This document shows positions 1 through 64,000 of a stretch of 64,000 nt of DNA, piece after piece. The first letter of the stretch is position 1, and each line of letters starts with the position of its first letter. The position numbers were made by a program, and so were the translations under genes. The DNA is taken from positions 1 through 64,000 of the forward strand of contig WOUR01000003.1 of assembly GCA_009772935.1 (NCBI GenBank), read 5' to 3'. This DNA comes from Rhodospirillaceae bacterium. GTDB taxonomy: Bacteria; Pseudomonadota; Alphaproteobacteria; Reyranellales; Reyranellaceae. The notes under the pieces were generated by a model that saw only the letters and a program-made list of their open reading frames with translations, had not been told where the DNA came from and made no database searches.

Positions 1-45
1 ATGAACATCCAGGCGATCCTTCGCCACATCGATACCTACGAACAT
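1..45 (-). CDS. IS110-family transposase, N-terminal 15 residues only
   Basis: Reading leftwards from the ATG at 45-43 gives MFVGIDVAKDRLDVH. This matches the start of IS110 transposases, where the Asp in GIDVAKD is the first acid of the RuvC-like DEDD catalytic site. These enzymes act with a structured RNA from the element's own non-coding end. A Shine-Dalgarno-like GGGAG lies upstream (plus-strand ctccc just right of the start). The frame is open to the window edge, so completeness cannot be judged. The plus-strand open frame over the same bases is a shadow. Confidence 0.75.
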   Translation of the reverse strand, partial: MFVGIDVAKDRLDVH

Positions 46-228
46 GGATCTTGGCTCCCATCCTTGCGCATGCGGGCTCGCGGTTCGGCCCAGGCGACCG
101 TTCGGGATCACAAAATCAACGGTGGAGGCGCCGAGCTCAGGAACGGGCTTGTCGGCCCCAGGAGCCTCCGGGCTCTCCACCGGTACCGCGCCCGCAACTC
201 TACGACGGCGCGGCCGTCCCTTGATACA
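46..228 (-). ncRNA. Candidate IS110 bridge RNA region
   Basis: In the IS110 group the non-coding segment upstream of the transposase encodes the bridge RNA that pairs with target and donor DNA. Here that segment is about 183 bases, close to the size of the known example from IS621. It contains an outer stem ggtggag (121-127) with ctccacc (175-181) and an inner hairpin agcc (163-166) with ggct (171-174), plus other GC-rich short inversions. Transcription would run leftwards into the transposase. The assignment rests on family knowledge and these stems only; ends and guide loops were not determined. Confidence 0.35.
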
Positions 229-330
229 AGGAGCGGCCGCAGGCTGCGTCTCGAAGGATGGGCAGCAAACTCGGTGCTCGTGCCCATGCTTCGAGACGGC
301 TGCTCTGCAGCCTCCTCAGCATGAGGTTGG
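229..330. repeat. Palindromic intergenic repeat, truncated copy 1
   Basis: Begins aggagcggccgcagg, passes through cgtctcgaaggatg and its mirrored arm catgcttcgagacg, and ends ctcctcagcatgaggttgg. It matches the reverse complement of 7738-7856 apart from a divergent centre. The outer CCTCATCCTG part of its left arm is missing at the inferred IS110 junction. Similar two-armed CCTCA-N3-TGAGG repeats are common between genes in alphaproteobacteria. Confidence 0.75.
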
Positions 331-558
331 TGGTTTGATTCCAGCTTGTTCGGAAAGACCCTCGAGTTCAGGCGCGCTCCAACGAAGCCGGCTCGTGCCC
401 CGGGCGGAGCCGAGGTTGCCCAGGACGTCCGTGCACGGATCCTGCGATATCCAGGCCGCCGAAAACCGGGAATCTCGCGCCGGGGCTTTTTTCGTTTCGT
501 CTGATTCGTTTATTTCGAATATTTCGTTTGTGGACGAATTCCCTTTGGAATCAATCCT
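331..558. other. Non-coding stretch
   Basis: No credible gene on either strand. It ends in an AT-rich block with TTCGTTTATTTCG at 505-517, a 13-base string that recurs at 28489-28501. A T6 run at about 488-493 follows GC-rich sequence, but no convincing terminator stem could be built. Confidence 0.5.
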
Positions 559-972
559 TTAGGCGAAGATCCTCCGCGCAACGATCACCAGCAGTGCGAT
601 GGACGCGACGAGGATGACGAGGAGCGTGACGACGATGCCGGCGGCCCGCCCCGGATTGACGGCGGTCGTCCTGGCGAGGCCGAAGGCGTGGGCCAGGCGG
701 GCCACGATGAAGCCGATGCCCAGCGCATGGACCAGCACCCGGGAGCCGCCGCAGATCTCCAGCAGGGCCAGCAGGATCAGCACCAGCGCTGCATATTCGG
801 CGAAATTCCCGAAGACGCGGCTCATCCGGCTCATGTCGGCATCGCCGCCATCGCCGATGCTGACCTGGCTCCGCTGTCGCTGACGGATCACCAGCGCCGC
901 GAGTAGCACGCAGAGGAAGCCAGTCAAGGCGGCGTAGAAAGCGGTGACGAACGGCAGGGCCGGCATTGCCAT
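559..972 (-). CDS. MAPEG family membrane protein
   Basis: 137 residues with four predicted membrane segments (about 7-30, 59-76, 80-100, 112-135). The loop reading RVFGNFAEY at 52-60 is the Arg...Asn-Phe-x-Glu-Tyr signature of MAPEG proteins (membrane-associated proteins in eicosanoid and glutathione metabolism). Bacterial members are poorly characterised, with glutathione-dependent detoxification suspected. The ATG at 972 is chosen because GGAG lies upstream. It sits only 11 bases after the methyltransferase stop, so the two are probably co-transcribed. A longer reading through to 1701 in this frame is a shadow of the methyltransferase gene. Confidence 0.8.
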   Translation of the reverse strand: MAMPALPFVTAFYAALTGFLCVLLAALVIRQRQRSQVSIGDGGDADMSRMSRVFGNFAEYAALVLILLALLEICGGSRVLVHALGIGFIVARLAHAFGLARTTAVNPGRAAGIVVTLLVILVASIALLVIVARRIFA

Positions 973-983
973 GGGTTTATCTC

Positions 984-1667
984 CTAGGGAGCGCGCACGA
1001 AACGGAACAGGACCTTGTCCTGGCTGTAGTAGCGCAGCTGGTCCACGACCTTCGGAAAATATTCGCTGCCCACCGTGACCGGCATGAAGGCGTCGAGGTC
1101 GAGGGGGCGCACGCCGACATGGAAGCCCGCATCGCTGAACGCCTTGGCGACATCGTCGAGTGAATGGTCGTGGAGCGGAATCGACGAGGTTTCCGCGATA
1201 AGCTTGCGCCAGTGCGACCAGACGGCGCTGTCCTTGTGGCAGCCCATGGCCGCGACATAGGTGCCGCCCGGCTTCAGGGCCGCCTTGATGTCGGCGGCGT
1301 GCGCAGCCAGGTCGGGCAGCAGGTAGAGGACCTCGTGGCTGAAGGCGAAGTCGAACGTCCGGCCGAGCGCGGCCGCGCTCTCGCCGACCTCGTACTCGAT
1401 GGGCCGATAGCCCTTCAGCAGGTCGGCGCGCGCCACCGATTCGCGGGCGATGTCGATGCCGACCGCCGACCGGAAGGGGTGGCGGTCGTAGAGCATCCGC
1501 AGGAAGCCACCCTGGTTGCAGCCATAGTCCAGGATGGTCGACTGGCGGAGATCCTCGTAGATCGAAACGTCGATCATGCGCCGCCAGATCGGCGCATGGG
1601 CGGCACCCATCGCCTCCTCGTCGGCGGCGTTGCGGTTCCAGGTCCGGATGATGGAAGACCGTTGCAT
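984..1667 (-). CDS. Class I SAM-dependent methyltransferase
   Basis: 227 residues. Motif I reads LDYGCNQGG at 46-54, followed by the acidic AVGIDIAR strand and a motif IV-like FDFAFSHEVLYLL, the usual Rossmann-type order of small-molecule methyltransferases. The substrate cannot be deduced. Its stop lies 11 bases before the MAPEG start and upstream comes the MATE pump gene, so 3094-559 may be one unit with detoxification flavour (inference). Confidence 0.8.
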   Translation of the reverse strand: MQRSSIIRTWNRNAADEEAMGAAHAPIWRRMIDVSIYEDLRQSTILDYGCNQGGFLRMLYDRHPFRSAVGIDIARESVARADLLKGYRPIEYEVGESAAALGRTFDFAFSHEVLYLLPDLAAHAADIKAALKPGGTYVAAMGCHKDSAVWSHWRKLIAETSSIPLHDHSLDDVAKAFSDAGFHVGVRPLDLDAFMPVTVGSEYFPKVVDQLRYYSQDKVLFRFVRAP

Positions 1668-1723
1668 CGCTTCCTCCCTCGGAAAGAAGCGAGCCTATCA
1701 TGCCATTGTTACGCTAGCCCGCA

Positions 1724-3094
1724 TCAAGCCCGGCCGCGCCACGGGTGCACGAGTAGGGGCCCCGCAATCAGGCTGCCGAAGGTGACGATGCCGACGGCGA
1801 TCGCGACGAAGACGCCCGGCAAGCCCCAGCCGAGATGCTCGATGGCGAACCAGCCGCCCAGCGACGCCACGAAGAGGCGCGCCACGCCGGCGGCGAACGG
1901 CGCCTTCATGCGGCCCGCCCCCTGGCTCGCGAAGGAGAGCGTCATGCCGATGCCGAACACGAAGTAGAAGGGCGAGACGCGCGTGACATAGGCCACGGTC
2001 GCCGCCACCACCTCGGGGTCGTCGGTGAAGAGCCGGGCCCAGCCCTCGGGGAACAGCGCCACGGCCCAGCCGAAGGCGCCGATGCCGAGACCGGCGACCA
2101 GGCTGCCGATCCAGGCGGCCCGGACCGCCCGCCGCCAGTCGTTGGCGCCGGCGGCGACGCCCACGATCGTCGTGAGACCCGAGCCGATGCCGAAGGCCAG
2201 CGGCACCAGCATGAATTCCAGCCGCACGCCGATGCCGTAGCCGGCCAGCGCGGCAATGCCGAAGCGGCCGACAAGACCCGTGACCAGCATGGCGGTGAGG
2301 TTCGCGGTGAAGGCGGAGAAGGAGGCGATCAGGCCGACGCGCAGGATCTCCCAGAACAGCCGGCCCTGCAGGGGAATGCCGGTAATCGCCGGCACGAAGC
2401 CCAGTTTGCCCCTCCACAGCGCGCGCGCCTGCAGCAGCGCCGACACCGCCGAAGTCAGCAGCGCCGAGACGGCAGGGCCGGCCATGCCCATACCCGGCCA
2501 GCCACCGATGCCCAGCGCCAGCACGTAGGAGAGCGGCACCTGGGCGATCGAGGAGACCAGCATGTAGCGGCCGGGGGTGGCCGCATCGCCGCCGCCGCGC
2601 AGCAGGGCCGAGAGGAAGAAATTGGCCCAGATGAACAGCGAGCCGGTGAACAGCACATGGGAGTAGGTGAGCGCCTTGGCGAGCGCGGCCCCTTCGCCGC
2701 CCAGCTGCCGGTAGAGCGAGGGTGCGACCGTCCAGGCGAGCAGGGTGAACAACAGCGCCAGCACCGCGCCGAGGACCAGCGCGTGCAGCACCAGCGCGCG
2801 GGCGTCTGCGGTGCGGCCGGCCCCCACGGTCCGGGCCATGGCGGCCGCCACGCCGCCGCCCATGCCGCCGGCCGCCATCATGGTCATCATCATCATGAGT
2901 GGGAAGACGAGCGCGAAGCCCGCCAATGCATCGGTCCCCAGCCGTCCGAAGATGAAGGTCTCGGCGATGGCCACGAAGGTCTGGACGATCATGACCGTCG
3001 TGGTCGGGGCCGACAGCTTCCAAAGGCTCTTGCCGATGGGCGCGGTGAGGAGGGGGTGGGACAGAGGCGGCTCCGAGTACGTGTATATACACAT
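1724..3094 (-). CDS. MATE family efflux transporter
   Basis: About 456 residues from the ATG at 3094 with roughly twelve hydrophobic segments in two related halves, typical of MATE cation-coupled exporters of drugs and organic cations. The early region TAPIGKSLWKLSAPTT and the paired LL-rich helices fit the NorM/DinF group. An upstream GTG at 3118 keeps the frame but lacks a ribosome site, so ATG 3094 is preferred. A perfect palindrome GTGTATATACAC (3081-3092) directly overlaps the start region and may be an operator. The substrate is unknown. Confidence 0.85.
   Translation of the reverse strand: MCIYTYSEPPLSHPLLTAPIGKSLWKLSAPTTTVMIVQTFVAIAETFIFGRLGTDALAGFALVFPLMMMMTMMAAGGMGGGVAAAMARTVGAGRTADARALVLHALVLGAVLALLFTLLAWTVAPSLYRQLGGEGAALAKALTYSHVLFTGSLFIWANFFLSALLRGGGDAATPGRYMLVSSIAQVPLSYVLALGIGGWPGMGMAGPAVSALLTSAVSALLQARALWRGKLGFVPAITGIPLQGRLFWEILRVGLIASFSAFTANLTAMLVTGLVGRFGIAALAGYGIGVRLEFMLVPLAFGIGSGLTTIVGVAAGANDWRRAVRAAWIGSLVAGLGIGAFGWAVALFPEGWARLFTDDPEVVAATVAYVTRVSPFYFVFGIGMTLSFASQGAGRMKAPFAAGVARLFVASLGGWFAIEHLGWGLPGVFVAIAVGIVTFGSLIAGPLLVHPWRGRA
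3081..3092. promoter_or_regulatory. 12-base perfect palindrome, possible operator
   Basis: GTGTATATACAC overlaps the first codons of the MATE gene and lies about 60 bases upstream of the divergent cupin gene. Its core TGTATATACA resembles operators of some GntR-family repressors such as HutC. No regulator gene is adjacent, so this is a suggestion only. Confidence 0.25.
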
Positions 3095-3153
3095 TATCAG
3101 GCCGCGCCCTCGTGTCACCTTACAAACGCTGAGGGAGGCATTAGCTTTCGTCC

Positions 3154-3453
3154 ATGACCCAGCAGTCGGAACGCCCCCTCGCCAAGCCCTCGGTCCAGGT
3201 CGAGAACGACCGCGTCATCGTGACGGAATGGCGGTTCCCGCCAGGCGGCCACACCGGCTGGCACCGCCACGATCACGACTACGTCGTGGTGCCCATCACC
3301 ACGGGCGAACTGCACATTTTCGACGGCAAGGCGACGGTACCGGCGCCGCTGCGGGCCGGCGTCTCCTATTCGCGCCAGACCGGGGTCGAGCACGACGTCA
3401 TAAATCCCAATGATTTCGAGTTCGTTTTCGTCGAGATCGAGGTCAAGGCCTGA
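3154..3453 (+). CDS. Small cupin-domain protein
   Basis: 99 residues forming one beta-barrel cupin domain. Metal-ligand-type residues are seen in GHTGWHRHDHDYV (several His), a conserved turn PAPLRAGVSYSR, and a later His in GVEHDVIN, matching cupin motifs 1 and 2. Single-domain cupins serve as small isomerases, dioxygenases or sensors; nothing here narrows the function. It is transcribed away from the MATE gene across a short shared promoter region. GAGGGAGG at 3131-3138 is further from the start than usual. Confidence 0.75.
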   Translation: MTQQSERPLAKPSVQVENDRVIVTEWRFPPGGHTGWHRHDHDYVVVPITTGELHIFDGKATVPAPLRAGVSYSRQTGVEHDVINPNDFEFVFVEIEVKA

Positions 3454-3604
3454 TGCTGCCGCCGGGCTGCCCCGCGCCCGGTCGCATTGACTTGCCCATC
3501 CGTAAGGATCATATGGGGTCCGCCCAGCGGTCCGGCTCGATTCTCGAGCCTTATGAGACTGCTCCAAGTCCAGCGGAAAGAATGGACTAAACTACGGAAA
3601 TTAA

Positions 3605-5134
3605 ATGAGTTTTGAGAGTTTGGGGCTGAGCGCCCCGGTACTGCAGGCGGTGGCCGAGAAGGGCTACACGACGCCTACCCTCATCCAGGAAAAGGCCATC
3701 CCCATCTGCCTGATGGGTCGCGATGTCCTCGGATGCGCCCAGACGGGCACCGGCAAGACCGCCTCCTTCGTCCTCCCGATGATCGACATTCTCTCGGAAG
3801 GCCGCGCCAAGGCGCGCATGCCGCGCTCGCTCATCCTGGAGCCGACGCGCGAACTGGCCGCCCAGGTGGCCGAGAATTTCGAAATCTACGGCAAGTACCA
3901 CAAGCTCAACATGGCGCTGCTGATCGGCGGCGTGAGCTTCCCCGACCAGGAGCGCGCGCTGGAGCGCGGCGCCGACGTCCTGATCGCCACGCCCGGCCGG
4001 CTGCTCGACCATTTCGAGCGCGGCGGCATCCTGCTGAACGACGTGAAGATCCTGGTGATCGACGAAGCCGACCGCATGCTTGACATGGGCTTCATCCCCG
4101 ACGTCGAGCGCATCGTCGCCACCCTGCCGCCGCTGCGCCAGACCCTGTTCTTCTCCGCGACCATGCCGCCGGAGATCAAGCGCCTGGCCGACCGTTTCCT
4201 GAGCAACCCGAAGGAAGTCACCGTTGCCCCGCCGGCCTCCGCTTCCAAGAACATCGTGCAGGGCCTCGCGGTCGTGCCGGAAGAGGACAAGCGCGAGGCG
4301 CTGCGGGCCCTGATCAAGGAACAGGACATCAAGAACGCTATCGTCTTCTGCAACCGCAAGAAGGACGTGGCGATCCTGCAGGGCTCGCTGAAGAAGCACG
4401 GCTTCAACGCCGGCGCGCTGCATGGCGACATGAGCCAGCCCGCGCGCATGGAGACGCTGGAGAAGTTCAAGCAGGGCGAGATCCAGATCCTTGTCGCCTC
4501 CGACGTCGCCGCCCGCGGCCTCGACATCGTGGCGATGAGCCACGTGTTCAACTTCGATGTCCCGTTCTCGCCCGAGGACTACGTCCATCGCATTGGCCGC
4601 ACGGGGCGCGCCGGCAATACCGGTCATTCCTTCACCCTGGCGTCGCCCGATGAGGGCGGCCTGGTCGAGGCGATCGAGAAGCTGATCGGCACGGAAATCC
4701 CGCGCGTCGAGGTTCCGGGCATCGAGACCGTGGCCTTCGAGGCGTCCGATGGACGCCGTCGCGGCCGCGGCCGCGGACGGGGCGGTTCGAGCAGCAGCAG
4801 TCGTAGCCGCAGCTCCAGCAGCCGTCCGCCGCGCGAGCCGCGTCCCGAGGCCGAGGCGCGTCCCGAGCGTGAGGCTCGCCCCGAGCGGGAAGCCCGTCCG
4901 GAACGTGAAGCACGCGCGCCACGTGAGCCGCGGGCCGAGCGTCCTCCTCGCCAGCCGCGTCCTGAGCGCGAGCCGCGTCCCGAGCGGGAGGCACGGCCGC
5001 CGCGTGAGCGCCGCCCGGAAAGGTCTGATCGTGCAGACCGGCCGCGCCAGGACCGTCGTGAACGGGACGATACGCCGGCGCCGATGGGCCTCGGCGATCA
5101 CGTGCCGGCTTTCCTCGCCCGTCCGACGCGCTAG
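3605..5134 (+). CDS. DEAD-box ATP-dependent RNA helicase (RhlE-like)
   Basis: 509 residues. The Q-motif region opens with FESLGL; Walker A is AQTGTGKT (45-52), then PTREL, the box DEAD (153-156), SAT (184-186), and the second RecA domain with ARGLD and HRIGRTGR. The core ends near 370 and is followed by a basic, disordered RNA-binding tail with RGRGRGRGG, a Ser/Arg stretch and many Arg-Pro-Glu-Arg units; three tandem 18-base EARPER repeats lie at 4853-4906. Such helicases unwind RNA in ribosome assembly, decay or cold adaptation. It is followed 27 bases later by the Lrp-domain gene. Confidence 0.92.
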   Translation: MSFESLGLSAPVLQAVAEKGYTTPTLIQEKAIPICLMGRDVLGCAQTGTGKTASFVLPMIDILSEGRAKARMPRSLILEPTRELAAQVAENFEIYGKYHKLNMALLIGGVSFPDQERALERGADVLIATPGRLLDHFERGGILLNDVKILVIDEADRMLDMGFIPDVERIVATLPPLRQTLFFSATMPPEIKRLADRFLSNPKEVTVAPPASASKNIVQGLAVVPEEDKREALRALIKEQDIKNAIVFCNRKKDVAILQGSLKKHGFNAGALHGDMSQPARMETLEKFKQGEIQILVASDVAARGLDIVAMSHVFNFDVPFSPEDYVHRIGRTGRAGNTGHSFTLASPDEGGLVEAIEKLIGTEIPRVEVPGIETVAFEASDGRRRGRGRGRGGSSSSSRSRSSSSRPPREPRPEAEARPEREARPEREARPEREARAPREPRAERPPRQPRPEREPRPEREARPPRERRPERSDRADRPRQDRRERDDTPAPMGLGDHVPAFLARPTR

Positions 5135-5161
5135 AATCGCGCGTCGCGGCGGAGGGCGTTC

Positions 5162-5401
5162 ATGCAGACCATTTTCGTCATGGTGAAGTGCGAGCTCGGC
5201 AAGGCCTACGAGGTTGCCGACAATGCCGTCGCCGTCGAGCAGGTGTCGGAGGTCTATTCGACCTCTGGGCAATACGATCTCCTGATGAAGTGCTATCTCG
5301 ACGCGAAGACTGACATCGGCCATTTCGTGACGAGCCAGATCCAGACCCTGCCGGGGGTGAAGGACACGTTCACCCTGATCACCTTCAAGGCGTTTTCCTG
5401 A
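5162..5401 (+). CDS. Stand-alone Lrp/AsnC ligand-binding (RAM) domain protein
   Basis: 79 residues matching only the C-terminal effector/oligomerisation domain of Lrp/AsnC regulators (beta-alpha-beta-beta-alpha-beta; Gly at TSGQYDLLMK; end GVKDTFTLITF). The N-terminal helix-turn-helix is absent, so it cannot bind DNA itself. Such small proteins may sense amino acids or co-assemble with full-length Lrp proteins (family inference). The stop TGA at 5399-5401 overlaps the probable CTG start of the next gene. Confidence 0.85.
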   Translation: MQTIFVMVKCELGKAYEVADNAVAVEQVSEVYSTSGQYDLLMKCYLDAKTDIGHFVTSQIQTLPGVKDTFTLITFKAFS

Positions 5402-6567
5402 GCACGGCCCTTCCGCAGAAGCATCTGCCGAGGGGCGAGGACTTCCTGCTCCTCCCGCCGTCCATTCAGCCCTACGCCTATCGCAACGTCGACAAGTTGT
5501 TCGCCCATCGCGTGATCGCCAAGGGGCCGAACACGCGCGAGCTGCCGCGCGGTCGTGAAATTGCACCGGTCTATGTCGCCGCTGGCCGCGAACACGACGT
5601 CGCCTCGTTCATGGACCGCAACGTGATGGTGGGCATCCTGGTGATCCATCGCGGCAGGATCGTGCTCGAACGCTACGGCCTCGGCCTGCAGGAGCACGAT
5701 CGCTGGTCGACCATGTCGACCGTGAAGTCGATGACGGCGATGCTGGTCGGCGCGGCGGTGCAGGACGGCGCCATAAAGTCGATCGACGATCCGCTGACGG
5801 ACTACCTGCCGGCGCTCCGAGACTCGGCCTATGAAGGCGTGACCCTGCGGCACGTCATGACGATGTCGTCGGGCGTGCGCTGGACCGAGGTCTATCCCGA
5901 CCGGAACTCCGACGTGAACCGCTACTCGAAGTCGCTGGCCGACAAGCTGCCCGACGGCGTGCTGAAGCTGATGGCCTCGCTGCCGCGCGCCCATCCGCCC
6001 GGCAGCACCTTCCTCTACAATTCGGGCGACACGTTCCTGCTCGGTGCCGCCCTCACCCGTGCCATCCGCAAGCCCCTGGCCGATTACATGTCGGAGAAGG
6101 TCTGGCAGCCGGCCGGCATGGAGTGCGACGCCTTCTATACGCTCGAAAGCGACGGCGGGCAGGAGATCGGCGGCAGCCGCGCCGGCATGGTCCTGCGCGA
6201 CTTCGGCCGCTTCGCGGAGTTCGTCCGCAACGATGGTGTCATCGAGGGCACGCGCGTCCTGCCCGAGGGCTGGGTCGAGGCGGCGGCGACGCCTGCCTTC
6301 AGGGTGCCGGCGCCCTCCGTGCCCGACATCACCCATTACGGCTACAGCTGGTGGCTGGGTGACGGGGTGATGGCGGCGCTGGGCCACGCCGGTCAACGCG
6401 TTGACATCTTCCGGAGCGAAGATCTGGTGGTGGTGACACTTGCCGCCCTGCCGCAGCCGCCCTATGTGCCCGCCACCGACCACGATCGCCGCGCGGAGAT
6501 CGTTACCTTCACGCAGGCGGTGAGGGCGGCCTGCGCGGCACCCAACCGAGAGAGCCGACCCGCATGA
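5398..6567 (+). CDS. Serine hydrolase, beta-lactamase/class C-like fold; probable CTG start
   Basis: The serine beta-lactamase-like fold is shown by the SxxK motif STVK (residues 107-110 counted from 5398), a YNSGD segment (Tyr-x-Asn equivalent) and HAGQR as the third motif. Probable roles are peptidase or esterase. The only ATG/GTG/TTG in frame is TTG 5497, which has no ribosome site, yet coding-like sequence (PRGEDFLLLPPSIQPYAYR) continues upstream to CTG 5398. That CTG overlaps the preceding stop as CTGA and has AAGG just upstream, so a 389-residue product is favoured; the shorter form has 356. The stop overlaps the next gene as ATGA. Confidence 0.75.
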   Translation: MSTALPQKHLPRGEDFLLLPPSIQPYAYRNVDKLFAHRVIAKGPNTRELPRGREIAPVYVAAGREHDVASFMDRNVMVGILVIHRGRIVLERYGLGLQEHDRWSTMSTVKSMTAMLVGAAVQDGAIKSIDDPLTDYLPALRDSAYEGVTLRHVMTMSSGVRWTEVYPDRNSDVNRYSKSLADKLPDGVLKLMASLPRAHPPGSTFLYNSGDTFLLGAALTRAIRKPLADYMSEKVWQPAGMECDAFYTLESDGGQEIGGSRAGMVLRDFGRFAEFVRNDGVIEGTRVLPEGWVEAAATPAFRVPAPSVPDITHYGYSWWLGDGVMAALGHAGQRVDIFRSEDLVVVTLAALPQPPYVPATDHDRRAEIVTFTQAVRAACAAPNRESRPA

Positions 6568-7094
6568 CGACGACGCCCGCCAAGAAACTCGAACTGCTCG
6601 TCGAGCGGATCGTGATGGGCAGCCGCTGGCTGCAGGCGCCGCTCTACATCGGCCTGGTCGCCGTGCTGGGCGTGGTGGTCGTGAAGTTCCCCTTCAAGAT
6701 CTGGGAACTCGTGCGCAAGGCGGTGAGCGCGGAGGAAGCGGATCTCGTGCTGGCGGTGCTGTCGCTGGTCGACCTGATCATGGTCGCCAATCTCGTCGTG
6801 ATGGTCATCATCTCCGGCTACGAGAACTTCGTCAGTCACATCGACGTCGACAACACACGCGACAGGCTCGCCTGGTTCGGCAAGCTCGATGCCGGCTCGC
6901 TGAAGATCAAGCTCGCGAGTTCGATCGTGGCGATCTCGTCTATCCACCTGCTGCAGCGCTTCCTCGAGGCCGGCGACTACGACAACGGCAAGCTCTATGC
7001 GCTGGTGGTCATGCACATGGCATTCGTGGTGTCGGCGCTGCTGCTGACCTATATCGACAAGATCGCTTCCGACAAGAAGGCCGGCGGGCATTGA
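6564..7094 (+). CDS. UPF0114 (YqhA-like) membrane protein
   Basis: 176 residues with about four hydrophobic segments. Features of the UPF0114/TIGR00645 family are visible: an N-terminal LELLVERIVMGSRWLQAPLY, the central DLIMVANLVVMVIISGYENF, and SIVAISSIHLLQ. Function is unknown; the family is inner-membrane. Start ATG 6564 overlaps the upstream TGA, and its own stop overlaps the TTG start of the next gene, so 5162-7705 is probably one operon. Confidence 0.88.
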   Translation: MTTTPAKKLELLVERIVMGSRWLQAPLYIGLVAVLGVVVVKFPFKIWELVRKAVSAEEADLVLAVLSLVDLIMVANLVVMVIISGYENFVSHIDVDNTRDRLAWFGKLDAGSLKIKLASSIVAISSIHLLQRFLEAGDYDNGKLYALVVMHMAFVVSALLLTYIDKIASDKKAGGH

Positions 7095-7705
7095 GCCGCG
7101 GTGGCACGGCGGCGCTCGCCATCTGGGTCGACATCGATCCGGCCGACGACACTCTCTTCGAGCACTGGCATAGCCGCGAGCATCTCGAGGAGCGCGTCTC
7201 GTGTCCTGGCTGGCTGCGCGGCAGCCGCTTCAGCTGCGTGACGCGGCCCGGTCGCCACCTGTTGTTCTACGACGCCGAGACGGTCTCTGCCTTCGAGAGC
7301 GAGACCTATTACGCGCGGCTGCGCAACCCCAGCGAGATGAGCCGCGCCATCTTCCCGAAGTTCCGCAACACCTCGCGCACCGTCTGTGCGGTCGAGCAGC
7401 GCTGGGGCGAGGGGATCGGCGCGGCTGTCCTGACCTTGCGCATGAAGGGCAGCAACGTGGCACCCTTCGACAGGCTGGCCTCGCTGGAGACCGCCCGCGT
7501 CGACCTGCTCACCGGGCGCGCCAATGTCGGTCAGGCACCCACCGCCGAGAAGGACCTGCGCGGCGCGCCCGACCTGCAGGTCGAGCGGGCCCTGGTCGCT
7601 TTCTTCTGGTCGGTCGAAGCCGCCCAGGCCGCCCGCGACCGCCACGCCCCCGAAGGCGAAGTCTTCGCCCTGCGCCATACCGTGTCGAAAAGCGATCTCG
7701 TCTAG
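7091..7705 (+). CDS. Uncharacterised alpha/beta-barrel-type protein, TTG start
   Basis: 204 residues, not assigned to a named family. The repeated pattern of a short beta strand, a FEHWHSREHLEERV helix and the FWSVEAAQAARDRH helix resembles dimeric alpha/beta-barrel (EthD/DUF4286-like) proteins with two related halves. The TTG start overlaps the UPF0114 stop as TTGA, suggesting translational coupling. No signal peptide or membrane segment. A palindromic repeat follows immediately. Confidence 0.6.
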   Translation: MSRGGTAALAIWVDIDPADDTLFEHWHSREHLEERVSCPGWLRGSRFSCVTRPGRHLLFYDAETVSAFESETYYARLRNPSEMSRAIFPKFRNTSRTVCAVEQRWGEGIGAAVLTLRMKGSNVAPFDRLASLETARVDLLTGRANVGQAPTAEKDLRGAPDLQVERALVAFFWSVEAAQAARDRHAPEGEVFALRHTVSKSDLV

Positions 7706-7737
7706 AGCCTTTCTGAGTCTGATAGAATCACTACCCT

Positions 7738-7856
7738 CCAACCTCATGCTGAGGAGCGCCCCGCAGGAGAGCGTCTCGAAGCATGGGCACGAAGACCACG
7801 CCTGTTGCCGATCCTTCGAGACGCGGCCTGCGGCCGCTCCTCAGGATGAGGCGGTG
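7738..7856. repeat. Palindromic intergenic repeat, complete copy 2 (inverted relative to copy 1)
   Basis: Two arms, CCTCA-TGC-TGAGG at 7742-7754 and CCTCA-GGA-TGAGG at 7839-7851, flank an inner inversion of gcgtctcgaagcatg against atccttcgagacgc, so the whole unit can fold as one long branched hairpin. Its reverse complement matches 229-330. It lies between convergent genes ending at 7705 and 7882 and could also act as a terminator. Confidence 0.8.
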
Positions 7857-7881
7857 CGGGTCGACCCGAAGCGGAAAGACT

Positions 7882-8544
7882 CTAGAAGAGTGCCGGAAGT
7901 CTGATAGCGCCAGCGTAGAGGAGTATGCCGGCGTAGTAGATCGTCGAGATCGATGCAATTGCAGCAGCCAAGACGGCTGGAATTGCGACAAGGGTGTTCG
8001 AGATGGCAGTCCAGCGCGTGGTGGACGTCGTTCCGACGGTCATCGTGGGAGACAGCAACCGCTCGAAGAGACGCAATGGAGCCAGAACGATGGCACCGAC
8101 GAGATAGGCGACGGGGCCGGCCATGAACGCCGCAATTACTCCACCGAACGCGCAACCGAATATCGACATCAATGCGTATCGGCCGATATTGCTGGTAATC
8201 TCGCTGGGGTATTCAGACCATACGATGATCGGGAGCAACAGGCCGGGTATCCAGAAGGTCAAGCCAACCATGGTTCCGACCAATCGGAGCGTGTCGATCG
8301 ATGGTTCGCGTCGGCCCGGCGGATACCAGGTCGCGACACCGGCGAGAAAACCGCCGGCCATGACAATCTCGGAGAGCCCCTTCGTCTTTCGAACTTCTTG
8401 AAGGTCTGCGCCGTAATATCCCGGATCGAAGACAGGGTACAGAAAGAGCACGAACTCGGCCGAAATGATCGCAGTAAGGGCTCCCGCAATGCCGTAGGCA
8501 AGGCGGTGGCACAGCGAACTGCGCCACCCGGGACCCGTCGCCAT
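7882..8544 (-). CDS. Hypothetical multi-pass membrane protein
   Basis: 220 residues with about five hydrophobic segments, for example YGIAGALTAIISAEFVLFLY, LVGTMVGLTFWIPGLLLPI, ALMSIFGCAFGGVIAAFMAG and ISNTLVAIPAVLAAAIASI. No family recognised. The ATG at 8544 shares its A with the TGA of the upstream amidohydrolase gene, so the two are coupled. Base composition is lower in GC than in the neighbours, which may indicate later acquisition. Longer frames joining it to the amidohydrolase are shadows. Confidence 0.6.
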   Translation of the reverse strand: MATGPGWRSSLCHRLAYGIAGALTAIISAEFVLFLYPVFDPGYYGADLQEVRKTKGLSEIVMAGGFLAGVATWYPPGRREPSIDTLRLVGTMVGLTFWIPGLLLPIIVWSEYPSEITSNIGRYALMSIFGCAFGGVIAAFMAGPVAYLVGAIVLAPLRLFERLLSPTMTVGTTSTTRWTAISNTLVAIPAVLAAAIASISTIYYAGILLYAGAIRLPALF

Positions 8545-9686
8545 CAGTTGATCAGCCCGTAGAACTTGCCGGCGTTGGTGCAGGTGATCATCTTCACCTG
8601 CTCGGCCGGGACGTCGGCGAACTGTTCCCTGATGTACTTGTCGGAGTGCGGCCAGACGCCGTCGCCGTGCGGGTAGTCGGAGCCCCACATCAGGCTTTCC
8701 GCGCCCATCTCCTCGATCAGCTTGGCGCCGATGCGGTCGAACTGGAACGTGGCCTTGCACTGGCGGCGCCAGTAGTCGCTGGGCTTCATCTTGAGGCCGA
8801 GATCGGTGAAGCGGTCCTCCCACTCGAAGTCCATGCGGTCGAGCGCATACGGGATCCAGCCGCAGCCCGATTCGCCGAAGGCGATGCGGATGTTGGGGAA
8901 GCGTTCCAGCACGTTGGCGCCGATGATGGCGGCCAGGATGTTCACCAGGTTCATCTGGAAGCCGGAGACGACGGTGAAGAACACCGAGCGGCCGACCCGG
9001 CCGGGATACTTCTCGATGGTGCCCGGCGGCACGTTGGGGAAGGTGTGGAAGTGCAGCGGCAGCTGCACGTCGTTCACCGCCTTCCACAGCGGATCCCACA
9101 TCGGATGCCACATCGGCTCCATGTCCCACGAGCAGGAGAGTTCGAGGCCCTTGATGCCCATCTTGGCGACCCGGTAGGTCTCCTTCACGGCGGCGTCGAT
9201 GTCGCCGTAGGGCAGGCAGGCCAGGCCGATATGCCGGTCGGGATAGTGGCTGCAGAAATCCTTGAGCCAGTCGTTGTAGATGCGCAGCATCTCATTGCCG
9301 GCCTCGCGGTCGTTGAGACGGCTGGCGGCGCCCAGGATGCCGTAGATCACCTCGGCGTCGACGCCGTCGCGATCCAGGTCCTTGATCCGCAGGTGCGGAT
9401 CGGAGATGCGACGGATGTCCTTCGCGCCGTCGGCATAGAGGCCGGTCTCCGCCATGATGTCGACGCGGTGATGCTTGCCCGGCACGAACTTGGAGCCTGA
9501 CGGGCCGACGCCATTCTTGAAGCCGAACGACGCGCCGTTCTTCGCCACCCATTTCGGCCCGTCGTCGGTTTCCGTCACGTAGGGCATGCGGTCCTTGAGA
9601 TCGCGCGGCGCCATTGACGTGAACAGGTCCGGCGGCATCCACGGCAGGTCGAGGTGGCTATCGGCCGAGATGCGCTTGTATTGCAT
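8544..9686 (-). CDS. Amidohydrolase family protein (Amidohydro_2, ACMSD-like)
   Basis: 380 residues. The TIM-barrel metal hydrolase pattern is visible: the N-terminal strand RISADSHLDLP (Asp-x-His in place of the usual His-x-His), the GLACLPYGDI strand, the PLHFHTFPN His region, FGESGCGWIPY and the C-terminal MWGSDYPHGDG Asp motif. These fit decarboxylase/hydrolase members of the Amidohydro_2 family. Start ATG 9686 is preferred to an upstream one because AGGGAG lies about 8 bases before it. Divergent from the GMC oxidoreductase. Substrate unknown. Confidence 0.85.
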   Translation of the reverse strand: MQYKRISADSHLDLPWMPPDLFTSMAPRDLKDRMPYVTETDDGPKWVAKNGASFGFKNGVGPSGSKFVPGKHHRVDIMAETGLYADGAKDIRRISDPHLRIKDLDRDGVDAEVIYGILGAASRLNDREAGNEMLRIYNDWLKDFCSHYPDRHIGLACLPYGDIDAAVKETYRVAKMGIKGLELSCSWDMEPMWHPMWDPLWKAVNDVQLPLHFHTFPNVPPGTIEKYPGRVGRSVFFTVVSGFQMNLVNILAAIIGANVLERFPNIRIAFGESGCGWIPYALDRMDFEWEDRFTDLGLKMKPSDYWRRQCKATFQFDRIGAKLIEEMGAESLMWGSDYPHGDGVWPHSDKYIREQFADVPAEQVKMITCTNAGKFYGLIN

Positions 9687-9790
9687 GGCGTTCGCTCCCT
9701 TTGATTTGCTGATCGAATTATGCGCCGTCTGACACACCGGGCAATGCCCCTACTGTTTCGCGGGTCGGCTTGTGTGCTACGGCTCGACTT

Positions 9791-11440
9791 ATGACTGACA
9801 CGGCCGCATCCCGACGCGACGGGGACTTCGACTATATCATCGTGGGCGCCGGCTCAGCCGGTTGCGTGCTCGCCAACCGGCTCTCGGCGGATTCGAAGAA
9901 CCGCGTGCTGGTGCTTGAAGCGGGCGGGCGCGACAACTGGATCTGGTTCCACGTTCCGGCCGGCTATCTCTTTGCGATCGGCAATCCGCGCGCCGACTGG
10001 ATGTTCCAGACCGAGAAGGAGGCCGGCCTCAACGGCCGCGCGCTCAATTATCCGCGCGGCAAGGTGATCGGCGGCTGCTCGGCGATCAACGGCATGATCT
10101 CTATGCGCGGCCAGTCGCAGGATTACGACCACTGGCGCCAGCTCGGCCTCACCGGCTGGGGCTGGGACGATGTCGCGCCGGTGTTCCGCAAGCTCGATAA
10201 CCATTTCCTGGGGGACACCGAGCATCACGGCGCCGGCGGCGAATGGCGGGTCGAGGAATCGCGGGTGCGCTGGGAAGTGCTCGACGCGGTGATCAAGGCT
10301 GCCACCGAGATGGGCATCCCGCAGACCGCGGACTTCAACACCGGCGACAATACCGGCGTCGGCTATTTCCACGTGAACCAGAAGCGCGGCATCCGCATGT
10401 CGGCGGCGCGCGCCTTCCTGAAGCCGGTGCTGAAGCGGCCGAACCTCGCGCTGGAAACCGGCGTGCTGGTCGAGAAGCTGTCGTTCGAGGGCCGGCGCTG
10501 CACCGGCGTGCTCTACCGGCAGGACGGTCGCCTCGTCGAGGCGAAGGCGAAGGGCGAGGTCATCCTGGCAGCGGGCGCGATCGGCTCGCCGCAGATCCTG
10601 CAGCTCTCCGGCATCGGCGCCCCCGACTGGCTGGGCGAGCTCGGCATTCCGGTGCTGCACGCGCGCGAGGGCGTCGGGCGGAACCTGCAGGACCATCTGC
10701 AGCAGCGGGCCATTTACAAAGTCAACGGCGTGAAGACGCTCAACCAGAGCTATCACTCGCTGGTCGGCCGGGCACTGATGGGCATGCAATATGCATTGCT
10801 GCAGAAGGGGCCGCTCACCATGTCGCCCTCGCAGCTCGGCATCTTCACGCGCTCCTCGCCGGATCAGGAAAGGTCGAACATCGAGTTCCATGTCCAGCCT
10901 TTGTCGCTCGACAAGTTCGGCGAGCCGCTGCATCGCTTCCCGGCGATCACGGTGAGCGCCTGCAACCTGCGCCCGACCTCGCGCGGCACCGTCAGGCTGC
11001 GCTCGGCCGATCCGGCGGCCAAGCCCGTCATCGCGCCCAACTATCTCGCGACCTACGAGGACCGCACCGTGGCGGCCGACGCGATCCGCGTGACTCGGCG
11101 CCTGATGCGCCAGTCGGCCCTGCAGCCCTACCGTCCCGAGGAATACCTGCCGGGCCCGACCGTCGGCGACGACGATGCCTCGCTGGCCAAGGCCGCCGGG
11201 GATATCGGCACCACCATCTTCCATCCTGTCGGCACCGCGAAGATGGGCCTGCCGTCGGACCCGCATGCCGTGGTCGACGACCGGCTGAGGGTCATCGGCC
11301 TGCAGGGGCTGCGGGTAGTCGACGCGTCGGTCATGCCGACCATCACGTCAGGCAATACCAACACCCCCACGATCATGATCGCCGACAAGGCGGCCGGAAT
11401 GGTCTTGGCGGACAACAAACAAGGAGGCATGCGTGCGTAG
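9791..11440 (+). CDS. GMC family oxidoreductase (choline dehydrogenase-like)
   Basis: 549 residues. The N-terminal FAD site is DYIIVGAGSAGCVLANRL with the later LVLEAGG strand; GMC signature 1 is YPRGKVIGGCSAINGM; the C-terminal domain has HPVGTAKMG and VDASVMPTITSGNTNTP with the catalytic-region His/Asn. It probably oxidises an alcohol with FAD. ATG 9791 is chosen over 9770 because homology begins there. Its last codons overlap the GTG of the binding-protein gene. Confidence 0.9.
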   Translation: MTDTAASRRDGDFDYIIVGAGSAGCVLANRLSADSKNRVLVLEAGGRDNWIWFHVPAGYLFAIGNPRADWMFQTEKEAGLNGRALNYPRGKVIGGCSAINGMISMRGQSQDYDHWRQLGLTGWGWDDVAPVFRKLDNHFLGDTEHHGAGGEWRVEESRVRWEVLDAVIKAATEMGIPQTADFNTGDNTGVGYFHVNQKRGIRMSAARAFLKPVLKRPNLALETGVLVEKLSFEGRRCTGVLYRQDGRLVEAKAKGEVILAAGAIGSPQILQLSGIGAPDWLGELGIPVLHAREGVGRNLQDHLQQRAIYKVNGVKTLNQSYHSLVGRALMGMQYALLQKGPLTMSPSQLGIFTRSSPDQERSNIEFHVQPLSLDKFGEPLHRFPAITVSACNLRPTSRGTVRLRSADPAAKPVIAPNYLATYEDRTVAADAIRVTRRLMRQSALQPYRPEEYLPGPTVGDDDASLAKAAGDIGTTIFHPVGTAKMGLPSDPHAVVDDRLRVIGLQGLRVVDASVMPTITSGNTNTPTIMIADKAAGMVLADNKQGGMRA

Positions 11441-13001
11441 CAGGATTCTCGGACTGATCGCGGCGGTCGGCCTGTCGGTGCCGGCCGTTTCCACGGCGCA
11501 GCAGCCGACGACGCTGCGGGTCGTCGCTCATTCGGATCTGAAGATCCTGGATCCGATCTGGACCACGGCCTTCATCGTCCGCAACCACGGCTACATGATC
11601 TACGACACGCTGTTCGCGCTGGACGGCGATCTCAAGATCAAGCCGCAGATGGTCGACACGTGGAAGATGAGCGACGACAAGCTCACCTGGACCTTCACCC
11701 TGCGCGACGGGCTCGAGTTCCATGACGGCCAGCCCGTTACCACCGAGGACGTGATCGCCTCGCTGAAGCGCTGGGCATCGCGCGACAGCCTGGGCAACAT
11801 CCTGTGGGCCAAGGTCGCCGAGCTGAAGGCCGTCGATGCCAGGACCTTCCAGATCGTGCTGAAGGCGCCGACCGGTGTCGTGCTGCAGGCGCTCTCGAAG
11901 CCTTCGGGCAATCCCTTCATCATGCCCAAGCGCGTCGCCGAGACGCCGGGAACCGACCAGATCAAGGAGTTCGTCGGGTCGGGCCCGTTCATCTTCAAGG
12001 CCGACGAGTGGAAGCCCGGCGACAAGACGGTCTACGTCAAGAACCCGAAGTACAAGCCGCGGGCCGAGCCGGCGTCCGGCCTGGCCGGCGGCAAGATCGC
12101 CAAGGTCGACAGGGTCGAATGGGTCGCCATTCCCGACCAGCAGACCGCGGTGAACGCGCTGCAGGCCGGTGAGATCGACATCATCGAATCGCCGCAACAC
12201 GACCTTTATCCGCTGCTGAAGAAGGACCGCAACGTCTCGATGGTGACCACCAACAAGTGGGGCAACCAGTACATCTATCGCTTCAACCAACTCCACAAGC
12301 CGTTCGACAATGCCAAGAACCGGCAGGCGATGCTCTACGCGCTGAACCAGACGGACTTCCTGAACGGGGTCATCGGCGACCCCGAATACTACAAGGTCTG
12401 CAAGGCCATGTTCATGTGCGGCGGCCCTTACGAGACGACCGCCGGTTTTGCCGACAAGTACGAGAGCGATTTTGCCAAGGCCAAGCAGCTCCTGGCCGAG
12501 GGCGGCTATGACAATACGCCGGTCGTGCTGCTGCATTCGACCGATCTCTACGTGCTGACGAACATGGCGCCGATCGCCAAGTCGTTGATGGAGAAGGCCG
12601 GTATGAAGGTCGACATGCAGTCGATGGACTGGCAGACGCTGGTTGCGCGCCGTGCCAAAAAGGACCCGCCGGACAAGGGCGGCTGGAACGTGCTCATCAC
12701 CTCGACGTCGGGTGCCGATTCGCTCGATCCGCTGACCTACAGCTTCATCAGCGCCGCCTGCGACAAGGCCTGGTTCGGCTGGCCGTGCGATTCCGAGATC
12801 ACGCGCCTGCGCAACGCCTTCGCCGACGAGACCGACGAGGCCAAGCGCAAGGAGATCGTCGAGAAGCTCCAGCTGCGTGCCGCCGAGGTGCCGACGCACG
12901 CCTTCCTCGGCCAGTACAACAACGCCATGGCGATCCGCAAGAACGTGAACGGCAGTGTCGTCTCGCCCGTGCCGGTCTTCTGGAACATCGAGAAGAAGTA
13001 G
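11433..13001 (+). CDS. ABC transporter substrate-binding protein, peptide type (SBP_bac_5)
   Basis: 522 residues with a signal peptide ending near AVSTAQQ. The family 5 (DppA/OppA) pattern is clear: LKILDPIWTT, then TWTFTLRDGLEFHDGQPVT, then VGSGPFIFK. A strong AAGGAGG at 11421-11427 sets the GTG start 5 bases downstream, inside the end of the GMC gene. No permease or ATPase genes follow, so it must work with a transporter encoded elsewhere. It may deliver the substrate of the coupled GMC enzyme (inference). Confidence 0.9.
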   Translation: MRSRILGLIAAVGLSVPAVSTAQQPTTLRVVAHSDLKILDPIWTTAFIVRNHGYMIYDTLFALDGDLKIKPQMVDTWKMSDDKLTWTFTLRDGLEFHDGQPVTTEDVIASLKRWASRDSLGNILWAKVAELKAVDARTFQIVLKAPTGVVLQALSKPSGNPFIMPKRVAETPGTDQIKEFVGSGPFIFKADEWKPGDKTVYVKNPKYKPRAEPASGLAGGKIAKVDRVEWVAIPDQQTAVNALQAGEIDIIESPQHDLYPLLKKDRNVSMVTTNKWGNQYIYRFNQLHKPFDNAKNRQAMLYALNQTDFLNGVIGDPEYYKVCKAMFMCGGPYETTAGFADKYESDFAKAKQLLAEGGYDNTPVVLLHSTDLYVLTNMAPIAKSLMEKAGMKVDMQSMDWQTLVARRAKKDPPDKGGWNVLITSTSGADSLDPLTYSFISAACDKAWFGWPCDSEITRLRNAFADETDEAKRKEIVEKLQLRAAEVPTHAFLGQYNNAMAIRKNVNGSVVSPVPVFWNIEKK

Positions 13002-13013
13002 GGGGTGTCCAGG

Positions 13014-13038
13014 CGCCGTCGTCGCTCAGACGACGGCG
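13014..13038. terminator. 10-bp hairpin between convergent genes
   Basis: cgccgtcgtc (13014-13023) and gacgacggcg (13029-13038) form a perfect stem; the five-base loop contains the stop codon of the minus-strand dioxygenase gene. It lies 12 bases after the binding-protein stop. There is no T-run, so a transcription barrier or RNA-stabilising role is inferred rather than shown. Confidence 0.5.
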
Positions 13039-13874
13039 TCGCCCGCGATCTGCGTGCGCTGCATGCGGCGGTGGAACGGGCCGGCATCGTGGATCGCCAG
13101 ATGCTTGGTGCAGCGATTGTCCCAGAAGGCGATCGAGCCGGCCTCCCAGCGGAAGCGGCAGGTGAATTCCGGGCGGTGGCCGTGATCCATGAGGAAGTCG
13201 AGCAGCGGCTTGCTCTCGCGGTCGGTCATGTTCTCGAACCGGCATGAATAGGAGTGGTTCACGAACAGGCACTTGCGGCCGGTCTCGGGATGGGTCCGCA
13301 CGACCGGATGCAGGCTCTCGGTCGGCCGCCAGTCCGAATCCTCCCGCACCTTGATCGAACGGCGGGCGTTCAGGCCGGCTCGGGGGCCGGCGACGCGGAT
13401 GTCGCTGTGCACGGCACGCAGGCCGTGGAGCATCGACTTCATGCCGTCCGATAGGCTCTCGTAAGCGAGGTACTGGTTGGCGAACAGCGTATCGCCGCCA
13501 TAGGGCGGCACGTCCAGCGCATAGAGGATGGCGCCCATTGGCGGCTCGGGCATCATCGTGGTGTCGGAGTGCCATTCCTCGCCCACGATGCGCTCGTCGC
13601 CGGGGGCGCGCATGACCCGCACGATCTCCGGATCGCCGGCGCCGGTATTGAAGTTGGGATGGACGAAGATCCCGCCGAAGCGGCGGGGGAAGGCCTTGTG
13701 ACTCGCATCATCGAGCTTCTGCCCGCGAAAGAAGATCACGAGATGCTCGAGCAGCGCTCGTCGGATTTCGGCAACCGTGTCGTCGTCGAGCCGTGCGCTC
13801 ACGTCGACGCCGCCGATCTCCGCCCCGAGGGCGCCGGCGATCCGGGAGACCGTGATGCGTCGGTAGCCGTTCAT
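13026..13874 (-). CDS. TauD/TfdA family 2-oxoglutarate-dependent dioxygenase
   Basis: 282 residues from ATG 13874. Iron ligands appear as H102-x-D104 in EEWHSDTTM and H258 in CTKHLAIHD; an Arg near 269-273 would bind 2-oxoglutarate. Other family marks are the N-terminal GALGAEIGGVDVSA and LVIFFRGQ. Such enzymes hydroxylate taurine, sulfonates, aryloxyalkanoates and similar small molecules; the substrate is not evident. Longer frames to 14108 lack homology before this Met. Confidence 0.9.
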   Translation of the reverse strand: MNGYRRITVSRIAGALGAEIGGVDVSARLDDDTVAEIRRALLEHLVIFFRGQKLDDASHKAFPRRFGGIFVHPNFNTGAGDPEIVRVMRAPGDERIVGEEWHSDTTMMPEPPMGAILYALDVPPYGGDTLFANQYLAYESLSDGMKSMLHGLRAVHSDIRVAGPRAGLNARRSIKVREDSDWRPTESLHPVVRTHPETGRKCLFVNHSYSCRFENMTDRESKPLLDFLMDHGHRPEFTCRFRWEAGSIAFWDNRCTKHLAIHDAGPFHRRMQRTQIAGDAVV

Positions 13875-14094
13875 GCCGCGATGATGAGGTCCCTCCCTCG
13901 AGCCCGCAAGGCTGGCCAGTCCGCGCTTCCGCGCGGCGGACACTGGTGGCGGCCGTTCCGTTCGAAACCCAACTGGGCATGTGGCGAATATGCACCAGTC
14001 GACGTCGGCGTTGCGGCGAGTGGGGCGGCATTGCAACCAAATCGGGGCAGGGGAGTTGTCCGTTGGTGGTTCCTTAACGAGCGGGGAAAATCGA

Positions 14095-14969
14095 ATGAAG
14101 AAACTCATTGCAGCTGCGGCTTTCGCGGCCCTGGCGCCGGCTACGGTCCAGGCTCAGGCCATCAATGCCCAGGAAGGCTTTTACATCGGCGCCGGCGGCG
14201 GTGCCGCCTGGTTCATCGGTTCGAATTCCAACGCAAGTACCTGGACCGGCTGGTCGGTCGGCGGCAAGGCGGGCTACGACTTCGTCGGTCCCCGTCTCGA
14301 ACTCGAAGCCGGCTACGGCCAGATCCCGACCTCGGCGAATATCCCGGGCTCGGCGATCAACGGCAAGGTCGGCGTGCGGGTATCGCCTTCATCGACAGCA
14401 ACAGCTCGCTGGGCAGTACCCAGTTCGCCTATCAGGGAATGGTCGGCGTCGCCTACAATGTGAGCGAGCAGCTGCGGTTCATGGTTGAAGGCCGCTACGT
14501 CGGCACGACCAGCCCCAGCGTCAACACGCCGTTCGGCAATGTGAGCTTCCAGAACAACAACATCCTGGCGCTGGCCGGCGTGCAGTACAAGTTCGTGTCC
14601 CCGCCGGCCGCTCCGCCGCCGCCGCCGCCGATGGTCACTCCGCCGTCATTCATGGTGTTCTTCGACTGGGACCGCGCGAACCTGTCGGCTCAGGCTCTGA
14701 ACACGATCAAGCAGGCTGCCGGCGCCTACAAGCAGAAGGGTAACGCCCGTATCACGGCGACGGGTCACACCGACACGTCGGGCACCGAGGCCTACAACAT
14801 GGCGCTGTCGCTGCGTCGTGCGAACGCCGTCAAGGATGCGCTGGTGCGTGAAGGCGTGCCGGCGACCGCGATCGCGGTGGTGGGTCGCGGCGAGCAGGGC
14901 CTGCTGGTGCAGACCGGCCCGAACGTCCGCGAGCCGCAGAACCGCCGCGTCGAAATCGTCATCCAGTAA
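14095..14969 (+). pseudogene. OmpA-like outer membrane protein with internal frameshift/deletion
   Basis: The N-terminal part (MKKLIAAAAFAALAP signal peptide, Gly-rich beta-barrel strands to about NGKVGV at 14379) is in one frame and stops at 14463. The rest (GIAFIDSNSS onward, a Pro-rich hinge PPAAPPPPPP and an OmpA peptidoglycan-binding domain with ATGHTDTSGT and REPQNRRVEI) is in another frame ending at 14969. At the junction a small barrel would be expected to have further strands between GKVG and AGIAFID, so bases appear to be lost as well as the frame. True mutation or assembly error cannot be told apart here. Confidence 0.75.
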
Positions 14970-15290
14970 CTGAGGACGCTCATCGCCAGTCGGCCGCACC
15001 GGCAACGAGCTGGTGCGGCGGACGTTAGAAGGAAGCCGGACCTTGCGGTCCGGCCCTCCGGTTGCGGCCTTCCAACCCTCTCCCCGAGTGGCGTCGGCTG
15101 CGACCGGAGACCTTCTCGTTCCTCCCATGATCCAGGCCGGCATCCCCGTGATTGCCGGCGTTTCCGTTTGCGCGTCCCAAGCGTCCGTCGTGTCCACACT
15201 GTGATCGCGCGCGGCGCGCGAATCCGTGAACGCAACCGGCAGACCTCTCCCGTCGTTCTCTGGCTAACAATTCACGCGCAGGAGACTCTC
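14970..15290. other. Intergenic region with two perfect hairpins
   Basis: No gene is supported. Stem gccgcacc (14993-15000) with ggtgcggc (15012-15019), and stem gccggacc (15035-15042) with ggtccggc (15047-15054) over a ttgc loop, lie just after the OmpA-like gene. Neither is followed by a T-run. They may end or protect the outer-membrane-protein mRNA. Confidence 0.55.
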
Positions 15291-15524
15291 ATGCTGAAGT
15301 TCACCAATATCGCGATCGTTGCGGCGCTCGGCCTGGGTGTCGCCGCCTGCGGCAACAATCCCACGGACCGCGCGCTGACCGGCGGCGCGATCGGCGCCGG
15401 CACGGGCGCGGTGGTCGGCTCGACGATGGGCGCCCCGGTGGCGGGCGCGGTCGTGGGGGGCCTGGGTGGCGCCGCGATCGGCGCAGCGACGACGCCGCGC
15501 AACGACTACGGCTATTATCGCTAA
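15291..15524 (+). CDS. Small glycine-zipper lipoprotein
   Basis: 77 residues. A signal peptide ends in the lipobox GVAAC (Cys20), so a lipidated, membrane-anchored product is expected. The mature part is mostly a glycine zipper (GGAIGAGTGAVVGS, then AVVGGLGGAAIGAAT), like OsmB/SlyB-type envelope proteins, and ends NDYGYYR. GGAG a few bases before ATG 15291 supports this start over upstream frames. Followed by a strong terminator. Confidence 0.82.
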   Translation: MLKFTNIAIVAALGLGVAACGNNPTDRALTGGAIGAGTGAVVGSTMGAPVAGAVVGGLGGAAIGAATTPRNDYGYYR

Positions 15525-15545
15525 AGGCCGGCCGTCGGTCCGACG

Positions 15546-15576
15546 GGGTGGATACCCGCGGGTGCCCACCCTTTTT
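15546..15576 (+). terminator. Rho-independent terminator after the lipoprotein gene
   Basis: Stem gggtgg (15546-15551) with ccaccc (15566-15571), an inner palindrome acccgcgggt (15554-15563), then TTTTT at 15572-15576. This is the clearest intrinsic terminator in the window. Confidence 0.85.
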
Positions 15577-15614
15577 CGTGTGCGCCCATGCAAGGGCAAT
15601 GCGAAACTGAGGAG

Positions 15615-15923
15615 ATGGCCCGTCTCTTCACGCGCAACATCGAAAATTTCCGCTGCGAGCGCTGCGGCACCGAGGTCGAGGGCAATGGCTTCACCAACCA
15701 TTGTCCCGCCTGCCTGTACAGCAAGCATGTCGACGAGAATCCCGGCGACCGCGCCGCGGAGTGCGGCGGGCTGATGGAGCCGGTCGCGGTGGAACAGGCG
15801 CGGGGCCGCTACATCATCGTGCACAAGTGCCTGAAGTGCGGCCAGGTGAAGCGCAACAGATCCTCCCCGGGCGACAGTTCGCGTGCCCTGGTCGAGGTCG
15901 CCCGCCGGCGGGCGATGTCTTGA
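15615..15923 (+). CDS. RNHCP-domain zinc-ribbon protein
   Basis: 102 residues. Zinc-ribbon pairs CERCGT and CLKCGQ bracket the RNHCP signature, here TNHCPACLYSKHVD followed by NPGDRAAECGGLMEP. The family is uncharacterised and probably binds nucleic acid. ATG 15615 matches where homology begins but GAGGAG abuts it closely; ATG 15588 would add nine residues. The stop overlaps the TTG start of the next gene as TTGA. Confidence 0.82.
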   Translation: MARLFTRNIENFRCERCGTEVEGNGFTNHCPACLYSKHVDENPGDRAAECGGLMEPVAVEQARGRYIIVHKCLKCGQVKRNRSSPGDSSRALVEVARRRAMS

Positions 15924-16981
15924 GGCTGGTTCTTCTTCTCCTCCTGGCTGTTGCTCTTGTCGCCGGGCCGGCTTCCGCCCAGGGCGTTGCCGATATCGAG
16001 CAGGCGTGGCGTGGCTGGATGTCGAAGACACAGCGCACGCGCGGCAGCCTCGTCGTGATGCAGGCCGGTCGGCCGGTGCACGAGGCGACGGTGGGTCGCC
16101 TCGCCGCCGGGTCTGCCGTACCGTACGCGAGCCTGTCGAAAGCGGTGACCGGCGTCTGCGTCGCCACCCTGGTCGAGCGCGGAACCCTGTCCTTCGACAC
16201 GCGAGTCTCGCAGGCATTGGCGCGCACCATGACGCGCACCGGGCAGCCGGCCGATCCGCGCCTCCTGTCCGCGACCGTCTCGGAACTCCTGGCCCATCGC
16301 GGCGGCTTCGGTCCGTCGACCGGCAGTGGCGGCGACATGGCTGACTGGCTGCGGCGCAACTCGGGAAGCCGGCCGGCCTTCGACGAGCAGCTTCGCTGGC
16401 TGTTCGCCCGCAGGCTGCAGTCCACGCCGGGCGAGAGCTTCGAATATTCGAATGCGAACTACCTGATGCTGGGCGCCATCATCGAGGAGGCAGCCGGCCA
16501 GCCTTACGAACGCTATTGCAAGGACGCCGTCCTGACGCCGCTCGGTGCGCGCGACGCCCAGCTCGATCCAGCCTGGCGCATTCTGTCGAGCTATGGCGGT
16601 TGGCGCATGGCCCTCGCCGACTATGCCCGCTTCTATGAGGCCTTCGCGCCCGGCAATCCCGCGATCGGCCCGAGGGCGCGGCAATGGATGATGTCGCCGG
16701 ACGGCAAGCAGGTGGGCGGCGGCGCCCATTACGGGCTCGGCACCTTCGTGCGGCCGACGCCGCGCGGCGGTGGCAATTTCTGGCACGCCGGCCGCTGGGT
16801 CTACGACCAGCGCAATGCCCATGATGGGCCGCTCAGCGTCTCCTATTCGACCTTCGCGGTGCGGCTGGGGGCGCTCGACGTCAACATGGTGAGCTATGCC
16901 GAGCCGGGGCGCGAGCAGGGCGACGGCGGGCTCGACGGGGCGCTGGGCAATGCCGCCCGGGGTGTAAAGCGATGGCCGTGA
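15920..16981 (+). CDS. Exported serine hydrolase (beta-lactamase-like fold)
   Basis: 353 residues from TTG 15920, which gives an immediate signal peptide (MRLVLLLLLAVALVAGPASA). Motif 1 is S71-x-x-K74 in YASLSKAVTG, motif 2 is YSNANY (Tyr-x-Asn), and a HAGRW segment provides motif 3. These are class C-type hydrolases acting on peptides or esters in the periplasm. The TTG overlaps the RNHCP gene's stop, so the two are coupled. A longer reading in this frame to 15701 lies over the RNHCP gene and is not credible. Confidence 0.82.
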   Translation: MRLVLLLLLAVALVAGPASAQGVADIEQAWRGWMSKTQRTRGSLVVMQAGRPVHEATVGRLAAGSAVPYASLSKAVTGVCVATLVERGTLSFDTRVSQALARTMTRTGQPADPRLLSATVSELLAHRGGFGPSTGSGGDMADWLRRNSGSRPAFDEQLRWLFARRLQSTPGESFEYSNANYLMLGAIIEEAAGQPYERYCKDAVLTPLGARDAQLDPAWRILSSYGGWRMALADYARFYEAFAPGNPAIGPRARQWMMSPDGKQVGGGAHYGLGTFVRPTPRGGGNFWHAGRWVYDQRNAHDGPLSVSYSTFAVRLGALDVNMVSYAEPGREQGDGGLDGALGNAARGVKRWP

Positions 16982-17043
16982 CACGTTCCGCGTGCTGGGC
17001 TACCTAGGGCATCGGGCTTGGGGAAGTCCTGGACGTATCGGGA

Positions 17044-17511
17044 GTGTGGGCTCTGAATCTTCTTCATTTCCTGGCCGTGGCCGCCATTGCGGCCTGCCTC
17101 TACGTGTCGCTGCCGGAATGGCAGGCCCGGCCGCGTTCGCGCAGCCTGCTGCTGGTGCCGCCGGTGCTGGCGTTCATCTGCGTCTACATCATGATGGGCT
17201 TCGTTGCGCCGGAGCATCGCGAGCCGTGGCTGCTGCGAGGCGCCCTCGCCACCGGCCTCGTGCTGGGCGTGATCCGCGGCCTCTTCATCAAGGCCAACAT
17301 CGACGAATTCGGCCTGGTGCGCCTGCCCGGTGCCAGTGACGGGCTCTTTGCCACCCTGGTGGTCACAACGGCGATGGCCGCCGCCACCCTGGCGCCGCTC
17401 GTGATCGAGCAGGCGGCTGGCGGCGTGCCCTATGCCACGAGTGTCGCCGGCCTTGGCGCGACCTACCTGTCCGGCCGCGCCGTCGCGGTCTATCTGCGCA
17501 CGCGCTCCTAG
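17044..17511 (+). CDS. Hypothetical membrane protein
   Basis: 155 residues, mostly hydrophobic, with about four segments (LLHFLAVAAIAACLYVSL, LLLVPPVLAFICVYIMMGF, a short central helix, and ATLVVTTAMAAATLAPLVI). No family recognised. GTG 17044 is the first start, but its GGGAG is too close, so the true start may be slightly downstream. It overlaps the convergent D-aminoacylase gene at the stop codons (CTAG), within a possible hairpin gcgctc (17502-17507)/gagcgc (17521-17526). Confidence 0.6.
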   Translation: MWALNLLHFLAVAAIAACLYVSLPEWQARPRSRSLLLVPPVLAFICVYIMMGFVAPEHREPWLLRGALATGLVLGVIRGLFIKANIDEFGLVRLPGASDGLFATLVVTTAMAAATLAPLVIEQAAGGVPYATSVAGLGATYLSGRAVAVYLRTRS

Positions 17512-19193
17512 GCGGAGAACGAGCGCAGCACCTTGCCCGGCCGCGAGGCCAGGTCGGCGCAGAAGCCCTTCTCGTCGGCGGCGCGGGCGCCGTTGATCCA
17601 GATCCCATGCAGGCCGACCGCGCTCGCGGTGAGGCGCGCCGCTCCCGCGGGCAGGTCGTGCGCGCGACGCTTCGGTCCACGCGCCACGGTCGCCGGGTCG
17701 AACAGCATGAGGTCGGCGGCCAGGCCCTCGCGCAACAGGCCGCGATCCTGGATGCCGAACAACCTGGCCGGCTGACCGGTCAGGCGATGCACCGCCTGCG
17801 GCAGATCGAGCACGCCGAGATCGCGGCTCCAGTGACCCATCAGGTGCAGGCCAAAACCCGCGTCACAGAAGAAGGTGAGATGTGCGCCGGCGTCGCTCAG
17901 CGAGATGTGGGTGTTGGGATCGGCCAGGATGCGGCCGACCGCTTCGTCGTCATTATGCAGGAGCTGCGCCACGAACATCGTGTCGAGGTCTTCCGACAGG
18001 GCGAAGTCGAGGATGAAGTCGAACGGGTCCGTGCCCGCCTGTTTCGCGAGCTCGCCGAGCGTCGCGCCTTCCATCGCGCGGTTCTCGTCCTTTGCCGTCT
18101 CGACGACGAACAGCTTGTCCCATTCGCCGTTGAACAACAGCCTGCCCCGCTTGGCCTGCAATTCCTCGCGCACCGAGGCGCGCCAGGCCGGGTCGCGATA
18201 GATCTTCTTGAGCTCGGCCGGACCGTGCGCCGCCATCGCCGGCTTCCACGCCTGCATGCTCTCGAACAGGTAGGGGCTGTGGAAGGTAAAATCCATGCTG
18301 AGCGGGCAGCAGGAGGTCTGCGCCACGAGGATGCGGCCGCGGGCTCGCGCCTCGTTCACCTGGTCGAGCGTGGTGAAGGCGGCCTCGGGATTGGTGTTCG
18401 AATGGAACAGCGCGGCGATCACGACCGGGCGGTTCGCTTCGGCCGCGATCTCCTCGAGATAGGGGATCGTCGTCATGCGGCCCTTGGTCAGCATGTAGAC
18501 GCCGGTGCCGCGTTCTCCCATCGCCTTCACGAGCGTGCGCAGCTCGTGGTCGTCGGCCAGGCGCGACGGCATCGGCGTGCCGCCTTCGCCGTTGTGCGCT
18601 TCGGACGTCGAGGAGGCGAAACCGATGGCCCCCGCGGCCATGGCCTCGCGCACCAGATCGGCCATCTTCGAGACCTCGGCCTCGGAAGCGGCGCGCTCGG
18701 TGGCGTCGGCACCCATCACGAAGGTGCGGATGGCGGAGTGGCCGGCGAAGCAGGCGACATTGGGGCCGACGCCGTTCTTCTCCAGCATGTCGAGATATTG
18801 CGGGAAGCTCTCGAAACCCCAGTTGATGCCGGCCCGCAGCGCGTCGAGCGACATGCCCTCGACATGGGTCAGATGGCGCATGGTGAGGTCGCGGTCGGCC
18901 GGCTTGCAGGGCGCGATGGTGAAGCCGCAATTGCCCAGGACCGCAGTCGTGACGCCCAGCGCCGGCGAAGGATCGACGAAGGGATCCCAGGTGATCTGCG
19001 CGTCATAGTGCGTGTGGCCGTCAATGATGCCGGGGGCCAGGGCGAGGCCATCGGCCTTCACGGTCTCTCGGGCGGCGCCGAGATTCGGGCCGATGGCGGC
19101 GATCCTGCCATCCTTCACGCCGAGGTCGCCGTGGATCGGCGCGGCGCCCGAACCGTCGTGGATTTCCGCATCCTTGATGACCAGATCGAACAT
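17508..19193 (-). CDS. N-acyl-D-amino-acid deacylase (D-aminoacylase) family amidohydrolase
   Basis: 561 residues. The subtype pattern is complete: N-terminal IIDGHTHYDAQ metal site, GHSAIR, HSNTNPEAAF, and the C-terminal SDAGAHLTFF Asp motif, ending with the composite beta domain (GLAADLMLFDP). Enzymes of this group remove acyl groups from N-acyl-D-amino acids or open related cyclic amides. A GGGAGG eight bases before ATG 19193 fixes the start; the much longer open frame beyond it is antisense to the next two genes. Divergent from the Bug receptor gene. Confidence 0.88.
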   Translation of the reverse strand: MFDLVIKDAEIHDGSGAAPIHGDLGVKDGRIAAIGPNLGAARETVKADGLALAPGIIDGHTHYDAQITWDPFVDPSPALGVTTAVLGNCGFTIAPCKPADRDLTMRHLTHVEGMSLDALRAGINWGFESFPQYLDMLEKNGVGPNVACFAGHSAIRTFVMGADATERAASEAEVSKMADLVREAMAAGAIGFASSTSEAHNGEGGTPMPSRLADDHELRTLVKAMGERGTGVYMLTKGRMTTIPYLEEIAAEANRPVVIAALFHSNTNPEAAFTTLDQVNEARARGRILVAQTSCCPLSMDFTFHSPYLFESMQAWKPAMAAHGPAELKKIYRDPAWRASVREELQAKRGRLLFNGEWDKLFVVETAKDENRAMEGATLGELAKQAGTDPFDFILDFALSEDLDTMFVAQLLHNDDEAVGRILADPNTHISLSDAGAHLTFFCDAGFGLHLMGHWSRDLGVLDLPQAVHRLTGQPARLFGIQDRGLLREGLAADLMLFDPATVARGPKRRAHDLPAGAARLTASAVGLHGIWINGARAADEKGFCADLASRPGKVLRSFSA

Positions 19194-19253
19194 GTTTTTT
19201 TCCTCCCGGAATGACCCTAGTCTGTCGCCAAGGAAATGGAACGGGAGGTTTGC

Positions 19254-20231
19254 ATGACAGGCATGACGCGACGCGGCTTCGTGGCGGCAGGTACGGCGGG
19301 GGCGGCGTTCGGCATGGCACCGGCGATCGTCCGCGCCCAAGACTATCCGACGAAGCAGGTCCGCGTGGTGGTGCCCTATCCGGCGGGCGGCGGCACCGAC
19401 CTCGTGGCGCGCCTGATCGTCCCGCGCCTCGCGGACAAGTGGAAGCAGACCGTCATCATCGAGAACAAGGGCGGCGCCAGCGGCATCGTGGGCAGTGAGA
19501 TCGTCGCCAAGGCACCGCCCGATGGCTACACGCTGCTGATCATGACCAGTGCGCACACCATCAATCCCTACACCACCAAGGTCTTGCCCTACGACACCGA
19601 ACGCGACTTCACGCCGGTTACACCCCTTGTCGAGGGCGCCTTGGCGCTGGTCGGTTCGCCCAAGGCGGGCATGGACACGATGGAAAAGTTCATGACGGCG
19701 GCGCGCGCCAATCCCGGCAAGTACCAGTTCGGCAGCACCGAGAACACGACCCGCATGGTGGGCGAGCTGTTCCGGGTGAAGAGCGGGCTGAAGATCGAGA
19801 ACGTGGCCTACAAGGGGGCGGCTCCCATGATGCAGGAGCTGGCCGGCGGCCATATTCCCGTGGGCTTCACCAGCCCGCTCACCGTGATGTCGCATCACCG
19901 GGCGGGCACGCTGCGCATGCTGGCGGTGAGCGGCACCAAGCGGCTGCCGGGCCTCGATGACGTTCCGACCATTGCCGAGGCGGGCGTTCCGGGCGTCGAT
20001 ACGACCGCCTGGTTCGCGATGTTCGGTCCGGGCAAGATGCCGCCGGCGCTGGCCAATCGCTTGCGTGATGACGTGGTCGCGGTCCTTGCCGAACCCGAGG
20101 TGAAGGCCAAGATCAACGACCTGTCGAGCCTGCCGGGCGGGGAGGCGCCCGACGCGTTTGCCCAGCGGATCAAGAAGGAGCTCGCGAGCTGGGGCGAGAT
20201 CGCAAAGCTGGCGGGCATCCAGCCGGAGTGA
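19254..20231 (+). CDS. Bug-family tripartite tricarboxylate transporter substrate-binding protein
   Basis: 325 residues. A twin-arginine-like signal TRRGFVAAGTAG ends near VRAQ, and the mature protein starts YPTKQVRVVVPYPAGGGTD, the hallmark of Bug (TctC) receptors, followed by IIENKGGASGIVGS and DGYTLL. It binds carboxylates or amino-acid-like ligands in the periplasm for a TctAB-type or unknown carrier. No TctA/TctB genes are nearby. GGGAGG sets ATG 19254. Its proximity to a D-aminoacylase suggests uptake of an acylated amino acid (inference). Confidence 0.92.
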   Translation: MTGMTRRGFVAAGTAGAAFGMAPAIVRAQDYPTKQVRVVVPYPAGGGTDLVARLIVPRLADKWKQTVIIENKGGASGIVGSEIVAKAPPDGYTLLIMTSAHTINPYTTKVLPYDTERDFTPVTPLVEGALALVGSPKAGMDTMEKFMTAARANPGKYQFGSTENTTRMVGELFRVKSGLKIENVAYKGAAPMMQELAGGHIPVGFTSPLTVMSHHRAGTLRMLAVSGTKRLPGLDDVPTIAEAGVPGVDTTAWFAMFGPGKMPPALANRLRDDVVAVLAEPEVKAKINDLSSLPGGEAPDAFAQRIKKELASWGEIAKLAGIQPE

Positions 20232-20249
20232 TCCGCGAGGGAGGCCGAC

Positions 20250-21035
20250 ATGATCCGAGTGTTCGTGTTTGTCCTTGCGGTGCTGATCGGCGGGCCAGGT
20301 TGGGGCCAGTCCGTCAGCTTTCCCAGCGTCACCGTCGGCAGCAGTCAGGCGGGACCCGAAGTGAAGGGCTGGGTCTACAAGCCGGCGGGGAACGGGCCGT
20401 TCCCGGCGATCGTCCTGGTCCATAGTTGCGCCGGCACGAACACGCACACGGACGCCTGGGGCAAGCGGCTGGTGAGCTGGGGCTATCTCGTGCTGGCGCC
20501 GGATTCATTCGGCCCGCGTGGTACCAAGGCGGTGTGCACGACACCCAACGTGGTGACGCCCAACATGCGCGTAGCCGACATTGCCGGCGCGCTCGACTAT
20601 CTCGCGACGCGGCCCGACGTGGTGCCGGGCCGGATCGGCATCATCGGGCACAGCCATGGCGGCTCGACGGTGATCCGCTCTGCGCAGAAGAACTTCGGGC
20701 TGATGCAACGCAGCCTGGCCGCGGGTGTCGCCTATTACCCCGGCTGCAATCCGAAGTTCGATGGCGGCATCGACATCCCGGTCCTGTTGCTGGCAGGTGA
20801 CAAGGACGACTGGACGCCGGCCGATCGCTGCCGGAGCCTGGTGTCGGGCCTGCTGCGCAGCGACCTCGTCGAGGCCGTCTACTATCCCAATGCCTATCAC
20901 AGCTTCGATTCGAAAGCCGCCGACCGCACCGTGCCCGGCGCAGCCGGCAAGCACCACCATCTCGCCTACGACACCGTCGCCGCTCCCGACGCCGAGGCGC
21001 GGACGAGGGCCTTCTTCGCGAAGTATCTCCGGTAA
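20250..21035 (+). CDS. Exported dienelactone hydrolase-like alpha/beta hydrolase
   Basis: 261 residues with a signal peptide (MIRVFVFVLAVLIGG...GQS). Nucleophile elbow GHSHGGS has Ser135; the oxyanion strand is VLVHSCAG; GDKDDWTP carries the acid and NAYHSFDS the His. The family includes dienelactone hydrolase and related carboxyl esterases. It lies 18 bases after the Bug receptor gene, so the pair is probably one transcript. Confidence 0.85.
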   Translation: MIRVFVFVLAVLIGGPGWGQSVSFPSVTVGSSQAGPEVKGWVYKPAGNGPFPAIVLVHSCAGTNTHTDAWGKRLVSWGYLVLAPDSFGPRGTKAVCTTPNVVTPNMRVADIAGALDYLATRPDVVPGRIGIIGHSHGGSTVIRSAQKNFGLMQRSLAAGVAYYPGCNPKFDGGIDIPVLLLAGDKDDWTPADRCRSLVSGLLRSDLVEAVYYPNAYHSFDSKAADRTVPGAAGKHHHLAYDTVAAPDAEARTRAFFAKYLR

Positions 21036-21109
21036 ACTTCTGTAGCGCGGCGCCCATCGGCGCGTTGTCCGCACGCCAGCCCAAGCCGCGACGTCGCGGC
21101 ATTGAAAAA

Positions 21110-21862
21110 TCAGCCTGGGCGCAGGCCGTCCTTGGGATAGACGCCGCCGGCATCCTTGATGGCCTGGCGGTAGTTCTTCTCCGAATTGAACGGCTCGGCC
21201 TTCGGAAAGTCCTTCCGCTTGCCGGGCCGGATCTCGCCGGTCGAGGGCGTGACGATCAGCAGCTCGCCCCTGCGGCCGAGCAGCGGGATCTCGCGCTTCC
21301 AGCGCGAGAAGGTCCGCCGCGCCGTGGCCGAGAAGGTGACATAGGTATCGAACTCGTCCTTGTCCTTCACGAACAGCGCCTCGTAGGTGGCGATGAACTC
21401 CTCGACGAACTTGCGATCGACGACCTCGAGGTTCGACATCATCCAGCAGCGATCTTCGAACACCCAGTAGGTGCCAATGCCGACGAATTCCTTCTGCCGT
21501 GTCAGATAGGGATAGAAGGGGAAGCCACGGCAGGCGATCGTGCGGTTGTCGCGCTCGCAGTGCCGCGCGCCCTTGCAGTGGATGGCCATGCAGTCGGACG
21601 TCAGCTCCTCGACGATCATACGGGTCGAGTAGTCGTAGGGCTTGAACTTCGACCACAGGTCGGTGCGGGTCTTGAGCAGGTCCCATTCGACCTTGTGCAC
21701 GACGGGCACGGCGTTCTGCGTCGAACAGCAGACCGGCTCGCCGTCGTTCAGCGGCGCGCACTTGCGGCCGCAGTCGAAGCGCGAGACCGGTGCGTTGAAA
21801 CCGTTGTACAGGCTCGCGAAATCGGCCGAGCTTATCTTTGTTTTCTTGGTGCTAGGGGGCAT
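21110..21862 (-). CDS. Cysteine-rich protein, YkgJ/zinc-iron-chelating-like
   Basis: 250 residues. The N-terminal half has clustered cysteines: DCGRKCAPL, VCCSTQ, DCMAIHCKGARHCE and ACRGFPFYP. The C-rich first 110 residues with a terminal CRGFPF resemble CxxCxxCC metal-chelating proteins of the YkgJ type, but the spacing differs, so the family is uncertain. The C-terminal half is charged with no clear motif. Not obviously linked to neighbours. Confidence 0.65.
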   Translation of the reverse strand: MPPSTKKTKISSADFASLYNGFNAPVSRFDCGRKCAPLNDGEPVCCSTQNAVPVVHKVEWDLLKTRTDLWSKFKPYDYSTRMIVEELTSDCMAIHCKGARHCERDNRTIACRGFPFYPYLTRQKEFVGIGTYWVFEDRCWMMSNLEVVDRKFVEEFIATYEALFVKDKDEFDTYVTFSATARRTFSRWKREIPLLGRRGELLIVTPSTGEIRPGKRKDFPKAEPFNSEKNYRQAIKDAGGVYPKDGLRPG

Positions 21863-21933
21863 GGGTCTGCTGTACCCCGATCCGTCTGTGAAAGAACAGT
21901 TACGGAATTATAACAGTCGTCCGCCGAATGGCC

Positions 21934-22605
21934 TCATGAAACCGGCAGGACCCGCCAGACGACGGTCTCGCGCATGCCCCGGTTCTCGAGCTGGAGCGAG
22001 GTCGGAATTTCATAGCGACCGCGCTCCTCCAGGCCCTGGGCGCTGAAGTAGTTGCGGCCCGGGTCGCCCAGCAGGACCAGCCGGCCCTTGGCGGCATGGC
22101 TGCGCAGCCAGGCCAGAGCCTGGACCGACATCTCGCGCTCGTAACAGACGTCGCCCGCGATCACCACGTCGGCCTCGGGGTCTCCCGGCGCTCCCGCCAG
22201 CCAGTCCTCGCTGCTCGTCTCGATCAAGAGACCGTTGGCCGTGGCGTTCAGGCGGGCGGCGACCAGGGACAGCCGGTCGATGTCGTTGGCGACCACCGAG
22301 GCGGCGCCGCAGCGCGCCGCGGCCATCGAGGAGACGCCCGAGCCGGACGCGAAGTCGATCACGTGCTTGGCCCGTACCAAGTCGGGATTGTCGAGCAGGT
22401 AGCGCGCCACCGCCTGGCCGCCCGGCCAGCAGAAGGCCCAGTACGGCGGGTCGACGTTCTGCTCCTCCAGCCATGACTCGGTGGCCTGCCAGATTGGCAC
22501 GTATTCACTGGCCAGCCACAGCCTGAACTCGGGCACCATGGCCGGCGCCTCGAGCGCGGTGTTGGCGCGGATGAAGCCCTCGGGATCGTCGGGGAGTCTC
22601 GACAT
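21934..22605 (-). CDS. Protein-type methyltransferase, ETFB-lysine/NNMT-like
   Basis: 223 residues. Motif I reads VIDFASGSGVSSMAAA, motif II VVANDIDRLS, motif IV DVVIAGDVCYE, which matches the class I group including ETFB lysine methyltransferase (METTL20-like). WAFCWPGGQAVARYLL before motif I is typical of this group. ATG 22605 overlaps the ubiA stop, so it is translated with ubiA. Confidence 0.8.
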   Translation of the reverse strand: MSRLPDDPEGFIRANTALEAPAMVPEFRLWLASEYVPIWQATESWLEEQNVDPPYWAFCWPGGQAVARYLLDNPDLVRAKHVIDFASGSGVSSMAAARCGAASVVANDIDRLSLVAARLNATANGLLIETSSEDWLAGAPGDPEADVVIAGDVCYEREMSVQALAWLRSHAAKGRLVLLGDPGRNYFSAQGLEERGRYEIPTSLQLENRGMRETVVWRVLPVS

Positions 22606-23528
22606 CAGTGAATCCTGTCGACGATGAGGGCCAACAGCATCAGCCAGCCGACGAGCCGGTTGGACTTGAAGCGCATCAGGCAGTCGGCCTGGTCGTCGGG
22701 CTTCAGCAGCGCGATCTGCCAGCAGAGGTGCGCGGCGATGCAGCCCAGCAGCACGAAGTAGCCGATGCCCAGCGGCGCCAGCAGGCCGGTCGCGATCCAG
22801 AAGCCGATTGCCAGCACCGCGAACAGGCTGAGCCACCGCCGCGGCGCGGCGGCGAAGCGTCTCGCCGTCGAGCGCACGCCGACCACCGCATCGTCGCGCT
22901 GGTCCTGCATGGCGTAGATCGTGTCGTAGACCATCGTCCAGGCGACGCCGCCGAAGTAGAGCGCAACGGTTGCCCAGGAGAGCGTCCCGGTCACGGCGGC
23001 ATAGCCCACCAGCGCGCCCCAGTTGAAGGCGAAGCCCAGCACCACCTGCGGCCACGAGGTGAACCGCTTCATGGTCGGATAGACCGCGACCAGCAGCAGC
23101 GACAGCAGCGCCACGCCGCCCGCGAACTTGTTGAGCTTGAACAGCACCGCGGCCCCCACCGCGCCCTGCAGCGCCATCCAGATCAGCGCATGGTGCAGCT
23201 TCAGTTCGCCGGACGGCAGTGGGCGTCCACGCGTGCGTTCGACGCCGGCATCGACCTTGCGATCGACGATGTCGTTCCACGTGCAGCCGGCGCCGCGCAT
23301 TGCGATGGCGCCGACCGCGAACAGCGCCATGTAACCCGCGAGTTGCGCCCAGTGTGGGGCCGCGGCCAGCGCCGAGGACCACCAGCAGGGAAAGAGCAGC
23401 AGCCAGATGCCGATCGGCCGGTCCCAGCGCGCCAGCCGCCCGTAGGGGCGCGCCCACGGCGGCAGAAACCGCAGCGTCCAGTGCGTGCTGTCGATATCCG
23501 TGAAGCCGGTTGTCCGCCCGGTGGTCAT
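22605..23528 (-). CDS. ubiA: 4-hydroxybenzoate polyprenyltransferase
   Basis: 307 residues with about eight membrane helices. The two Asp-rich prenyl-diphosphate sites are present: NDIVDRKVD (85-93) and YDTIYAMQDQRDD (201-213). The enzyme joins a polyprenyl chain to 4-hydroxybenzoate in ubiquinone synthesis at the inner membrane. RPIGIWLLLFPCWWS near 37-51 is typical of UbiA. Divergent from rsmE across 60 bases that contain the direct repeat TCATCATGC. Confidence 0.93.
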   Translation of the reverse strand: MTTGRTTGFTDIDSTHWTLRFLPPWARPYGRLARWDRPIGIWLLLFPCWWSSALAAAPHWAQLAGYMALFAVGAIAMRGAGCTWNDIVDRKVDAGVERTRGRPLPSGELKLHHALIWMALQGAVGAAVLFKLNKFAGGVALLSLLLVAVYPTMKRFTSWPQVVLGFAFNWGALVGYAAVTGTLSWATVALYFGGVAWTMVYDTIYAMQDQRDDAVVGVRSTARRFAAAPRRWLSLFAVLAIGFWIATGLLAPLGIGYFVLLGCIAAHLCWQIALLKPDDQADCLMRFKSNRLVGWLMLLALIVDRIH

Positions 23529-23588
23529 GGCGTCATCATGCGGGTCATCATGCAGCTATGCGCGACAATGATCCATGAAGGCAAATAG

Positions 23589-24377
23589 ATGAATGTGGCG
23601 CGTCTCTTCGTCGAGGCCGAACTCGCGGCCGGTGGCGAGGTCCCCCTGGACGAGGCCCAGGTCCACTACCTGCGCAACGTCATGCGGCGACCCGACGGAT
23701 CGCCGCTGCTGCTGTTCAACGGGCGCGATGGCGAATGGCACGGCACCCTGTCGGCGCGCGGCAAGAAGTCGGCGGTGGCAGAGGTGGGCGAACGCACGCG
23801 AGAGCAGCTGCCCGAGCCCGACGTCTGGCTGTGTTTCGCGCCGGTTAAGCGCGCGCGCATCGACTATATTGCCGAAAAGGCCACCGAGCTCGGCGTCTCC
23901 GTGCTGCAGCCCGTGGTGACGCGCCACACGGCCGTCGAGCGGGTCAATGTCGGCCGCCTGCGGGCCAACGCGATCGAGGCCGCGGAGCAGACCGAGCGGC
24001 TCACAGTGCCCGAAGTCCGCGAACCGATCGATCTCGGAAAGTTGCTCGACGGCTGGCCGCACGGGCGGTGCCTGATGATGTGCGACGAGACCGGCGGTGG
24101 GCCGCCCATCGCCGACGCGCTGTCGGCGCTCGACGAGGCGGCGCGCGCGGCGCCCTGGGCCATCGTGATCGGCCCCGAGGGCGGCTTCGCCGAAATCGAG
24201 CTCCAGGCGCTCCGTCGCATAAAGGATGTAACGTCTGTGGGCCTCGGTCCGCGCATCCTGCGGGCCGACACCGCGGCGCTGGCAGCGCTTGCTTGCTGGC
24301 AGGCGCTGGTCGGCGACTGGCGGCGCCCGACACCGCGTCTCAGCGGCGATTATCGCGCCTCCAAGGTTACCGTCTGA
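23589..24377 (+). CDS. rsmE: 16S rRNA (uracil-1498-N3)-methyltransferase
   Basis: 262 residues. An N-terminal PUA-like domain (HYLRNVMRRPDGSPLLLF) is followed by a SPOUT domain with IGPEGGF and LGPRILRADTAALAAL, the trefoil-knot SAM site. It methylates U1498 in the decoding region of 16S rRNA. AAGG six bases before the ATG fits. Neighbouring gshA follows in the same direction, a frequent alphaproteobacterial order. Confidence 0.93.
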   Translation: MNVARLFVEAELAAGGEVPLDEAQVHYLRNVMRRPDGSPLLLFNGRDGEWHGTLSARGKKSAVAEVGERTREQLPEPDVWLCFAPVKRARIDYIAEKATELGVSVLQPVVTRHTAVERVNVGRLRANAIEAAEQTERLTVPEVREPIDLGKLLDGWPHGRCLMMCDETGGGPPIADALSALDEAARAAPWAIVIGPEGGFAEIELQALRRIKDVTSVGLGPRILRADTAALAALACWQALVGDWRRPTPRLSGDYRASKVTV

Positions 24378-24521
24378 GCGCTTGCGCAGGCCCCCGGCGA
24401 TGTGGGAGAGAGCGAATCGAACAGGATGAACCAGCCGCGGGCTCGGGTGAGGATTTCTCATGCGACCGCGCCGCTCCCAAAGCCCTCACAAGGCGCGGAG
24501 TGATCAGGGAGAGATGATCGT

Positions 24522-25886
24522 ATGTCCGCACCTCCGTCGGGCGGCGGCGCGCCGATCGAAAATCGGCGGCAGCTGATCGAGTACTTCGCGGCCGGCAACA
24601 AGCCCCGCGCCAACTGGCGCATGGGGACCGAGCATGAGAAGTTCGGCTACCACACCAACACGCTGAAGCCGCTGGCCTATGACGGGCCCGACGGCATCCG
24701 TGCCATGCTCGAGGGGCTGACGCGGTTCGGTTGGGAGCCGGTGGTCGAGGGCAACAACCCGATCGCCCTGCTGCGTGGAAAGGCCAGCATCACGCTGGAG
24801 CCGGGCGGACAGTTCGAACTGTCGGGTGCCCCGCTCGAGACGCTGCACGAGGCCGCGGCCGAGAACAGCCAGCACATCGACGAGGTGAAGCAGGTCGCCG
24901 GCGAGATCGGCGCGTCGTTCATCGGGCTGGGCTTCGCGCCCGAATGGACGCGCGAGGACATGCACTGGATGCCCAAGGGCCGCTACAAGATCATGCGCGA
25001 GTACATGCCCAAGGTGGGCAAGCTCGGCCTCGACATGATGCTGCGCACCTGTACCGTGCAGACCAACCTCGACTTCGATTCCGAAGCCGACATGGTGAAG
25101 AAGTTCCGTGTCTCGCTGGCGCTGCAGCCGATCGCCACCGCGCTGTTCGCCAATTCGCCCTTCAAGGAGGGCAAGGACGCCGGCTTCAAGAGCTACCGCA
25201 GCCACATCTGGACGGACACCGATCCCGACCGCTGCGGCATGCTGCCCTTCGTGTTCGAGGACGGGTTCGGCTTCGAGCGCTATGCGGACTACATGCTCGA
25301 TGTGCCGATGTACTTCGTCTATCGCGACGGCAAGTACATCGATGCCTCCGGCCAGAGCTTCCGCGACTTCCTGAAGGGCAAGCTGCCGGCGCGTCCGGGC
25401 GAACTGCCCTCGATCAACGACTGGGCCGATCACATCACCACGGCCTTCCCCGAGGTTCGGCTGAAGCGCTACCTCGAAATGCGCGGCGCGGATTCCGGTC
25501 CCTTGGGTGCGCTGAATGCGCTGCCGGCGCTGTGGGTCGGGCTGCTCTACGACGAGGGCGCGCTCGACGCGGCCTGGGACCTGGTGAAGAACTGGACCAC
25601 CTCCGACCACGATTTCCTGCGCGCCGAGACACCGAAGTCGGGACTCGCCACGATGTTCCGGGGGCGTGTCCTGTCGGAATTGGCGCGCGACGTCGTCGAG
25701 ATCGCCCATGCCGGCCTGCGCGCGCGCAAGCAGCTCAATGCGGACGGCGCTGACGAGACGATGTACCTGGCGCCGCTCGACCGCGCCGTCGCCAGTGGCC
25801 AGGCGCCGGCGGACGAACTCCTCGCCAAGTGGTACGGCGAATGGAAGGGATCCTTCGCGGCGCTGTTCCGCGACTGCGCCTACTGA
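24522..25886 (+). CDS. gshA: Glutamate-cysteine ligase (plant/alphaproteobacterial type)
   Basis: 454 residues, the usual length. Family marks: WRMGTEHEKFGY at the ATP/glutamate site, ITLEPGGQFELSGAPLETLH, MLRTCTVQTNLDF, and TTAFPEVRLKRYLEMRGAD. It makes gamma-glutamylcysteine, the first step of glutathione synthesis, in the cytoplasm. GGGAG upstream supports ATG 24522. The 144 bases between rsmE and gshA hold no gene. Confidence 0.93.
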   Translation: MSAPPSGGGAPIENRRQLIEYFAAGNKPRANWRMGTEHEKFGYHTNTLKPLAYDGPDGIRAMLEGLTRFGWEPVVEGNNPIALLRGKASITLEPGGQFELSGAPLETLHEAAAENSQHIDEVKQVAGEIGASFIGLGFAPEWTREDMHWMPKGRYKIMREYMPKVGKLGLDMMLRTCTVQTNLDFDSEADMVKKFRVSLALQPIATALFANSPFKEGKDAGFKSYRSHIWTDTDPDRCGMLPFVFEDGFGFERYADYMLDVPMYFVYRDGKYIDASGQSFRDFLKGKLPARPGELPSINDWADHITTAFPEVRLKRYLEMRGADSGPLGALNALPALWVGLLYDEGALDAAWDLVKNWTTSDHDFLRAETPKSGLATMFRGRVLSELARDVVEIAHAGLRARKQLNADGADETMYLAPLDRAVASGQAPADELLAKWYGEWKGSFAALFRDCAY

Positions 25887-25900
25887 GGTAAGGTCGCGGC

Positions 25901-26755
25901 ATGCTCGATCGTTGCGACCGCGTCCAGATCGCCGTGCACGACGCCGCCAAGGCGGCGCAGCGCTTCGGCCAATTGCTCGGCAGCCAGGTGTCACGGCACG
26001 ACCACAGCCGCCACCTCTCGGCCAAACGCACCATCCTTGCCGTCGGCGAGAGCGAGTTCGAACTCTGCGAGCCAGACGGCGCTGGCCTTACGCAGGATTT
26101 CCTCAGCCGGCGCGGCGAGGGGCTGATGACCGCCGGCTACTGCACCGCCGACCTCGACGGCATGGTGAAGCGCTGGGAAGGCCTCGGGATTCCCTACGAT
26201 CGCGACAACGAGCAGCTCTATCTCTCGCCCGAGGCGACCTTCGGCCTGCCGATCGTGATCTCCGAGAGCACCTACCGGCCGCGGGTCGGCCCGGTGTCGT
26301 TCCTCTACGAAACCACGAATACGCTGATCAGCGACTGGCGCCGCGTCGCCGCGGTCTATGCCGGGCTCTTCGGGCTCGATCCCGCGCGCTTCAGCGAGAT
26401 CGGCAGCGAGCGCTTCGGATACATCGGTACGCTCACTTTGTTCGACCCGCCCAACCGGCTCGACCGTATCGAGTTGAGCCAAGTGACCGACAACGTCCAT
26501 GCGATGGGCCGCTTCGCCCACAAGCATGGCGACTCGCTCTACATGTGCTACGTCGAGGTTCATGACTGGCCGAACGTGCGCCAGCGCCTGCTCGATGCCA
26601 ATGCGCGTTACACGCCGCGGGGTTCCGATCCGGTGACGGATCCCGATGGCGGCTGGATCCATCCGAAGGAACTGCATGGGCTGCTGCTCGGCGTCTCGCG
26701 CACCGGGCTCGCGTGGGACTGGTCGGGTCGTGAAGAACTGGTTCCCCCGGCATGA
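25901..26755 (+). CDS. VOC superfamily (glyoxalase-like) protein
   Basis: 284 residues with two VOC beta-alpha-beta-beta-beta modules: RVQIAVHDAAKAAQRFGQLL starts the first, VSFLYETTNTLISDWRRVAAVYAGLFG the second. His and Glu candidates for metal binding are in HDHSRHL and YVEVHDW. Could be a dioxygenase or isomerase; the substrate is unknown. It follows gshA by 14 bases and overlaps the next gene by four, so it lies in the gshA transcript. Confidence 0.8.
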   Translation: MLDRCDRVQIAVHDAAKAAQRFGQLLGSQVSRHDHSRHLSAKRTILAVGESEFELCEPDGAGLTQDFLSRRGEGLMTAGYCTADLDGMVKRWEGLGIPYDRDNEQLYLSPEATFGLPIVISESTYRPRVGPVSFLYETTNTLISDWRRVAAVYAGLFGLDPARFSEIGSERFGYIGTLTLFDPPNRLDRIELSQVTDNVHAMGRFAHKHGDSLYMCYVEVHDWPNVRQRLLDANARYTPRGSDPVTDPDGGWIHPKELHGLLLGVSRTGLAWDWSGREELVPPA

Positions 26756-27321
26756 GTTTGTTCAAGAGTTTTGGCATGACCCGTCGTTCGTTCGTTTTTA
26801 CGGCCCCGCTCCTGTCGGCCGTACCGACGGTCGCCTACGCCCAGTCTGACCAGTGGCAGACCGTGGTCGGACCCGACCTGCGTTTCCGGCTGGAAATGCC
26901 GGCTCCGGTCAACAAGACCACGGCGGCCGAGAAGGAAAAGGGACATGCCGGCGAGAGGATCGCCTGGGCCTCCAAGCGTGCCGACGAGATGTTCGACTTC
27001 GACTATGTCGACTACGACCCCGGTTGGTTCTCGTCCAAGGACGGCAAGGAGATGGCGCGCGAGCTGGGACGCGGCGAAGCCGAGAAGGCCTTCCCGCGAG
27101 CCACGTTCAAGTACGTGCTCGACGAGCCGGTCACATTGCAGGGCTGGGACGGCTACGCGCTCGACATCGCCGACCAGCAGGGATCGCTGGTGATGATGCG
27201 CACCTACATCGTGAAGGACCGGCTCTATCGCCTGCTGGTCACGGCGAAGAACGACGAGGAGACGAAGGCGGCCGCCGCGCGTTTCCTGGGCTCGCTCAGG
27301 TTGGCGGAGACCAAGAGCTAG
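26752..27321 (+). CDS. Exported hypothetical protein
   Basis: 189 residues. An N-terminal MTRRSFVFTAPLLSAVPTVAYAQ has the Arg-Arg-x-Phe pattern of Tat signals, cleaved after YAQ. The mature part (WQTVVGPDLRFRLEMPAPV ... RTYIVKDRLYRLLVTA) resembles small periplasmic proteins with a PsbP/DUF1795-like beta sheet, but I do not assign a family. The start overlaps the VOC stop as ATGA. Confidence 0.7.
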   Translation: MSLFKSFGMTRRSFVFTAPLLSAVPTVAYAQSDQWQTVVGPDLRFRLEMPAPVNKTTAAEKEKGHAGERIAWASKRADEMFDFDYVDYDPGWFSSKDGKEMARELGRGEAEKAFPRATFKYVLDEPVTLQGWDGYALDIADQQGSLVMMRTYIVKDRLYRLLVTAKNDEETKAAAARFLGSLRLAETKS

Positions 27322-27322
27322 G

Positions 27323-28309
27323 ATGCGCATCTGCGTTTTCGGCGCCGGCGCCATCGGCGGCAACTATGCGACGCGTCTCGCGGCGGCAGGTAACGACGTC
27401 TCCGTCGTGGCGCGCGGGCCCCATCTCGAGGCGATCCGGGCCAACGGCCTCACGCTGCTGACAGGTGACAAGAAGATCGTCGCCAAGGTTGCGGCCAGCG
27501 ACCGGCCTGCCGAGCTCGGCCCGCAGGACGTGGTGATCTCGACCCTGAAGGCCTCCAGCCTGTCGGCCATCGCCGACACGGTGTCGCCGTTGCTGGGCCC
27601 CGGGACGCCCGTCGTCTTCGCCCAGAACGGTATTCCCTGGTGGTACGGTCACGGGCTGGGCAAGGACCGGCCCAAGGCACCCGACCTGTCGCGCCTCGAT
27701 CCCGGCGGTGCGCTGCTGAAGACGGTGGGCTTCGACCGCACCCTGGGCGGCGTCATCACCTCGTCCAACCATGTGATCGAACCCGGCGTGGTGCGCAACA
27801 TCTCGCCCGACCGCAACGTGCTATGGGTCGGCGAGCCCGACGACCGCTGGACGCCGCGCATCGAGAAACTGCGCGAGACCCTGATCGCGGCGGGCATTTC
27901 CTCGCCGTCGACGACCGACATCCGCTACGACATCTGGCACAAGCTGATGGCGAACCTCACGGGCTCGACCCTCTGCCTCATCCTGCGCCAGCCGACGACC
28001 ATCCAGGCGACGCCGATGATCAACCGCCTGGCCCGCCGCGCCCATGCGGAGGCGCTGGCCGTCGCAGCCGCTCATGGCGTCGTGCTCGACGACTCGCCCG
28101 ACGTCCGTTACGGACCGAGTCGCGTCTATCCCGACCATCGCCCGTCGATCCTGCAGGACTACGAGGGCGGCCGGCCGATGGAGATCGAGGCCATCGTGCG
28201 CGCCCCGGTCGCCTTCGCGCGCGCCGCCGGCATCGACACGCCGACGCTCGACGCCATCGAATCGATCGCGGTCAGCCTGGCCGAATCGAAGGGCCTCTAT
28301 CGATCCTGA
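27323..28309 (+). CDS. Ketopantoate reductase family protein (PanE/ApbA-like)
   Basis: 328 residues. Rossmann start MRICVFGAGAIGGNYATRLA binds NADP; VVFAQNGIPWWY and the C-terminal helix with YDIWHKLMANLTGS carrying the catalytic Lys (WHKL) and Asn are typical of PanE. Closing segments HRPSILQDYEGGRPMEIEAI match the C-terminal ketopantoate-reductase domain. The true substrate could be another 2-oxo acid. It starts one base after the previous stop. Confidence 0.85.
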   Translation: MRICVFGAGAIGGNYATRLAAAGNDVSVVARGPHLEAIRANGLTLLTGDKKIVAKVAASDRPAELGPQDVVISTLKASSLSAIADTVSPLLGPGTPVVFAQNGIPWWYGHGLGKDRPKAPDLSRLDPGGALLKTVGFDRTLGGVITSSNHVIEPGVVRNISPDRNVLWVGEPDDRWTPRIEKLRETLIAAGISSPSTTDIRYDIWHKLMANLTGSTLCLILRQPTTIQATPMINRLARRAHAEALAVAAAHGVVLDDSPDVRYGPSRVYPDHRPSILQDYEGGRPMEIEAIVRAPVAFARAAGIDTPTLDAIESIAVSLAESKGLYRS

Positions 28310-28409
28310 GGATCCGCGCTACCGGCCCGGGCGAAGGGAGAGGGCTGGCCGAGCGGACAGCAAGGAAAAAGCAGTGGCCCTGCGTCGAAGGACCCTTGGC
28401 GGTTGAAAT

Positions 28410-28536
28410 AGGCCGTTCAGAAGCACCGGGGAGCAACATTGTTGCGCCAGTGGTCTCCCTCCCCAGAATCCGGGGGTGCGACAGTCGTTTCGTTTATTTC
28501 GTTTATTGGCCCTGACGCCGATGTTTTGAACGGCCT
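28410..28536. repeat. 127-bp element with 10-bp terminal inverted repeats
   Basis: aggccgttca (28410-28419) and tgaacggcct (28527-28536) are perfect inverted repeats. Inside are a gcacc/ggtgc inversion and a central caacattgttg palindrome. It sits between convergent genes and is AT-richer on its right. It could be a small non-autonomous element or a bulky terminator; no flanking duplication was seen. Confidence 0.4.
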
Positions 28537-28544
28537 GTCGAGCC

Positions 28545-29990
28545 TCAGGTCGCCGTGCCGCCCACGGTGAGAGCGTCGATGCGCAGGGTCGGCTGGCCGA
28601 CGCCGACGGGGACGCCCTGGCCATCCTTGCCGCAGGTGCCGATGCCGGGATCGAGCGACATGTCGTTGCCGACCATGCCGACGCGGGTCAGCGCCTCGGA
28701 GCCGGCACCGATCAGGGTGGCGCCCTTGACCGGGCGGCCGAGCTTGCCGTCCTCGATCAGGTAGCCCTCGGTCACGCTGAACACGAACTTGCCCGACACG
28801 ATGTCGACCTGGCCGCCGCCGAAGTTGGCGCAGTACAGGCCCTTCTTGACGGAGGCGATGATCTCCTTCGGGTCTTTGTCGCCGCCCAGCATGAAGGTGT
28901 TGGTCATGCGCGGCATCGGCGCATGGGCGTGGCCCTGGCGGCGGCCGTTGCCGGTCGGCTTCACGCCCATCAGGCGGGCGTTCATGCGGTCCTGCATCAG
29001 GCCGACCAGACGACCGTCCTCGATCAGCACGTTGCGCTGCGTGGGCGTGCCCTCGTCGTCGATGGTGAGCGAGCCGCGACGGTCGTTCAGGGTGCCGTCG
29101 TCGACCACGGTCACGCCCGGCGAGGCGATCATCTCGCCCATCAGATGGCTGAACATCGATGTCTTCTTGCGGTGGAAGTCGCCTTCCAGCCCGTGCCCGA
29201 CCGCCTCGTGCCACAGGACGCCCGACCAGCCGGCGCCCAGCACGACAGGCATCTCGCCGGCCGGTGCGTCGATCGAATCGAGGTTCACCAGCGCCTGGCG
29301 GATCGCCTCGTCGGCCTCCTTCTGCCAGTAGCCCGGCAGGAAGATGTCGCCATAGGCGGCGCGGCGGCCGCTGCCGGTGCTGCCGGCCTCCATGCGCGAG
29401 CCGTCGGCGCAGACCACGCTGACGTTCAGCCGCACCAGCGGCCGCACGTCGGCAGCGCGCCAGCCGCCGGCGCGCACGATCTCGACGACCTGCCACGACC
29501 CCGACAGCGAGACCGAGACCTGGCGCGCCTTCGGCTCCTTGGCGCGGACATAGGCGTCGATCTCCTGCATCAGCGCGACCTTCCGGGCGAAGGGCACGCC
29601 GTCGATCGGATTGTCGTCGGCGTAGAGGAGGTGATTGGTGCCGCGCGGGGACTCATCGGACTTGCCGCCACGGCCCGCGCGCACCGTCTTCACCGTCTCC
29701 GCCGCCCGCTTCAGCGCCTGCTCGTCGAGCGCCGAGGCATGGGCGAAGCCGGTGACGTCGCCCGCCACCGCGCGCAGGCCGAAGCCCTGCGAGGTGTCGA
29801 ATGACGCGCTCTTCAGCTTGCCGTCGTCGAAGGACAGGCTCTCGCTCTGGACATATTCGAGGAACAGCTCGCCGTCGTCGGTGCCGGCCAGCGCGTCGTC
29901 GACCATCTTGGCCGTCTTGCCCCGGTCGAGGCCGCCCTTGCCGAAGAACAGGCCGTCGGCGGTGGCGAGATGGTTGATCGACTTGCTCAT
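28545..29990 (-). CDS. tldD: Metalloprotease TldD
   Basis: 481 residues, the normal length. The zinc motif HEAVGH is at 261-266 followed by GLEGD, and the C-terminal GIGTCGKDGQ carries a conserved Cys. TldD works with TldE (PmbA) as a heterodimer that degrades peptides and matures some antibiotics or toxins. No tldE/pmbA gene is in the window; in many bacteria it is unlinked. Upstream is the quinone oxidoreductase gene, 24 bases away. Confidence 0.93.
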   Translation of the reverse strand: MSKSINHLATADGLFFGKGGLDRGKTAKMVDDALAGTDDGELFLEYVQSESLSFDDGKLKSASFDTSQGFGLRAVAGDVTGFAHASALDEQALKRAAETVKTVRAGRGGKSDESPRGTNHLLYADDNPIDGVPFARKVALMQEIDAYVRAKEPKARQVSVSLSGSWQVVEIVRAGGWRAADVRPLVRLNVSVVCADGSRMEAGSTGSGRRAAYGDIFLPGYWQKEADEAIRQALVNLDSIDAPAGEMPVVLGAGWSGVLWHEAVGHGLEGDFHRKKTSMFSHLMGEMIASPGVTVVDDGTLNDRRGSLTIDDEGTPTQRNVLIEDGRLVGLMQDRMNARLMGVKPTGNGRRQGHAHAPMPRMTNTFMLGGDKDPKEIIASVKKGLYCANFGGGQVDIVSGKFVFSVTEGYLIEDGKLGRPVKGATLIGAGSEALTRVGMVGNDMSLDPGIGTCGKDGQGVPVGVGQPTLRIDALTVGGTAT

Positions 29991-30014
29991 TGCGGTCCTG
30001 CCTTCTTCTCGCCC

Positions 30015-30986
30015 TCAGACGACGAGGACGATCTTTCCAAAATGGGCATTGGCCTTCATGTGCGCAAGCGCGGCGGCGGCCTCGGACAGGGGGAAGGTCT
30101 TGTCGATCGGCAGGCTGAGCTTGCCGTCCTCGATGGCCGGCCACAGGTCCTTGCGGGCGGCCTGCACGATATCGCGCACCTCCTCGGGGCTGCGGGTGCG
30201 GAAGGTGACGCCGATATGGTCGATGCGCTTCAGCGCATGCAGGTCGAAGTTGAACTCGCCCTTCATGCCGCCCAGCCGGCCGACATTGACGATGCGGCCG
30301 AGGATGGCGGCGGCTTCCATGTTCTGGTTCATCACGCCGCCGGAGACCTGGTCGACGATCAGGTCGACGCCCTTGCCGCCGGTTGCTTCCTTGACCTTCT
30401 CCGGCCACTTCGGATCGCGCGTATCGATGGCGACGTCGCAGCCGAACTCTCCCAGCCGCGCGCGGCGGCCGTCGTTGGTCGAGCTGCCGAGCACGACCGA
30501 GGCGCCCATGATCTTTGCGATCTGCATGCCGAGCAGGCCGACGCCCGAGCTGGCGCCCTGGATCAGCACGGTCTCACCCTTCTTGAGGCGGCCGGCGCCG
30601 ACCAGCGCATTATGCATGGTCTGCACGGCCACGGGCATGCAGGCGGCCTGTTCGTAGCTCATGTTGTTGGCTGGGATCTTGTGGGCGCGGCCCGCGTCGG
30701 TGATTGCGTATTCGGCGAATCCACCGGCCGCCGAGCTCATGACCCTGTCGCCCGGCCTGAAGTCCTTCACGTCGGGCCCGACCGCCTCGACCTCGCCCGC
30801 GCATTCCAGGCCGACGATGGTGCCGGGGCCGCCGATGCGGCCGTGTGAGTGGCCCGAGGCGACCGCGAGGTCCGCTCGGTTGAGCGACGCCGCCTTCACC
30901 TTGATGAGGATCTCGTTGGCCTTCGGTGTGGGCTTGGGAGCGTCGATGTACTGGACGCCCTTGTCGGTGACGACGGCTGCCTTCAT
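30015..30986 (-). CDS. Zinc-independent quinone oxidoreductase (MDR superfamily)
   Basis: 323 residues. GroES-like N-terminal domain (ASLNRADLAVASGHSHG, GLECAGEVEAVG) and NADPH site QGASSGVGLLGMQIAK. No structural or catalytic zinc cysteines, so it belongs with quinone oxidoreductases/enoyl reductases. C-terminal ALAHMKANAHFGKIVLVV is typical. It probably shares a transcript with tldD. Confidence 0.87.
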   Translation of the reverse strand: MKAAVVTDKGVQYIDAPKPTPKANEILIKVKAASLNRADLAVASGHSHGRIGGPGTIVGLECAGEVEAVGPDVKDFRPGDRVMSSAAGGFAEYAITDAGRAHKIPANNMSYEQAACMPVAVQTMHNALVGAGRLKKGETVLIQGASSGVGLLGMQIAKIMGASVVLGSSTNDGRRARLGEFGCDVAIDTRDPKWPEKVKEATGGKGVDLIVDQVSGGVMNQNMEAAAILGRIVNVGRLGGMKGEFNFDLHALKRIDHIGVTFRTRSPEEVRDIVQAARKDLWPAIEDGKLSLPIDKTFPLSEAAAALAHMKANAHFGKIVLVV

Positions 30987-31045
30987 GGCGCTTCTCCCTG
31001 GAAAACGGCTTGTGATTCAGGCGTCCTGCTTAGCAGGGGACCGTC

Positions 31046-31069
31046 GAGCGGCCTATGCCTGCGCCGCTC
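31046..31069. other. 7-bp hairpin in a divergent promoter region
   Basis: gagcggc (31046-31052) and gccgctc (31063-31069) flank a ten-base loop in the 217-base gap between the quinone oxidoreductase gene (minus) and the oxygenase-like gene (plus). No T-run follows closely. It might be a regulatory structure; the rest of the gap shows no gene. Confidence 0.3.
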
Positions 31070-31203
31070 TCTTCACGGTTTTCTCAGCACACGTTTCGAT
31101 GGGTGGGAGGGGCACGATCGAGCTGAAGACCGCCGCGCGTTCATTCGTTGTGAAAGGGCAAAATATACACTAGATGTGAGTGATTCAGTGCGTGAGAAAT
31201 GAC

Positions 31204-31842
31204 ATGAAAATCAAGCAGCAGGTCCAGGAGCTGTTCCCCACGCCGCTCTGGATCCTCGACATCGCCCCCGCCGAGGCGGCGCCCTTCAACGCCCGGCTCA
31301 AGGCCGAGATCGAGACGATCATTTCGCCTCGCCCCCAGCTGCAGAGCGGCAGGAACTGGCAGACGCCGCACGATCTGCATACGCGACCGGGCTTCGCCGA
31401 ACTGGCTGGCTTGATCGAAGTCTCCTCGAAGAGCGTCCTGCAGTATCTTCAGCTCGAGCGCTTTCCACTGATGATCACGGGCTGCTGGGCCAACGTGAAT
31501 CCGCCGGGCAGTTACCATCCCACCCACGCCCACCCGAACAATTTCCTGAGCGGCGTCTACTACGTCGACATACCCGGCAGCGGCACGGAACTCGTCTTCC
31601 AGGATCCGCGGCCGATCTCGATCATGCCGTGGAGCGGAAAGCCCACGAACGTGACGGCCAATGCATCCGTAGCCCAGCCGCAGCCCGGCCGGATGGTGAT
31701 ATTCCCGTCCTGGCTGCGCCACCACGTGCCTTCCAACGAAGGCACGACGGAGCGGGTCAGCATCTCGTTCAACCTCATGTTCACCAACTACGCCGAGACG
31801 CTGGCCGCGCCGAGGTGGAAGGCCTCGGCGGGCGCCCCGTAG
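31204..31842 (+). CDS. TIGR02466-like putative 2OG-Fe(II) oxygenase
   Basis: 212 residues. The opening QELFPTPLWILDI and the central NPPGSYHPTHAHPNNFLSG with later PSWLRHHVPSN and RVSISFNLMF give the His...His and Arg pattern of double-stranded beta-helix oxygenases in the TIGR02466 family. Proposed iron ligands are in the HTHAH cluster and HHV. The substrate is unknown. ATG 31204 begins homology; an upstream start would add eight residues. The final codons lie in a hairpin shared with the convergent ligase gene. Confidence 0.8.
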   Translation: MKIKQQVQELFPTPLWILDIAPAEAAPFNARLKAEIETIISPRPQLQSGRNWQTPHDLHTRPGFAELAGLIEVSSKSVLQYLQLERFPLMITGCWANVNPPGSYHPTHAHPNNFLSGVYYVDIPGSGTELVFQDPRPISIMPWSGKPTNVTANASVAQPQPGRMVIFPSWLRHHVPSNEGTTERVSISFNLMFTNYAETLAAPRWKASAGAP

Positions 31843-31851
31843 CGGCGCCCG
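31829..31851. terminator. 8-bp hairpin spanning a stop codon between convergent genes
   Basis: cgggcgcc (31829-31836) pairs with ggcgcccg (31844-31851); the loop holds the oxygenase-like gene's TAG. The convergent ligase gene stops 11 bases away. No T-run, so its function as terminator is inferred from position. Confidence 0.45.
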
Positions 31852-31861
31852 ACGTTCCTCG

Positions 31862-33403
31862 CTAGGCGATCCTGCTCGCCATGCCCTGCCAGTAGCGGTC
31901 GCGCAGCAGGCGCTTGTAGAGCTTGCCGGTCGGATGGCGCGGCAGCTCCTCTTCGAAGTCGACGCTGCGCGGGCACTTGATGGCCGAGAGATGCTGCTTG
32001 CAGTAGGCAATCAGCTCCTCGGCCAGCGCGGGGCCGGCGTCTTCCATGTGGCGCGGCTGGACGACGGCCTTCACTTCCTCGCCGAAGTCGGGGTTGGGCA
32101 CGCCGAACACGGCACAGTCCATCACCTTCGGGTGGTTGATCAGCAGGTTCTCGCATTCCTGCGGGTAGATGTTCACCCCGCCGGAGATGATCATGAAGGC
32201 CTTGCGGTCGGTCAGGTGCAGGAAGCCGTCGGCATCGAGGTAACCCACGTCGCCGAGCGTGCTCCAGCCCTTGGCATGACGCGACTCGGCGGTCTTCTTC
32301 GGATCGTTGTGATATTCGAACGGCCGCCCATCGGCGAAATAGACGGTGCCGGATTCGCCGGTCGGGAGCTCGTTGCCCTCGTCGTCGCAGATCTTGAGCT
32401 TGCCGATGATGGCGCGGCCGACCGTGCCCTTGTGCGCCATCCATTCCTGGGCGTTGCACATGGTGAGGCCGTTGCCTTCGGTGCCGCCGTAGTATTCCCA
32501 GATGATCGGCCCCCACCACGCAATCATCGCTTCCTTGGTCGGGATCGGGCAGGGCGCGGCGGCGTGGATCACGCACTTCAGCGACGAGACGTCGTACTTC
32601 GCGCGCACCTCCTCCGGCAGCTTCAGGAAGCGCACGAACATGGTCGGGACGACCTGCGTGTGCGTGATCTTGTACTTCGGAATCAGCGACAGATATTCCT
32701 CGGCGTCGAAATGCTCCATGATCACCGAAGTGCCGCCCAGCCGCATGACGCTCATGTTGAAACGCAGCGGAGCCGCATGATAGAGCGGCGCCGGCGACAG
32801 ATAGACGGTGTCGCTGTCGATGCCATAGAGCTTGCGGCTGACGGCGAGCAGCGGATTGTCGAAGTCGATCGGCTGCTTCTCGACCACCGGCATGACGCCC
32901 TTGGGCCGTCCCGTCGTTCCCGACGAATAGAGCATGTCGTGACCGGCCGTCTCGTCGGCGATGGGAGTCGCGGGAAAGCGCGCGACCGCATCCTCCCAGG
33001 ACTCGTAGCCGGGGATCGTGCCGTCGATCATGAAGCGATGCGGCGCGCCCGTCATCAGCGGCACCAGGTCCGCCGCCTTGTCGGCCAACGCCTTGGAGGT
33101 GACGAACAGCCGGGCGCCGCAGTCGGTCACGATATAGTCGACCTCGGCGGCGGTGAGGCGCGAGCTGATCGCCGTATAGACCAGGCCCGAGCGCTGGGCG
33201 CCCCAGCAGATCTCGAAGAAGCGCGGGTTGTTCTCGAGAAAGATGGCGACATGGTCGCCGGCCTGGAGGCCGAGCGAGCGGAAGAGCTGCGCGATGCGGT
33301 TGGACTGCTCGTCGAGCTGGCGATAGGTCACCGTCTCGCCGCTGCCGGCCATGATGTAGGCGGGCTTGTCGGGATGGGTGCGGGCGTGATGATAGGGATG
33401 CAT
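31862..33403 (-). CDS. AMP-dependent acyl-CoA synthetase/ligase
   Basis: 513 residues of the ANL superfamily. ATP-binding P-loop YSSGTTGRPKG, A5 motif YYGGTEGNG, A7/A8 STLGDVGYLDADGFLHLTDR, hinge SGGVNIYPQE, and a C-terminal catalytic Lys in HPTGKLYKR are all present. It activates a carboxylic acid to its CoA thioester via the acyl-AMP. Resembles FadD/CaiC-like synthetases; chain length or aromatic preference cannot be read. Single gene. Confidence 0.92.
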   Translation of the reverse strand: MHPYHHARTHPDKPAYIMAGSGETVTYRQLDEQSNRIAQLFRSLGLQAGDHVAIFLENNPRFFEICWGAQRSGLVYTAISSRLTAAEVDYIVTDCGARLFVTSKALADKAADLVPLMTGAPHRFMIDGTIPGYESWEDAVARFPATPIADETAGHDMLYSSGTTGRPKGVMPVVEKQPIDFDNPLLAVSRKLYGIDSDTVYLSPAPLYHAAPLRFNMSVMRLGGTSVIMEHFDAEEYLSLIPKYKITHTQVVPTMFVRFLKLPEEVRAKYDVSSLKCVIHAAAPCPIPTKEAMIAWWGPIIWEYYGGTEGNGLTMCNAQEWMAHKGTVGRAIIGKLKICDDEGNELPTGESGTVYFADGRPFEYHNDPKKTAESRHAKGWSTLGDVGYLDADGFLHLTDRKAFMIISGGVNIYPQECENLLINHPKVMDCAVFGVPNPDFGEEVKAVVQPRHMEDAGPALAEELIAYCKQHLSAIKCPRSVDFEEELPRHPTGKLYKRLLRDRYWQGMASRIA

Positions 33404-33568
33404 GACGGCCGCATAAGAGCGGACGGGAAGGACGCTCGCAAGCGTTGTGCTCTGTTCCGCTCTTCGGCTCCCTGCTGACCGGTCAGGACCTGATCGTGGA
33501 TGGCGGCGACAGGCGTCGCCGGGCGGGGTTCCCTGCTATCATCGGCCCTTTCAGGACATGGTGGAGCG

Positions 33569-34417
33569 ATGACAAGTGTGACGGTGCGTAGCGAGCAGGC
33601 GTGCTTTGGCGGAACGATCGGGTTCTACAGCCACGCCTCGGGAGAGACCGGCGCAGAGATGAAGTTCTCGGTCTTCATGCCCTCGAAGGCCCCGTCGCGC
33701 CCGTTTCCGTCGCTCTATTTCCTCGCTGGCCTCACCTGCACCGAGGAGACGTTCATGATCAAGGCGCACGCCTTGCGTCATGCCGCCGAGCTGGGACTCC
33801 TCCTCGTGACGCCGGACACCAGCCCGCGCGGCCTCGGCCTGCCGGGCGAGGACGACAGTTGGGATTTCGGCACGGGGGCCGGTTTCTATCTCGATGCCGA
33901 GGCAGAGCCGTGGAAGCGGAACTACCGCATGTATTCCTACGTGACGAAGGAGCTGCCGGCGCTGATCGAAGCCCATTTCCCGGTCGAAGCGGGACGGCGT
34001 GGCGTGTTCGGCCATTCGATGGGCGGCCACGGCGCGCTGGTGGCGGCGCTGAAGGACCCACAGGCCTATCGGTCGGTCTCGGCCTTCGCGCCGATCTGCA
34101 ATCCCGTGGCCGTGCCGTGGGGAGAGAAGGCGTTCGGCAACTATCTCGGCGCCGATCGCGCGCGCTGGGCCGCGTGGGATGCCTGCGAACTTCTGAAGCA
34201 GGGGAGCCGCTTCCCGGGGCCCGTTCTCGTCGACCAGGGCCTGACGGACCAGTTCCTCGCGGGACAGCTTCGGCCCGACGCCCTCCAGGCGGCGGCCGAT
34301 GGTGCGGGACAGCAACTGATCCTGCGGCGGCACGAGGGCTACGACCACTCCTACTGGTTCATCCAGACCTTCATCGAAGACCATCTCAAATGGCATGCCG
34401 AGAGGCTCGGCGCGTAA
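33569..34417 (+). CDS. fghA: S-formylglutathione hydrolase
   Basis: 282 residues, the standard size for esterase D/FghA. Signature segments: PSLYFLAGLTCTEETFM, DTSPRG, GAGFYLDA, nucleophile GHSMGGHGA with Ser150, acid in DQGLTDQFL, and base His in HEGYDHSYWF. It cleaves S-formylglutathione to glutathione and formate. With gshA (24522) and fdsGBAD (51216-56302) in the same window this completes the later part of formaldehyde detoxification; the formaldehyde-activating dehydrogenase is not here. GGAG precedes ATG 33569. Confidence 0.93.
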   Translation: MTSVTVRSEQACFGGTIGFYSHASGETGAEMKFSVFMPSKAPSRPFPSLYFLAGLTCTEETFMIKAHALRHAAELGLLLVTPDTSPRGLGLPGEDDSWDFGTGAGFYLDAEAEPWKRNYRMYSYVTKELPALIEAHFPVEAGRRGVFGHSMGGHGALVAALKDPQAYRSVSAFAPICNPVAVPWGEKAFGNYLGADRARWAAWDACELLKQGSRFPGPVLVDQGLTDQFLAGQLRPDALQAAADGAGQQLILRRHEGYDHSYWFIQTFIEDHLKWHAERLGA

Positions 34418-34538
34418 ATCCGGGATCCGTGCGGGTGGCGGCCAGACGAGGTGCCGGCCGCAGGCGAGCGGAATGCCGACGTTCGCGGCCGTTGACCCGG
34501 TTCCGCCCTTCGGCTTTATTCGCCGCGCACGACAGTGT

Positions 34539-34623
34539 GCCCCCGTGGCGGAATTGGTAGACGCGCCTGACTCAAAATCAGGTTCCTCACGGAGTGTTGG
34601 TTCGAGCCCGACCGGGGGTACCA
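34539..34623 (+). tRNA. tRNA-Leu (anticodon CAA)
   Basis: Acceptor stem GCCCCCG pairs with CGGGGGT (a G-U at position 1-72), then A and an encoded CCA. Anticodon stem CCTGA/TCAGG with loop CTCAAAA gives CAA; a long class II variable arm and the T arm GTTGG-TTCGAGC-CCGAC follow. The 3' side borders a lower-GC stretch with unusual genes, so it could be an integration target. Confidence 0.96.
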
Positions 34624-34864
34624 TTGTGCCAAAGACCTCGACCCGCCCGAGTTCGCTCTTCCGGTAGCAAGGCGGTCTCTCCGTGGGCCACTGGAACTGC
34701 CTCGATGAGGTCCAGCGGGCGTTATCGGGATGCTTCGAACACTTGATGGACCACAGGGTGATCGGGTATTGGCAACCCGCCATCTGCACGCGGCTGTACG
34801 GTAAGAAGTAGGCCCTTTGCGATCACGTTGAGTTCCAGAAGCCACTTCTCCGAAATTGAATCCC
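34624..34864. other. Lower-GC spacer after tRNA-Leu
   Basis: No certain gene. A short open frame, GTG 34683 to TAG 34811 (42 codons, with WNCLDEVQRAL and IGYWQPAICTRL), is not recognised and could be a gene remnant. No direct repeat of the tRNA 3' end was found within this gap. Confidence 0.35.
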
Positions 34865-35002
34865 ATGCCGGCATTCGAATACGACAATAACGGACTTCCG
34901 TCCGGCATCGAGCGCGTATGCGCAGCCCCCAACTTGGGTGCGCACGCCGAAAAGCATCTCGTGGAGGGAACCCGCGCGGTGGGGGGACGTGTGAGCAAGT
35001 GA
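34865..35002 (+). CDS. Small hypothetical protein coupled to the SET-domain gene
   Basis: 45 residues, MPAFEYDNNGLPSGIERV... to GGRVSK. Soluble, with no motif recognised. Its TGA overlaps the GTG start of the SET-domain gene (GTGA at 34999-35002), the same four-base coupling seen at several real gene pairs in this window. No strong ribosome site is visible. Moderate confidence only because of its size. Confidence 0.4.
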   Translation: MPAFEYDNNGLPSGIERVCAAPNLGAHAEKHLVEGTRAVGGRVSK

Positions 35003-35388
35003 AGCGTGTCGCCAGCCCTCTGACCGTCCGGCCGTATCAGGTCACTGCGATCCGTGGCCGTGGCCTCGGACTCACCGCCTGCTGCATCATCGATCCGCGT
35101 ACCAAGATCGATGATTGCTTCACTTGGGAACTGCCCAGACGGGACATCAAGCACGTCACCGAAACGGTTCTCAACGGCAACTACTTCGATCATCCGGTCT
35201 GTTCCCAACGCGGTCTGGTCGCCATCGGTCACATCTCCCTGATCAATCACGATCCCGAACCGAACTGCGAATGGCGGATGGTCCAGGTCCATGACCGCTG
35301 GATGATCGAGGTGTGGTCGCTTCGCCGCCTTTCTCGCGGCGAGGAGCTGACCTTCGACTACGGCTACGACCCAACCTCGGAGGGGTAA
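34999..35388 (+). CDS. Small SET-domain protein
   Basis: About 129 residues from GTG 34999. SET motifs are in order: an N-terminal GRGLGLTA, then SLINHDPEPNCEW (the Asn-His knot motif) and GEELTFDYGYD (the Glu-Leu-x-Phe-Asp-Tyr motif). SET proteins methylate protein lysines using SAM; short bacterial forms are little studied. The start could be the ATG at 34918, but the coupling favours GTG. Codon choice is less GC-biased than in neighbours, suggesting transfer beside the tRNA. Confidence 0.75.
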   Translation: MKRVASPLTVRPYQVTAIRGRGLGLTACCIIDPRTKIDDCFTWELPRRDIKHVTETVLNGNYFDHPVCSQRGLVAIGHISLINHDPEPNCEWRMVQVHDRWMIEVWSLRRLSRGEELTFDYGYDPTSEG

Positions 35389-35462
35389 AGTCTCGCCGCT
35401 GCGAGGCTTTGCCTGCCTCCGCCCGGAATCGGTGCTGCGCCTCGAGACTCTCGGGCGTCTTG

Positions 35463-35843
35463 TCAGATCGCGTCGCCCGACTTGGTCTCTCCGTCGCTTC
35501 GGATCGGCGGCGGAAGATCGGCGGCGTTCTCGCTGCGATCGCGATAGAGGGCGGCGCGGCCGAGCAGCATCAGCGTGACCGGCGTGGTCACGGTCACGAA
35601 CACTGCGATCAGCACCTCATGCAACACCAGGCGCGACTGCAGGACCGAGAACAGCAGGATGGAGGCCAGCAGGATGCCGCCGGCGCCCCAGGTGGCGCCG
35701 AGCGAAGGGGCATGAATGCGATCGTAGAAGGTCTTGAGGCGCACCAGTCCGATGGCGCCCACCAATGTGAGGCTGGCGCCCAGGAGGACGAGGAACGAGG
35801 CGATCAGCGAGGCCCAGAGCGGCAGATCGGCAGCGTGGCTCAT
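35463..35843 (-). CDS. mnhG: Na+/H+ antiporter subunit G
   Basis: 126 residues with three membrane segments and the MnhG/PhaG signature GLVRLKTFYDRIHAPSLGATWG. Last gene of the multi-subunit cation/proton antiporter operon; its ATG at 35843 overlaps the mnhF stop by four bases. The C-terminal tail is hydrophilic. Confidence 0.93.
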   Translation of the reverse strand: MSHAADLPLWASLIASFLVLLGASLTLVGAIGLVRLKTFYDRIHAPSLGATWGAGGILLASILLFSVLQSRLVLHEVLIAVFVTVTTPVTLMLLGRAALYRDRSENAADLPPPIRSDGETKSGDAI

Positions 35844-36121
35844 TCGATGATCTCCCCGCGCATCAGGAACTTGGCCAGCGCAAGGGTGGCGACGAACCCC
35901 AGCAGGGCGATCACCAGCGCGGCCTCGAAGTAGAGCGTGCTGCCCGTGCGCATGCCGAACACCAGCAGGAGAAGCATAGCGTTCACGTAGAGGGCGTCGA
36001 AGGCCACGATGCGATCCTGCGCCCGCGGCCCGCGAAGCATGCGGACGGCTGCGATCACCATCGCGAGCCCCAGCAGAACCAGGGCGACCAGCAAGGACCA
36101 GGAGAGAATCGTCGCGCTCAT
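35840..36121 (-). CDS. mnhF: Na+/H+ antiporter subunit F
   Basis: 93 residues with three helices. RMLRGPRAQDRIVAFDALYVNAM is the MnhF signature. Small inner-membrane subunit of the Mrp complex. Overlaps mnhE and mnhG by four bases at each end. Confidence 0.93.
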   Translation of the reverse strand: MSATILSWSLLVALVLLGLAMVIAAVRMLRGPRAQDRIVAFDALYVNAMLLLLVFGMRTGSTLYFEAALVIALLGFVATLALAKFLMRGEIIE

Positions 36122-36603
36122 GCCAGTATCTCCAGCAGCAGCCGTTCGTAGCGATTTTTGATCAGGTCGATCCAGTGTGCCTCGTCGACCAGATCGAAGA
36201 CATGGATCAACAGCTTTCTTGCCGTCGAATCGTACTCGACCCAGGCCGTGCCTGGCGTGCAGGTCAGGATGCAGGCGAGGATCGCCAGCGCCGCTGGCTC
36301 GCGCAGTTCGAGCGGTACGATCACGAAGCCCGACACGCGGCGGTGCTGGGCGGGGAACAGGATCAGCCGGGCCACGGCGACGTTCGAGCGCCAGATATCG
36401 ACCAGGACGATCGCCACCAGCCTGGGAATGAGGTGCCAGCGCCTGATCCGGGACCTTGGGGGCTGCAGCGCCGCGGTCACGTTTGACGCCGCGATGCCGA
36501 TCACGCTGCCCAGCACGAGATGACCCAGAGACAGGCCGTTCAGGAGCAGCCACATCGCCAGGAGCGACACGGCCAGCAACGGATAGGGCAGGAGGCGGCT
36601 CAT
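36118..36603 (-). CDS. mnhE: Na+/H+ antiporter subunit E
   Basis: 161 residues: two N-terminal membrane helices, then a cytoplasmic domain with LVDIWRSNVAVARLIL and ITCTPGTAWV-type sequence (here LTCTPGTAWVEYD), typical of MnhE. Start ATG 36603 overlaps the mnhD stop. Confidence 0.92.
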   Translation of the reverse strand: MSRLLPYPLLAVSLLAMWLLLNGLSLGHLVLGSVIGIAASNVTAALQPPRSRIRRWHLIPRLVAIVLVDIWRSNVAVARLILFPAQHRRVSGFVIVPLELREPAALAILACILTCTPGTAWVEYDSTARKLLIHVFDLVDEAHWIDLIKNRYERLLLEILA

Positions 36604-38222
36604 TGGAGGCCGGCCTTTGCCGGCGGAACGCGCGGCGCCGACAGGACGTCCTCGACGTACGAGGAGGGCGACAGCACGGAGCGCGCAGTCTCCTCCATGT
36701 ATCGCATTGCCGTTCCCCCCTTCACGGCGAGAACGAGCGTGAGCAGCAGCAGGGCGACGACGGGAGCTACCTCCACCGCGAGGATACGGGGGGCGACCGC
36801 GTCTACCGGAGCCCAGAAGGCGCGGATGCCGACGCGCGACAAGGTCATCAGGGTCGCCACGCCGGACAGGAGGAGGAGCACGATGAAGGCCCAGCTGGCG
36901 GCCGATATTCCCGCCGCCGCTCCTTCGCTGGCCGGCGCGAAAAGAGCTGCCAGCAGGGCCAGCTTGGCCACGAACCCCGACAGCGGCGGCAGGCCGATCA
37001 GCAGCAGGGCGCAGGCGGCGAAGCAGGCGCCGAGGAGGGCCAGCGTGCCCGGAAAGCCCATGCCGCCGTCGGTCGCGGCGTCTTCTTCGTCGGGCTCGGC
37101 CCCCATGGCTTCCGCCGTGACGGCGATCAGGTCGGCGCCCGGATTCTGGCCGCGCTCGATCAGTTCGATCAGGAGGAAGAAGGCGCTGATCGTGAGGGTC
37201 GAACTGGCGAGGTAGAAGAGAGCGCCGCCGGTGACCTGGGGATCGGACAGGCCGATGGCGGCCAGCACCGTACCCGAGGAGATCATCAGGCTGAAGCTCG
37301 CGATGCGGGTCATGGCCTGCGAGGCAAGGACGCCCAGGATGCCGAAGCCGATCGTTGCCAGACCGCCCGCGAACAGCAGCGTGGCGCCGTAGCCGGCGAC
37401 ATCCCCGGCCTCGCTCCCGAACAGCAGGGGACGTAGCCGCAGCAGGGCGTAGAGGCCGACCTTGCTGAGGATCGCGAAGATCGCCGCCACGGGAGGCGCT
37501 GCGGCCGGATAGGCGCTGAGCAGCCAGAAGCCCAGCGGCCACATCGCCGCCTTCACCAGGAAGGCCATGGCGAGGATCGCTGCGCCGACCTCGAGCAGCA
37601 CCTTGTTCTCGGCGGCGAGCGTCGGAATGCGCGTGGCCAAATCGGCCATGTTGAGTGTTCCGGTGACGCCGTAGATCAGGGCGACACCGACCAGGAAAAA
37701 GAAGGCGGCGGTCAGGTTGACGACGACATAGTGAAGGCTCGCCTGCACACGCCGTGGCCCCGATCCATGCAGCAGCAGGCCGTAGGACGAGGCCAGCATC
37801 ACCTCGAAGAAGACGAACAGGTTGAACAGGTCGCCGGTAAGAAAGGCGCCGTTCACGCCCATGACCAGGAACTGGAACAGCGTATGGAAGTGGTGTCCGA
37901 CCGTGTGCCAGCGCGCCATCGAGAAGAACAGCGACGCCGTCGCGAGGACGGCCGTCAGCAGGATCATCATCGCCGAGAGGCGGTCGAGCACCAGAACGAT
38001 GCCGAATGGCGCCGGCCAGTTGCCCAGCAGGTAGATGCCGGGTGCGTCCGAATCGGCGAGCTGCAGGAGGGTGATGGCGATCGCCAGGTTCGCCAGGGTG
38101 GAGAAGAGATTGATCAGTCCCTTCAGGAACTGACGTCGCTCGTCGTATACCGCCAGCAGCGCGCCCGCCACCAGCGGGAGCAGGATGGGAGCGATGATGA
38201 GGTGATGTGCCCAGCCCGCCAT
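36600..38222 (-). CDS. mnhD: Na+/H+ antiporter subunit D
   Basis: 540 residues, about fourteen membrane helices, related to NuoN/NuoM proton-translocating subunits. The conserved FVFFEVMLASSYGLL contains the key Glu, and VKAAMWPLGFWLLSAYPAAAPPVAA holds the conserved Lys and proline-rich stretch. One of the two ion-translocating subunits of the Mrp complex. Overlaps mnhC and mnhE. Confidence 0.94.
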   Translation of the reverse strand: MAGWAHHLIIAPILLPLVAGALLAVYDERRQFLKGLINLFSTLANLAIAITLLQLADSDAPGIYLLGNWPAPFGIVLVLDRLSAMMILLTAVLATASLFFSMARWHTVGHHFHTLFQFLVMGVNGAFLTGDLFNLFVFFEVMLASSYGLLLHGSGPRRVQASLHYVVVNLTAAFFFLVGVALIYGVTGTLNMADLATRIPTLAAENKVLLEVGAAILAMAFLVKAAMWPLGFWLLSAYPAAAPPVAAIFAILSKVGLYALLRLRPLLFGSEAGDVAGYGATLLFAGGLATIGFGILGVLASQAMTRIASFSLMISSGTVLAAIGLSDPQVTGGALFYLASSTLTISAFFLLIELIERGQNPGADLIAVTAEAMGAEPDEEDAATDGGMGFPGTLALLGACFAACALLLIGLPPLSGFVAKLALLAALFAPASEGAAAGISAASWAFIVLLLLSGVATLMTLSRVGIRAFWAPVDAVAPRILAVEVAPVVALLLLTLVLAVKGGTAMRYMEETARSVLSPSSYVEDVLSAPRVPPAKAGLQ

Positions 38223-38557
38223 CACCGCTCCTGACCGTCGACATGGTCCGTCCCCGTGAAGCCGCGGGCCGCCAGCAGCACGACCAGCAACAGGGCGGTC
38301 GTCGCGAAGCCGATGACGATGGCGGTCAGGACCAGCGCCTGCGGCACCGGATCGGCATAGCCCGCCAGGGTGCCCGTGGTCGACGCGAGGATCGGCGGTG
38401 CGCCGGAGCGCAGCCGCCCCATGCTGAAGATGAACAGGTTGACCGCGAAGGCGCAGAGCGAGAGGCCGATGACGACCTGATAGGTGCGCGGGCGCAGAAG
38501 CAGCCAGACGCCGGAACCGGCCAGGATGCCGATGCTGAGGGCAAGGAGCAGCGCCAT
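38222..38557 (-). CDS. mnhC: Na+/H+ antiporter subunit C
   Basis: 111 residues, three helices, homologous to NuoK. TYQVVIGLSLCAFAVNLFIF and DPVPQALVLTAIVIGFATTA are the family's most conserved segments. Shares one base with the adjacent mnhD start and one with the fused mnhA/B stop. Confidence 0.94.
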   Translation of the reverse strand: MALLLALSIGILAGSGVWLLLRPRTYQVVIGLSLCAFAVNLFIFSMGRLRSGAPPILASTTGTLAGYADPVPQALVLTAIVIGFATTALLLVVLLAARGFTGTDHVDGQER

Positions 38558-41478
38558 TACGCTTCCTCCCGCACGGCCTGCGCCGTCGTTGTTCGGGAGG
38601 CGCGCAGTTTGCGCACCGACTGATGGGCCAGTGCAATCAGCATCAGCACGGTCGCTCCCACGACGAGACCGAAGACGCCCAGGTCGAAGAATAGCGCGGT
38701 GGCGGCAGGCACGGCCCCGATCAGCGGGAGTTCGACATACTGCGAATGCGAGGTCAGGAAGGGGTAGCCGAACAGCCACGACGCCATTCCGGTCATCGCG
38801 GCCAGCAACAGGCTCAGCCCGATCCAGTTGACCGGCAGGATGCGAAGCCTGTCCTCCACCCAGGTGGTTCCCGACGCCAGGTACTGCAGGATGAAGGCGG
38901 TCGCGAGCGTGATACCCGCCGCGAAGCCGCCGCCGGGCAGGTCGTGCCCGCGCAGGAACAGATAGATCGCCAGCACGATGATCACCGGGAACAGCCACTT
39001 CATGATCACCGATGGCACCAGCAGATAGTCGCCGAGCGTGTCGCCCGCCTTGCGGTCGGGTTCGGCCTCGTCGAAGGCATTCTGCCGGCGCTGCTGCAAG
39101 GGCGAGCCGACATTGTCGGGCGCCGGCCGGAACCGGCGCAGCAGCGCGAAGATCGTGAGGGCGACTGCCGCGAGCACGGTGATCTCGCCCAGCGTGTCGA
39201 AGCCGCGGAAATCGACCAGGGTCACGTTCACGACATTGCGGCCGCCGCCCTCGGTGTAGGCGCGCTCCAGGAAATAGCTGCCGACTGTCTCGGGCATCGG
39301 CAGCACCATCACGGCGTAGGCGAGCGTCGCCATGCCGGCGCCGACGACGAATGCGATTGCGAGGTCTCGCGAACGCCGCAAGCGTCGCCGACTCGGATCT
39401 TCCTCGGTCGTGATCTGCTCGAAGCGCTTGGGCAGCCAGCGCAATCCCAGCAGAATCAGGATCGTGGTCACGATCTCGACCAGGAGCTGCGTCAGCGCCA
39501 GGTCGGGCGCGGAGAACCATGCGAAGGTGATGCAGGTGGCAAGGCCCGCCCCGCCCAGCAGCACCAGCGCGACGAGCCGATGATACTTGGCCTGGTGCGC
39601 GGCGCCGATCGCGCAGCCGGCGCCGGCCAACCAGACCAGCGCAAGCGCGGGATCGAGGTCGCGCCAATCCGGCCCTGGCAGGCCGAGGCTGCCCATCGAG
39701 ATCGGCACGAGCGCCGCGAGGGCGGCCGCCAGAAGCAGAATCCGAAGCTGCGGCTGCAGGCGGCGCGTGCTTAACGCCATCTCGGCGGCCCGCGACCATT
39801 TCAGCGACAGGACGATCACGCCCCGTTCGAACAGATGCCGGCCATTCAGATGCCGCAGTACGGGCGGTCCCTCCGGGCTGTGCCGCAGGTAGTTCTTGAG
39901 GGCGAGATAGAGCAGCGCCCCGGCGACGAGGGCCACCGCGCTCATGATCAGGGGCAGGTTGAAGCCGTGCCAGATGGCGAGGCTGAAGACGGGTGTGCGG
40001 GTTCCCAGCACCGATTGCACCGCCGTGAGCAGGTAGGGGCCGACGGTCGCCGCCGGAAAGATGCCGACCACGAGGCAGGCCAGCACCAGAAACATGCTGG
40101 GGACGCGCATCCAGAAAGGCGGTTCGTGCGGCACGCGCGGCATGTCGCCGGATTTCTGGCCAAAGAACACGGAATGGATGAATCGCAACGAATAGGTGAC
40201 GGCGAAGGTGCTGGCGATCACCGCGACATAGGGCTGGGACGTGTCGAGCAGCGAGTGGACATGGGTCTCGATCGCCTCGGCGAAGAACATCTCCTTCGAC
40301 AGGAACCCGTTGAGCAGCGGCACGCCCGCCATGGCGGCGCTCGCCACCATCGCCAGGGTGGCGGTGACCGGCATGTAGGTGAACAGGCCGCCCAGCTTGC
40401 GCATGTCGCGCGTGCCGGTCTCGTGGTCGATGATGCCGGCCGCCATGAACAGCGAGGCCTTGAAGGTCGCGTGGTTCATCATGTGGAAGATGGCGGCGAC
40501 GGCGCCCAGCGGGCTGCCGAGGCTCAGCAGCATGGTGATCAGGCCGAGATGGCTGATCGTCGAATAGGCGAGGAGCCCCTTGAGGTCGTGCTGGAAGATG
40601 GCGAAGAACGCGCCGAGCACGAGCGCCGCCATGCCGGCGAGCCCCAGCAACCAGAACCATTCCGGCGTTCCGGCCATGACCGGCCACAGGCGCGTCAGCA
40701 GGAAGACACCGGCCTTCACCATGGTCGCCGAATGGAGCAATGCCGAGACGGGCGTCGGCGCCGCCATGGCATTGGGCAGCCAGATGTGGAACGGGAACTG
40801 CGCGCTCTTGGTCAGCGTGCCCAGCAGAATGAGAACGAGGGCCGGCAGGTAGAGCACGTGCGAGCGGATCGCTTCGCCGGAGGCCAGCACCTGGTCGAGA
40901 TCGTAGCTGCCCACGATCTGCCCGATCAGGACGACGCCGGCCAGCAGTGCCACGCCGCCGAAGCCGGTGACGATGAGGGCCATGCGTGCGCCATCGCGCG
41001 CGCCGGCCGTGTGATGCCAGTATCCGATCAGCAGGAACGAGAAGATGCCGGTCAGTTCCCAGAAGAACAGGAGGATGATCAGGTTCCCGGCGATGACGAT
41101 CCCGAGCATGCTGCCCATGAAGGCGAGCAGGAACGAAAAGAAGCGCGGCACCGGATCGTTGGGGGACATGTAGTAGCGCGCATAGAGCACGACCAGGAAT
41201 CCGATGCCCGTCACCAGCAGGGCGAACATCCAGGCGAACCCGTCCAGTCGCAGCGAAAACCCGAGGCCGAGTGCGGGAATCCATTCGGCCTCGCTGCGCA
41301 GCACCCCGCGCTCGACGATCGCAGGGTAGGCGAAGACCAGCAGGAAAAGGCAGATCAGCGCGACGCCGCCGGCCAGCCACGCTTCCGAATTACGCGCGTT
41401 CGGGCGGAACGTCGCAGCGAGGAGGCTGCCCACGAAGGGCAGAACGATCAGCATTGTAAGCAGTACGTCGTCGGTCAT
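38557..41478 (-). CDS. mnhA: Na+/H+ antiporter fused subunits A and B
   Basis: 973 residues. Residues 1 to about 780 are MnhA, homologous to NuoL, with LFFWELTGIFSFLLIGYWH and TKSAQFPFHIWLPNAMAAPTPVSALLHSA-type segments. The C-terminal part from about 820 carries an MnhB domain (FLRGHDLPGGGFAAGI, then LPVNWIGLSLLL). The A-B fusion is known from several alphaproteobacteria. First gene of a six-gene operon covering A to G; the complex exchanges Na+ (or K+) for protons for pH and salt tolerance. The 213-base upstream region holds the presumed promoter and a cgtccg/cggacg hairpin at 41565-41583. Confidence 0.93.
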   Translation of the reverse strand: MTDDVLLTMLIVLPFVGSLLAATFRPNARNSEAWLAGGVALICLFLLVFAYPAIVERGVLRSEAEWIPALGLGFSLRLDGFAWMFALLVTGIGFLVVLYARYYMSPNDPVPRFFSFLLAFMGSMLGIVIAGNLIILLFFWELTGIFSFLLIGYWHHTAGARDGARMALIVTGFGGVALLAGVVLIGQIVGSYDLDQVLASGEAIRSHVLYLPALVLILLGTLTKSAQFPFHIWLPNAMAAPTPVSALLHSATMVKAGVFLLTRLWPVMAGTPEWFWLLGLAGMAALVLGAFFAIFQHDLKGLLAYSTISHLGLITMLLSLGSPLGAVAAIFHMMNHATFKASLFMAAGIIDHETGTRDMRKLGGLFTYMPVTATLAMVASAAMAGVPLLNGFLSKEMFFAEAIETHVHSLLDTSQPYVAVIASTFAVTYSLRFIHSVFFGQKSGDMPRVPHEPPFWMRVPSMFLVLACLVVGIFPAATVGPYLLTAVQSVLGTRTPVFSLAIWHGFNLPLIMSAVALVAGALLYLALKNYLRHSPEGPPVLRHLNGRHLFERGVIVLSLKWSRAAEMALSTRRLQPQLRILLLAAALAALVPISMGSLGLPGPDWRDLDPALALVWLAGAGCAIGAAHQAKYHRLVALVLLGGAGLATCITFAWFSAPDLALTQLLVEIVTTILILLGLRWLPKRFEQITTEEDPSRRRLRRSRDLAIAFVVGAGMATLAYAVMVLPMPETVGSYFLERAYTEGGGRNVVNVTLVDFRGFDTLGEITVLAAVALTIFALLRRFRPAPDNVGSPLQQRRQNAFDEAEPDRKAGDTLGDYLLVPSVIMKWLFPVIIVLAIYLFLRGHDLPGGGFAAGITLATAFILQYLASGTTWVEDRLRILPVNWIGLSLLLAAMTGMASWLFGYPFLTSHSQYVELPLIGAVPAATALFFDLGVFGLVVGATVLMLIALAHQSVRKLRASRTTTAQAVREEA

Positions 41479-41691
41479 GAGCCTTGGCGATACGTATCCG
41501 GGAAGAGTATCTGGCTGACTCTAACATTTTTGGTCCGAATAGTTCCCTCTATGGCGAGTCTGTGCGTCCGATCGTGCCGGACGCGTGAGCACTGTACTTT
41601 GGTATAGGGCGCAGCCTGCTCATGGACGATGGCGGCGAGCAGCATTCTGGGACAACGTTGCCTCGCGTTCACTCTGGCAAGGAGACATGAC

Positions 41692-42522
41692 ATGGCATTC
41701 ATCACGACGAATGACGGAACCCAGATTTTCTACAAGGACTGGGGCGCCAAGGATGCGCAACCCATCGTGTTCCATCATGGCTGGCCGCTGAGCGCGGACG
41801 ACTGGGATGCGCAGATGCTCTTCTTCCTGGGCAAGGGGTTCCGGGTGATCGCCCATGATCGCCGCGGCCATGGGCGCTCGACGCAGACCGATACCGGCAA
41901 TGAGATGAACACCTATGCAGCCGACGTCATCGAACTCGCCGACCGCCTCGACCTGAAGAACGCCGTCCATATCGGCCATTCGACCGGCGGCGGCGAGGTG
42001 GCGCGCTATGTGGCGCGGTCGAAACCCGGTCGTGTCGCCAAGGCGGTGCTGGTCAGCGCCGTGCCACCGATCATGGTGAAGTCGGACAAGAACCCGAAGG
42101 GCCTGCCCATCGAGGTGTTCGACGGCCTACGCACCGCTCTCGCGGCCAATCGCGCGCAGTTCTATCTCGATGTCGCCAGCGGACCGTTCTACGGCTTCAA
42201 CCGGGAGGGCGCGAAGGTCCTGCCGGGCACCATCCAGAACTGGTGGCGGCAGGGCATGATCGGCGGCGCCAAGGCGCATTACGATTGCATCGCGGCCTTC
42301 TCGGCGACCGATTTCACCGAGGACCTGAAGGCGATCACCGTGCCGACGCTGGTGATGCATGGGGACGATGATCAGATCGTTCCGATCGCCGCTGCGGCCG
42401 AGCTGTCGATCAAGCTCCTGAAGCACGGCACGCTCAAGGTCTACAAGGGCTATCCGCACGGCATGCTGACCACGCACGCCGACGTGCTCAACCCCGACCT
42501 GCTCGCCTTCATCAAGGGCTGA
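41692..42522 (+). CDS. Alpha/beta hydrolase, non-heme haloperoxidase-like
   Basis: 276 residues. Nucleophile elbow GHSTGGGE has Ser97, the oxyanion strand is [13 protein letters not shown], the acid lies in [10 protein letters not shown] and the His in GYPHGML, as in cofactor-free chloroperoxidases/perhydrolases and related esterases. AAGGAGA just upstream fixes ATG 41692. Divergent from the antiporter operon and convergent with the carbonic anhydrase gene. Confidence 0.9.
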
Positions 42523-42533
42523 GTCGGTTCATT

Positions 42534-42568
42534 GACATCGATGCAGGAAATAGTCCTGCATCGATGTC
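42534..42568. terminator. Perfect 15-bp hairpin, bidirectional terminator
   Basis: gacatcgatgcagga (42534-42548) and tcctgcatcgatgtc (42554-42568) pair without mismatch around an aatag loop. It lies exactly between the convergent stops at 42522 and 42574, so it probably terminates or insulates both genes, though it lacks a T-run on either side. Confidence 0.65.
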
Positions 42569-42573
42569 GGTCG

Positions 42574-43278
42574 TCAGACCATCATCACCTTGCCGGTGGG
42601 CAGGTCGTAATAGGCGCCGACGACCTTGAGCTTGCCGGCCGCGACCATGTCGCCCAGGATCGGCTTCTCGGTCTGCAGGCGACGAACGTTGGCCTGGACG
42701 TTGGCGATCATCGCGCGCTGCTGCAGATCGGCGCCCGGCGTCTTGAGGACCGGCTCGATGCCGGGCTTCATGGCGCGCACCAGGTCGGCGATGTGGCCGG
42801 GCAGGGTGTTGCCCTTCTGCAGGGCCTCTACCGTGGCGTTCACCGCGCCGCAGCTCGTGTGGCCCAGCACCATGATCACCTTCGTACCGAGGACGGCGGC
42901 GCCGTACTCCAGGCTGCCCAGCCCGTCCTGCGTGACGAAGTTGCCGGCGACGCGCACGATGAAGAGTTCTCCGGGGCCCTGGTCGAACGCCAGTTCCGGC
43001 GCAACACGTGAATCCGCGCAGCTGAGGATCGCGGCAAACGGCGCCTGGCCTTGGGCGCGCGCAGCGCGGCCGGCGGAGAAATCACGCTCCGCCATCTTGC
43101 CGGACGCATAGCGTGCGTTGCCCTCCATCAGGCGCGCGAGCGCCGCATCGGGTGTCTCGGCCGAACGGGCGGGCTGCGCGCCGACCGGGCTCGCCGCTAC
43201 CGCGCCGATCGCAGTCATGGCGGCGAGGCCGCCCAGTCCCGACAACAGGCCACGACGCGACAGACAAACGTTGCACAT
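42574..43278 (-). CDS. Exported beta-class carbonic anhydrase
   Basis: 234 residues. Signal sequence with SRRGLLSGLGGLAAM (Tat-like twin Arg) and cleavage near VGAQP. Zinc ligands of beta-carbonic anhydrase are visible: Cys in SCADSR with its Asp-Arg pair, and HTSCGA with His and Cys. It hydrates CO2 to bicarbonate; here apparently in the periplasm. It is monocistronic. The N-terminal MCNVC cysteines precede the Arg pair, an unusual arrangement. Confidence 0.9.
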   Translation of the reverse strand: MCNVCLSRRGLLSGLGGLAAMTAIGAVAASPVGAQPARSAETPDAALARLMEGNARYASGKMAERDFSAGRAARAQGQAPFAAILSCADSRVAPELAFDQGPGELFIVRVAGNFVTQDGLGSLEYGAAVLGTKVIMVLGHTSCGAVNATVEALQKGNTLPGHIADLVRAMKPGIEPVLKTPGADLQQRAMIANVQANVRRLQTEKPILGDMVAAGKLKVVGAYYDLPTGKVMMV

Positions 43279-43376
43279 GACGTCCTCCCTTGTGAGGTCG
43301 GCACCTTAACTACACTCAGTTCATGCGCAATGAACTTTGGGGCATAACTGAGAGCAGGAATCGGCCGCGCGTTCTG

Positions 43377-44684
43377 TCAGGCAACGGTCCGTTCGATCCC
43401 GGTGACGGGCAGGCGCGCCGGGCCCGCGCGACGCGCCGCCGACAGGCGTCGAGCCTCGGCCTCGCGGCCGGAGGCCAGGTAGGCCTGCAGCAACGTCGCC
43501 TCCACCAGGTCGCCCTGCGCGCGGCTGCCGCCGATACGCTCTCGCTCGGGCAGCACTGGCTCGATCAGGTCGATCGTCGCCACATAATCGCCGCGCCGGT
43601 AGGCCGCGAAGGCGCGAGCCACGGCGGGGATGACCGATCCGGAGGGATAGCGGCCGGCACTGGCCAGCTCCTCGATGGCCTTGATCCATCCTTCGAGCGC
43701 TGCATCGTCGCCGGTGGCCGCGTAGGTCAGCGCGACATGCCAGTCGGCCAGCGACATTCCCGGGCGCGGCAGCTTCTCGCGGGCATAGTCCTTGAGCTTC
43801 GCCCAGCGCGCCGGATCGCGCGGATGGCCCGCCAGTTCCGAGCGCCACAGGAAGGCCGCGGAATCGGAGAGCTTCTGGTGAATGGCGCCGCGATGATCGT
43901 CCGCACAGAAGGCTTCGGTGTAGAGGCGAAGCCCGCCCTCCAGGTTCCCGGCGTGCAGTTCGAACAGGCCGAGATGCCAGTTGAGATGGCCGAACAGCCC
44001 GCCGCCGCGATCGTAGCGCGGTAGCCAGTCGCGCAGGAAGGCGATGCCGGTGTCCTGCTCGCCGGTCTCGTAACAGAGATGGGCGAAGGCATGGGCACCA
44101 TAGGCGTTGCGCCGGTATTGAGCCAAGGAGCGCTCGATCATCGGGCGCGCTTCGTCGTGTCGCCCGATCTCCGACAACGCCATCCCGCGATGCGCCTCGA
44201 ACCACCAATCCTCGCCATAGTGCGGGGCGAGGCCGTCGAGAAAGTTCGCGAGGTCCTGTTCGCGCCCCGAGAGCCCCGACATCCCGATCAAGCCGCCCTG
44301 GTTGGCGGCGAGGCTCAGCACCAGTGCGTCGCGCGGCCATGTCTGCACATGGGCCCGCACCGCGGCCAGCGCGGCGACCGACTGGCCCGCGAACAGGAAG
44401 CGAAAGACCTCGATCTGGCTTTGCTCGCGCGCCGTGGCTCCCTCGGCGAGGGACGAGGCCATGGCGAGATCCGCGCGCATCGCCTCCAGCTTTCCAGCCA
44501 GCTGGGCGGCTCGGGCCCGGCCGATATGGGCCAGGGCGAAAGCCGGATCGGCTGCGATGGCCCGCTCGAACGAGGCGGCGGCGCCAGGATAGACCGTCAG
44601 CAGCAGGTCGACACCCTCGACATAGGCGTCGCGCGCGGCGGCGTCGATCGTCGAAACACTCAGGCCGTAGCGGTCTGTCAGCAT
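43377..44684 (-). CDS. TPR-like repeat protein
   Basis: 435 residues rich in paired helices with Ala/Gly/Tyr spacing of tetratricopeptide repeats, for example AAASFERAIAADPAFALAHI and ARPMIERSLAQYRRNAYGAH. No signal peptide or membrane segment. It belongs to the uncharacterised tetratricopeptide-repeat group (TTC38-like proteins are similar in layout: GLIGMSG, HLNWHLGLFELH). Function unknown. Divergent from the LysE-type gene. Confidence 0.75.
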   Translation of the reverse strand: MLTDRYGLSVSTIDAAARDAYVEGVDLLLTVYPGAAASFERAIAADPAFALAHIGRARAAQLAGKLEAMRADLAMASSLAEGATAREQSQIEVFRFLFAGQSVAALAAVRAHVQTWPRDALVLSLAANQGGLIGMSGLSGREQDLANFLDGLAPHYGEDWWFEAHRGMALSEIGRHDEARPMIERSLAQYRRNAYGAHAFAHLCYETGEQDTGIAFLRDWLPRYDRGGGLFGHLNWHLGLFELHAGNLEGGLRLYTEAFCADDHRGAIHQKLSDSAAFLWRSELAGHPRDPARWAKLKDYAREKLPRPGMSLADWHVALTYAATGDDAALEGWIKAIEELASAGRYPSGSVIPAVARAFAAYRRGDYVATIDLIEPVLPERERIGGSRAQGDLVEATLLQAYLASGREAEARRLSAARRAGPARLPVTGIERTVA

Positions 44685-44821
44685 GTCGTCCTCGGAGCCA
44701 GTCCTTGTCGATCACGAGCGTGCGTCGGTCACAGGAACCTTTCAAGCGTCGGACAGGGGCGCAACGAGACGAATTTTGAGGTTAGTATCGGGCAATCCCC
44801 CTCAGCTGAAGGACATATTCG

Positions 44822-45472
44822 ATGGACCTGGTACCCAATCTGGTCGGCCTCGCCACGATGCACATTCTGATGGCCATGTTGCCGGGCCCGAACACCGTCG
44901 TGGTGGGATGGTACTCCGCAACGCGCTCCAGGAGTGATGGCCTCAAGGCCGTTGCCGGCGTGGTCGTCGCCTCGCTGGTTTGGGTCGTTCTGGCGATCGG
45001 AGGGGTCGGGGCGCTTCTCCTCGAGGCAGGGTGGCTCTATCGCGCGCTGCGCTTCGTCGGTGCCGCCTACCTGATCTACGTGGGCGTCCGGCTGTTGCGC
45101 GCCGGGTTCGGCCCGAAGGGCAGCAGCCAGGCGGCGCCGCCGCAGCTGGCGGGGCGCAATCCCTTCACGGCCGGTCTCATGACGACGCTGAGCAATCCGA
45201 AGTCGGCGGTGTTCTGGACCAGCGCATTTCTCGTGGCGCTCCCGCCGCATGCGCCCGGCTGGGTCTATCCCACGATCGTGGCGATCGTCGCCGTCCAGTC
45301 CACGCTCTGGTACGGCACGCTGGCAGTGTTCTTCTCGACGGGGGTCGCCCAGAAACTGTATCAGCGCATCGCGGGTTATCTCGACCTGCTCGCCGGCGGT
45401 GTCATGATCGCCCTGGGCCTGAAGCTCGCGGACGAACTGCGGCGCGAGGTCTTCGTCAAGGCGGCGACCTGA
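44822..45472 (+). CDS. LysE/RhtB family amino-acid exporter
   Basis: 216 residues with six hydrophobic segments. Family signature near the start, MLPGPNTVVVGWYSATRSRSDGL, and the central NPFTAGLMTTLSNPKSAVFW with conserved NPK. Exports amino acids or small metabolites across the inner membrane. Upstream 137-base gap carries the divergent promoters. Confidence 0.9.
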   Translation: MDLVPNLVGLATMHILMAMLPGPNTVVVGWYSATRSRSDGLKAVAGVVVASLVWVVLAIGGVGALLLEAGWLYRALRFVGAAYLIYVGVRLLRAGFGPKGSSQAAPPQLAGRNPFTAGLMTTLSNPKSAVFWTSAFLVALPPHAPGWVYPTIVAIVAVQSTLWYGTLAVFFSTGVAQKLYQRIAGYLDLLAGGVMIALGLKLADELRREVFVKAAT

Positions 45473-45490
45473 CTTCCCGGAGTCCGAACG

Positions 45491-47122
45491 TCACGCAGCA
45501 CGGACCACGTCAGCCGCCGCCAGTACCATCGCCGCGCACTTCTCGCCGATCATGATGGCAGGGGCGTTGGTGTTGCCGCTGGTGAGCGTCGGCATGATCG
45601 AGGCGTCGGCGACCCTGAGGCCGGCCACTCCGTGGACCCGCAGCTCCGGGTCGACCACGGCGCGCGGGTCGTTGCCCATCTTGCAGGTGCCGACGGGGTG
45701 GTAGGTTGTCTCGGCGTTGTTGCGCACCCATTCGAGCAGGTCGGCGTCGCTCTGGAGATGGGCGCCGGGGGCGATCTCCTGGCCGGTGACTTCCTTGAGC
45801 GGCGAGGTCGCCATCAGCTCGCGTCCCTTGCGCAGCACATTCACGATGCCGGTGCGGTCGTGCTCGGTGGACAGGAAGTTGAAGCGGATCGCCGGCGGCT
45901 CGGCGGGATCGGCCGACTTGATGTGGACCGACCCCGTGCTTTCCGAGCGCAGCACGTTGACGTTCATCGTGATGCCCTTTTGCGCCGAGACACGCCGCTC
46001 CTTGCCGACCATCTCGTAGAGGAAGGGTGCGATCGAGATGGTGGCGTCGGGCGTCTCCAGTCCGACTCGCGTGCGGAAGTAGAGGCGGATCGGCACGGCG
46101 GTCGAGGCCAGGAAGCCGTCACGGAACATCGCGTATTTGAGGGCCTCGCGGGCCAGCCGCCAGCCGCGCGCATTGTCGTTGAAGGTGAGGTTCTTTCCGG
46201 TGATCTCGAACTTCATGCGCGGCGAGTAATGGTCGCGCAGGTTCTCGCCAACGCCTGGCAGCTCGTGGACCGGCACGATGCCGAGCGCGTGCAAGCGGTC
46301 TCCCTGGCCGATGCCGGAGAGTTCGAGCAGCTTCGGCGAATTGATCGAGCCGCCCGAGACGATGACCTCGCGCGTCGCCCGCGCCTCGCGCTTCTGTCCG
46401 TTGACCGAATAGCGCACGCCGACGCAGCGCCTGCCTTCGAGAATGAGGGATTCGGCAATCGCGCCCTGGTCGATCTGCAGGTTGGCGCGATGGCGGGCCG
46501 GATCGAGATAGCAGAAGGCGGTGCTCTGGCGGCGCCCCCTGGTGATCGTCACCTGCGACATGCCGATGCCTTCCTGCGTGGCGCCGTTCTGGTCGGGATT
46601 GTAGGGCAGACCCATCTTCTCGGCCGCCTCGATGATCTTCTCGAGCAGGGGCACCTTGTGGCGCGGCGTGTGGGTGACGGGGAGGATGCCGTCGCGGCCG
46701 CGGAATTCGTCGGAGCCGCCTTCGAACCGCTCCATGCGCTTGAAGATCGGCAGCACGTCCTGGAAGCTCCAGCCGCGATTGCCGAGCTGGGCCCAGTGGT
46801 CGTAGTCCTGCGCCTGGCCGCGGATGTAGACCATGCCGTTGATCGAGCTGGAGCCGCCCAGCATGCGGCCGCGCGGCACGGCGATGCGGCGCCCGCCCGA
46901 GCCTTCGTCAGGTTCGGACTCGTAGCACCAGTTGACGGCCGGATCGTCGATCATCTTGGAGACGCCGACCGGGACCTTCGACCAGAAGAAGTTCGAGCCT
47001 TGGGTGCCCGCCTCGAGCAGCAGGACACGATGCCGGCCGCTCTCGGTCAGCCGGCTGGCGACGACCGCGCCCGCGGACCCTGCACCGACGACGATGTAGT
47101 CATAGGTCGAGTCGTTCTTCAT
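45491..47122 (-). CDS. GMC family oxidoreductase (choline dehydrogenase-like)
   Basis: 543 residues. FAD site YDYIVVGAGSAGAVVASRL, GMC signature VPRGRMLGGSSSINGMVY, second signature GGSINSPKLLELSGIG, and C-terminal HPVGTCKMG and ADASIMPTLTSGNTNAP. ATG 47122 begins the domain. Similar to the gene at 9791, so the window carries two paralogues of one subfamily plus a third, more distant one at 48532. Confidence 0.92.
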   Translation of the reverse strand: MKNDSTYDYIVVGAGSAGAVVASRLTESGRHRVLLLEAGTQGSNFFWSKVPVGVSKMIDDPAVNWCYESEPDEGSGGRRIAVPRGRMLGGSSSINGMVYIRGQAQDYDHWAQLGNRGWSFQDVLPIFKRMERFEGGSDEFRGRDGILPVTHTPRHKVPLLEKIIEAAEKMGLPYNPDQNGATQEGIGMSQVTITRGRRQSTAFCYLDPARHRANLQIDQGAIAESLILEGRRCVGVRYSVNGQKREARATREVIVSGGSINSPKLLELSGIGQGDRLHALGIVPVHELPGVGENLRDHYSPRMKFEITGKNLTFNDNARGWRLAREALKYAMFRDGFLASTAVPIRLYFRTRVGLETPDATISIAPFLYEMVGKERRVSAQKGITMNVNVLRSESTGSVHIKSADPAEPPAIRFNFLSTEHDRTGIVNVLRKGRELMATSPLKEVTGQEIAPGAHLQSDADLLEWVRNNAETTYHPVGTCKMGNDPRAVVDPELRVHGVAGLRVADASIMPTLTSGNTNAPAIMIGEKCAAMVLAAADVVRAA

Positions 47123-47248
47123 TGTGTTCTCCCTCGGTTCGAAGGGGAGCAGCCCTCGCGCGCGCTGACAAGTCTCGACGGATGCGAACCGCCTTCCGGT
47201 TTCGCCCACGGGAATAGCCTGCCATGCTGGTGGCATTCTGGAGTTCTC

Positions 47249-48025
47249 ATGCCGCAAGACGTGCTCGATTCCTTCCGCCTGACCGGCCGCACCGCGCTGG
47301 TCACCGGCGCCCGCCGCGAGATCGGTCGGGCCATTGCCCTGGCGCTTGCCGGCGTGGGCGCGAAACTGGCGATTCACCATGCGGACACGGACGAGGAGCG
47401 GTCCGATGCCGTCGCCGTGGTGCGCGAGATCGAGCAGGCCGGGGGAACGGCACGGGTTTTCGGGCAGGACTTCGCGCCCGACGATGCGGGGCATCGGCTG
47501 GCTGAAGCGGTTTCAGCCTGGTCGCCGGTCGACATCCTGGTGCTGAACGCGTCGATCGAGTTGCCGGAGCCCTACGATGCGATCACCCGGGAACGGTTCG
47601 ACCGCCAGATCGCCGTCAATCTGCGCAGCCCGCTGGAACTCTTGCAGGGTCTCGTTCCGCCCATGGGCCGGCGCGGCTGGGGAAGGGTCGTCACCATCGG
47701 CAGTGTCCAGCAGGTCCGGCCGCATCCGCAGATGATGGTCTATGCCGGCACCAAGGCGGCGCAACTGAACTGGGCGTGGAATCTCGCGCGGCAGTTCGGC
47801 GGGCAGGGCGTCACGGTGAACAATCTGGCGCCCGGCGCCATCCTGACGGCGCGCAACCGCGTTCAAATGGCCACCGAGGGCGAGGCGCTCGCCCAGCGCA
47901 TTCCGACCGGCCGGCTCGGCCAACCGGGCGACCTCGTGGGCGCCGCGCTGCTGCTCTGCTCGGATGCGGGCGCCTACATCAACGGTGTCAATCTTTACGT
48001 CGATGGTGGCCGCGCGATCGCCTAG
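47249..48025 (+). CDS. SDR family oxidoreductase
   Basis: 258 residues. NAD(P) site TGARREIG, active Ser in TIGSVQQ, catalytic YAGTK, and C-terminal INGVNLYVDGGRAIA of classical short-chain dehydrogenases. The NNAG turn is altered to LNASIEL. It probably acts on a sugar or hydroxy-ketone. First of a plus-strand run with the two following genes. Confidence 0.87.
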   Translation: MPQDVLDSFRLTGRTALVTGARREIGRAIALALAGVGAKLAIHHADTDEERSDAVAVVREIEQAGGTARVFGQDFAPDDAGHRLAEAVSAWSPVDILVLNASIELPEPYDAITRERFDRQIAVNLRSPLELLQGLVPPMGRRGWGRVVTIGSVQQVRPHPQMMVYAGTKAAQLNWAWNLARQFGGQGVTVNNLAPGAILTARNRVQMATEGEALAQRIPTGRLGQPGDLVGAALLLCSDAGAYINGVNLYVDGGRAIA

Positions 48026-48053
48026 GATCGAACGCGCACTTCACAGGGTTCAC

Positions 48054-48530
48054 ATGGCCGCCGCTCTCGACTCTCGACTTTCAGCCGCCGAAACGGACGC
48101 CCTCACGAAGATTGCCGGAACGATGGTTCCGGAGGATGCCGCTCTCGGTATGCCGGGTGCTGACGATCCCGCCATCCTGGAGGATATGGTGAGGTCGATC
48201 GGCCGGGACCTGCCTCTCGTTCGCGAAGCGCTGGCCGCGATCGCGGCAAGGTCGGGTGGGGCGTTCGCGGAGATGGACCAGGCCGCGCGGGAAGCGCTGA
48301 TCAACGAGTGGTATCCGGGGGGAGGTGCGTCGGCCCTCGCCCTGGGGCGGGTGATCGTGAGCGCCTACTATCGTGACGATCGCGTGCTGATGGCCCTCGG
48401 TCATGAAGCCCGCGCGCCTTTTCCCAAGGGCTATGTGCTGGAGCAGGGCGACTGGTCGCTGCTCGATGTCGTGCGCAAGCGGCAACCGTTCTGGCGCGAC
48501 GATCGGGTCAGCCCACCAGGGGATCGCTGA
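48054..48530 (+). CDS. Small partner of the downstream GMC oxidoreductase (gluconate dehydrogenase subunit 3-like)
   Basis: 158 residues, helical, no signal peptide. It ends one base before the GMC gene's start and has the layout of small subunits of membrane-linked gluconate/sorbitol dehydrogenases (LPLVREALAAIAARSGGAFAEMD). Family assignment is inference from layout and position; an unknown-function reading is possible. It has no Tat signal, unlike many gluconate dehydrogenase small subunits. Confidence 0.55.
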   Translation: MAAALDSRLSAAETDALTKIAGTMVPEDAALGMPGADDPAILEDMVRSIGRDLPLVREALAAIAARSGGAFAEMDQAAREALINEWYPGGGASALALGRVIVSAYYRDDRVLMALGHEARAPFPKGYVLEQGDWSLLDVVRKRQPFWRDDRVSPPGDR

Positions 48531-48531
48531 G

Positions 48532-50136
48532 ATGGCCGGCAATGAAAAGGTCGATGTGCTGATAATCGGCTCCGGCGCGTCGGGTGCGGCCGTGGCGTGG
48601 AGCCTCGCCGAGACGAAGATGCGCATCCTGTGCCTGGAGCAGGGCGACTGGATGAAGCCGACCGACTTTCCAAGCAACGGCCGCGACTGGGAGGCGAGGC
48701 GCTACACCGATTTCGAGATCAGCCCCAACCGTCGCGGGCGGGATACCGACTATCCGGTCAACGACGACAACTCGCTGATGAAGATCGCCAACTTCAACGG
48801 TGTCGGCGGCGGCACGATCATCTACACGGCCCATTGGCCGCGCATGCATCCCTCCGATTTCAAGGTGAAGTCGCTGGACGGCGTGGCCGACGACTGGCCC
48901 GTAGACTATTGGGCGCTCGAGAAGTTCTACGAAGAGAACGACCGGATGATGGGCGTCTCCGGCCTCGCCGGAGACCCCGGCGTGCCGCCGCGGCATCCGC
49001 CCATGCCGCCGATCGCGCTTGGCAGGACGGGTACGCGCTACGCCCAGGCGATGAACAGGCTGGGCTGGCACTGGTGGCCGTCCGACAGCAGCATCGCCAC
49101 CACCGACTACGAAGGCCGGGCCGGCTGCATCAACCTCGGACACTGCACGCCGGGCTGCGCGCAGGGCGCCAAGGCCAGCACCGACATCACCTACTGGCCG
49201 CTGGCCATCAGGGCCGGCGTCGAGTTGCGGACGCGCTGCCGGGTGCGCGAGATCACCACCGACGAGCGCGGCATGGCGGCCGGCGTGATCTACTACGATG
49301 CCGACGGTGTCGAGCAGTTCCAGCCGGCCGAGGTCGTCGTCCTGGCCTGCAACGGAGTCGGCACGCCGCGTCTGCTGCTGAACTCGGCCTCCGCGAAGTT
49401 CCCGAACGGGCTTGCCAACTCGTCGGGCCTGGTCGGTCGGAACCTGATGCTGCATCCGTGGCCCATCGTCACCGGCTATGTCGATGAACCGCTGGACGGC
49501 GGGCGCGGGCCCATCAACACGATCTGGAGCAAGCAGTTCTACGAGACCGATCCGTCGCGCGACTTCGTGCGCGGCTACACGCTGCAGTTCGGCCGCGGTA
49601 CCGGCCCGGCCAATCAGGCGATCGTCGGCGCCGCCTCGGGCCTGCTGCCCTGGGGCCGCGATCATCATCGCCGATACCGGCGGATGCTCGATCACCGGCT
49701 GAGCATTGGCGTCGCCTGCGAGGACCTGCCCGAGGAGCACAACAGGGTCACCCTCGATCCGGTGCTTAAGGACGGGAACGGGATACCGGCACCGAGGATC
49801 GACTACACGATCGCTGAGAACACGCGCCGAATGATGGAGCACGGCATCGCCCGCGCCGAAGAGATATTGACCGAGGCCGGCGCCACCGACCTCTTCGCCT
49901 CGCGCACGGCGCTGAACTATCCCGGCCACCTGCTCGGCACGGCGCGCATGGGAACGGACCCCGAGCGCTCGGTGGTGAACGAATGGGGCCGGGCGCACGA
50001 CGTGAAGAACCTGTTCATCGTCGACGGCAGCATCTGGGTGACCTCGGGCGGCGTGAACCCGACCTCCACCATCCAGGCCTTGGCACTCTACGTCGCCGAC
50101 CAGATGAAGCAGCGATTGGCGACGCTGTTCGATTGA
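48532..50136 (+). CDS. GMC family oxidoreductase (gluconate dehydrogenase large-subunit-like)
   Basis: 534 residues. FAD motif DVLIIGSGASGAAVAWSL with LCLEQGD, then GVGGGTIIYTAHWPRM and GCINLGHCTPGCAQGAKAS, which has several Cys as in the gluconate/fructose dehydrogenase branch, and C-terminal HLLGTARMG plus DGSIWVTSGGVNPTSTI. An FAD alcohol or sugar dehydrogenase, probably with the preceding gene. No cytochrome c subunit gene follows. Confidence 0.9.
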   Translation: MAGNEKVDVLIIGSGASGAAVAWSLAETKMRILCLEQGDWMKPTDFPSNGRDWEARRYTDFEISPNRRGRDTDYPVNDDNSLMKIANFNGVGGGTIIYTAHWPRMHPSDFKVKSLDGVADDWPVDYWALEKFYEENDRMMGVSGLAGDPGVPPRHPPMPPIALGRTGTRYAQAMNRLGWHWWPSDSSIATTDYEGRAGCINLGHCTPGCAQGAKASTDITYWPLAIRAGVELRTRCRVREITTDERGMAAGVIYYDADGVEQFQPAEVVVLACNGVGTPRLLLNSASAKFPNGLANSSGLVGRNLMLHPWPIVTGYVDEPLDGGRGPINTIWSKQFYETDPSRDFVRGYTLQFGRGTGPANQAIVGAASGLLPWGRDHHRRYRRMLDHRLSIGVACEDLPEEHNRVTLDPVLKDGNGIPAPRIDYTIAENTRRMMEHGIARAEEILTEAGATDLFASRTALNYPGHLLGTARMGTDPERSVVNEWGRAHDVKNLFIVDGSIWVTSGGVNPTSTIQALALYVADQMKQRLATLFD

Positions 50137-50185
50137 GGGGTGGCCCGGGAAGCCAGCGGGAGGATTTTCGGCTAGTCTCTCCGAC

Positions 50186-51076
50186 ATGATCGACAAACTG
50201 GAATTCCTCCTTGCGCTCTCCCAGGAGCGGAATTTCAGCAAGGCGGCCGAGCTCTGCGGGGTCACGCAGCCCACCTTCTCCGCCGGCATCAAGAGCCTCG
50301 AGGATATGCTTGGCGTCATGCTCGTGCAGCGCACCTCGCGCTTCATCGGCTTCACCACGGAGGGCGAGCGCGTGCTCGACTGGGCGCGCGGCATCGTGGC
50401 CGATACGCGGGCGATGCGGCAGGAGGTGAGCTCGCTCCGCAAGGGGCTCAGCGGCCGGCTGCGGATCGCCGCCATCCCGACGGCGCTCGCCATGGTCTCG
50501 GCGCTCACCACGCCGTTTCGCGCCCGGCACCCCAACGTGAAGTTCACCATCGTGTCGCGGACCTCGATCGAGATCCTGTCGATGCTGGAGAATCTCGAAG
50601 CCGACGCCGGCCTGACCTACATCGACAACGAGCCGCTCGGCCGGCTGCGCGCGGTTCCGCTCTATACCGAGCAGTACCGGCTGCTCACCTCGGAAAACAG
50701 TCCACTCGGCGATCGCGAGAGCGTCACCTGGGCCGAGGTGGGCCGGATCCCGCTATGCCTGCTGACGCCGGACATGCAGAACCGGCGGATCATCGACCAG
50801 CTCCTGAACAAAGCAGGCGGCCAGGCCGATCCGACGCTCGAATCGAATTCGATGATCGTTCTGTTTTCCCATGTCCGCACCGGCCGCTGGGCCAGTGTCA
50901 TGCCGCAGAAGCTGGCCGACACGCTCGGCCTGACCGAGCACCTGCGCTCGATCCCCATCGTCGAGCCGGATGCCAGCCATTCGATCGGCCTCGTCGTGCC
51001 CCGGCGCGAGCCCATGACGCCCCTCGCGACGGCCCTCGTCGCCGAAGCGACCCAGTTGACGGCCACCCTGGCCTGA
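50186..51076 (+). CDS. LysR-type transcriptional regulator
   Basis: 296 residues. The N-terminal winged helix (FLLALSQERNFSKAAELCGVTQPTFSAGIKSLE) is the LysR DNA-binding domain; the remainder is a periplasmic-binding-like effector domain. It lies directly upstream of fdsGBAD in the same direction, as the regulator FdsR does in other formate-oxidising bacteria, so control of that operon is inferred. A matching inverted repeat lies in the intervening gap. Confidence 0.92.
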   Translation: MIDKLEFLLALSQERNFSKAAELCGVTQPTFSAGIKSLEDMLGVMLVQRTSRFIGFTTEGERVLDWARGIVADTRAMRQEVSSLRKGLSGRLRIAAIPTALAMVSALTTPFRARHPNVKFTIVSRTSIEILSMLENLEADAGLTYIDNEPLGRLRAVPLYTEQYRLLTSENSPLGDRESVTWAEVGRIPLCLLTPDMQNRRIIDQLLNKAGGQADPTLESNSMIVLFSHVRTGRWASVMPQKLADTLGLTEHLRSIPIVEPDASHSIGLVVPRREPMTPLATALVAEATQLTATLA

Positions 51077-51110
51077 CGATCGTCGGCCGGCGTCCAAATG
51101 AGGGGCTTCG

Positions 51111-51125
51111 ATAGGTTTGTTCTAT
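51111..51125. promoter_or_regulatory. Candidate LysR-type operator upstream of fdsG
   Basis: ATAG (51111-51114), seven bases, CTAT (51122-51125) is an inverted repeat containing T-N11-A, the usual LysR-type box. A CTATTG direct repeat occurs again at about 51142. It sits 91 bases before fdsG and just after the regulator gene. Confidence 0.45.
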
Positions 51126-51215
51126 TGCACCACCGAACAGCTCTATTGAGGCCAGGCAGCCGGGCGCAGAGAATTCACGCGCGGAGCCGGCCAAGCAAGC
51201 TGCCGGCCGCTTTGG

Positions 51216-51695
51216 ATGGAGTGCACGGTGTCGTCGCGCTGGAGCGAGGCCGAGGCCATGGAGATCGTCCGCCGCCATGACGGGGGGGAGGGACCGCTGC
51301 TGCCGATCTTGCACGATCTGCAGGCGGCGTTCGGTTCCGTCCCGGAGCCCGCCATTCGATTCCTGGCGGAGGCGCTGAACATCACCCGCGCCGAGGTGCA
51401 TGGCGTGGTTTCCTTCTATCACGACTTCCGCCGGGAGCCGGCGGGCCGCCACGTGCTGAAGCTCTGCCGCGCCGAGGCGTGCCAGTCGGTGGAGGGCGAG
51501 GCCTTCGCCCGGCGCGTGCTCGACCGGTTCGGCCTCGACTGGGGCAGCACCACGCCCGATGGAAGGCTCACGATCGAGGCGACCTATTGTCTGGGTCTCT
51601 GCGCTTCCGCGCCCTCGGCGATGCTCGACGGCGAGCCGATGGCGCGGCTGAACGACGAGTCGATCGATGAGATCGCCCGCGAGGTCTCGCGATGA
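51216..51695 (+). CDS. fdsG: NAD-dependent formate dehydrogenase gamma subunit
   Basis: 159 residues, NuoE-like. [2Fe-2S] ligands C84, C89, C125 and C129 are seen in CRAEAC and CLGLC. VVSFYHDF precedes them. It passes electrons between the NADH-forming beta subunit and the rest of the complex. GTG 51228 is an alternative start. First gene of the operon; its stop overlaps fdsB as ATGA. Confidence 0.93.
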   Translation: MECTVSSRWSEAEAMEIVRRHDGGEGPLLPILHDLQAAFGSVPEPAIRFLAEALNITRAEVHGVVSFYHDFRREPAGRHVLKLCRAEACQSVEGEAFARRVLDRFGLDWGSTTPDGRLTIEATYCLGLCASAPSAMLDGEPMARLNDESIDEIAREVSR

Positions 51696-53233
51696 CGACA
51701 CGTCTCTTCGTGTCGCGCGATGCCGCCGCCCGCGCCGTGGGCGCCGACAAGGTCGCTGCCGCGCTGCGGGAAGAGGCCGGGCGCCGGGGCATCGAGATCG
51801 ACATCGTGCGCACGGGATCGCGCGGCCTGTTCTGGCTTGAGCCTATGGTGGAGGCCGAGACGCCGGACGGGCGTATTGCCTTCGGGCCAGTCGCGGCACG
51901 AGACGTGCCGGGCCTGCTGGCGGGCGGTCTGCCGATCGGCACCGGGCATCCGCTGTGCCTCGGTCGGCCCGAAGACATTCCCTTCCTGAAACGCCAGACA
52001 CGGCTCACCTTCGCGCGCTGCGGCATCGTCGATCCGCTGTCGTTCGCGGACTGGCGGGCCCATGGCGGCGGTCGCGGCCTCGATCGTGCCCGCAGCCTCG
52101 GGCCGGCGAAGACGCTGGAGGAGGTGACCCGGTCCGGTCTTCGCGGTCGCGGCGGCGCCGGCTTCCCGACCGGCATCAAGTGGCAGACGGTTGCCGACGC
52201 CTCGGCGGACCGGAAGTATATCGTCTGCAACGCCGACGAAGGCGATTCCGGCACCTTCGCCGATCGTATGCTGCTGGAGGGAGACCCTTTCGCCCTGATC
52301 GAGGGCATGGCTATCGCCGGCTTCGCCGTCGGTGCCGCGAAGGGCTTCGTCTATATCCGTTCAGAGTATCCCGATGCGATACGAACCTTCGGGCATGCCG
52401 TGCGCCTTGCCGAGGCCGGCGGGCTGCTCGGCCCCGGAGCCGGGCTCGACATCGAGGTTCGCGTCGGCGCCGGCGCCTATGTCTGCGGCGAGGAAACCGC
52501 GCTGCTCGAGAGTATCGAGGGCAGGCGCGGCCAGGTGCGCGCCAAGCCGCCGCTGCCCGCGCACCGGGGACTGTTCGGCCGGCCCACGGTCGTCAACAAC
52601 CTGGTCTCGCTGGCCACCGTGCCGTGGATCCTGGCCGAGGGCGCCGAGGCCTATGCCGACTTCGGTATGGGACGCTCGCGCGGCACCATGCCGATCCAGC
52701 TTGCGGGCAATATCCGCCACGGCGGCCTGTTCGAGGCGGCGTTCGGCGTGACGCTGGGCGAGCTGGTCGACGAGATCGGCGGCGGTACGCGGAGCGGGCG
52801 GCCGGTTCGGGCGGTGCAGGTCGGCGGACCTCTGGGCGCGTACTTCCCCCGTGCCCTGTTCGATACGCCGTTCGACTACGAGGCCTTCACGACGCGCGAG
52901 GGGCTGATCGGTCATGGCGGCGTCGTGGTGTTCGACGACACGGTCGACATGGCACGCCAGGCCCGCTTCGCCATGGCGTTCTGCGCGATCGAATCCTGCG
53001 GCAAGTGCACGCCATGCCGCATCGGTTCGACGCGCGGCGTGGAGACCATCGACAAGATCATCCGCGGTGAGCGCACCGCGGCCAACCTCGAGCTCGTCGA
53101 GGATCTCTGCCAGACAATGAAGTTCGGCTCGCTTTGCGCGCTGGGCGGCTTCACACCCTACCCCGTCATGAGCGCGATCAGGCATTTTCCCGAGGATTTC
53201 GTCCGCCCGCCCGTGAGCGCGGCTGCGGAATAG
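51692..53233 (+). CDS. fdsB: NAD-dependent formate dehydrogenase beta subunit
   Basis: 513 residues with an N-terminal thioredoxin-like extension then a NuoF-like core. FMN/NAD sites are GRGGAGFPTG (152-161) and NADEGDSGTFADR; GAGAYVCGEETALL follows; [4Fe-4S] Cys are in ESCGKCTPCR with a later Cys near SLCALGG. It reduces NAD+ with electrons from formate. Sits 10 bases before fdsA. Confidence 0.95.
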   Translation: MTTRLFVSRDAAARAVGADKVAAALREEAGRRGIEIDIVRTGSRGLFWLEPMVEAETPDGRIAFGPVAARDVPGLLAGGLPIGTGHPLCLGRPEDIPFLKRQTRLTFARCGIVDPLSFADWRAHGGGRGLDRARSLGPAKTLEEVTRSGLRGRGGAGFPTGIKWQTVADASADRKYIVCNADEGDSGTFADRMLLEGDPFALIEGMAIAGFAVGAAKGFVYIRSEYPDAIRTFGHAVRLAEAGGLLGPGAGLDIEVRVGAGAYVCGEETALLESIEGRRGQVRAKPPLPAHRGLFGRPTVVNNLVSLATVPWILAEGAEAYADFGMGRSRGTMPIQLAGNIRHGGLFEAAFGVTLGELVDEIGGGTRSGRPVRAVQVGGPLGAYFPRALFDTPFDYEAFTTREGLIGHGGVVVFDDTVDMARQARFAMAFCAIESCGKCTPCRIGSTRGVETIDKIIRGERTAANLELVEDLCQTMKFGSLCALGGFTPYPVMSAIRHFPEDFVRPPVSAAAE

Positions 53234-53243
53234 AGGACCTGTC

Positions 53244-56078
53244 ATGTCGCTCGTCTCCGAAACCGACTACGGCACCCCGGCCAGCCGCGCGACGGAGCAG
53301 GTCGTACTCACCATCGACGGGCGGGCCGTTACGGTGCCGGCCGGCACCTCGATCATGCGCGCGGCGATGGAGGCCGGCATCCGGGTGCCGAAGCTCTGCG
53401 CCACCGATTCGGTCGAGGCCTTCGGCTCCTGCCGCCTGTGCCTCGTGGAAATTTCGGGCCGCGCCGGTACGCCGGCTTCATGCACGACGCCGGTGGCGGC
53501 CGGCATGGTCGTGTCGACCCAGACCGAGAAGCTGAAGAAGATCCGCAAGGGCGTGATGGAGCTCTACATCTCCGATCATCCGCTCGACTGCCTGACCTGC
53601 GCGGCCAACGGCGATTGCGAACTGCAGGACATGGCGGGCGCGGTCGGCCTGCGCGAGGTGCGCTACGGCTACGAGGGCGAGAGCCACACGACGCAGGAGA
53701 AGGACGAGAGCAACCCTTACTTCACCTTCGATCCCTCGAAGTGCATCGTCTGCTCGCGTTGCGTGCGCGCCTGCGAGGAGGTGCAGGGTACCTTCGCGCT
53801 CACCATCCAGGGCCGTGGCTTCGACTCCAAGGTGTCGCCGGGCGCATCGTCCGACGATTTCCTGAGCTCCGAGTGCGTGTCGTGCGGCGCCTGCGTGCAG
53901 GCCTGCCCGACCGCGACCCTCTCGGAGAAAAGCCTGATCGAGATCGGGCAGCCCGAACACTCGGTGGTGACGACGTGTGCCTATTGCGGCGTCGGCTGCA
54001 GCTTCAAGGCCGAGATGCGCGGTGAGGAACTCGTGCGCATGGTTCCGTGGACGGACGGCAAGGCCAATCGCGGACACTCCTGCGTCAAGGGCCGCTTCGC
54101 GTGGGGATACACCCATCACAAGGAGCGGATCCTGACACCGATGATCCGCGAGACTATCGACCAGCCCTGGCGCGAGGTGAGCTGGGACGAGGCGATCGGC
54201 CGGGTCGCCTCGGAATTCCGCCGCCTGCAGGACAAGTATGGCCGTCTGGCCATCGGCGGCATCACCTCGTCCCGCTGCACCAACGAAGAGACCTACGTGA
54301 TGCAGAAGCTGATCCGTGGCGGCTTCGGCAACAACAACGTCGACACCTGCGCGCGCGTTTGCCATTCGCCGACCGGCTTCGGCCTCAAGCAGGCCTTCGG
54401 TACCTCGGCGGGCACGCAGGATTTCGACTCGGTCGAGCACAGCGACGTGATCCTGGTGATCGGCGCCAACCCGACCGATGCGCATCCCGTCTTCGCCTCA
54501 CGCCTGAAGAAGCGCCTGCGCCAGGGGGCAAGGCTGATCGTGATCGATCCGCGCCGCATCGACCTCGTGCGCATGCCGCACGTCGAGGCCGACTATCACC
54601 TGCCGTTGCGGCCCGGCACCAACGCCGCGGTGATGAATGCGCTCGCCCACACGATCGTCACAGAAGGCCTGGCCAACGAGCGGTTCGTGCGCGAATTCTG
54701 CGATCGCGACGCTTTCGAATACTGGGCGGCCTTCGTGTCGGAGCCCCAGAACAGTCCCGAATCGGTTGGGTTGGTGGCCGGTGTCGATCCCGAGGCGATC
54801 CGCGGCGCCGCGCGGCTCTACGCCACCGGCGGCAACGCCGCGATCTACTATGGTCTCGGCGTCACCGAGCACAGCCAGGGCACCACGACCGTCATGGCAA
54901 TCGCCAATCTCGCCATGGTGACCGGCAATCTCGGCCGGCCGGGCGTCGGCGTGAACCCGCTGCGCGGGCAGAACAACGTCCAGGGCGCTTGCGACATGGG
55001 CTCGTTCCCGCACGAGCTGACGGGCTATCGCCACATCTCCGACGATGCGACGCGCGAGATGTTCGAGAAGATGTGGGGCCGCTCGCTCGATGCCGAGCCC
55101 GGCCTGCGCATTCCCAACATGTTCGATGCGGCGATCGAGGGCACCTTCAAGGGCCTCTATGTCCAGGGCGAGGACATCCTCCAGTCCGATCCCAACACCG
55201 CTCATGTCGTGCAGGCGCTGTCGGCTCTGGAATGCGTCGTGGTGCAGGACCTGTTCCTGAACGAGACGGCGAACTACGCCCACGTCTTCCTGCCGGGCTC
55301 GACCTTCCTCGAGAAGGACGGGACGTTCACCAATGCCGAACGCCGCATCAATCGCGTGCGCCGGGTGATGACGCCCAGGAGCGGCATGGCCGACTGGGAG
55401 ATCACGCTGGCCGTCGCGAAGGCGATGGGGTTCGAGATGCCGTACCGGCATCCGTCGGAGATCATGGACGAGATCGCGGCGGTGACGCCGACCTTTGCCG
55501 GCGTGTCCTATGATCTCCTGGACAAGGTCGGTTCGGTCCAGTGGCCGTGCAACGCGAAGGCGCCGCTCGGCACGCCGATCATGCATGTCGGCGGCTTCGC
55601 CCGTGGCAAGGGCAATTTCCTGATCACGGAATATGTGCCGACCGACGAGCGCACGGGACCGCGCTTCCCGCTGCTGCTCACCACCGGCCGCATCCTCAGC
55701 CAGTACAATGTCGGCGCCCAGACGCGACGCACCGACAATGTCGTATGGCATGATCAGGATCTGCTGGAGATCCATCCGCACGATGCCGAGCAGCGCGGCG
55801 TGCGCGACGGCGACTGGGTCAAGCTCGACAGCCGGACCGGCAGTACCAGCCTGCGCGCCAGGATCACCGACCGGGTGGCGCCCGGAGTCGTCTACACGAC
55901 CTTCCACCATCCCGAGACGCAGGCCAACGTGGTCACGACCGAGTTCTCGGACTGGGCGACCAATTGCCCCGAATACAAGGTCACTGCCGTGCAGGTATCG
56001 CCATCCAATGGCCCCGGCGACTGGCAGAAGGAGTATGCCGAGCAGGCACGGCGTAGCCGGCGCATCGCGGCGGAGTAG
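53244..56078 (+). CDS. fdsA: NAD-dependent formate dehydrogenase alpha subunit (Mo/W-bis-MGD)
   Basis: 944 residues. N-terminal 2Fe-2S domain with C52, C63, C66 and C80; a His/Cys cluster HPLDCLTCAANGDC (112-125); a two-cluster ferredoxin CIVCSRCVRAC (167-177) and CVSCGACVQAC (211-221); then the catalytic domain with the [4Fe-4S] site from CAYCGVGC (245-252). C373 in ARVCHSPTG aligns with the Sec/Cys metal ligand of formate dehydrogenases, and H374 follows. It oxidises formate to CO2 in the cytoplasm. Confidence 0.96.
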   Translation: MSLVSETDYGTPASRATEQVVLTIDGRAVTVPAGTSIMRAAMEAGIRVPKLCATDSVEAFGSCRLCLVEISGRAGTPASCTTPVAAGMVVSTQTEKLKKIRKGVMELYISDHPLDCLTCAANGDCELQDMAGAVGLREVRYGYEGESHTTQEKDESNPYFTFDPSKCIVCSRCVRACEEVQGTFALTIQGRGFDSKVSPGASSDDFLSSECVSCGACVQACPTATLSEKSLIEIGQPEHSVVTTCAYCGVGCSFKAEMRGEELVRMVPWTDGKANRGHSCVKGRFAWGYTHHKERILTPMIRETIDQPWREVSWDEAIGRVASEFRRLQDKYGRLAIGGITSSRCTNEETYVMQKLIRGGFGNNNVDTCARVCHSPTGFGLKQAFGTSAGTQDFDSVEHSDVILVIGANPTDAHPVFASRLKKRLRQGARLIVIDPRRIDLVRMPHVEADYHLPLRPGTNAAVMNALAHTIVTEGLANERFVREFCDRDAFEYWAAFVSEPQNSPESVGLVAGVDPEAIRGAARLYATGGNAAIYYGLGVTEHSQGTTTVMAIANLAMVTGNLGRPGVGVNPLRGQNNVQGACDMGSFPHELTGYRHISDDATREMFEKMWGRSLDAEPGLRIPNMFDAAIEGTFKGLYVQGEDILQSDPNTAHVVQALSALECVVVQDLFLNETANYAHVFLPGSTFLEKDGTFTNAERRINRVRRVMTPRSGMADWEITLAVAKAMGFEMPYRHPSEIMDEIAAVTPTFAGVSYDLLDKVGSVQWPCNAKAPLGTPIMHVGGFARGKGNFLITEYVPTDERTGPRFPLLLTTGRILSQYNVGAQTRRTDNVVWHDQDLLEIHPHDAEQRGVRDGDWVKLDSRTGSTSLRARITDRVAPGVVYTTFHHPETQANVVTTEFSDWATNCPEYKVTAVQVSPSNGPGDWQKEYAEQARRSRRIAAE

Positions 56079-56083
56079 GCGGG

Positions 56084-56302
56084 ATGTCGTCGGGGAAACT
56101 CGTGATGATGGCGAACCAGATCGGCCGGTTCTTCGTGCCGCAGCGTGGCATCGATCCGGCGGCCGCCATCGCCACCCACCTCCGGAAGTTCTGGGACCCG
56201 CGCATGCGCGCCGCCATCGTCGCGCATCTGGACGGGGGCGGGGAAGGGCTGGACGAGGCCGTTCGGCAGGCTGTCCTTCGCCTCAGGGACGACCGGGTGT
56301 AG
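56084..56302 (+). CDS. fdsD: Formate dehydrogenase delta subunit
   Basis: 72 residues, matching the small FdsD helper (MMANQIGRFFVPQRGIDPAAAIATHL, then FWDPRMRAAI). It aids assembly or stability of the complex. It directly follows fdsA; the sulfur-transfer gene fdsC (fdhD), usually between them, is absent. Confidence 0.9.
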   Translation: MSSGKLVMMANQIGRFFVPQRGIDPAAAIATHLRKFWDPRMRAAIVAHLDGGGEGLDEAVRQAVLRLRDDRV

Positions 56303-56517
56303 TTACTCAGTCTCCCGGCGCATCACGAACGGGCGGGCCCGCCTGTCGCGACGCACGTCGACGAAGATCGTCGGCTCGACCCCCCTCCGCAAGATGAACA
56401 AGCTTTCGCGTGGCAGAGGCGAACAAGTCAGCCTAGTATCAACCCGAGCATTACGATCGTATCGCGGCGTCGACAAAGGCTTTCGTTTTGCTGTCCTAAC
56501 AGTGAGCGACCTGACCA

Positions 56518-56781
56518 ATGACACGTTTGACTTTTCTGATACCGCTATCCGTCTTCCTGGCCGGTGAGGCGATGGCGCAAAGCGACGACGCGGCCTATTG
56601 CAGGAAGCTGAGTGACTACGCGATCCGATATACGGGCGACACCAGCTTCAATGGTGGAGCGCGTCCCGACTTCGACATCCTGGATGGCGTCGACAAGTGC
56701 AACAAGGGCAACACCGCCGCCGGCATCGCTGTCCTCGAGAAGAAGATTCGCAGCAAGGGTTTCGCGCCACCCCCACGCTGA
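56518..56781 (+). CDS. Small exported protein, tandem copy 1
   Basis: 87 residues: signal peptide ending GEAMAQS, then about 66 residues with two Cys (YCRKL and DKCNKG). It is nearly identical in layout to the next gene (shared SDDAAYC, RPDFDI, DKCNKGNTAAGIA, EKKIRSKGF). Family unknown; the two Cys may form a disulfide in the periplasm. Confidence 0.75.
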   Translation: MTRLTFLIPLSVFLAGEAMAQSDDAAYCRKLSDYAIRYTGDTSFNGGARPDFDILDGVDKCNKGNTAAGIAVLEKKIRSKGFAPPPR

Positions 56782-56996
56782 TTGCAGTCGGATGCGACCG
56801 TGCCGGCTCCTGTGGTGTCCCGGCATGGGTCGACAATGCAGGAGGGCCGGGTCCGGCCCTTGGCGGCCCAGCGCATCACGAACGGATTGGCAGGATCGAA
56901 TCAGCCCGCGTATGGTGCGGTCGAGCATATGAAGCATGTCGCGGCGTCGACCGTTGCTCTCGGTTCAGCCGCCATATCCGGTGAGCGTCCTGATTC

Positions 56997-57260
56997 ATGA
57001 CACGGCTGACTTTTCTGGGTCTTCTATCCTTCTTCGTGGCCACCGAGGCGATGGCGCAAAGCGACGACGCGGCCTATTGCAAGAAGCTGGGCGATTACGC
57101 GACCCGATATCTGGGCGACGCCAGCGGCAACGGTGGAACGCGTCCAGATTTCGACATCATGGAAGGCATCGACAAGTGCAACAAGGGTAACACCGCCGCC
57201 GGCATTGCGATCCTGGAGAAGAAGATCCGCAGCAAGGGCTTCACGCCGCCCGCCCGCTAG
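56997..57260 (+). CDS. Small exported protein, tandem copy 2
   Basis: 87 residues, same length as copy 1. Signal peptide ends TEAMAQS. Differences are conservative (for instance IDKCNKG for VDKCNKG), and the upstream 56-58 bases are also similar, so gene and promoter were duplicated together. Function unknown. Confidence 0.75.
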   Translation: MTRLTFLGLLSFFVATEAMAQSDDAAYCKKLGDYATRYLGDASGNGGTRPDFDIMEGIDKCNKGNTAAGIAILEKKIRSKGFTPPAR

Positions 57261-57434
57261 AAGCGGGCGCGGTGGATGCGCACTCACGGGGTGATGCACT
57301 ACGTCAAAAAGGGCGCTTTCAAGGCAACTCTTGATTGTGAAACAGGCCATGGACAGGCGATGGTCAGACGGGGTGAAATATTGCTATCGTAACGGCGGTG
57401 CAGCTTGCGCGCCGAAAATTAGGGACACTCACGA

Positions 57435-57635
57435 ATGGCTTCAGGTACCGTCAAGTGGTTCAACGCCACCAAAGGTTTCGGATTCATCCAGCCCGATACG
57501 GGCGGCAAGGATGTGTTCGTCCACATCAGCGCGGTCGAGCGGGCCGGACTCAACGGCCTGAATGAAGGTCAGAAGATCAGCTACGAGGTCCAGGTCGAGC
57601 GCGGCAAGGAAGCCGCGGTCAATCTCAAGGCCTGA
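57435..57635 (+). CDS. Cold-shock protein (CspA family)
   Basis: 66 residues. RNP1 KGFGFI and RNP2 VFVHIS of the cold-shock fold, opening GTVKWFNATKGFG. It binds single-stranded RNA/DNA. The 174-base gap upstream could hold a long leader, as is common for csp genes; no specific structure was identified. A strong hairpin terminator follows. Confidence 0.95.
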   Translation: MASGTVKWFNATKGFGFIQPDTGGKDVFVHISAVERAGLNGLNEGQKISYEVQVERGKEAAVNLKA

Positions 57636-57965
57636 GTCACGCTCTCGGCCACCGTGCCCGTGGCCGCCTCCCAAGGGGGCGTCTCCGGCGCGTGAGAAAC
57701 GAACGAAACGAACGCGCGCTCGTCCGTTGACCGGACGCAGTGCTAACTTGAAGGGCTTCGGGACGCCGTGTGCGGGCTTCCGAAGCCCTTTTGCTATGGG
57801 CGGGAGAACGCCCGACCTGTTGTTTTGACTTGAGAGACACAGCTGGAGTGGCGCCGGCAGCATTAATCGTTTGACTCCACTTGCCGCCACAAAAAGTATT
57901 GTCTTTCCTGTGTAGGGTCGGAAGTGCTCCTCACAGGGGCGTGATTGATGCAGGCAGGATTGAGT
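57636..57965. other. Region between csp and the ClpP-like gene
   Basis: No gene is supported. It contains a small cgtccg-ttgac-cggacg hairpin (57721-57737), the csp terminator at 57751-57794, and a purine-rich run gaaacgaacgaaacgaac before them. The last 100 bases should hold the promoter of the next gene. Confidence 0.55.
57751..57794 (+). terminator. Rho-independent terminator of the cold-shock gene
   Basis: aagggcttcgg (57751-57761) pairs perfectly with ccgaagccctt (57780-57790), an 11-bp stem with an 18-base loop, and is followed by TTG. It lies 115 bases after the stop codon. Confidence 0.8.
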
Positions 57966-59255
57966 ATGCGAAGCTTGTCGGCCCTTCTCGTATTTGCGCT
58001 AGCGTGTGTCGCAACTGCCTTGAACGCGGGAGAGCTACGCGCTTCGACCATCGTCTCCTTGCCACCCCCTGGACCTCAAGGTTCTTTCTTGCGGACCGAT
58101 AACCCGGAGGGGCCAAGGCTGCGGCTGACGGGCATGATCGAGCCTGGCGACGCAGAAATGCTGCGTGAGCGGTTGATCAAACTCCAGGCCTCCTCGCCGC
58201 CGAAACCCGGGATACCGCTGGCCACGATCGAACTGAGCAGCCTGGGCGGTAATCTTTCCGAGGGCGTCCGGATTGGCGAGCTGCTGCGGAGCTTCAAGGT
58301 CGTCGCCGTCGTCCGCAAGCAGGACGTCTGCCTGTCGGCCTGTGCGCTGGCCCTGCTCGGCGGCAATACGGTTCGCACCGCTGCGGTGTATCCGTCGGAT
58401 TGCAATGTCGAGATTGGCAGCAAGGTCGCCTTCCACAATTTCTTCCTCGAACGAAGCGCGCTGCGCAGCGTGACCGACGACGATCCCGTGGCGAGCCGCC
58501 TCCAGGGGTTTGCGGATGCGCGGGGCGGCGCGGCGACGCTGATCCGATACGCCGCCGACATGGGGCTTCCGCCAGGCTTCGTGGCCAACCTGATGGCGAG
58601 GCCGGTCGAGGAATTCCAGTACGTCGAGACCATCGGTGAATTCCTGACGCTCAACCTCTGCCCGGTCGGTCTCGAACGGCCGGTACTGCCGATGTCCCAC
58701 CAGGCGGTCAATGTCTGCAACAATTCGCTCGCCGCGTCAGCGCCCTTATCCGCCTTCATCGTCGGGCCGATCGCAGCTCCACAGGTCCGCCAGTACATGC
58801 TGGAGCGCGTACAAGCAGGGATGAACGCCGCCAAAGCGAAGGGTAAGCTCGCCGACCAGCTTGCCACCTGGTCGGTGATGCGGATCAAGGAGGAAGTCGA
58901 CAAGCTCTACGAGGATCTTCGCGCAGCGGGCGTTGCCTTGCCCGAGCTGGTCGGCCCGACCTTCGAGGTCTCCCTCAACCAGTCGGGCCGCGTCCGTCCC
59001 GCCTGCTATGTGAGCTTGTCGGCGACCGATCCGGACAGGTATGGGGTCGTGCTCCAGGGTGAGCGGGGCCTTACGGAGGCGATCCGGAAGCCTCCCGCCA
59101 ATGCACGGCGCATGTTCCTGTTCGATCGCCTCACCGTGGCGAACCAGCGCCCATCGGCCGAACTGCGCGATGTCGTCCTTCCGGATTTCGACGGTCGGCA
59201 GGCGGCGCCGCTCAGCTCCAGCAGGGTGCCCGGACGCACCGGAACAGGCGACTAG
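57966..59255 (+). CDS. Exported ClpP/crotonase-like protein
   Basis: 429 residues with a signal peptide (MRSLSALLVFALACVATALNA). The central part reads IELSSLGGNLSEGVRIGELL and VCLSACALALLGG, the Gly-rich oxyanion loop and Ser-Ala-Cys-Ala helix of periplasmic ClpP-like proteins, where the Ser is a candidate nucleophile. The C-terminal 170 residues have no known domain. AGGA at 57956-57959 supports ATG 57966 over ATG 57948. Convergent with the SDR gene. Confidence 0.7.
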   Translation: MRSLSALLVFALACVATALNAGELRASTIVSLPPPGPQGSFLRTDNPEGPRLRLTGMIEPGDAEMLRERLIKLQASSPPKPGIPLATIELSSLGGNLSEGVRIGELLRSFKVVAVVRKQDVCLSACALALLGGNTVRTAAVYPSDCNVEIGSKVAFHNFFLERSALRSVTDDDPVASRLQGFADARGGAATLIRYAADMGLPPGFVANLMARPVEEFQYVETIGEFLTLNLCPVGLERPVLPMSHQAVNVCNNSLAASAPLSAFIVGPIAAPQVRQYMLERVQAGMNAAKAKGKLADQLATWSVMRIKEEVDKLYEDLRAAGVALPELVGPTFEVSLNQSGRVRPACYVSLSATDPDRYGVVLQGERGLTEAIRKPPANARRMFLFDRLTVANQRPSAELRDVVLPDFDGRQAAPLSSSRVPGRTGTGD

Positions 59256-59271
59256 CGCGGCCTGGCCGGTA

Positions 59272-60246
59272 TCAGCGGCCTCCGACCATCCAGCCGGTCT
59301 CCTTCGCGAAGGCCTCGAAGAACTCCGTCTCGTAGGCCTGTTCCGGGGTCTCGCGGACAAGACTGTCGATGCGCTCGGCATCGCGGCCGACCAGGATGCG
59401 CCAGCGCTCTTTGCGCACGCCGTCGAGGATGGTCGTCGCGGCTTCGGCGGCTGTGGTCGGCGCCTCCTCGAGGAAGCGGCGAGCCCGCTCCGCGATGAGC
59501 TTGCGGACGTCGTCGTCGGAGAGCTCGCCGTCGTCGATGCCCATCGAGGAGATGCGGGCCCGCGCCAGCCCGACCTCGTGCGCCGTGATCTCGTCGGTCT
59601 GGTTGCCGCTCTGCAGCTTGCGCGAGTTGGCGATGATCGACGTGCCGATGTGGCCGGGCATCACTACCGAGCATTTGATGTGCGGGGCATTGAGCCGCAG
59701 ATCGGTGATGAGCGCCTCGGTGAAGCCTTTCACGGCGAATTTTGCTGCCGCATAGGCGGTCTGCGGGATGTTGGGGGCGATGTAGGCCCAGAAGCCGTTC
59801 ACGCTCGACGTATTGACGATGTGACCTGCATCGGCGCGCAGCAGCATGGGCATGAACGTCCGCGTGCAAAGATACACGCCACCCCAGCAGATGTTGAACG
59901 TGCGCTCCCATTCGTCGGGCGAGTTGACGAGGAAGCTGCCGCCTCCGCCGATGCCGGCATTGTTGAACAGGAGATGGATGCGATCGGTCTCGTGCTGCTC
60001 GGCGAGCTCGTCACGGAACCGCACCACTTGCGGCTCGTCGGCCACGTCGGCGACATGTGTGGTGATGCGCTGGCCCTGGCTGAGCCCGACCGCCTCGCAC
60101 AGCCGCTTGGTTTCGGCCATCGCCCCGCCCGATACGTCGCCCAGCGCGATGCTGCAGCCCTCCGCCGCGAGCTGCCGTGCCAACTCGCGACCCATGCCCG
60201 TGCCGCCGCCGGTGATGACGGCAATCCTGCCCGCAAAATCCTTCAT
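59272..60246 (-). CDS. SDR family oxidoreductase
   Basis: 324 residues. TGGGTGMG (NADP site), NNAGIGGG, TSSVNGF and catalytic YAAAK mark a classical short-chain dehydrogenase with a longer C-terminal tail (about 80 residues after the core) containing FLEEAPTTAAEAATTILDGV. Substrate not evident. Co-directional with the membrane-protein gene just upstream. Confidence 0.88.
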   Translation of the reverse strand: MKDFAGRIAVITGGGTGMGRELARQLAAEGCSIALGDVSGGAMAETKRLCEAVGLSQGQRITTHVADVADEPQVVRFRDELAEQHETDRIHLLFNNAGIGGGGSFLVNSPDEWERTFNICWGGVYLCTRTFMPMLLRADAGHIVNTSSVNGFWAYIAPNIPQTAYAAAKFAVKGFTEALITDLRLNAPHIKCSVVMPGHIGTSIIANSRKLQSGNQTDEITAHEVGLARARISSMGIDDGELSDDDVRKLIAERARRFLEEAPTTAAEAATTILDGVRKERWRILVGRDAERIDSLVRETPEQAYETEFFEAFAKETGWMVGGR

Positions 60247-60267
60247 GATCGTTTCCTCTTCTTGCTT

Positions 60268-60753
60268 CTAGGCCGAACGAAAGCGCCTGAGGACCAGGAA
60301 GCCCAGCAGGATGAAGCCAAGCAATACGATGCCCTGCACCACTGCAAACGGCGGCTCAGAGCCGGTCGGTGCAAACCTGTTCAGGAAGCCGATCTTCTGG
60401 AAGGACTGCACGACCAGGACGAAGACGTTGAGATAGAAGGCAAACAAAGCGCTCGCGACATAGATCCACCGCCAGGCACCGGCGAGGCGGCCGACATAGA
60501 GCGCGAGCAGCGCAATCACCAGTGCGACCGACGACACGATGCCGACGCCGAGCGCCGGGGTGAACACGGTGATGGGAAAGAGGAAGCCGGTCACCGTCGT
60601 CAATACGGTGAAGAGCAGGAACACCGAGTTCCACGTATCCAGCCGACGCCCCTCCAGCATACGGGCGCACGCGACGGCGCCGGCGGCGATGGCGATCAGG
60701 CTGATGACGACGTGCACGACCGTGAAGGTCGCGATGGGCATTCCGAGAACCAT
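60268..60753 (-). CDS. Hypothetical four-helix membrane protein
   Basis: 161 residues with four to five hydrophobic segments (VVHVVISLIAIAAGAVACA, VFLLFTVLTTVTGFLFPI, GVGIVSSVALVIALLALYV, VASALFAFYLNVFVLVVQS, VVQGIVLLGFILLGFLVL). No family assigned. 21 bases before the SDR gene, so probably co-transcribed. Confidence 0.7.
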   Translation of the reverse strand: MVLGMPIATFTVVHVVISLIAIAAGAVACARMLEGRRLDTWNSVFLLFTVLTTVTGFLFPITVFTPALGVGIVSSVALVIALLALYVGRLAGAWRWIYVASALFAFYLNVFVLVVQSFQKIGFLNRFAPTGSEPPFAVVQGIVLLGFILLGFLVLRRFRSA

Positions 60754-60906
60754 ATTCCGTCTCCTGGGCGTCGCGGTGGCTTGCGCGGATGAATGCTTCT
60801 CTGACCATGAATCCGGTCACCACTTTAACGCAACCGCTCGGGAGCGACAGGCCGGTTCCTGCCATAGTTGTTCCTTAGGCACGCGGGCTTTCAGGAGGAG
60901 CAATTC

Positions 60907-61767
60907 ATGCCCGCTTTGGTCGCCCGTCGCGCGCTCTTGGCTGCGCCGCTGTTGCTGTCTCTGCCGGCTTTCGCCGACGATGCGGTGTCATCGCTGCGCG
61001 AGCTCGAGCGGCGCAATGGCGGCCGCCTCGGCGTGGCGATGCTCGACACCGCGAGCGGGCGTCGAACCGCCTATCGCGGCGACGAGCGCTTCCCGATGTG
61101 CAGTACCTTCAAGTTCCTGGCGGCGGCCCTGATGTTGGCTCGCGTCGATCGCGGCGAGGAGAAACTCGATCGTCGGATCGTCTTCGCCGCAAACGATCTC
61201 GTGCCGTACTCGCCCGCGACCAAGGAGCATGTCGGTGCAGGGGGCATGACGGTCGATGCCATCTGCGCGGCGGCCGTGACCCTGAGCGACAACACAGCCG
61301 GTAACCTGATGCTCGCCAGCTTCGGTGGTCCTGTGGGCTTGACTGCCTTCGCACGTGCGCTGGGCGATACGGTGACTCGCCTCGACCGCATCGAAACCGC
61401 GCTGAACGAAGGCACGCCGGGCGATCCGCGCGATACGACCTCGCCGCTGGCCATGCTGGCTACGATGCAGAATCTTGTTGCCGGCGATGTCCTGTCAACC
61501 GAGTCGCGCGAACGCCTGATCGGCTGGTTGGTCGCGAACAAGACAGGTGACAAGCGGCTGCGGGCCGGCATGCCGGCGTCCTGGCGCATCGGTGACAAGA
61601 CGGGCACGGGCGGCAACGGCAGCGCCAACGACATTGCCGTCGCCTGGCCGCCGCGCCGCGCACCGGTCTTCGTCACCGCTTACTACACCGGGTCCACGAT
61701 CTCCGACGAGGCGCGCAGTGCGGTGATCGCCGAAGCCGGCCAGATCGTGTCGGCCGGGCTCGCCTGA
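60907..61767 (+). CDS. bla: Class A beta-lactamase
   Basis: 286 residues with an N-terminal signal region (LAAPLLLSLPAFADDA). All class A motifs are present: S66-T-F-K69 preceded by Cys65, S127-D-N129, E163 in ETALNE with N167, and K231-T-G. Periplasmic hydrolysis of beta-lactams is expected. Thr follows KTG and Gly follows that, so the second Cys of the carbapenemase disulfide is missing. GGAGGAG precedes ATG 60907. No ampR neighbour. Its stop abuts the convergent fsr stop inside the palindrome CGCCTGATCAGGCG (61761-61774). Confidence 0.93.
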   Translation: MPALVARRALLAAPLLLSLPAFADDAVSSLRELERRNGGRLGVAMLDTASGRRTAYRGDERFPMCSTFKFLAAALMLARVDRGEEKLDRRIVFAANDLVPYSPATKEHVGAGGMTVDAICAAAVTLSDNTAGNLMLASFGGPVGLTAFARALGDTVTRLDRIETALNEGTPGDPRDTTSPLAMLATMQNLVAGDVLSTESRERLIGWLVANKTGDKRLRAGMPASWRIGDKTGTGGNGSANDIAVAWPPRRAPVFVTAYYTGSTISDEARSAVIAEAGQIVSAGLA

Positions 61768-63036
61768 TCAGGCGGGCAGCTTTGGCGTACTCGGATGCTT
61801 GGGCAGGAACGCCGTAAGCAGGCCCAGCAGCAGCAGAAACGGCGTCACCTTGTAGACGGCCTCGATGCCGGCATGGTCGGCGATCTCGCCGAGCGCCGCG
61901 GCGCCCAGGCCACCCAGCCCGAACGAGACGCCGAAGAACATGCCGGCCACCAGCCCGACCCGGCCCGGCAGGAGATCCTGGGCGTAGACCAGGATGGCGG
62001 AGAAGGCCGACGCCATGATGACCGCCACCGTCACCGCGAGGATGCCGGTCCAGAACAGGTTGGCGTAGGGCAGCATCAGCGCGAAGGGCAGGGCGCCCAG
62101 GATCGAGAACCACATGACCGGGATGCGGCCGACCCTGTCGCCCACGAGGCCGCCCAGGATCGTGCCGGCGACGATGCCGACCAGGAAGGCGAACAGGAAG
62201 AGTTGCGCCGTCTGCACTTCGACGCCGAATTTCTGGATCAGGTAGAAGGTGAAGTAGGAGCCCAAGCTGGCGCTGTAGACGTTCTTGGAGAAGAGCAGGG
62301 CCACCAGGATGGCGACGGCGATCCCGACTTTGGCCTTCGACAGGGTCACGTGACCGGCGGCCGCGGCCGTCTTTCGGGTTGTGGGCTTCTGGCTGGCGCG
62401 GTTGGCCTTGTACCAGTGACCGACCTGGAAGAGCACGATCATCGCGACCAGCGCGGCGGCCGAGAACCATACGATGCTCTGCTGGCCGGCCGGCACGACG
62501 ATGAAGGCCGCCAGCAGCGGACCCGCGGCCGATCCCATGTTGCCGCCGACCTGGAAGAGCGACTGGGCGAGGCCATATCGTCCGCCCGCAGCCATGCGCG
62601 CCACCCGCGAGGCCTCGGGATGGAACACCGAGGAGCCCATGCCGATCAGCGCCGCCGCAAACAGGATCAGCGGGTATGAACTCGCCTGCGACATCAGGAG
62701 GAGACCGACCAGGGTGAAGCCCATGCCGACCATCAGGGAATAGGGCTGCGGCTTCTTGTCGGTGTACATGCCGACGACCGGCTGCAGCATCGACGCCGTG
62801 CACTGGAAGGCCAGGGTGATGAAGCCGATCTGACCGAATGACAGTGCGTATGAGTCCTTGAGGATCGGATATAGCGCCGGCACCAGCGACTGCATCATGT
62901 CGTTGAGCAGGTGGCAGAAGCTCAAGGAGAGGATGACGGCGAAGGTCGTGTTGTTGGCGGAGGCGGCGCCGGAAACGGCCGGGGCCGCGGGGGCAGAGGC
63001 GGGCACTGCGCCGGCTGCCATCGTATTGTCGGTCAT
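61768..63036 (-). CDS. fsr: MFS exporter, fosmidomycin resistance (Fsr)-like
   Basis: 422 residues with twelve predicted helices. SFCHLLNDMMQSLVPALYPI near the start and GSSVFHPEASRVARM are typical of the Fsr group, and DRVGRIPV is the MFS loop motif. Long Ala/Pro-rich N-terminal tail. Exports fosmidomycin-like or aromatic compounds in E. coli; the substrate here is unknown. Confidence 0.88.
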   Translation of the reverse strand: MTDNTMAAGAVPASAPAAPAVSGAASANNTTFAVILSLSFCHLLNDMMQSLVPALYPILKDSYALSFGQIGFITLAFQCTASMLQPVVGMYTDKKPQPYSLMVGMGFTLVGLLLMSQASSYPLILFAAALIGMGSSVFHPEASRVARMAAGGRYGLAQSLFQVGGNMGSAAGPLLAAFIVVPAGQQSIVWFSAAALVAMIVLFQVGHWYKANRASQKPTTRKTAAAAGHVTLSKAKVGIAVAILVALLFSKNVYSASLGSYFTFYLIQKFGVEVQTAQLFLFAFLVGIVAGTILGGLVGDRVGRIPVMWFSILGALPFALMLPYANLFWTGILAVTVAVIMASAFSAILVYAQDLLPGRVGLVAGMFFGVSFGLGGLGAAALGEIADHAGIEAVYKVTPFLLLLGLLTAFLPKHPSTPKLPA

Positions 63037-63104
63037 TCTGCCACTTTAAGCTGCAGCCCTCGTCGTCGCCAGCATCGGCCCGGCAACCCAGCCTTGCGCG
63101 AAGG

Positions 63105-63722
63105 CTAGGGGGCGAGCTCTCCGAGATAGGTACGGGCGTCGGGTGCAGAGACGATGCTATCGAAATCCGCGAAGGGCCGCACCGTCCCGCCGCCCACGAA
63201 GAAGAAGCGCTCGCAGATCTCCTCCAGCAGCTCGAGATGCATCGGCGCGGTCGGATGCAGGCAGATGAAGACGAGTCGCCCCTCGCTGCGCAGTTTGCGG
63301 AAGAAGTCGAGCATGAAGCCGATATAGCCGTCCTGGGTGTTGAACTGCGGCTCGTCGAACAGGTGCACGATCGGGTAGTCGCTGCCGGCCGGCTCCAACA
63401 TGAAGTTGGGCCGCGTTCGCGAGAATCGCCGGACCTGATAGGATTGGTGATAATGGATTGCGAGCCGGTCGCGCTCGCGATAGCGCACGCGATGTATGTC
63501 GTGGCCGGCAACCATCACGCGGCCCTCGCTCGGCACGTTGGAGCCGGCAATCATCTCGAACAGGGTCGTCTTGCCCGCGCCGTTGGGTCCCATCACGCCG
63601 ACGATCTCGGGGCCGTCGAAACGGCAGTCGACGTCGAGCCGGAAGGCCGGCGTGCGGTCGAACGGGCCGCGGCGGTAGATCTTGCTGACGCCTTCGATGG
63701 CCAGCAGAGGTGCGCCCGTCAT
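63105..63722 (-). CDS. ABC transporter ATP-binding protein without a visible signature motif
   Basis: 205 residues, shorter than usual (about 240). Walker A is GPNGAGKT (45-52), Walker B-like IVHLFDEP (118-125), and an H-loop His in CLHPTAP. The LSGGQ-type signature expected before Walker B is not seen: only about 25 residues (RRFSRTRPNFMLEPAGSDYP) separate the Q-loop-like HQS from IVHLFDEP. Could be a regulatory or degenerate subunit of the neighbouring LivF-type system. Overlaps the next gene by four bases. Confidence 0.75.
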   Translation of the reverse strand: MTGAPLLAIEGVSKIYRRGPFDRTPAFRLDVDCRFDGPEIVGVMGPNGAGKTTLFEMIAGSNVPSEGRVMVAGHDIHRVRYRERDRLAIHYHQSYQVRRFSRTRPNFMLEPAGSDYPIVHLFDEPQFNTQDGYIGFMLDFFRKLRSEGRLVFICLHPTAPMHLELLEEICERFFFVGGGTVRPFADFDSIVSAPDARTYLGELAP

Positions 63723-64000
63723 TGCGCGCCTCCCAGCAGTTTGCGCTTCAGCGCGGGATCGGCCTTGAGTTCCTCGGCAGCGCCCTTCCAGGCGACCGTG
63801 CCCTGCGCCAGCACGACGACGCTGTCGGCGACCGACAGGGCGATCTCGGCGTTCTGCTCGACCACGATCGAGGCGATGCCTTCGCGTTTAAGCCGGCGGA
63901 TGACCGAGAGCACGTCGTCGACGATCTTGGGCGCGAGGCCCTGGCTCGGTTCGTCGAACAGGACGAGGCCCGGCGAGCCCAGCAGTGCGCGGCCGATCGC
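63719..64000 (-). CDS. LivF-type ABC transporter ATP-binding protein (5' end outside window)
   Basis: The frame is open to the window edge and continues past the first internal ATG at 63913. Beyond it the sequence reads AIGRALLGSPGLVLFDEPSQ, the Walker B region of a branched-chain amino-acid-type ATPase, ending IALSVADSVVVLAQGTVAWKG. 94 residues are visible. A typical LivF is about 235 residues. Confidence 0.88.
   Translation of the reverse strand, partial: AIGRALLGSPGLVLFDEPSQGLAPKIVDDVLSVIRRLKREGIASIVVEQNAEIALSVADSVVVLAQGTVAWKGAAEELKADPALKRKLLGGAQ

Follow-up and report, generated by a model that had tools for sequence, protein, structure and literature searches.

The first 230 bases of the window, the 64,000-nucleotide stretch analysed here (positions 1–64000 of contig C61 of genome G000, starting where the contig starts in an assembly of 124 contigs), most probably hold the left end of an IS110-group insertion sequence, lying on the minus strand, cut by the contig edge and encoding a bridge RNA that would guide insertion into REP-like palindromes. 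We put the probability of this reading at roughly 0.94. Its footing is read from sequence: the ends of the element, an empty site, a fold held by covariation, and the agreement of predicted guides with both target and donor sequences. The features to which we refer below are as follows.

Positions 1–45, minus strand: first 15 codons of an IS110 transposase gene that runs off the contig (residues 245–302, in the numbering of the L001 protein, are on contig C28)
Positions 46–228, minus strand: predicted gene of the bridge RNA in the non-coding left end, from covariation and guide–flank agreement
Positions 56–107, minus strand: predicted donor-binding stem-loop, outer stem 107–103 with 60–56, inner stem 91–86 with 80–74
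Positions 63–67, minus strand: predicted right donor guide GCAAG, able to pair with the left-end CTTGT (GCAAGG in 12/12)
Positions 93–101, minus strand: predicted left donor guide ACGGTCGCC, matching the right end ACGGTCGCT, from guide–end comparison
Positions 119–183, minus strand: predicted target-binding stem-loop, stem 183–170 with 132–119, inner hairpin 158–145
Positions 136–143, minus strand: predicted right target guide TTCCTGAG, pairing with CTCAGGA, from guide–flank comparison
Positions 160–168, minus strand: predicted left target guide GAGGCTCCT, core CT included, from guide–flank comparison
Positions 185–214, minus strand: predicted 5′ stem-loop, from folding
Positions 221–226, minus strand: candidate −10 box TATCAA (weak, 4/6 to consensus), 17 bases from the right-end TTGACC in the joined circle
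Positions 229–230, minus strand: CT core at the left junction, from filled and empty sites
Positions 229–263, plus strand: left part of the REP-like palindrome split by the insertion, the remainder being on C28
Positions 282–326, plus strand: uninterrupted partner REP-like palindrome, with the foot CTCCTCAGCATGAGG at 312–326

A split IS110-group element

The minus strand from 45 to 1 translates to MFVGIDVAKDRLDVH, 15 residues in which an earlier note on this DNA had recognized the start of an IS110 transposase; relatives with whole genes match, bearing this out. The 60-codon frame 180–1, which takes in non-coding bases, has 93–97% identity in L001, L002 and L003, all of which carry whole transposase genes. 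A scan of bacterial genomes with this frame returned 26 loci, including Reyranella records, whose matches were 93–97% identical over most of the query and in many cases lay at contig ends. The L001 protein contains PF01548 (DEDD; E = 5.8e-24) and PF02371 (Transposase_20; E = 2.2e-14) and scores 220 bits against the NCBI IS110 model NF033542 (cut-off 140); L001, L002 and L003 all exceed the cut-offs for both IS110 Pfam domains and for NF033542. Full-length relatives therefore encode the DEDD/IS110 transposase whose absence the note had named as grounds for abandoning its proposal. Compared with solved transposases, L001 gave E values of 7.2e-34 for ISCro4 and 6.1e-31 for IS621. The 15-residue piece from the window matched 0 families among Pfam and NCBIfam models because it is too short to match a model.

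A second gene piece, residues 245–302 at 95% identity, lies at the start of C28 in the same genome. Together with the first 15 residues it is all the coding sequence of this copy in the assembly, the middle with most catalytic residues being absent, and the PF01548 profile found no match in the genome because the copy is split between contigs. The assembly contains one left end and one right end of the element and no more, and its breaks at C61:1 and C28:1 fall inside this singly represented element.

As judged from sequence, the element belongs to the IS110 family and, within it, to the IS110 group: the features that sequence can assess are present, apart from the promoter, for which there are weak candidates, and the unread middle of the gene. 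The ends share exact inverted repeats of at most 4–7 bases in 10 elements (7 in the window's own copy), and in whole relatives a long non-coding stretch precedes the transposase gene (183 bases here). Membership of the IS1111 group was rejected on both counts; that group is marked by subterminal inverted repeats of 11–13 bp (PMC11187229) and by a longer non-coding region after the transposase gene, as described for its member ISPa11 (PMC11187229).

The boundaries of the element were fixed by a genome of the same genus, G030, in which locus L050 is an empty site where both flanks are continuous. Window positions 233–2000 align to L050 1501–3267 (92%), and C28 210–1704 to L050 1495–1 (93%); these alignments start at 233 in the window and at 210 on C28, and filled and empty sites diverge at the CT at 230–229. 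In the orientation of the transposase gene, the filled site is GCCGCTC[CT]TGTATCAAGG ... ACGGTCG[CT]CAAGATGAGG, with the right end ACGGTCG-CT at 210–211 of C28, and the empty site is GCGGCTCCTCAGGATGAGG; the right foot carries one substitution relative to the empty site. With the empty site in G030 and the other end on C28, both junctions are therefore exact. From these alignments, C61 and C28 flank one insertion, and the element ends at 228. The non-coding stretch 46–228, estimated in the note at about 183 bp, is indeed 183 bases long, and its outer edge is a true element boundary. Insertion occurred at the CT core with no longer target duplication between filled and empty site. Core to core, elements measured 1,122 to 1,161 bp (n = 9), the three Reyranella ones 1,123–1,124.

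The system might be as we describe while the copy in the window is a dead remnant, which we consider rather unlikely. The single left and right ends, the missing gene middle and the substitution in the right foot would fit such a remnant, but the left end is 94–96% identical to those of five matches, all full-length or nearly so, in G014, G026 and G016, and the readable parts contain no break. G014 has 10 left ends of the element.

Covariation in the left end

Twelve left ends, from the same genome and relatives, align and share two stem-loops with internal loops; 13 of the 30 pairs in this alignment show changes on both sides. In a shorter alignment, A2, both sides changed in 15/31 pairs, and 96.2% of cells were paired, against 83.0% in shuffles and 31.8–43.1% in slid versions, a control that flatters the structure because the structure was derived from the same sequences. 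The covariation score of A2 was 0.367 vs 0.124, with 0/500 shuffles as high, and further pair types were reached by 2/500 shuffles. A covariance model, R1, matched the window at 46–185 with 135 bits, the window being one of its training rows. The 5′ hairpin was the best fold in 8/8 sequences (the window and 7/7 relatives), whose stem sequences differ; for the window's hairpin, 7/200 shuffles folded as well.

That this region is hairpin-rich is weak evidence by itself. The single-sequence fold of 36–217 on the minus strand (−83.8 kcal/mol, z −1.57) is barely better than shuffles, 11/200 of which were at least as good, and was left out of the evidence; the plus strand of the left end gave z 0.15. 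Covariation over the 12 left ends, by contrast, is above chance. An Rfam search of window positions 1–600 gave three matches, all below the gathering scores of their families.

Conservation of this stretch could also be protein conservation, if frame 180–1 extended the transposase at its N terminus. Upstream of the ATG, the frame is open to the element end in 11/14 elements, and its translated stretches match at 52–58% in L007, L008 and L010–L013. Stops interrupt it in L020, L023 and L036, the stems carry paired double changes, the loops vary with the flank, and at 67% G+C open frames are common. We regard an extension as extremely improbable, and the most likely reading, from the sequence comparisons, remains that the left end makes a small guide RNA, a bridge RNA.

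Predicted target guides agree with insertion flanks

On its 5′ side, the first loop of the predicted RNA carries GAGGCTCCT, to be compared with the left target GCCGCTCCT, and on its 3′ side TTCCTGAG, to be compared with CTCAGGAT in the empty site or CTCAAGAT in the element's own flank. In this copy the left guide agrees with the flank at 5/7 positions and the core. The two sides change together in other elements: CCCCCT with CTCACCCA in L009, AAGGCCCT with CTCACCC in L010, CACCCCT with CTCATCC in L020, CTCATCC with CTGAGGT in G318 and GTCGTCCT with CTGACG in G415.

Across 12 elements, one of them L003, whose contig mixes two copies, left guides agreed with flanks at 61/84 positions vs 33.1 expected (core excluded; 0/100,000 permutations), a test that is not blind, since the left-guide position was set by the best match to the flank and tied with other positions in 5/12. 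When aligned, the left guides nevertheless occupy the same columns in 11/12 elements, L036 shifting by one. Right guides agreed at 43/54 positions vs 27.9 (core excluded; 3/100,000). With one element per target class, the values were 47/63 vs 24.2 on the left (0/100,000) and 29/36 vs 18.2 on the right (2/720 orderings).

Elements held out of guide placement gave the same picture. R1 had matches in 18/385 genomes of the class, of which the window's own genome, G318 and G415 had supplied training rows. The held-out set comprised 24 loci, namely 23/30 R1 loci and L035; the other seven R1 loci were the window's own and six from training genomes, and 13 further R1 matches without a locus lay outside the test. 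Guides were taken from the R1 model alignment and flanks from the nearest CTTGT; L092, L093, L094, L100, L103 and L108, with no CTTGT within 110 bases upstream, were dropped. With one element for each of 12 genomes and a shift of one allowed, left guides agreed at 62/84 positions vs 37.1 (0/100,000 permutations), and with no shift at 46 vs 25.2 expected (4/100,000); in choosing these elements, L089 (6/7) was kept over L106 (3/7), and L101 (4) over L109 (3) and L114 (4). All 18 elements together gave 91/126 vs 57.0 (0/100,000). The held-out L095, L097, L106 and L109 fit at 3/7 even with the shift. On the right, 5/5 loci whose right end could be located agreed at 5/6 positions, three of these loci being copies in one genome; the right-end pattern was absent from 19/24 held-out loci, in some owing to a short locus.

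One genome, G198, contains seven copies of a single bridge-RNA-like match, and its L101, L109 and L114 share one common guide beside varied left flanks (agreement at 3–4 of 7). Perhaps the G198 elements follow a looser or different targeting rule.

The earlier suggestions that the minus strand of 46–228 encodes a bridge RNA and that its loops would foretell the insertion site come out well supported as predictions: the fold shows covariation, its two internal loops track target flanks and element ends, so that the note's second ground for abandoning the proposal did not arise either, and guides follow flanks across related elements, held-out ones included. A different role for the region is suggested by ISPpu9, an element inserted in REPs whose transposase is reported to be regulated by a structured leader at the 5′ end and by two small RNAs (PMC8450116). 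The chief role of the region might likewise be to control translation, as a structured leader or a small-RNA locus, with the protein picking the target, and the donor loop does come as close as about 10 bases to the ATG. A leader, however, need not hold both halves of the target, and here the guides track flanks where targets differ. Leader and guide roles can coexist; a region that is mainly a leader we think very unlikely.

REP-like palindromes as targets

The flank of the insertion is a REP-like palindrome with the foot CTCCTCAGGATGAGG. The same genome has 127 such feet at ≤1 mismatch (66 forward, 61 reverse), and the pattern read in reverse gives 0. Among the 100 places listed of these 127, the palindromes often stand as pairs in inverted orientation, some 95 bases from each other. 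Left flanks of 17/18 close copies end in GAGACG-stem-TCCT within a REP-like palindrome; the 18 are those of the window's genome, four other genomes and L001, obtained from 19 places by omitting the more distant L035 and L036 and adding L001. A search of the literature for the foot letters CCTCAGGATGAGG returned two papers with bovine and human subjects by title.

L035, from a second Reyranella lineage (G001), has guides on the same REP foot on the opposite strand, CTCATC-CT-GAGGAG vs CTC-CT-CAGGATGAG. Guides and flanks in G318, from another genus (L069–L078), lie on that genome's own REP foot, also on the opposite strand (CTCATC-CT-GAGG).

The sole exception among the 18 close copies is L039 of G016, which interrupts a reading frame and whose left guide fits its target at 2/7. 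Its left flank belongs to the same insertion as the right flank of L003, each being one side of it, and contig L003 is therefore a join of two copies. These sides are adjacent in the window's genome (L081), where the intact site lies inside a 686-codon open frame, and within about 15 bases of each other in G014 and G021. The contigs of L003 and L039 (G016:C437 and C448) have swapped flanks, either in the assembly or through recombination of one copy with the other. We dropped the idea that L003 is a single insertion whose right target had switched, as its right flank belongs with the left flank of L039.

The right guide of L003, GCTGAG, fits the right half CTCAGCA and may belong to either of the two copies mixed in that contig. 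A single base of this guide in G016, GCTGAG in place of CCTGAG, would fit CTCAGC rather than CTCAGG sites, among them the insertion in the reading frame. Off-target insertions are reported for IS621 (PMC11208160). We suggest, tentatively and with more doubt than confidence, that IS110 lineages may switch from one repeat to another through minor alterations of the guide that can be read from genomes, with REP feet serving as a shared platform for convergent guides.

Donor guides and a possible mechanism

The three types of left donor guide correspond to the types of right end in 10/10 elements, an agreement that is not independent because a similar pattern served to locate most of the right ends; the right end of the window's own copy was fixed by the empty site. 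In 9/10 joined junctions, TTGAC lies 17 bases before TATCAA, TATCTC or TAACTT, all weak −10 boxes; L020 is without TTGAC, and in L009 a perfect TATAAT occurs deeper in the element, within the 5′ hairpin. The weak boxes and this internal TATAAT make any start point provisional; a promoter that might form where the circle closes would probably place it 10–20 bases inside the edge at 228.

Carrying over from IS621 the formation of a circle, transcription, RNA–protein binding and activity, we infer the following sequence of events. Excision would form a circle joining the −35 box of the right end to the −10 box of the left end, and the joined promoter would drive a bridge RNA of roughly 150–180 nt from the left end. 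The first loop would pair with both halves of the CTC-CT-CAGG site in the REP-like palindrome and the second with the joined ends of the element, ACGGTCG-CT-TGTATC, whereupon the transposase would recombine target and joined ends at CT.

Comparison with known systems

The mechanism is already published, having been described recently, and the element is a well-supported but ordinary new example of it; a literature search for Reyranella with insertion sequence found no report of such an element and returned one paper, on aquaculture sediment by title. It is of value as a clean example from nature: the element, its empty site, the repeat it targets and the guides are all readable from sequence. 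Related elements with different guide–target pairs, together with a copy that breaks the rule, could test targeting rules.

When the L001 protein was compared with a plasmid collection, the one collection queried, the nearest annotated relatives were ISMno7-like IS110 elements of Methylobacterium nodulans plasmids (57.0% protein identity over 97% of L001). Specific insertion into REPs is likewise described for ISPpu9, ISPpu10, ISPa11, ISPsy8, ISRm19 and ISRm22, in REPs and hosts other than those here (PMC1525189); ISPa11 differs further as an IS1111-group element with its non-coding region downstream, whereas that of the present element is upstream (PMC11187229). IS621, as described in PMC11208160, shares with it a long non-coding left end upstream of the transposase, a 5′ stem-loop (here predicted) followed by two stem-loops with internal loops, a CT core within the guides, left guides for the bottom strand and right guides for the top strand, and a REP target. 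To the promoter that spans the circle junction in IS621 there corresponds a weak candidate here. The two differ in their sequences, host and REP.
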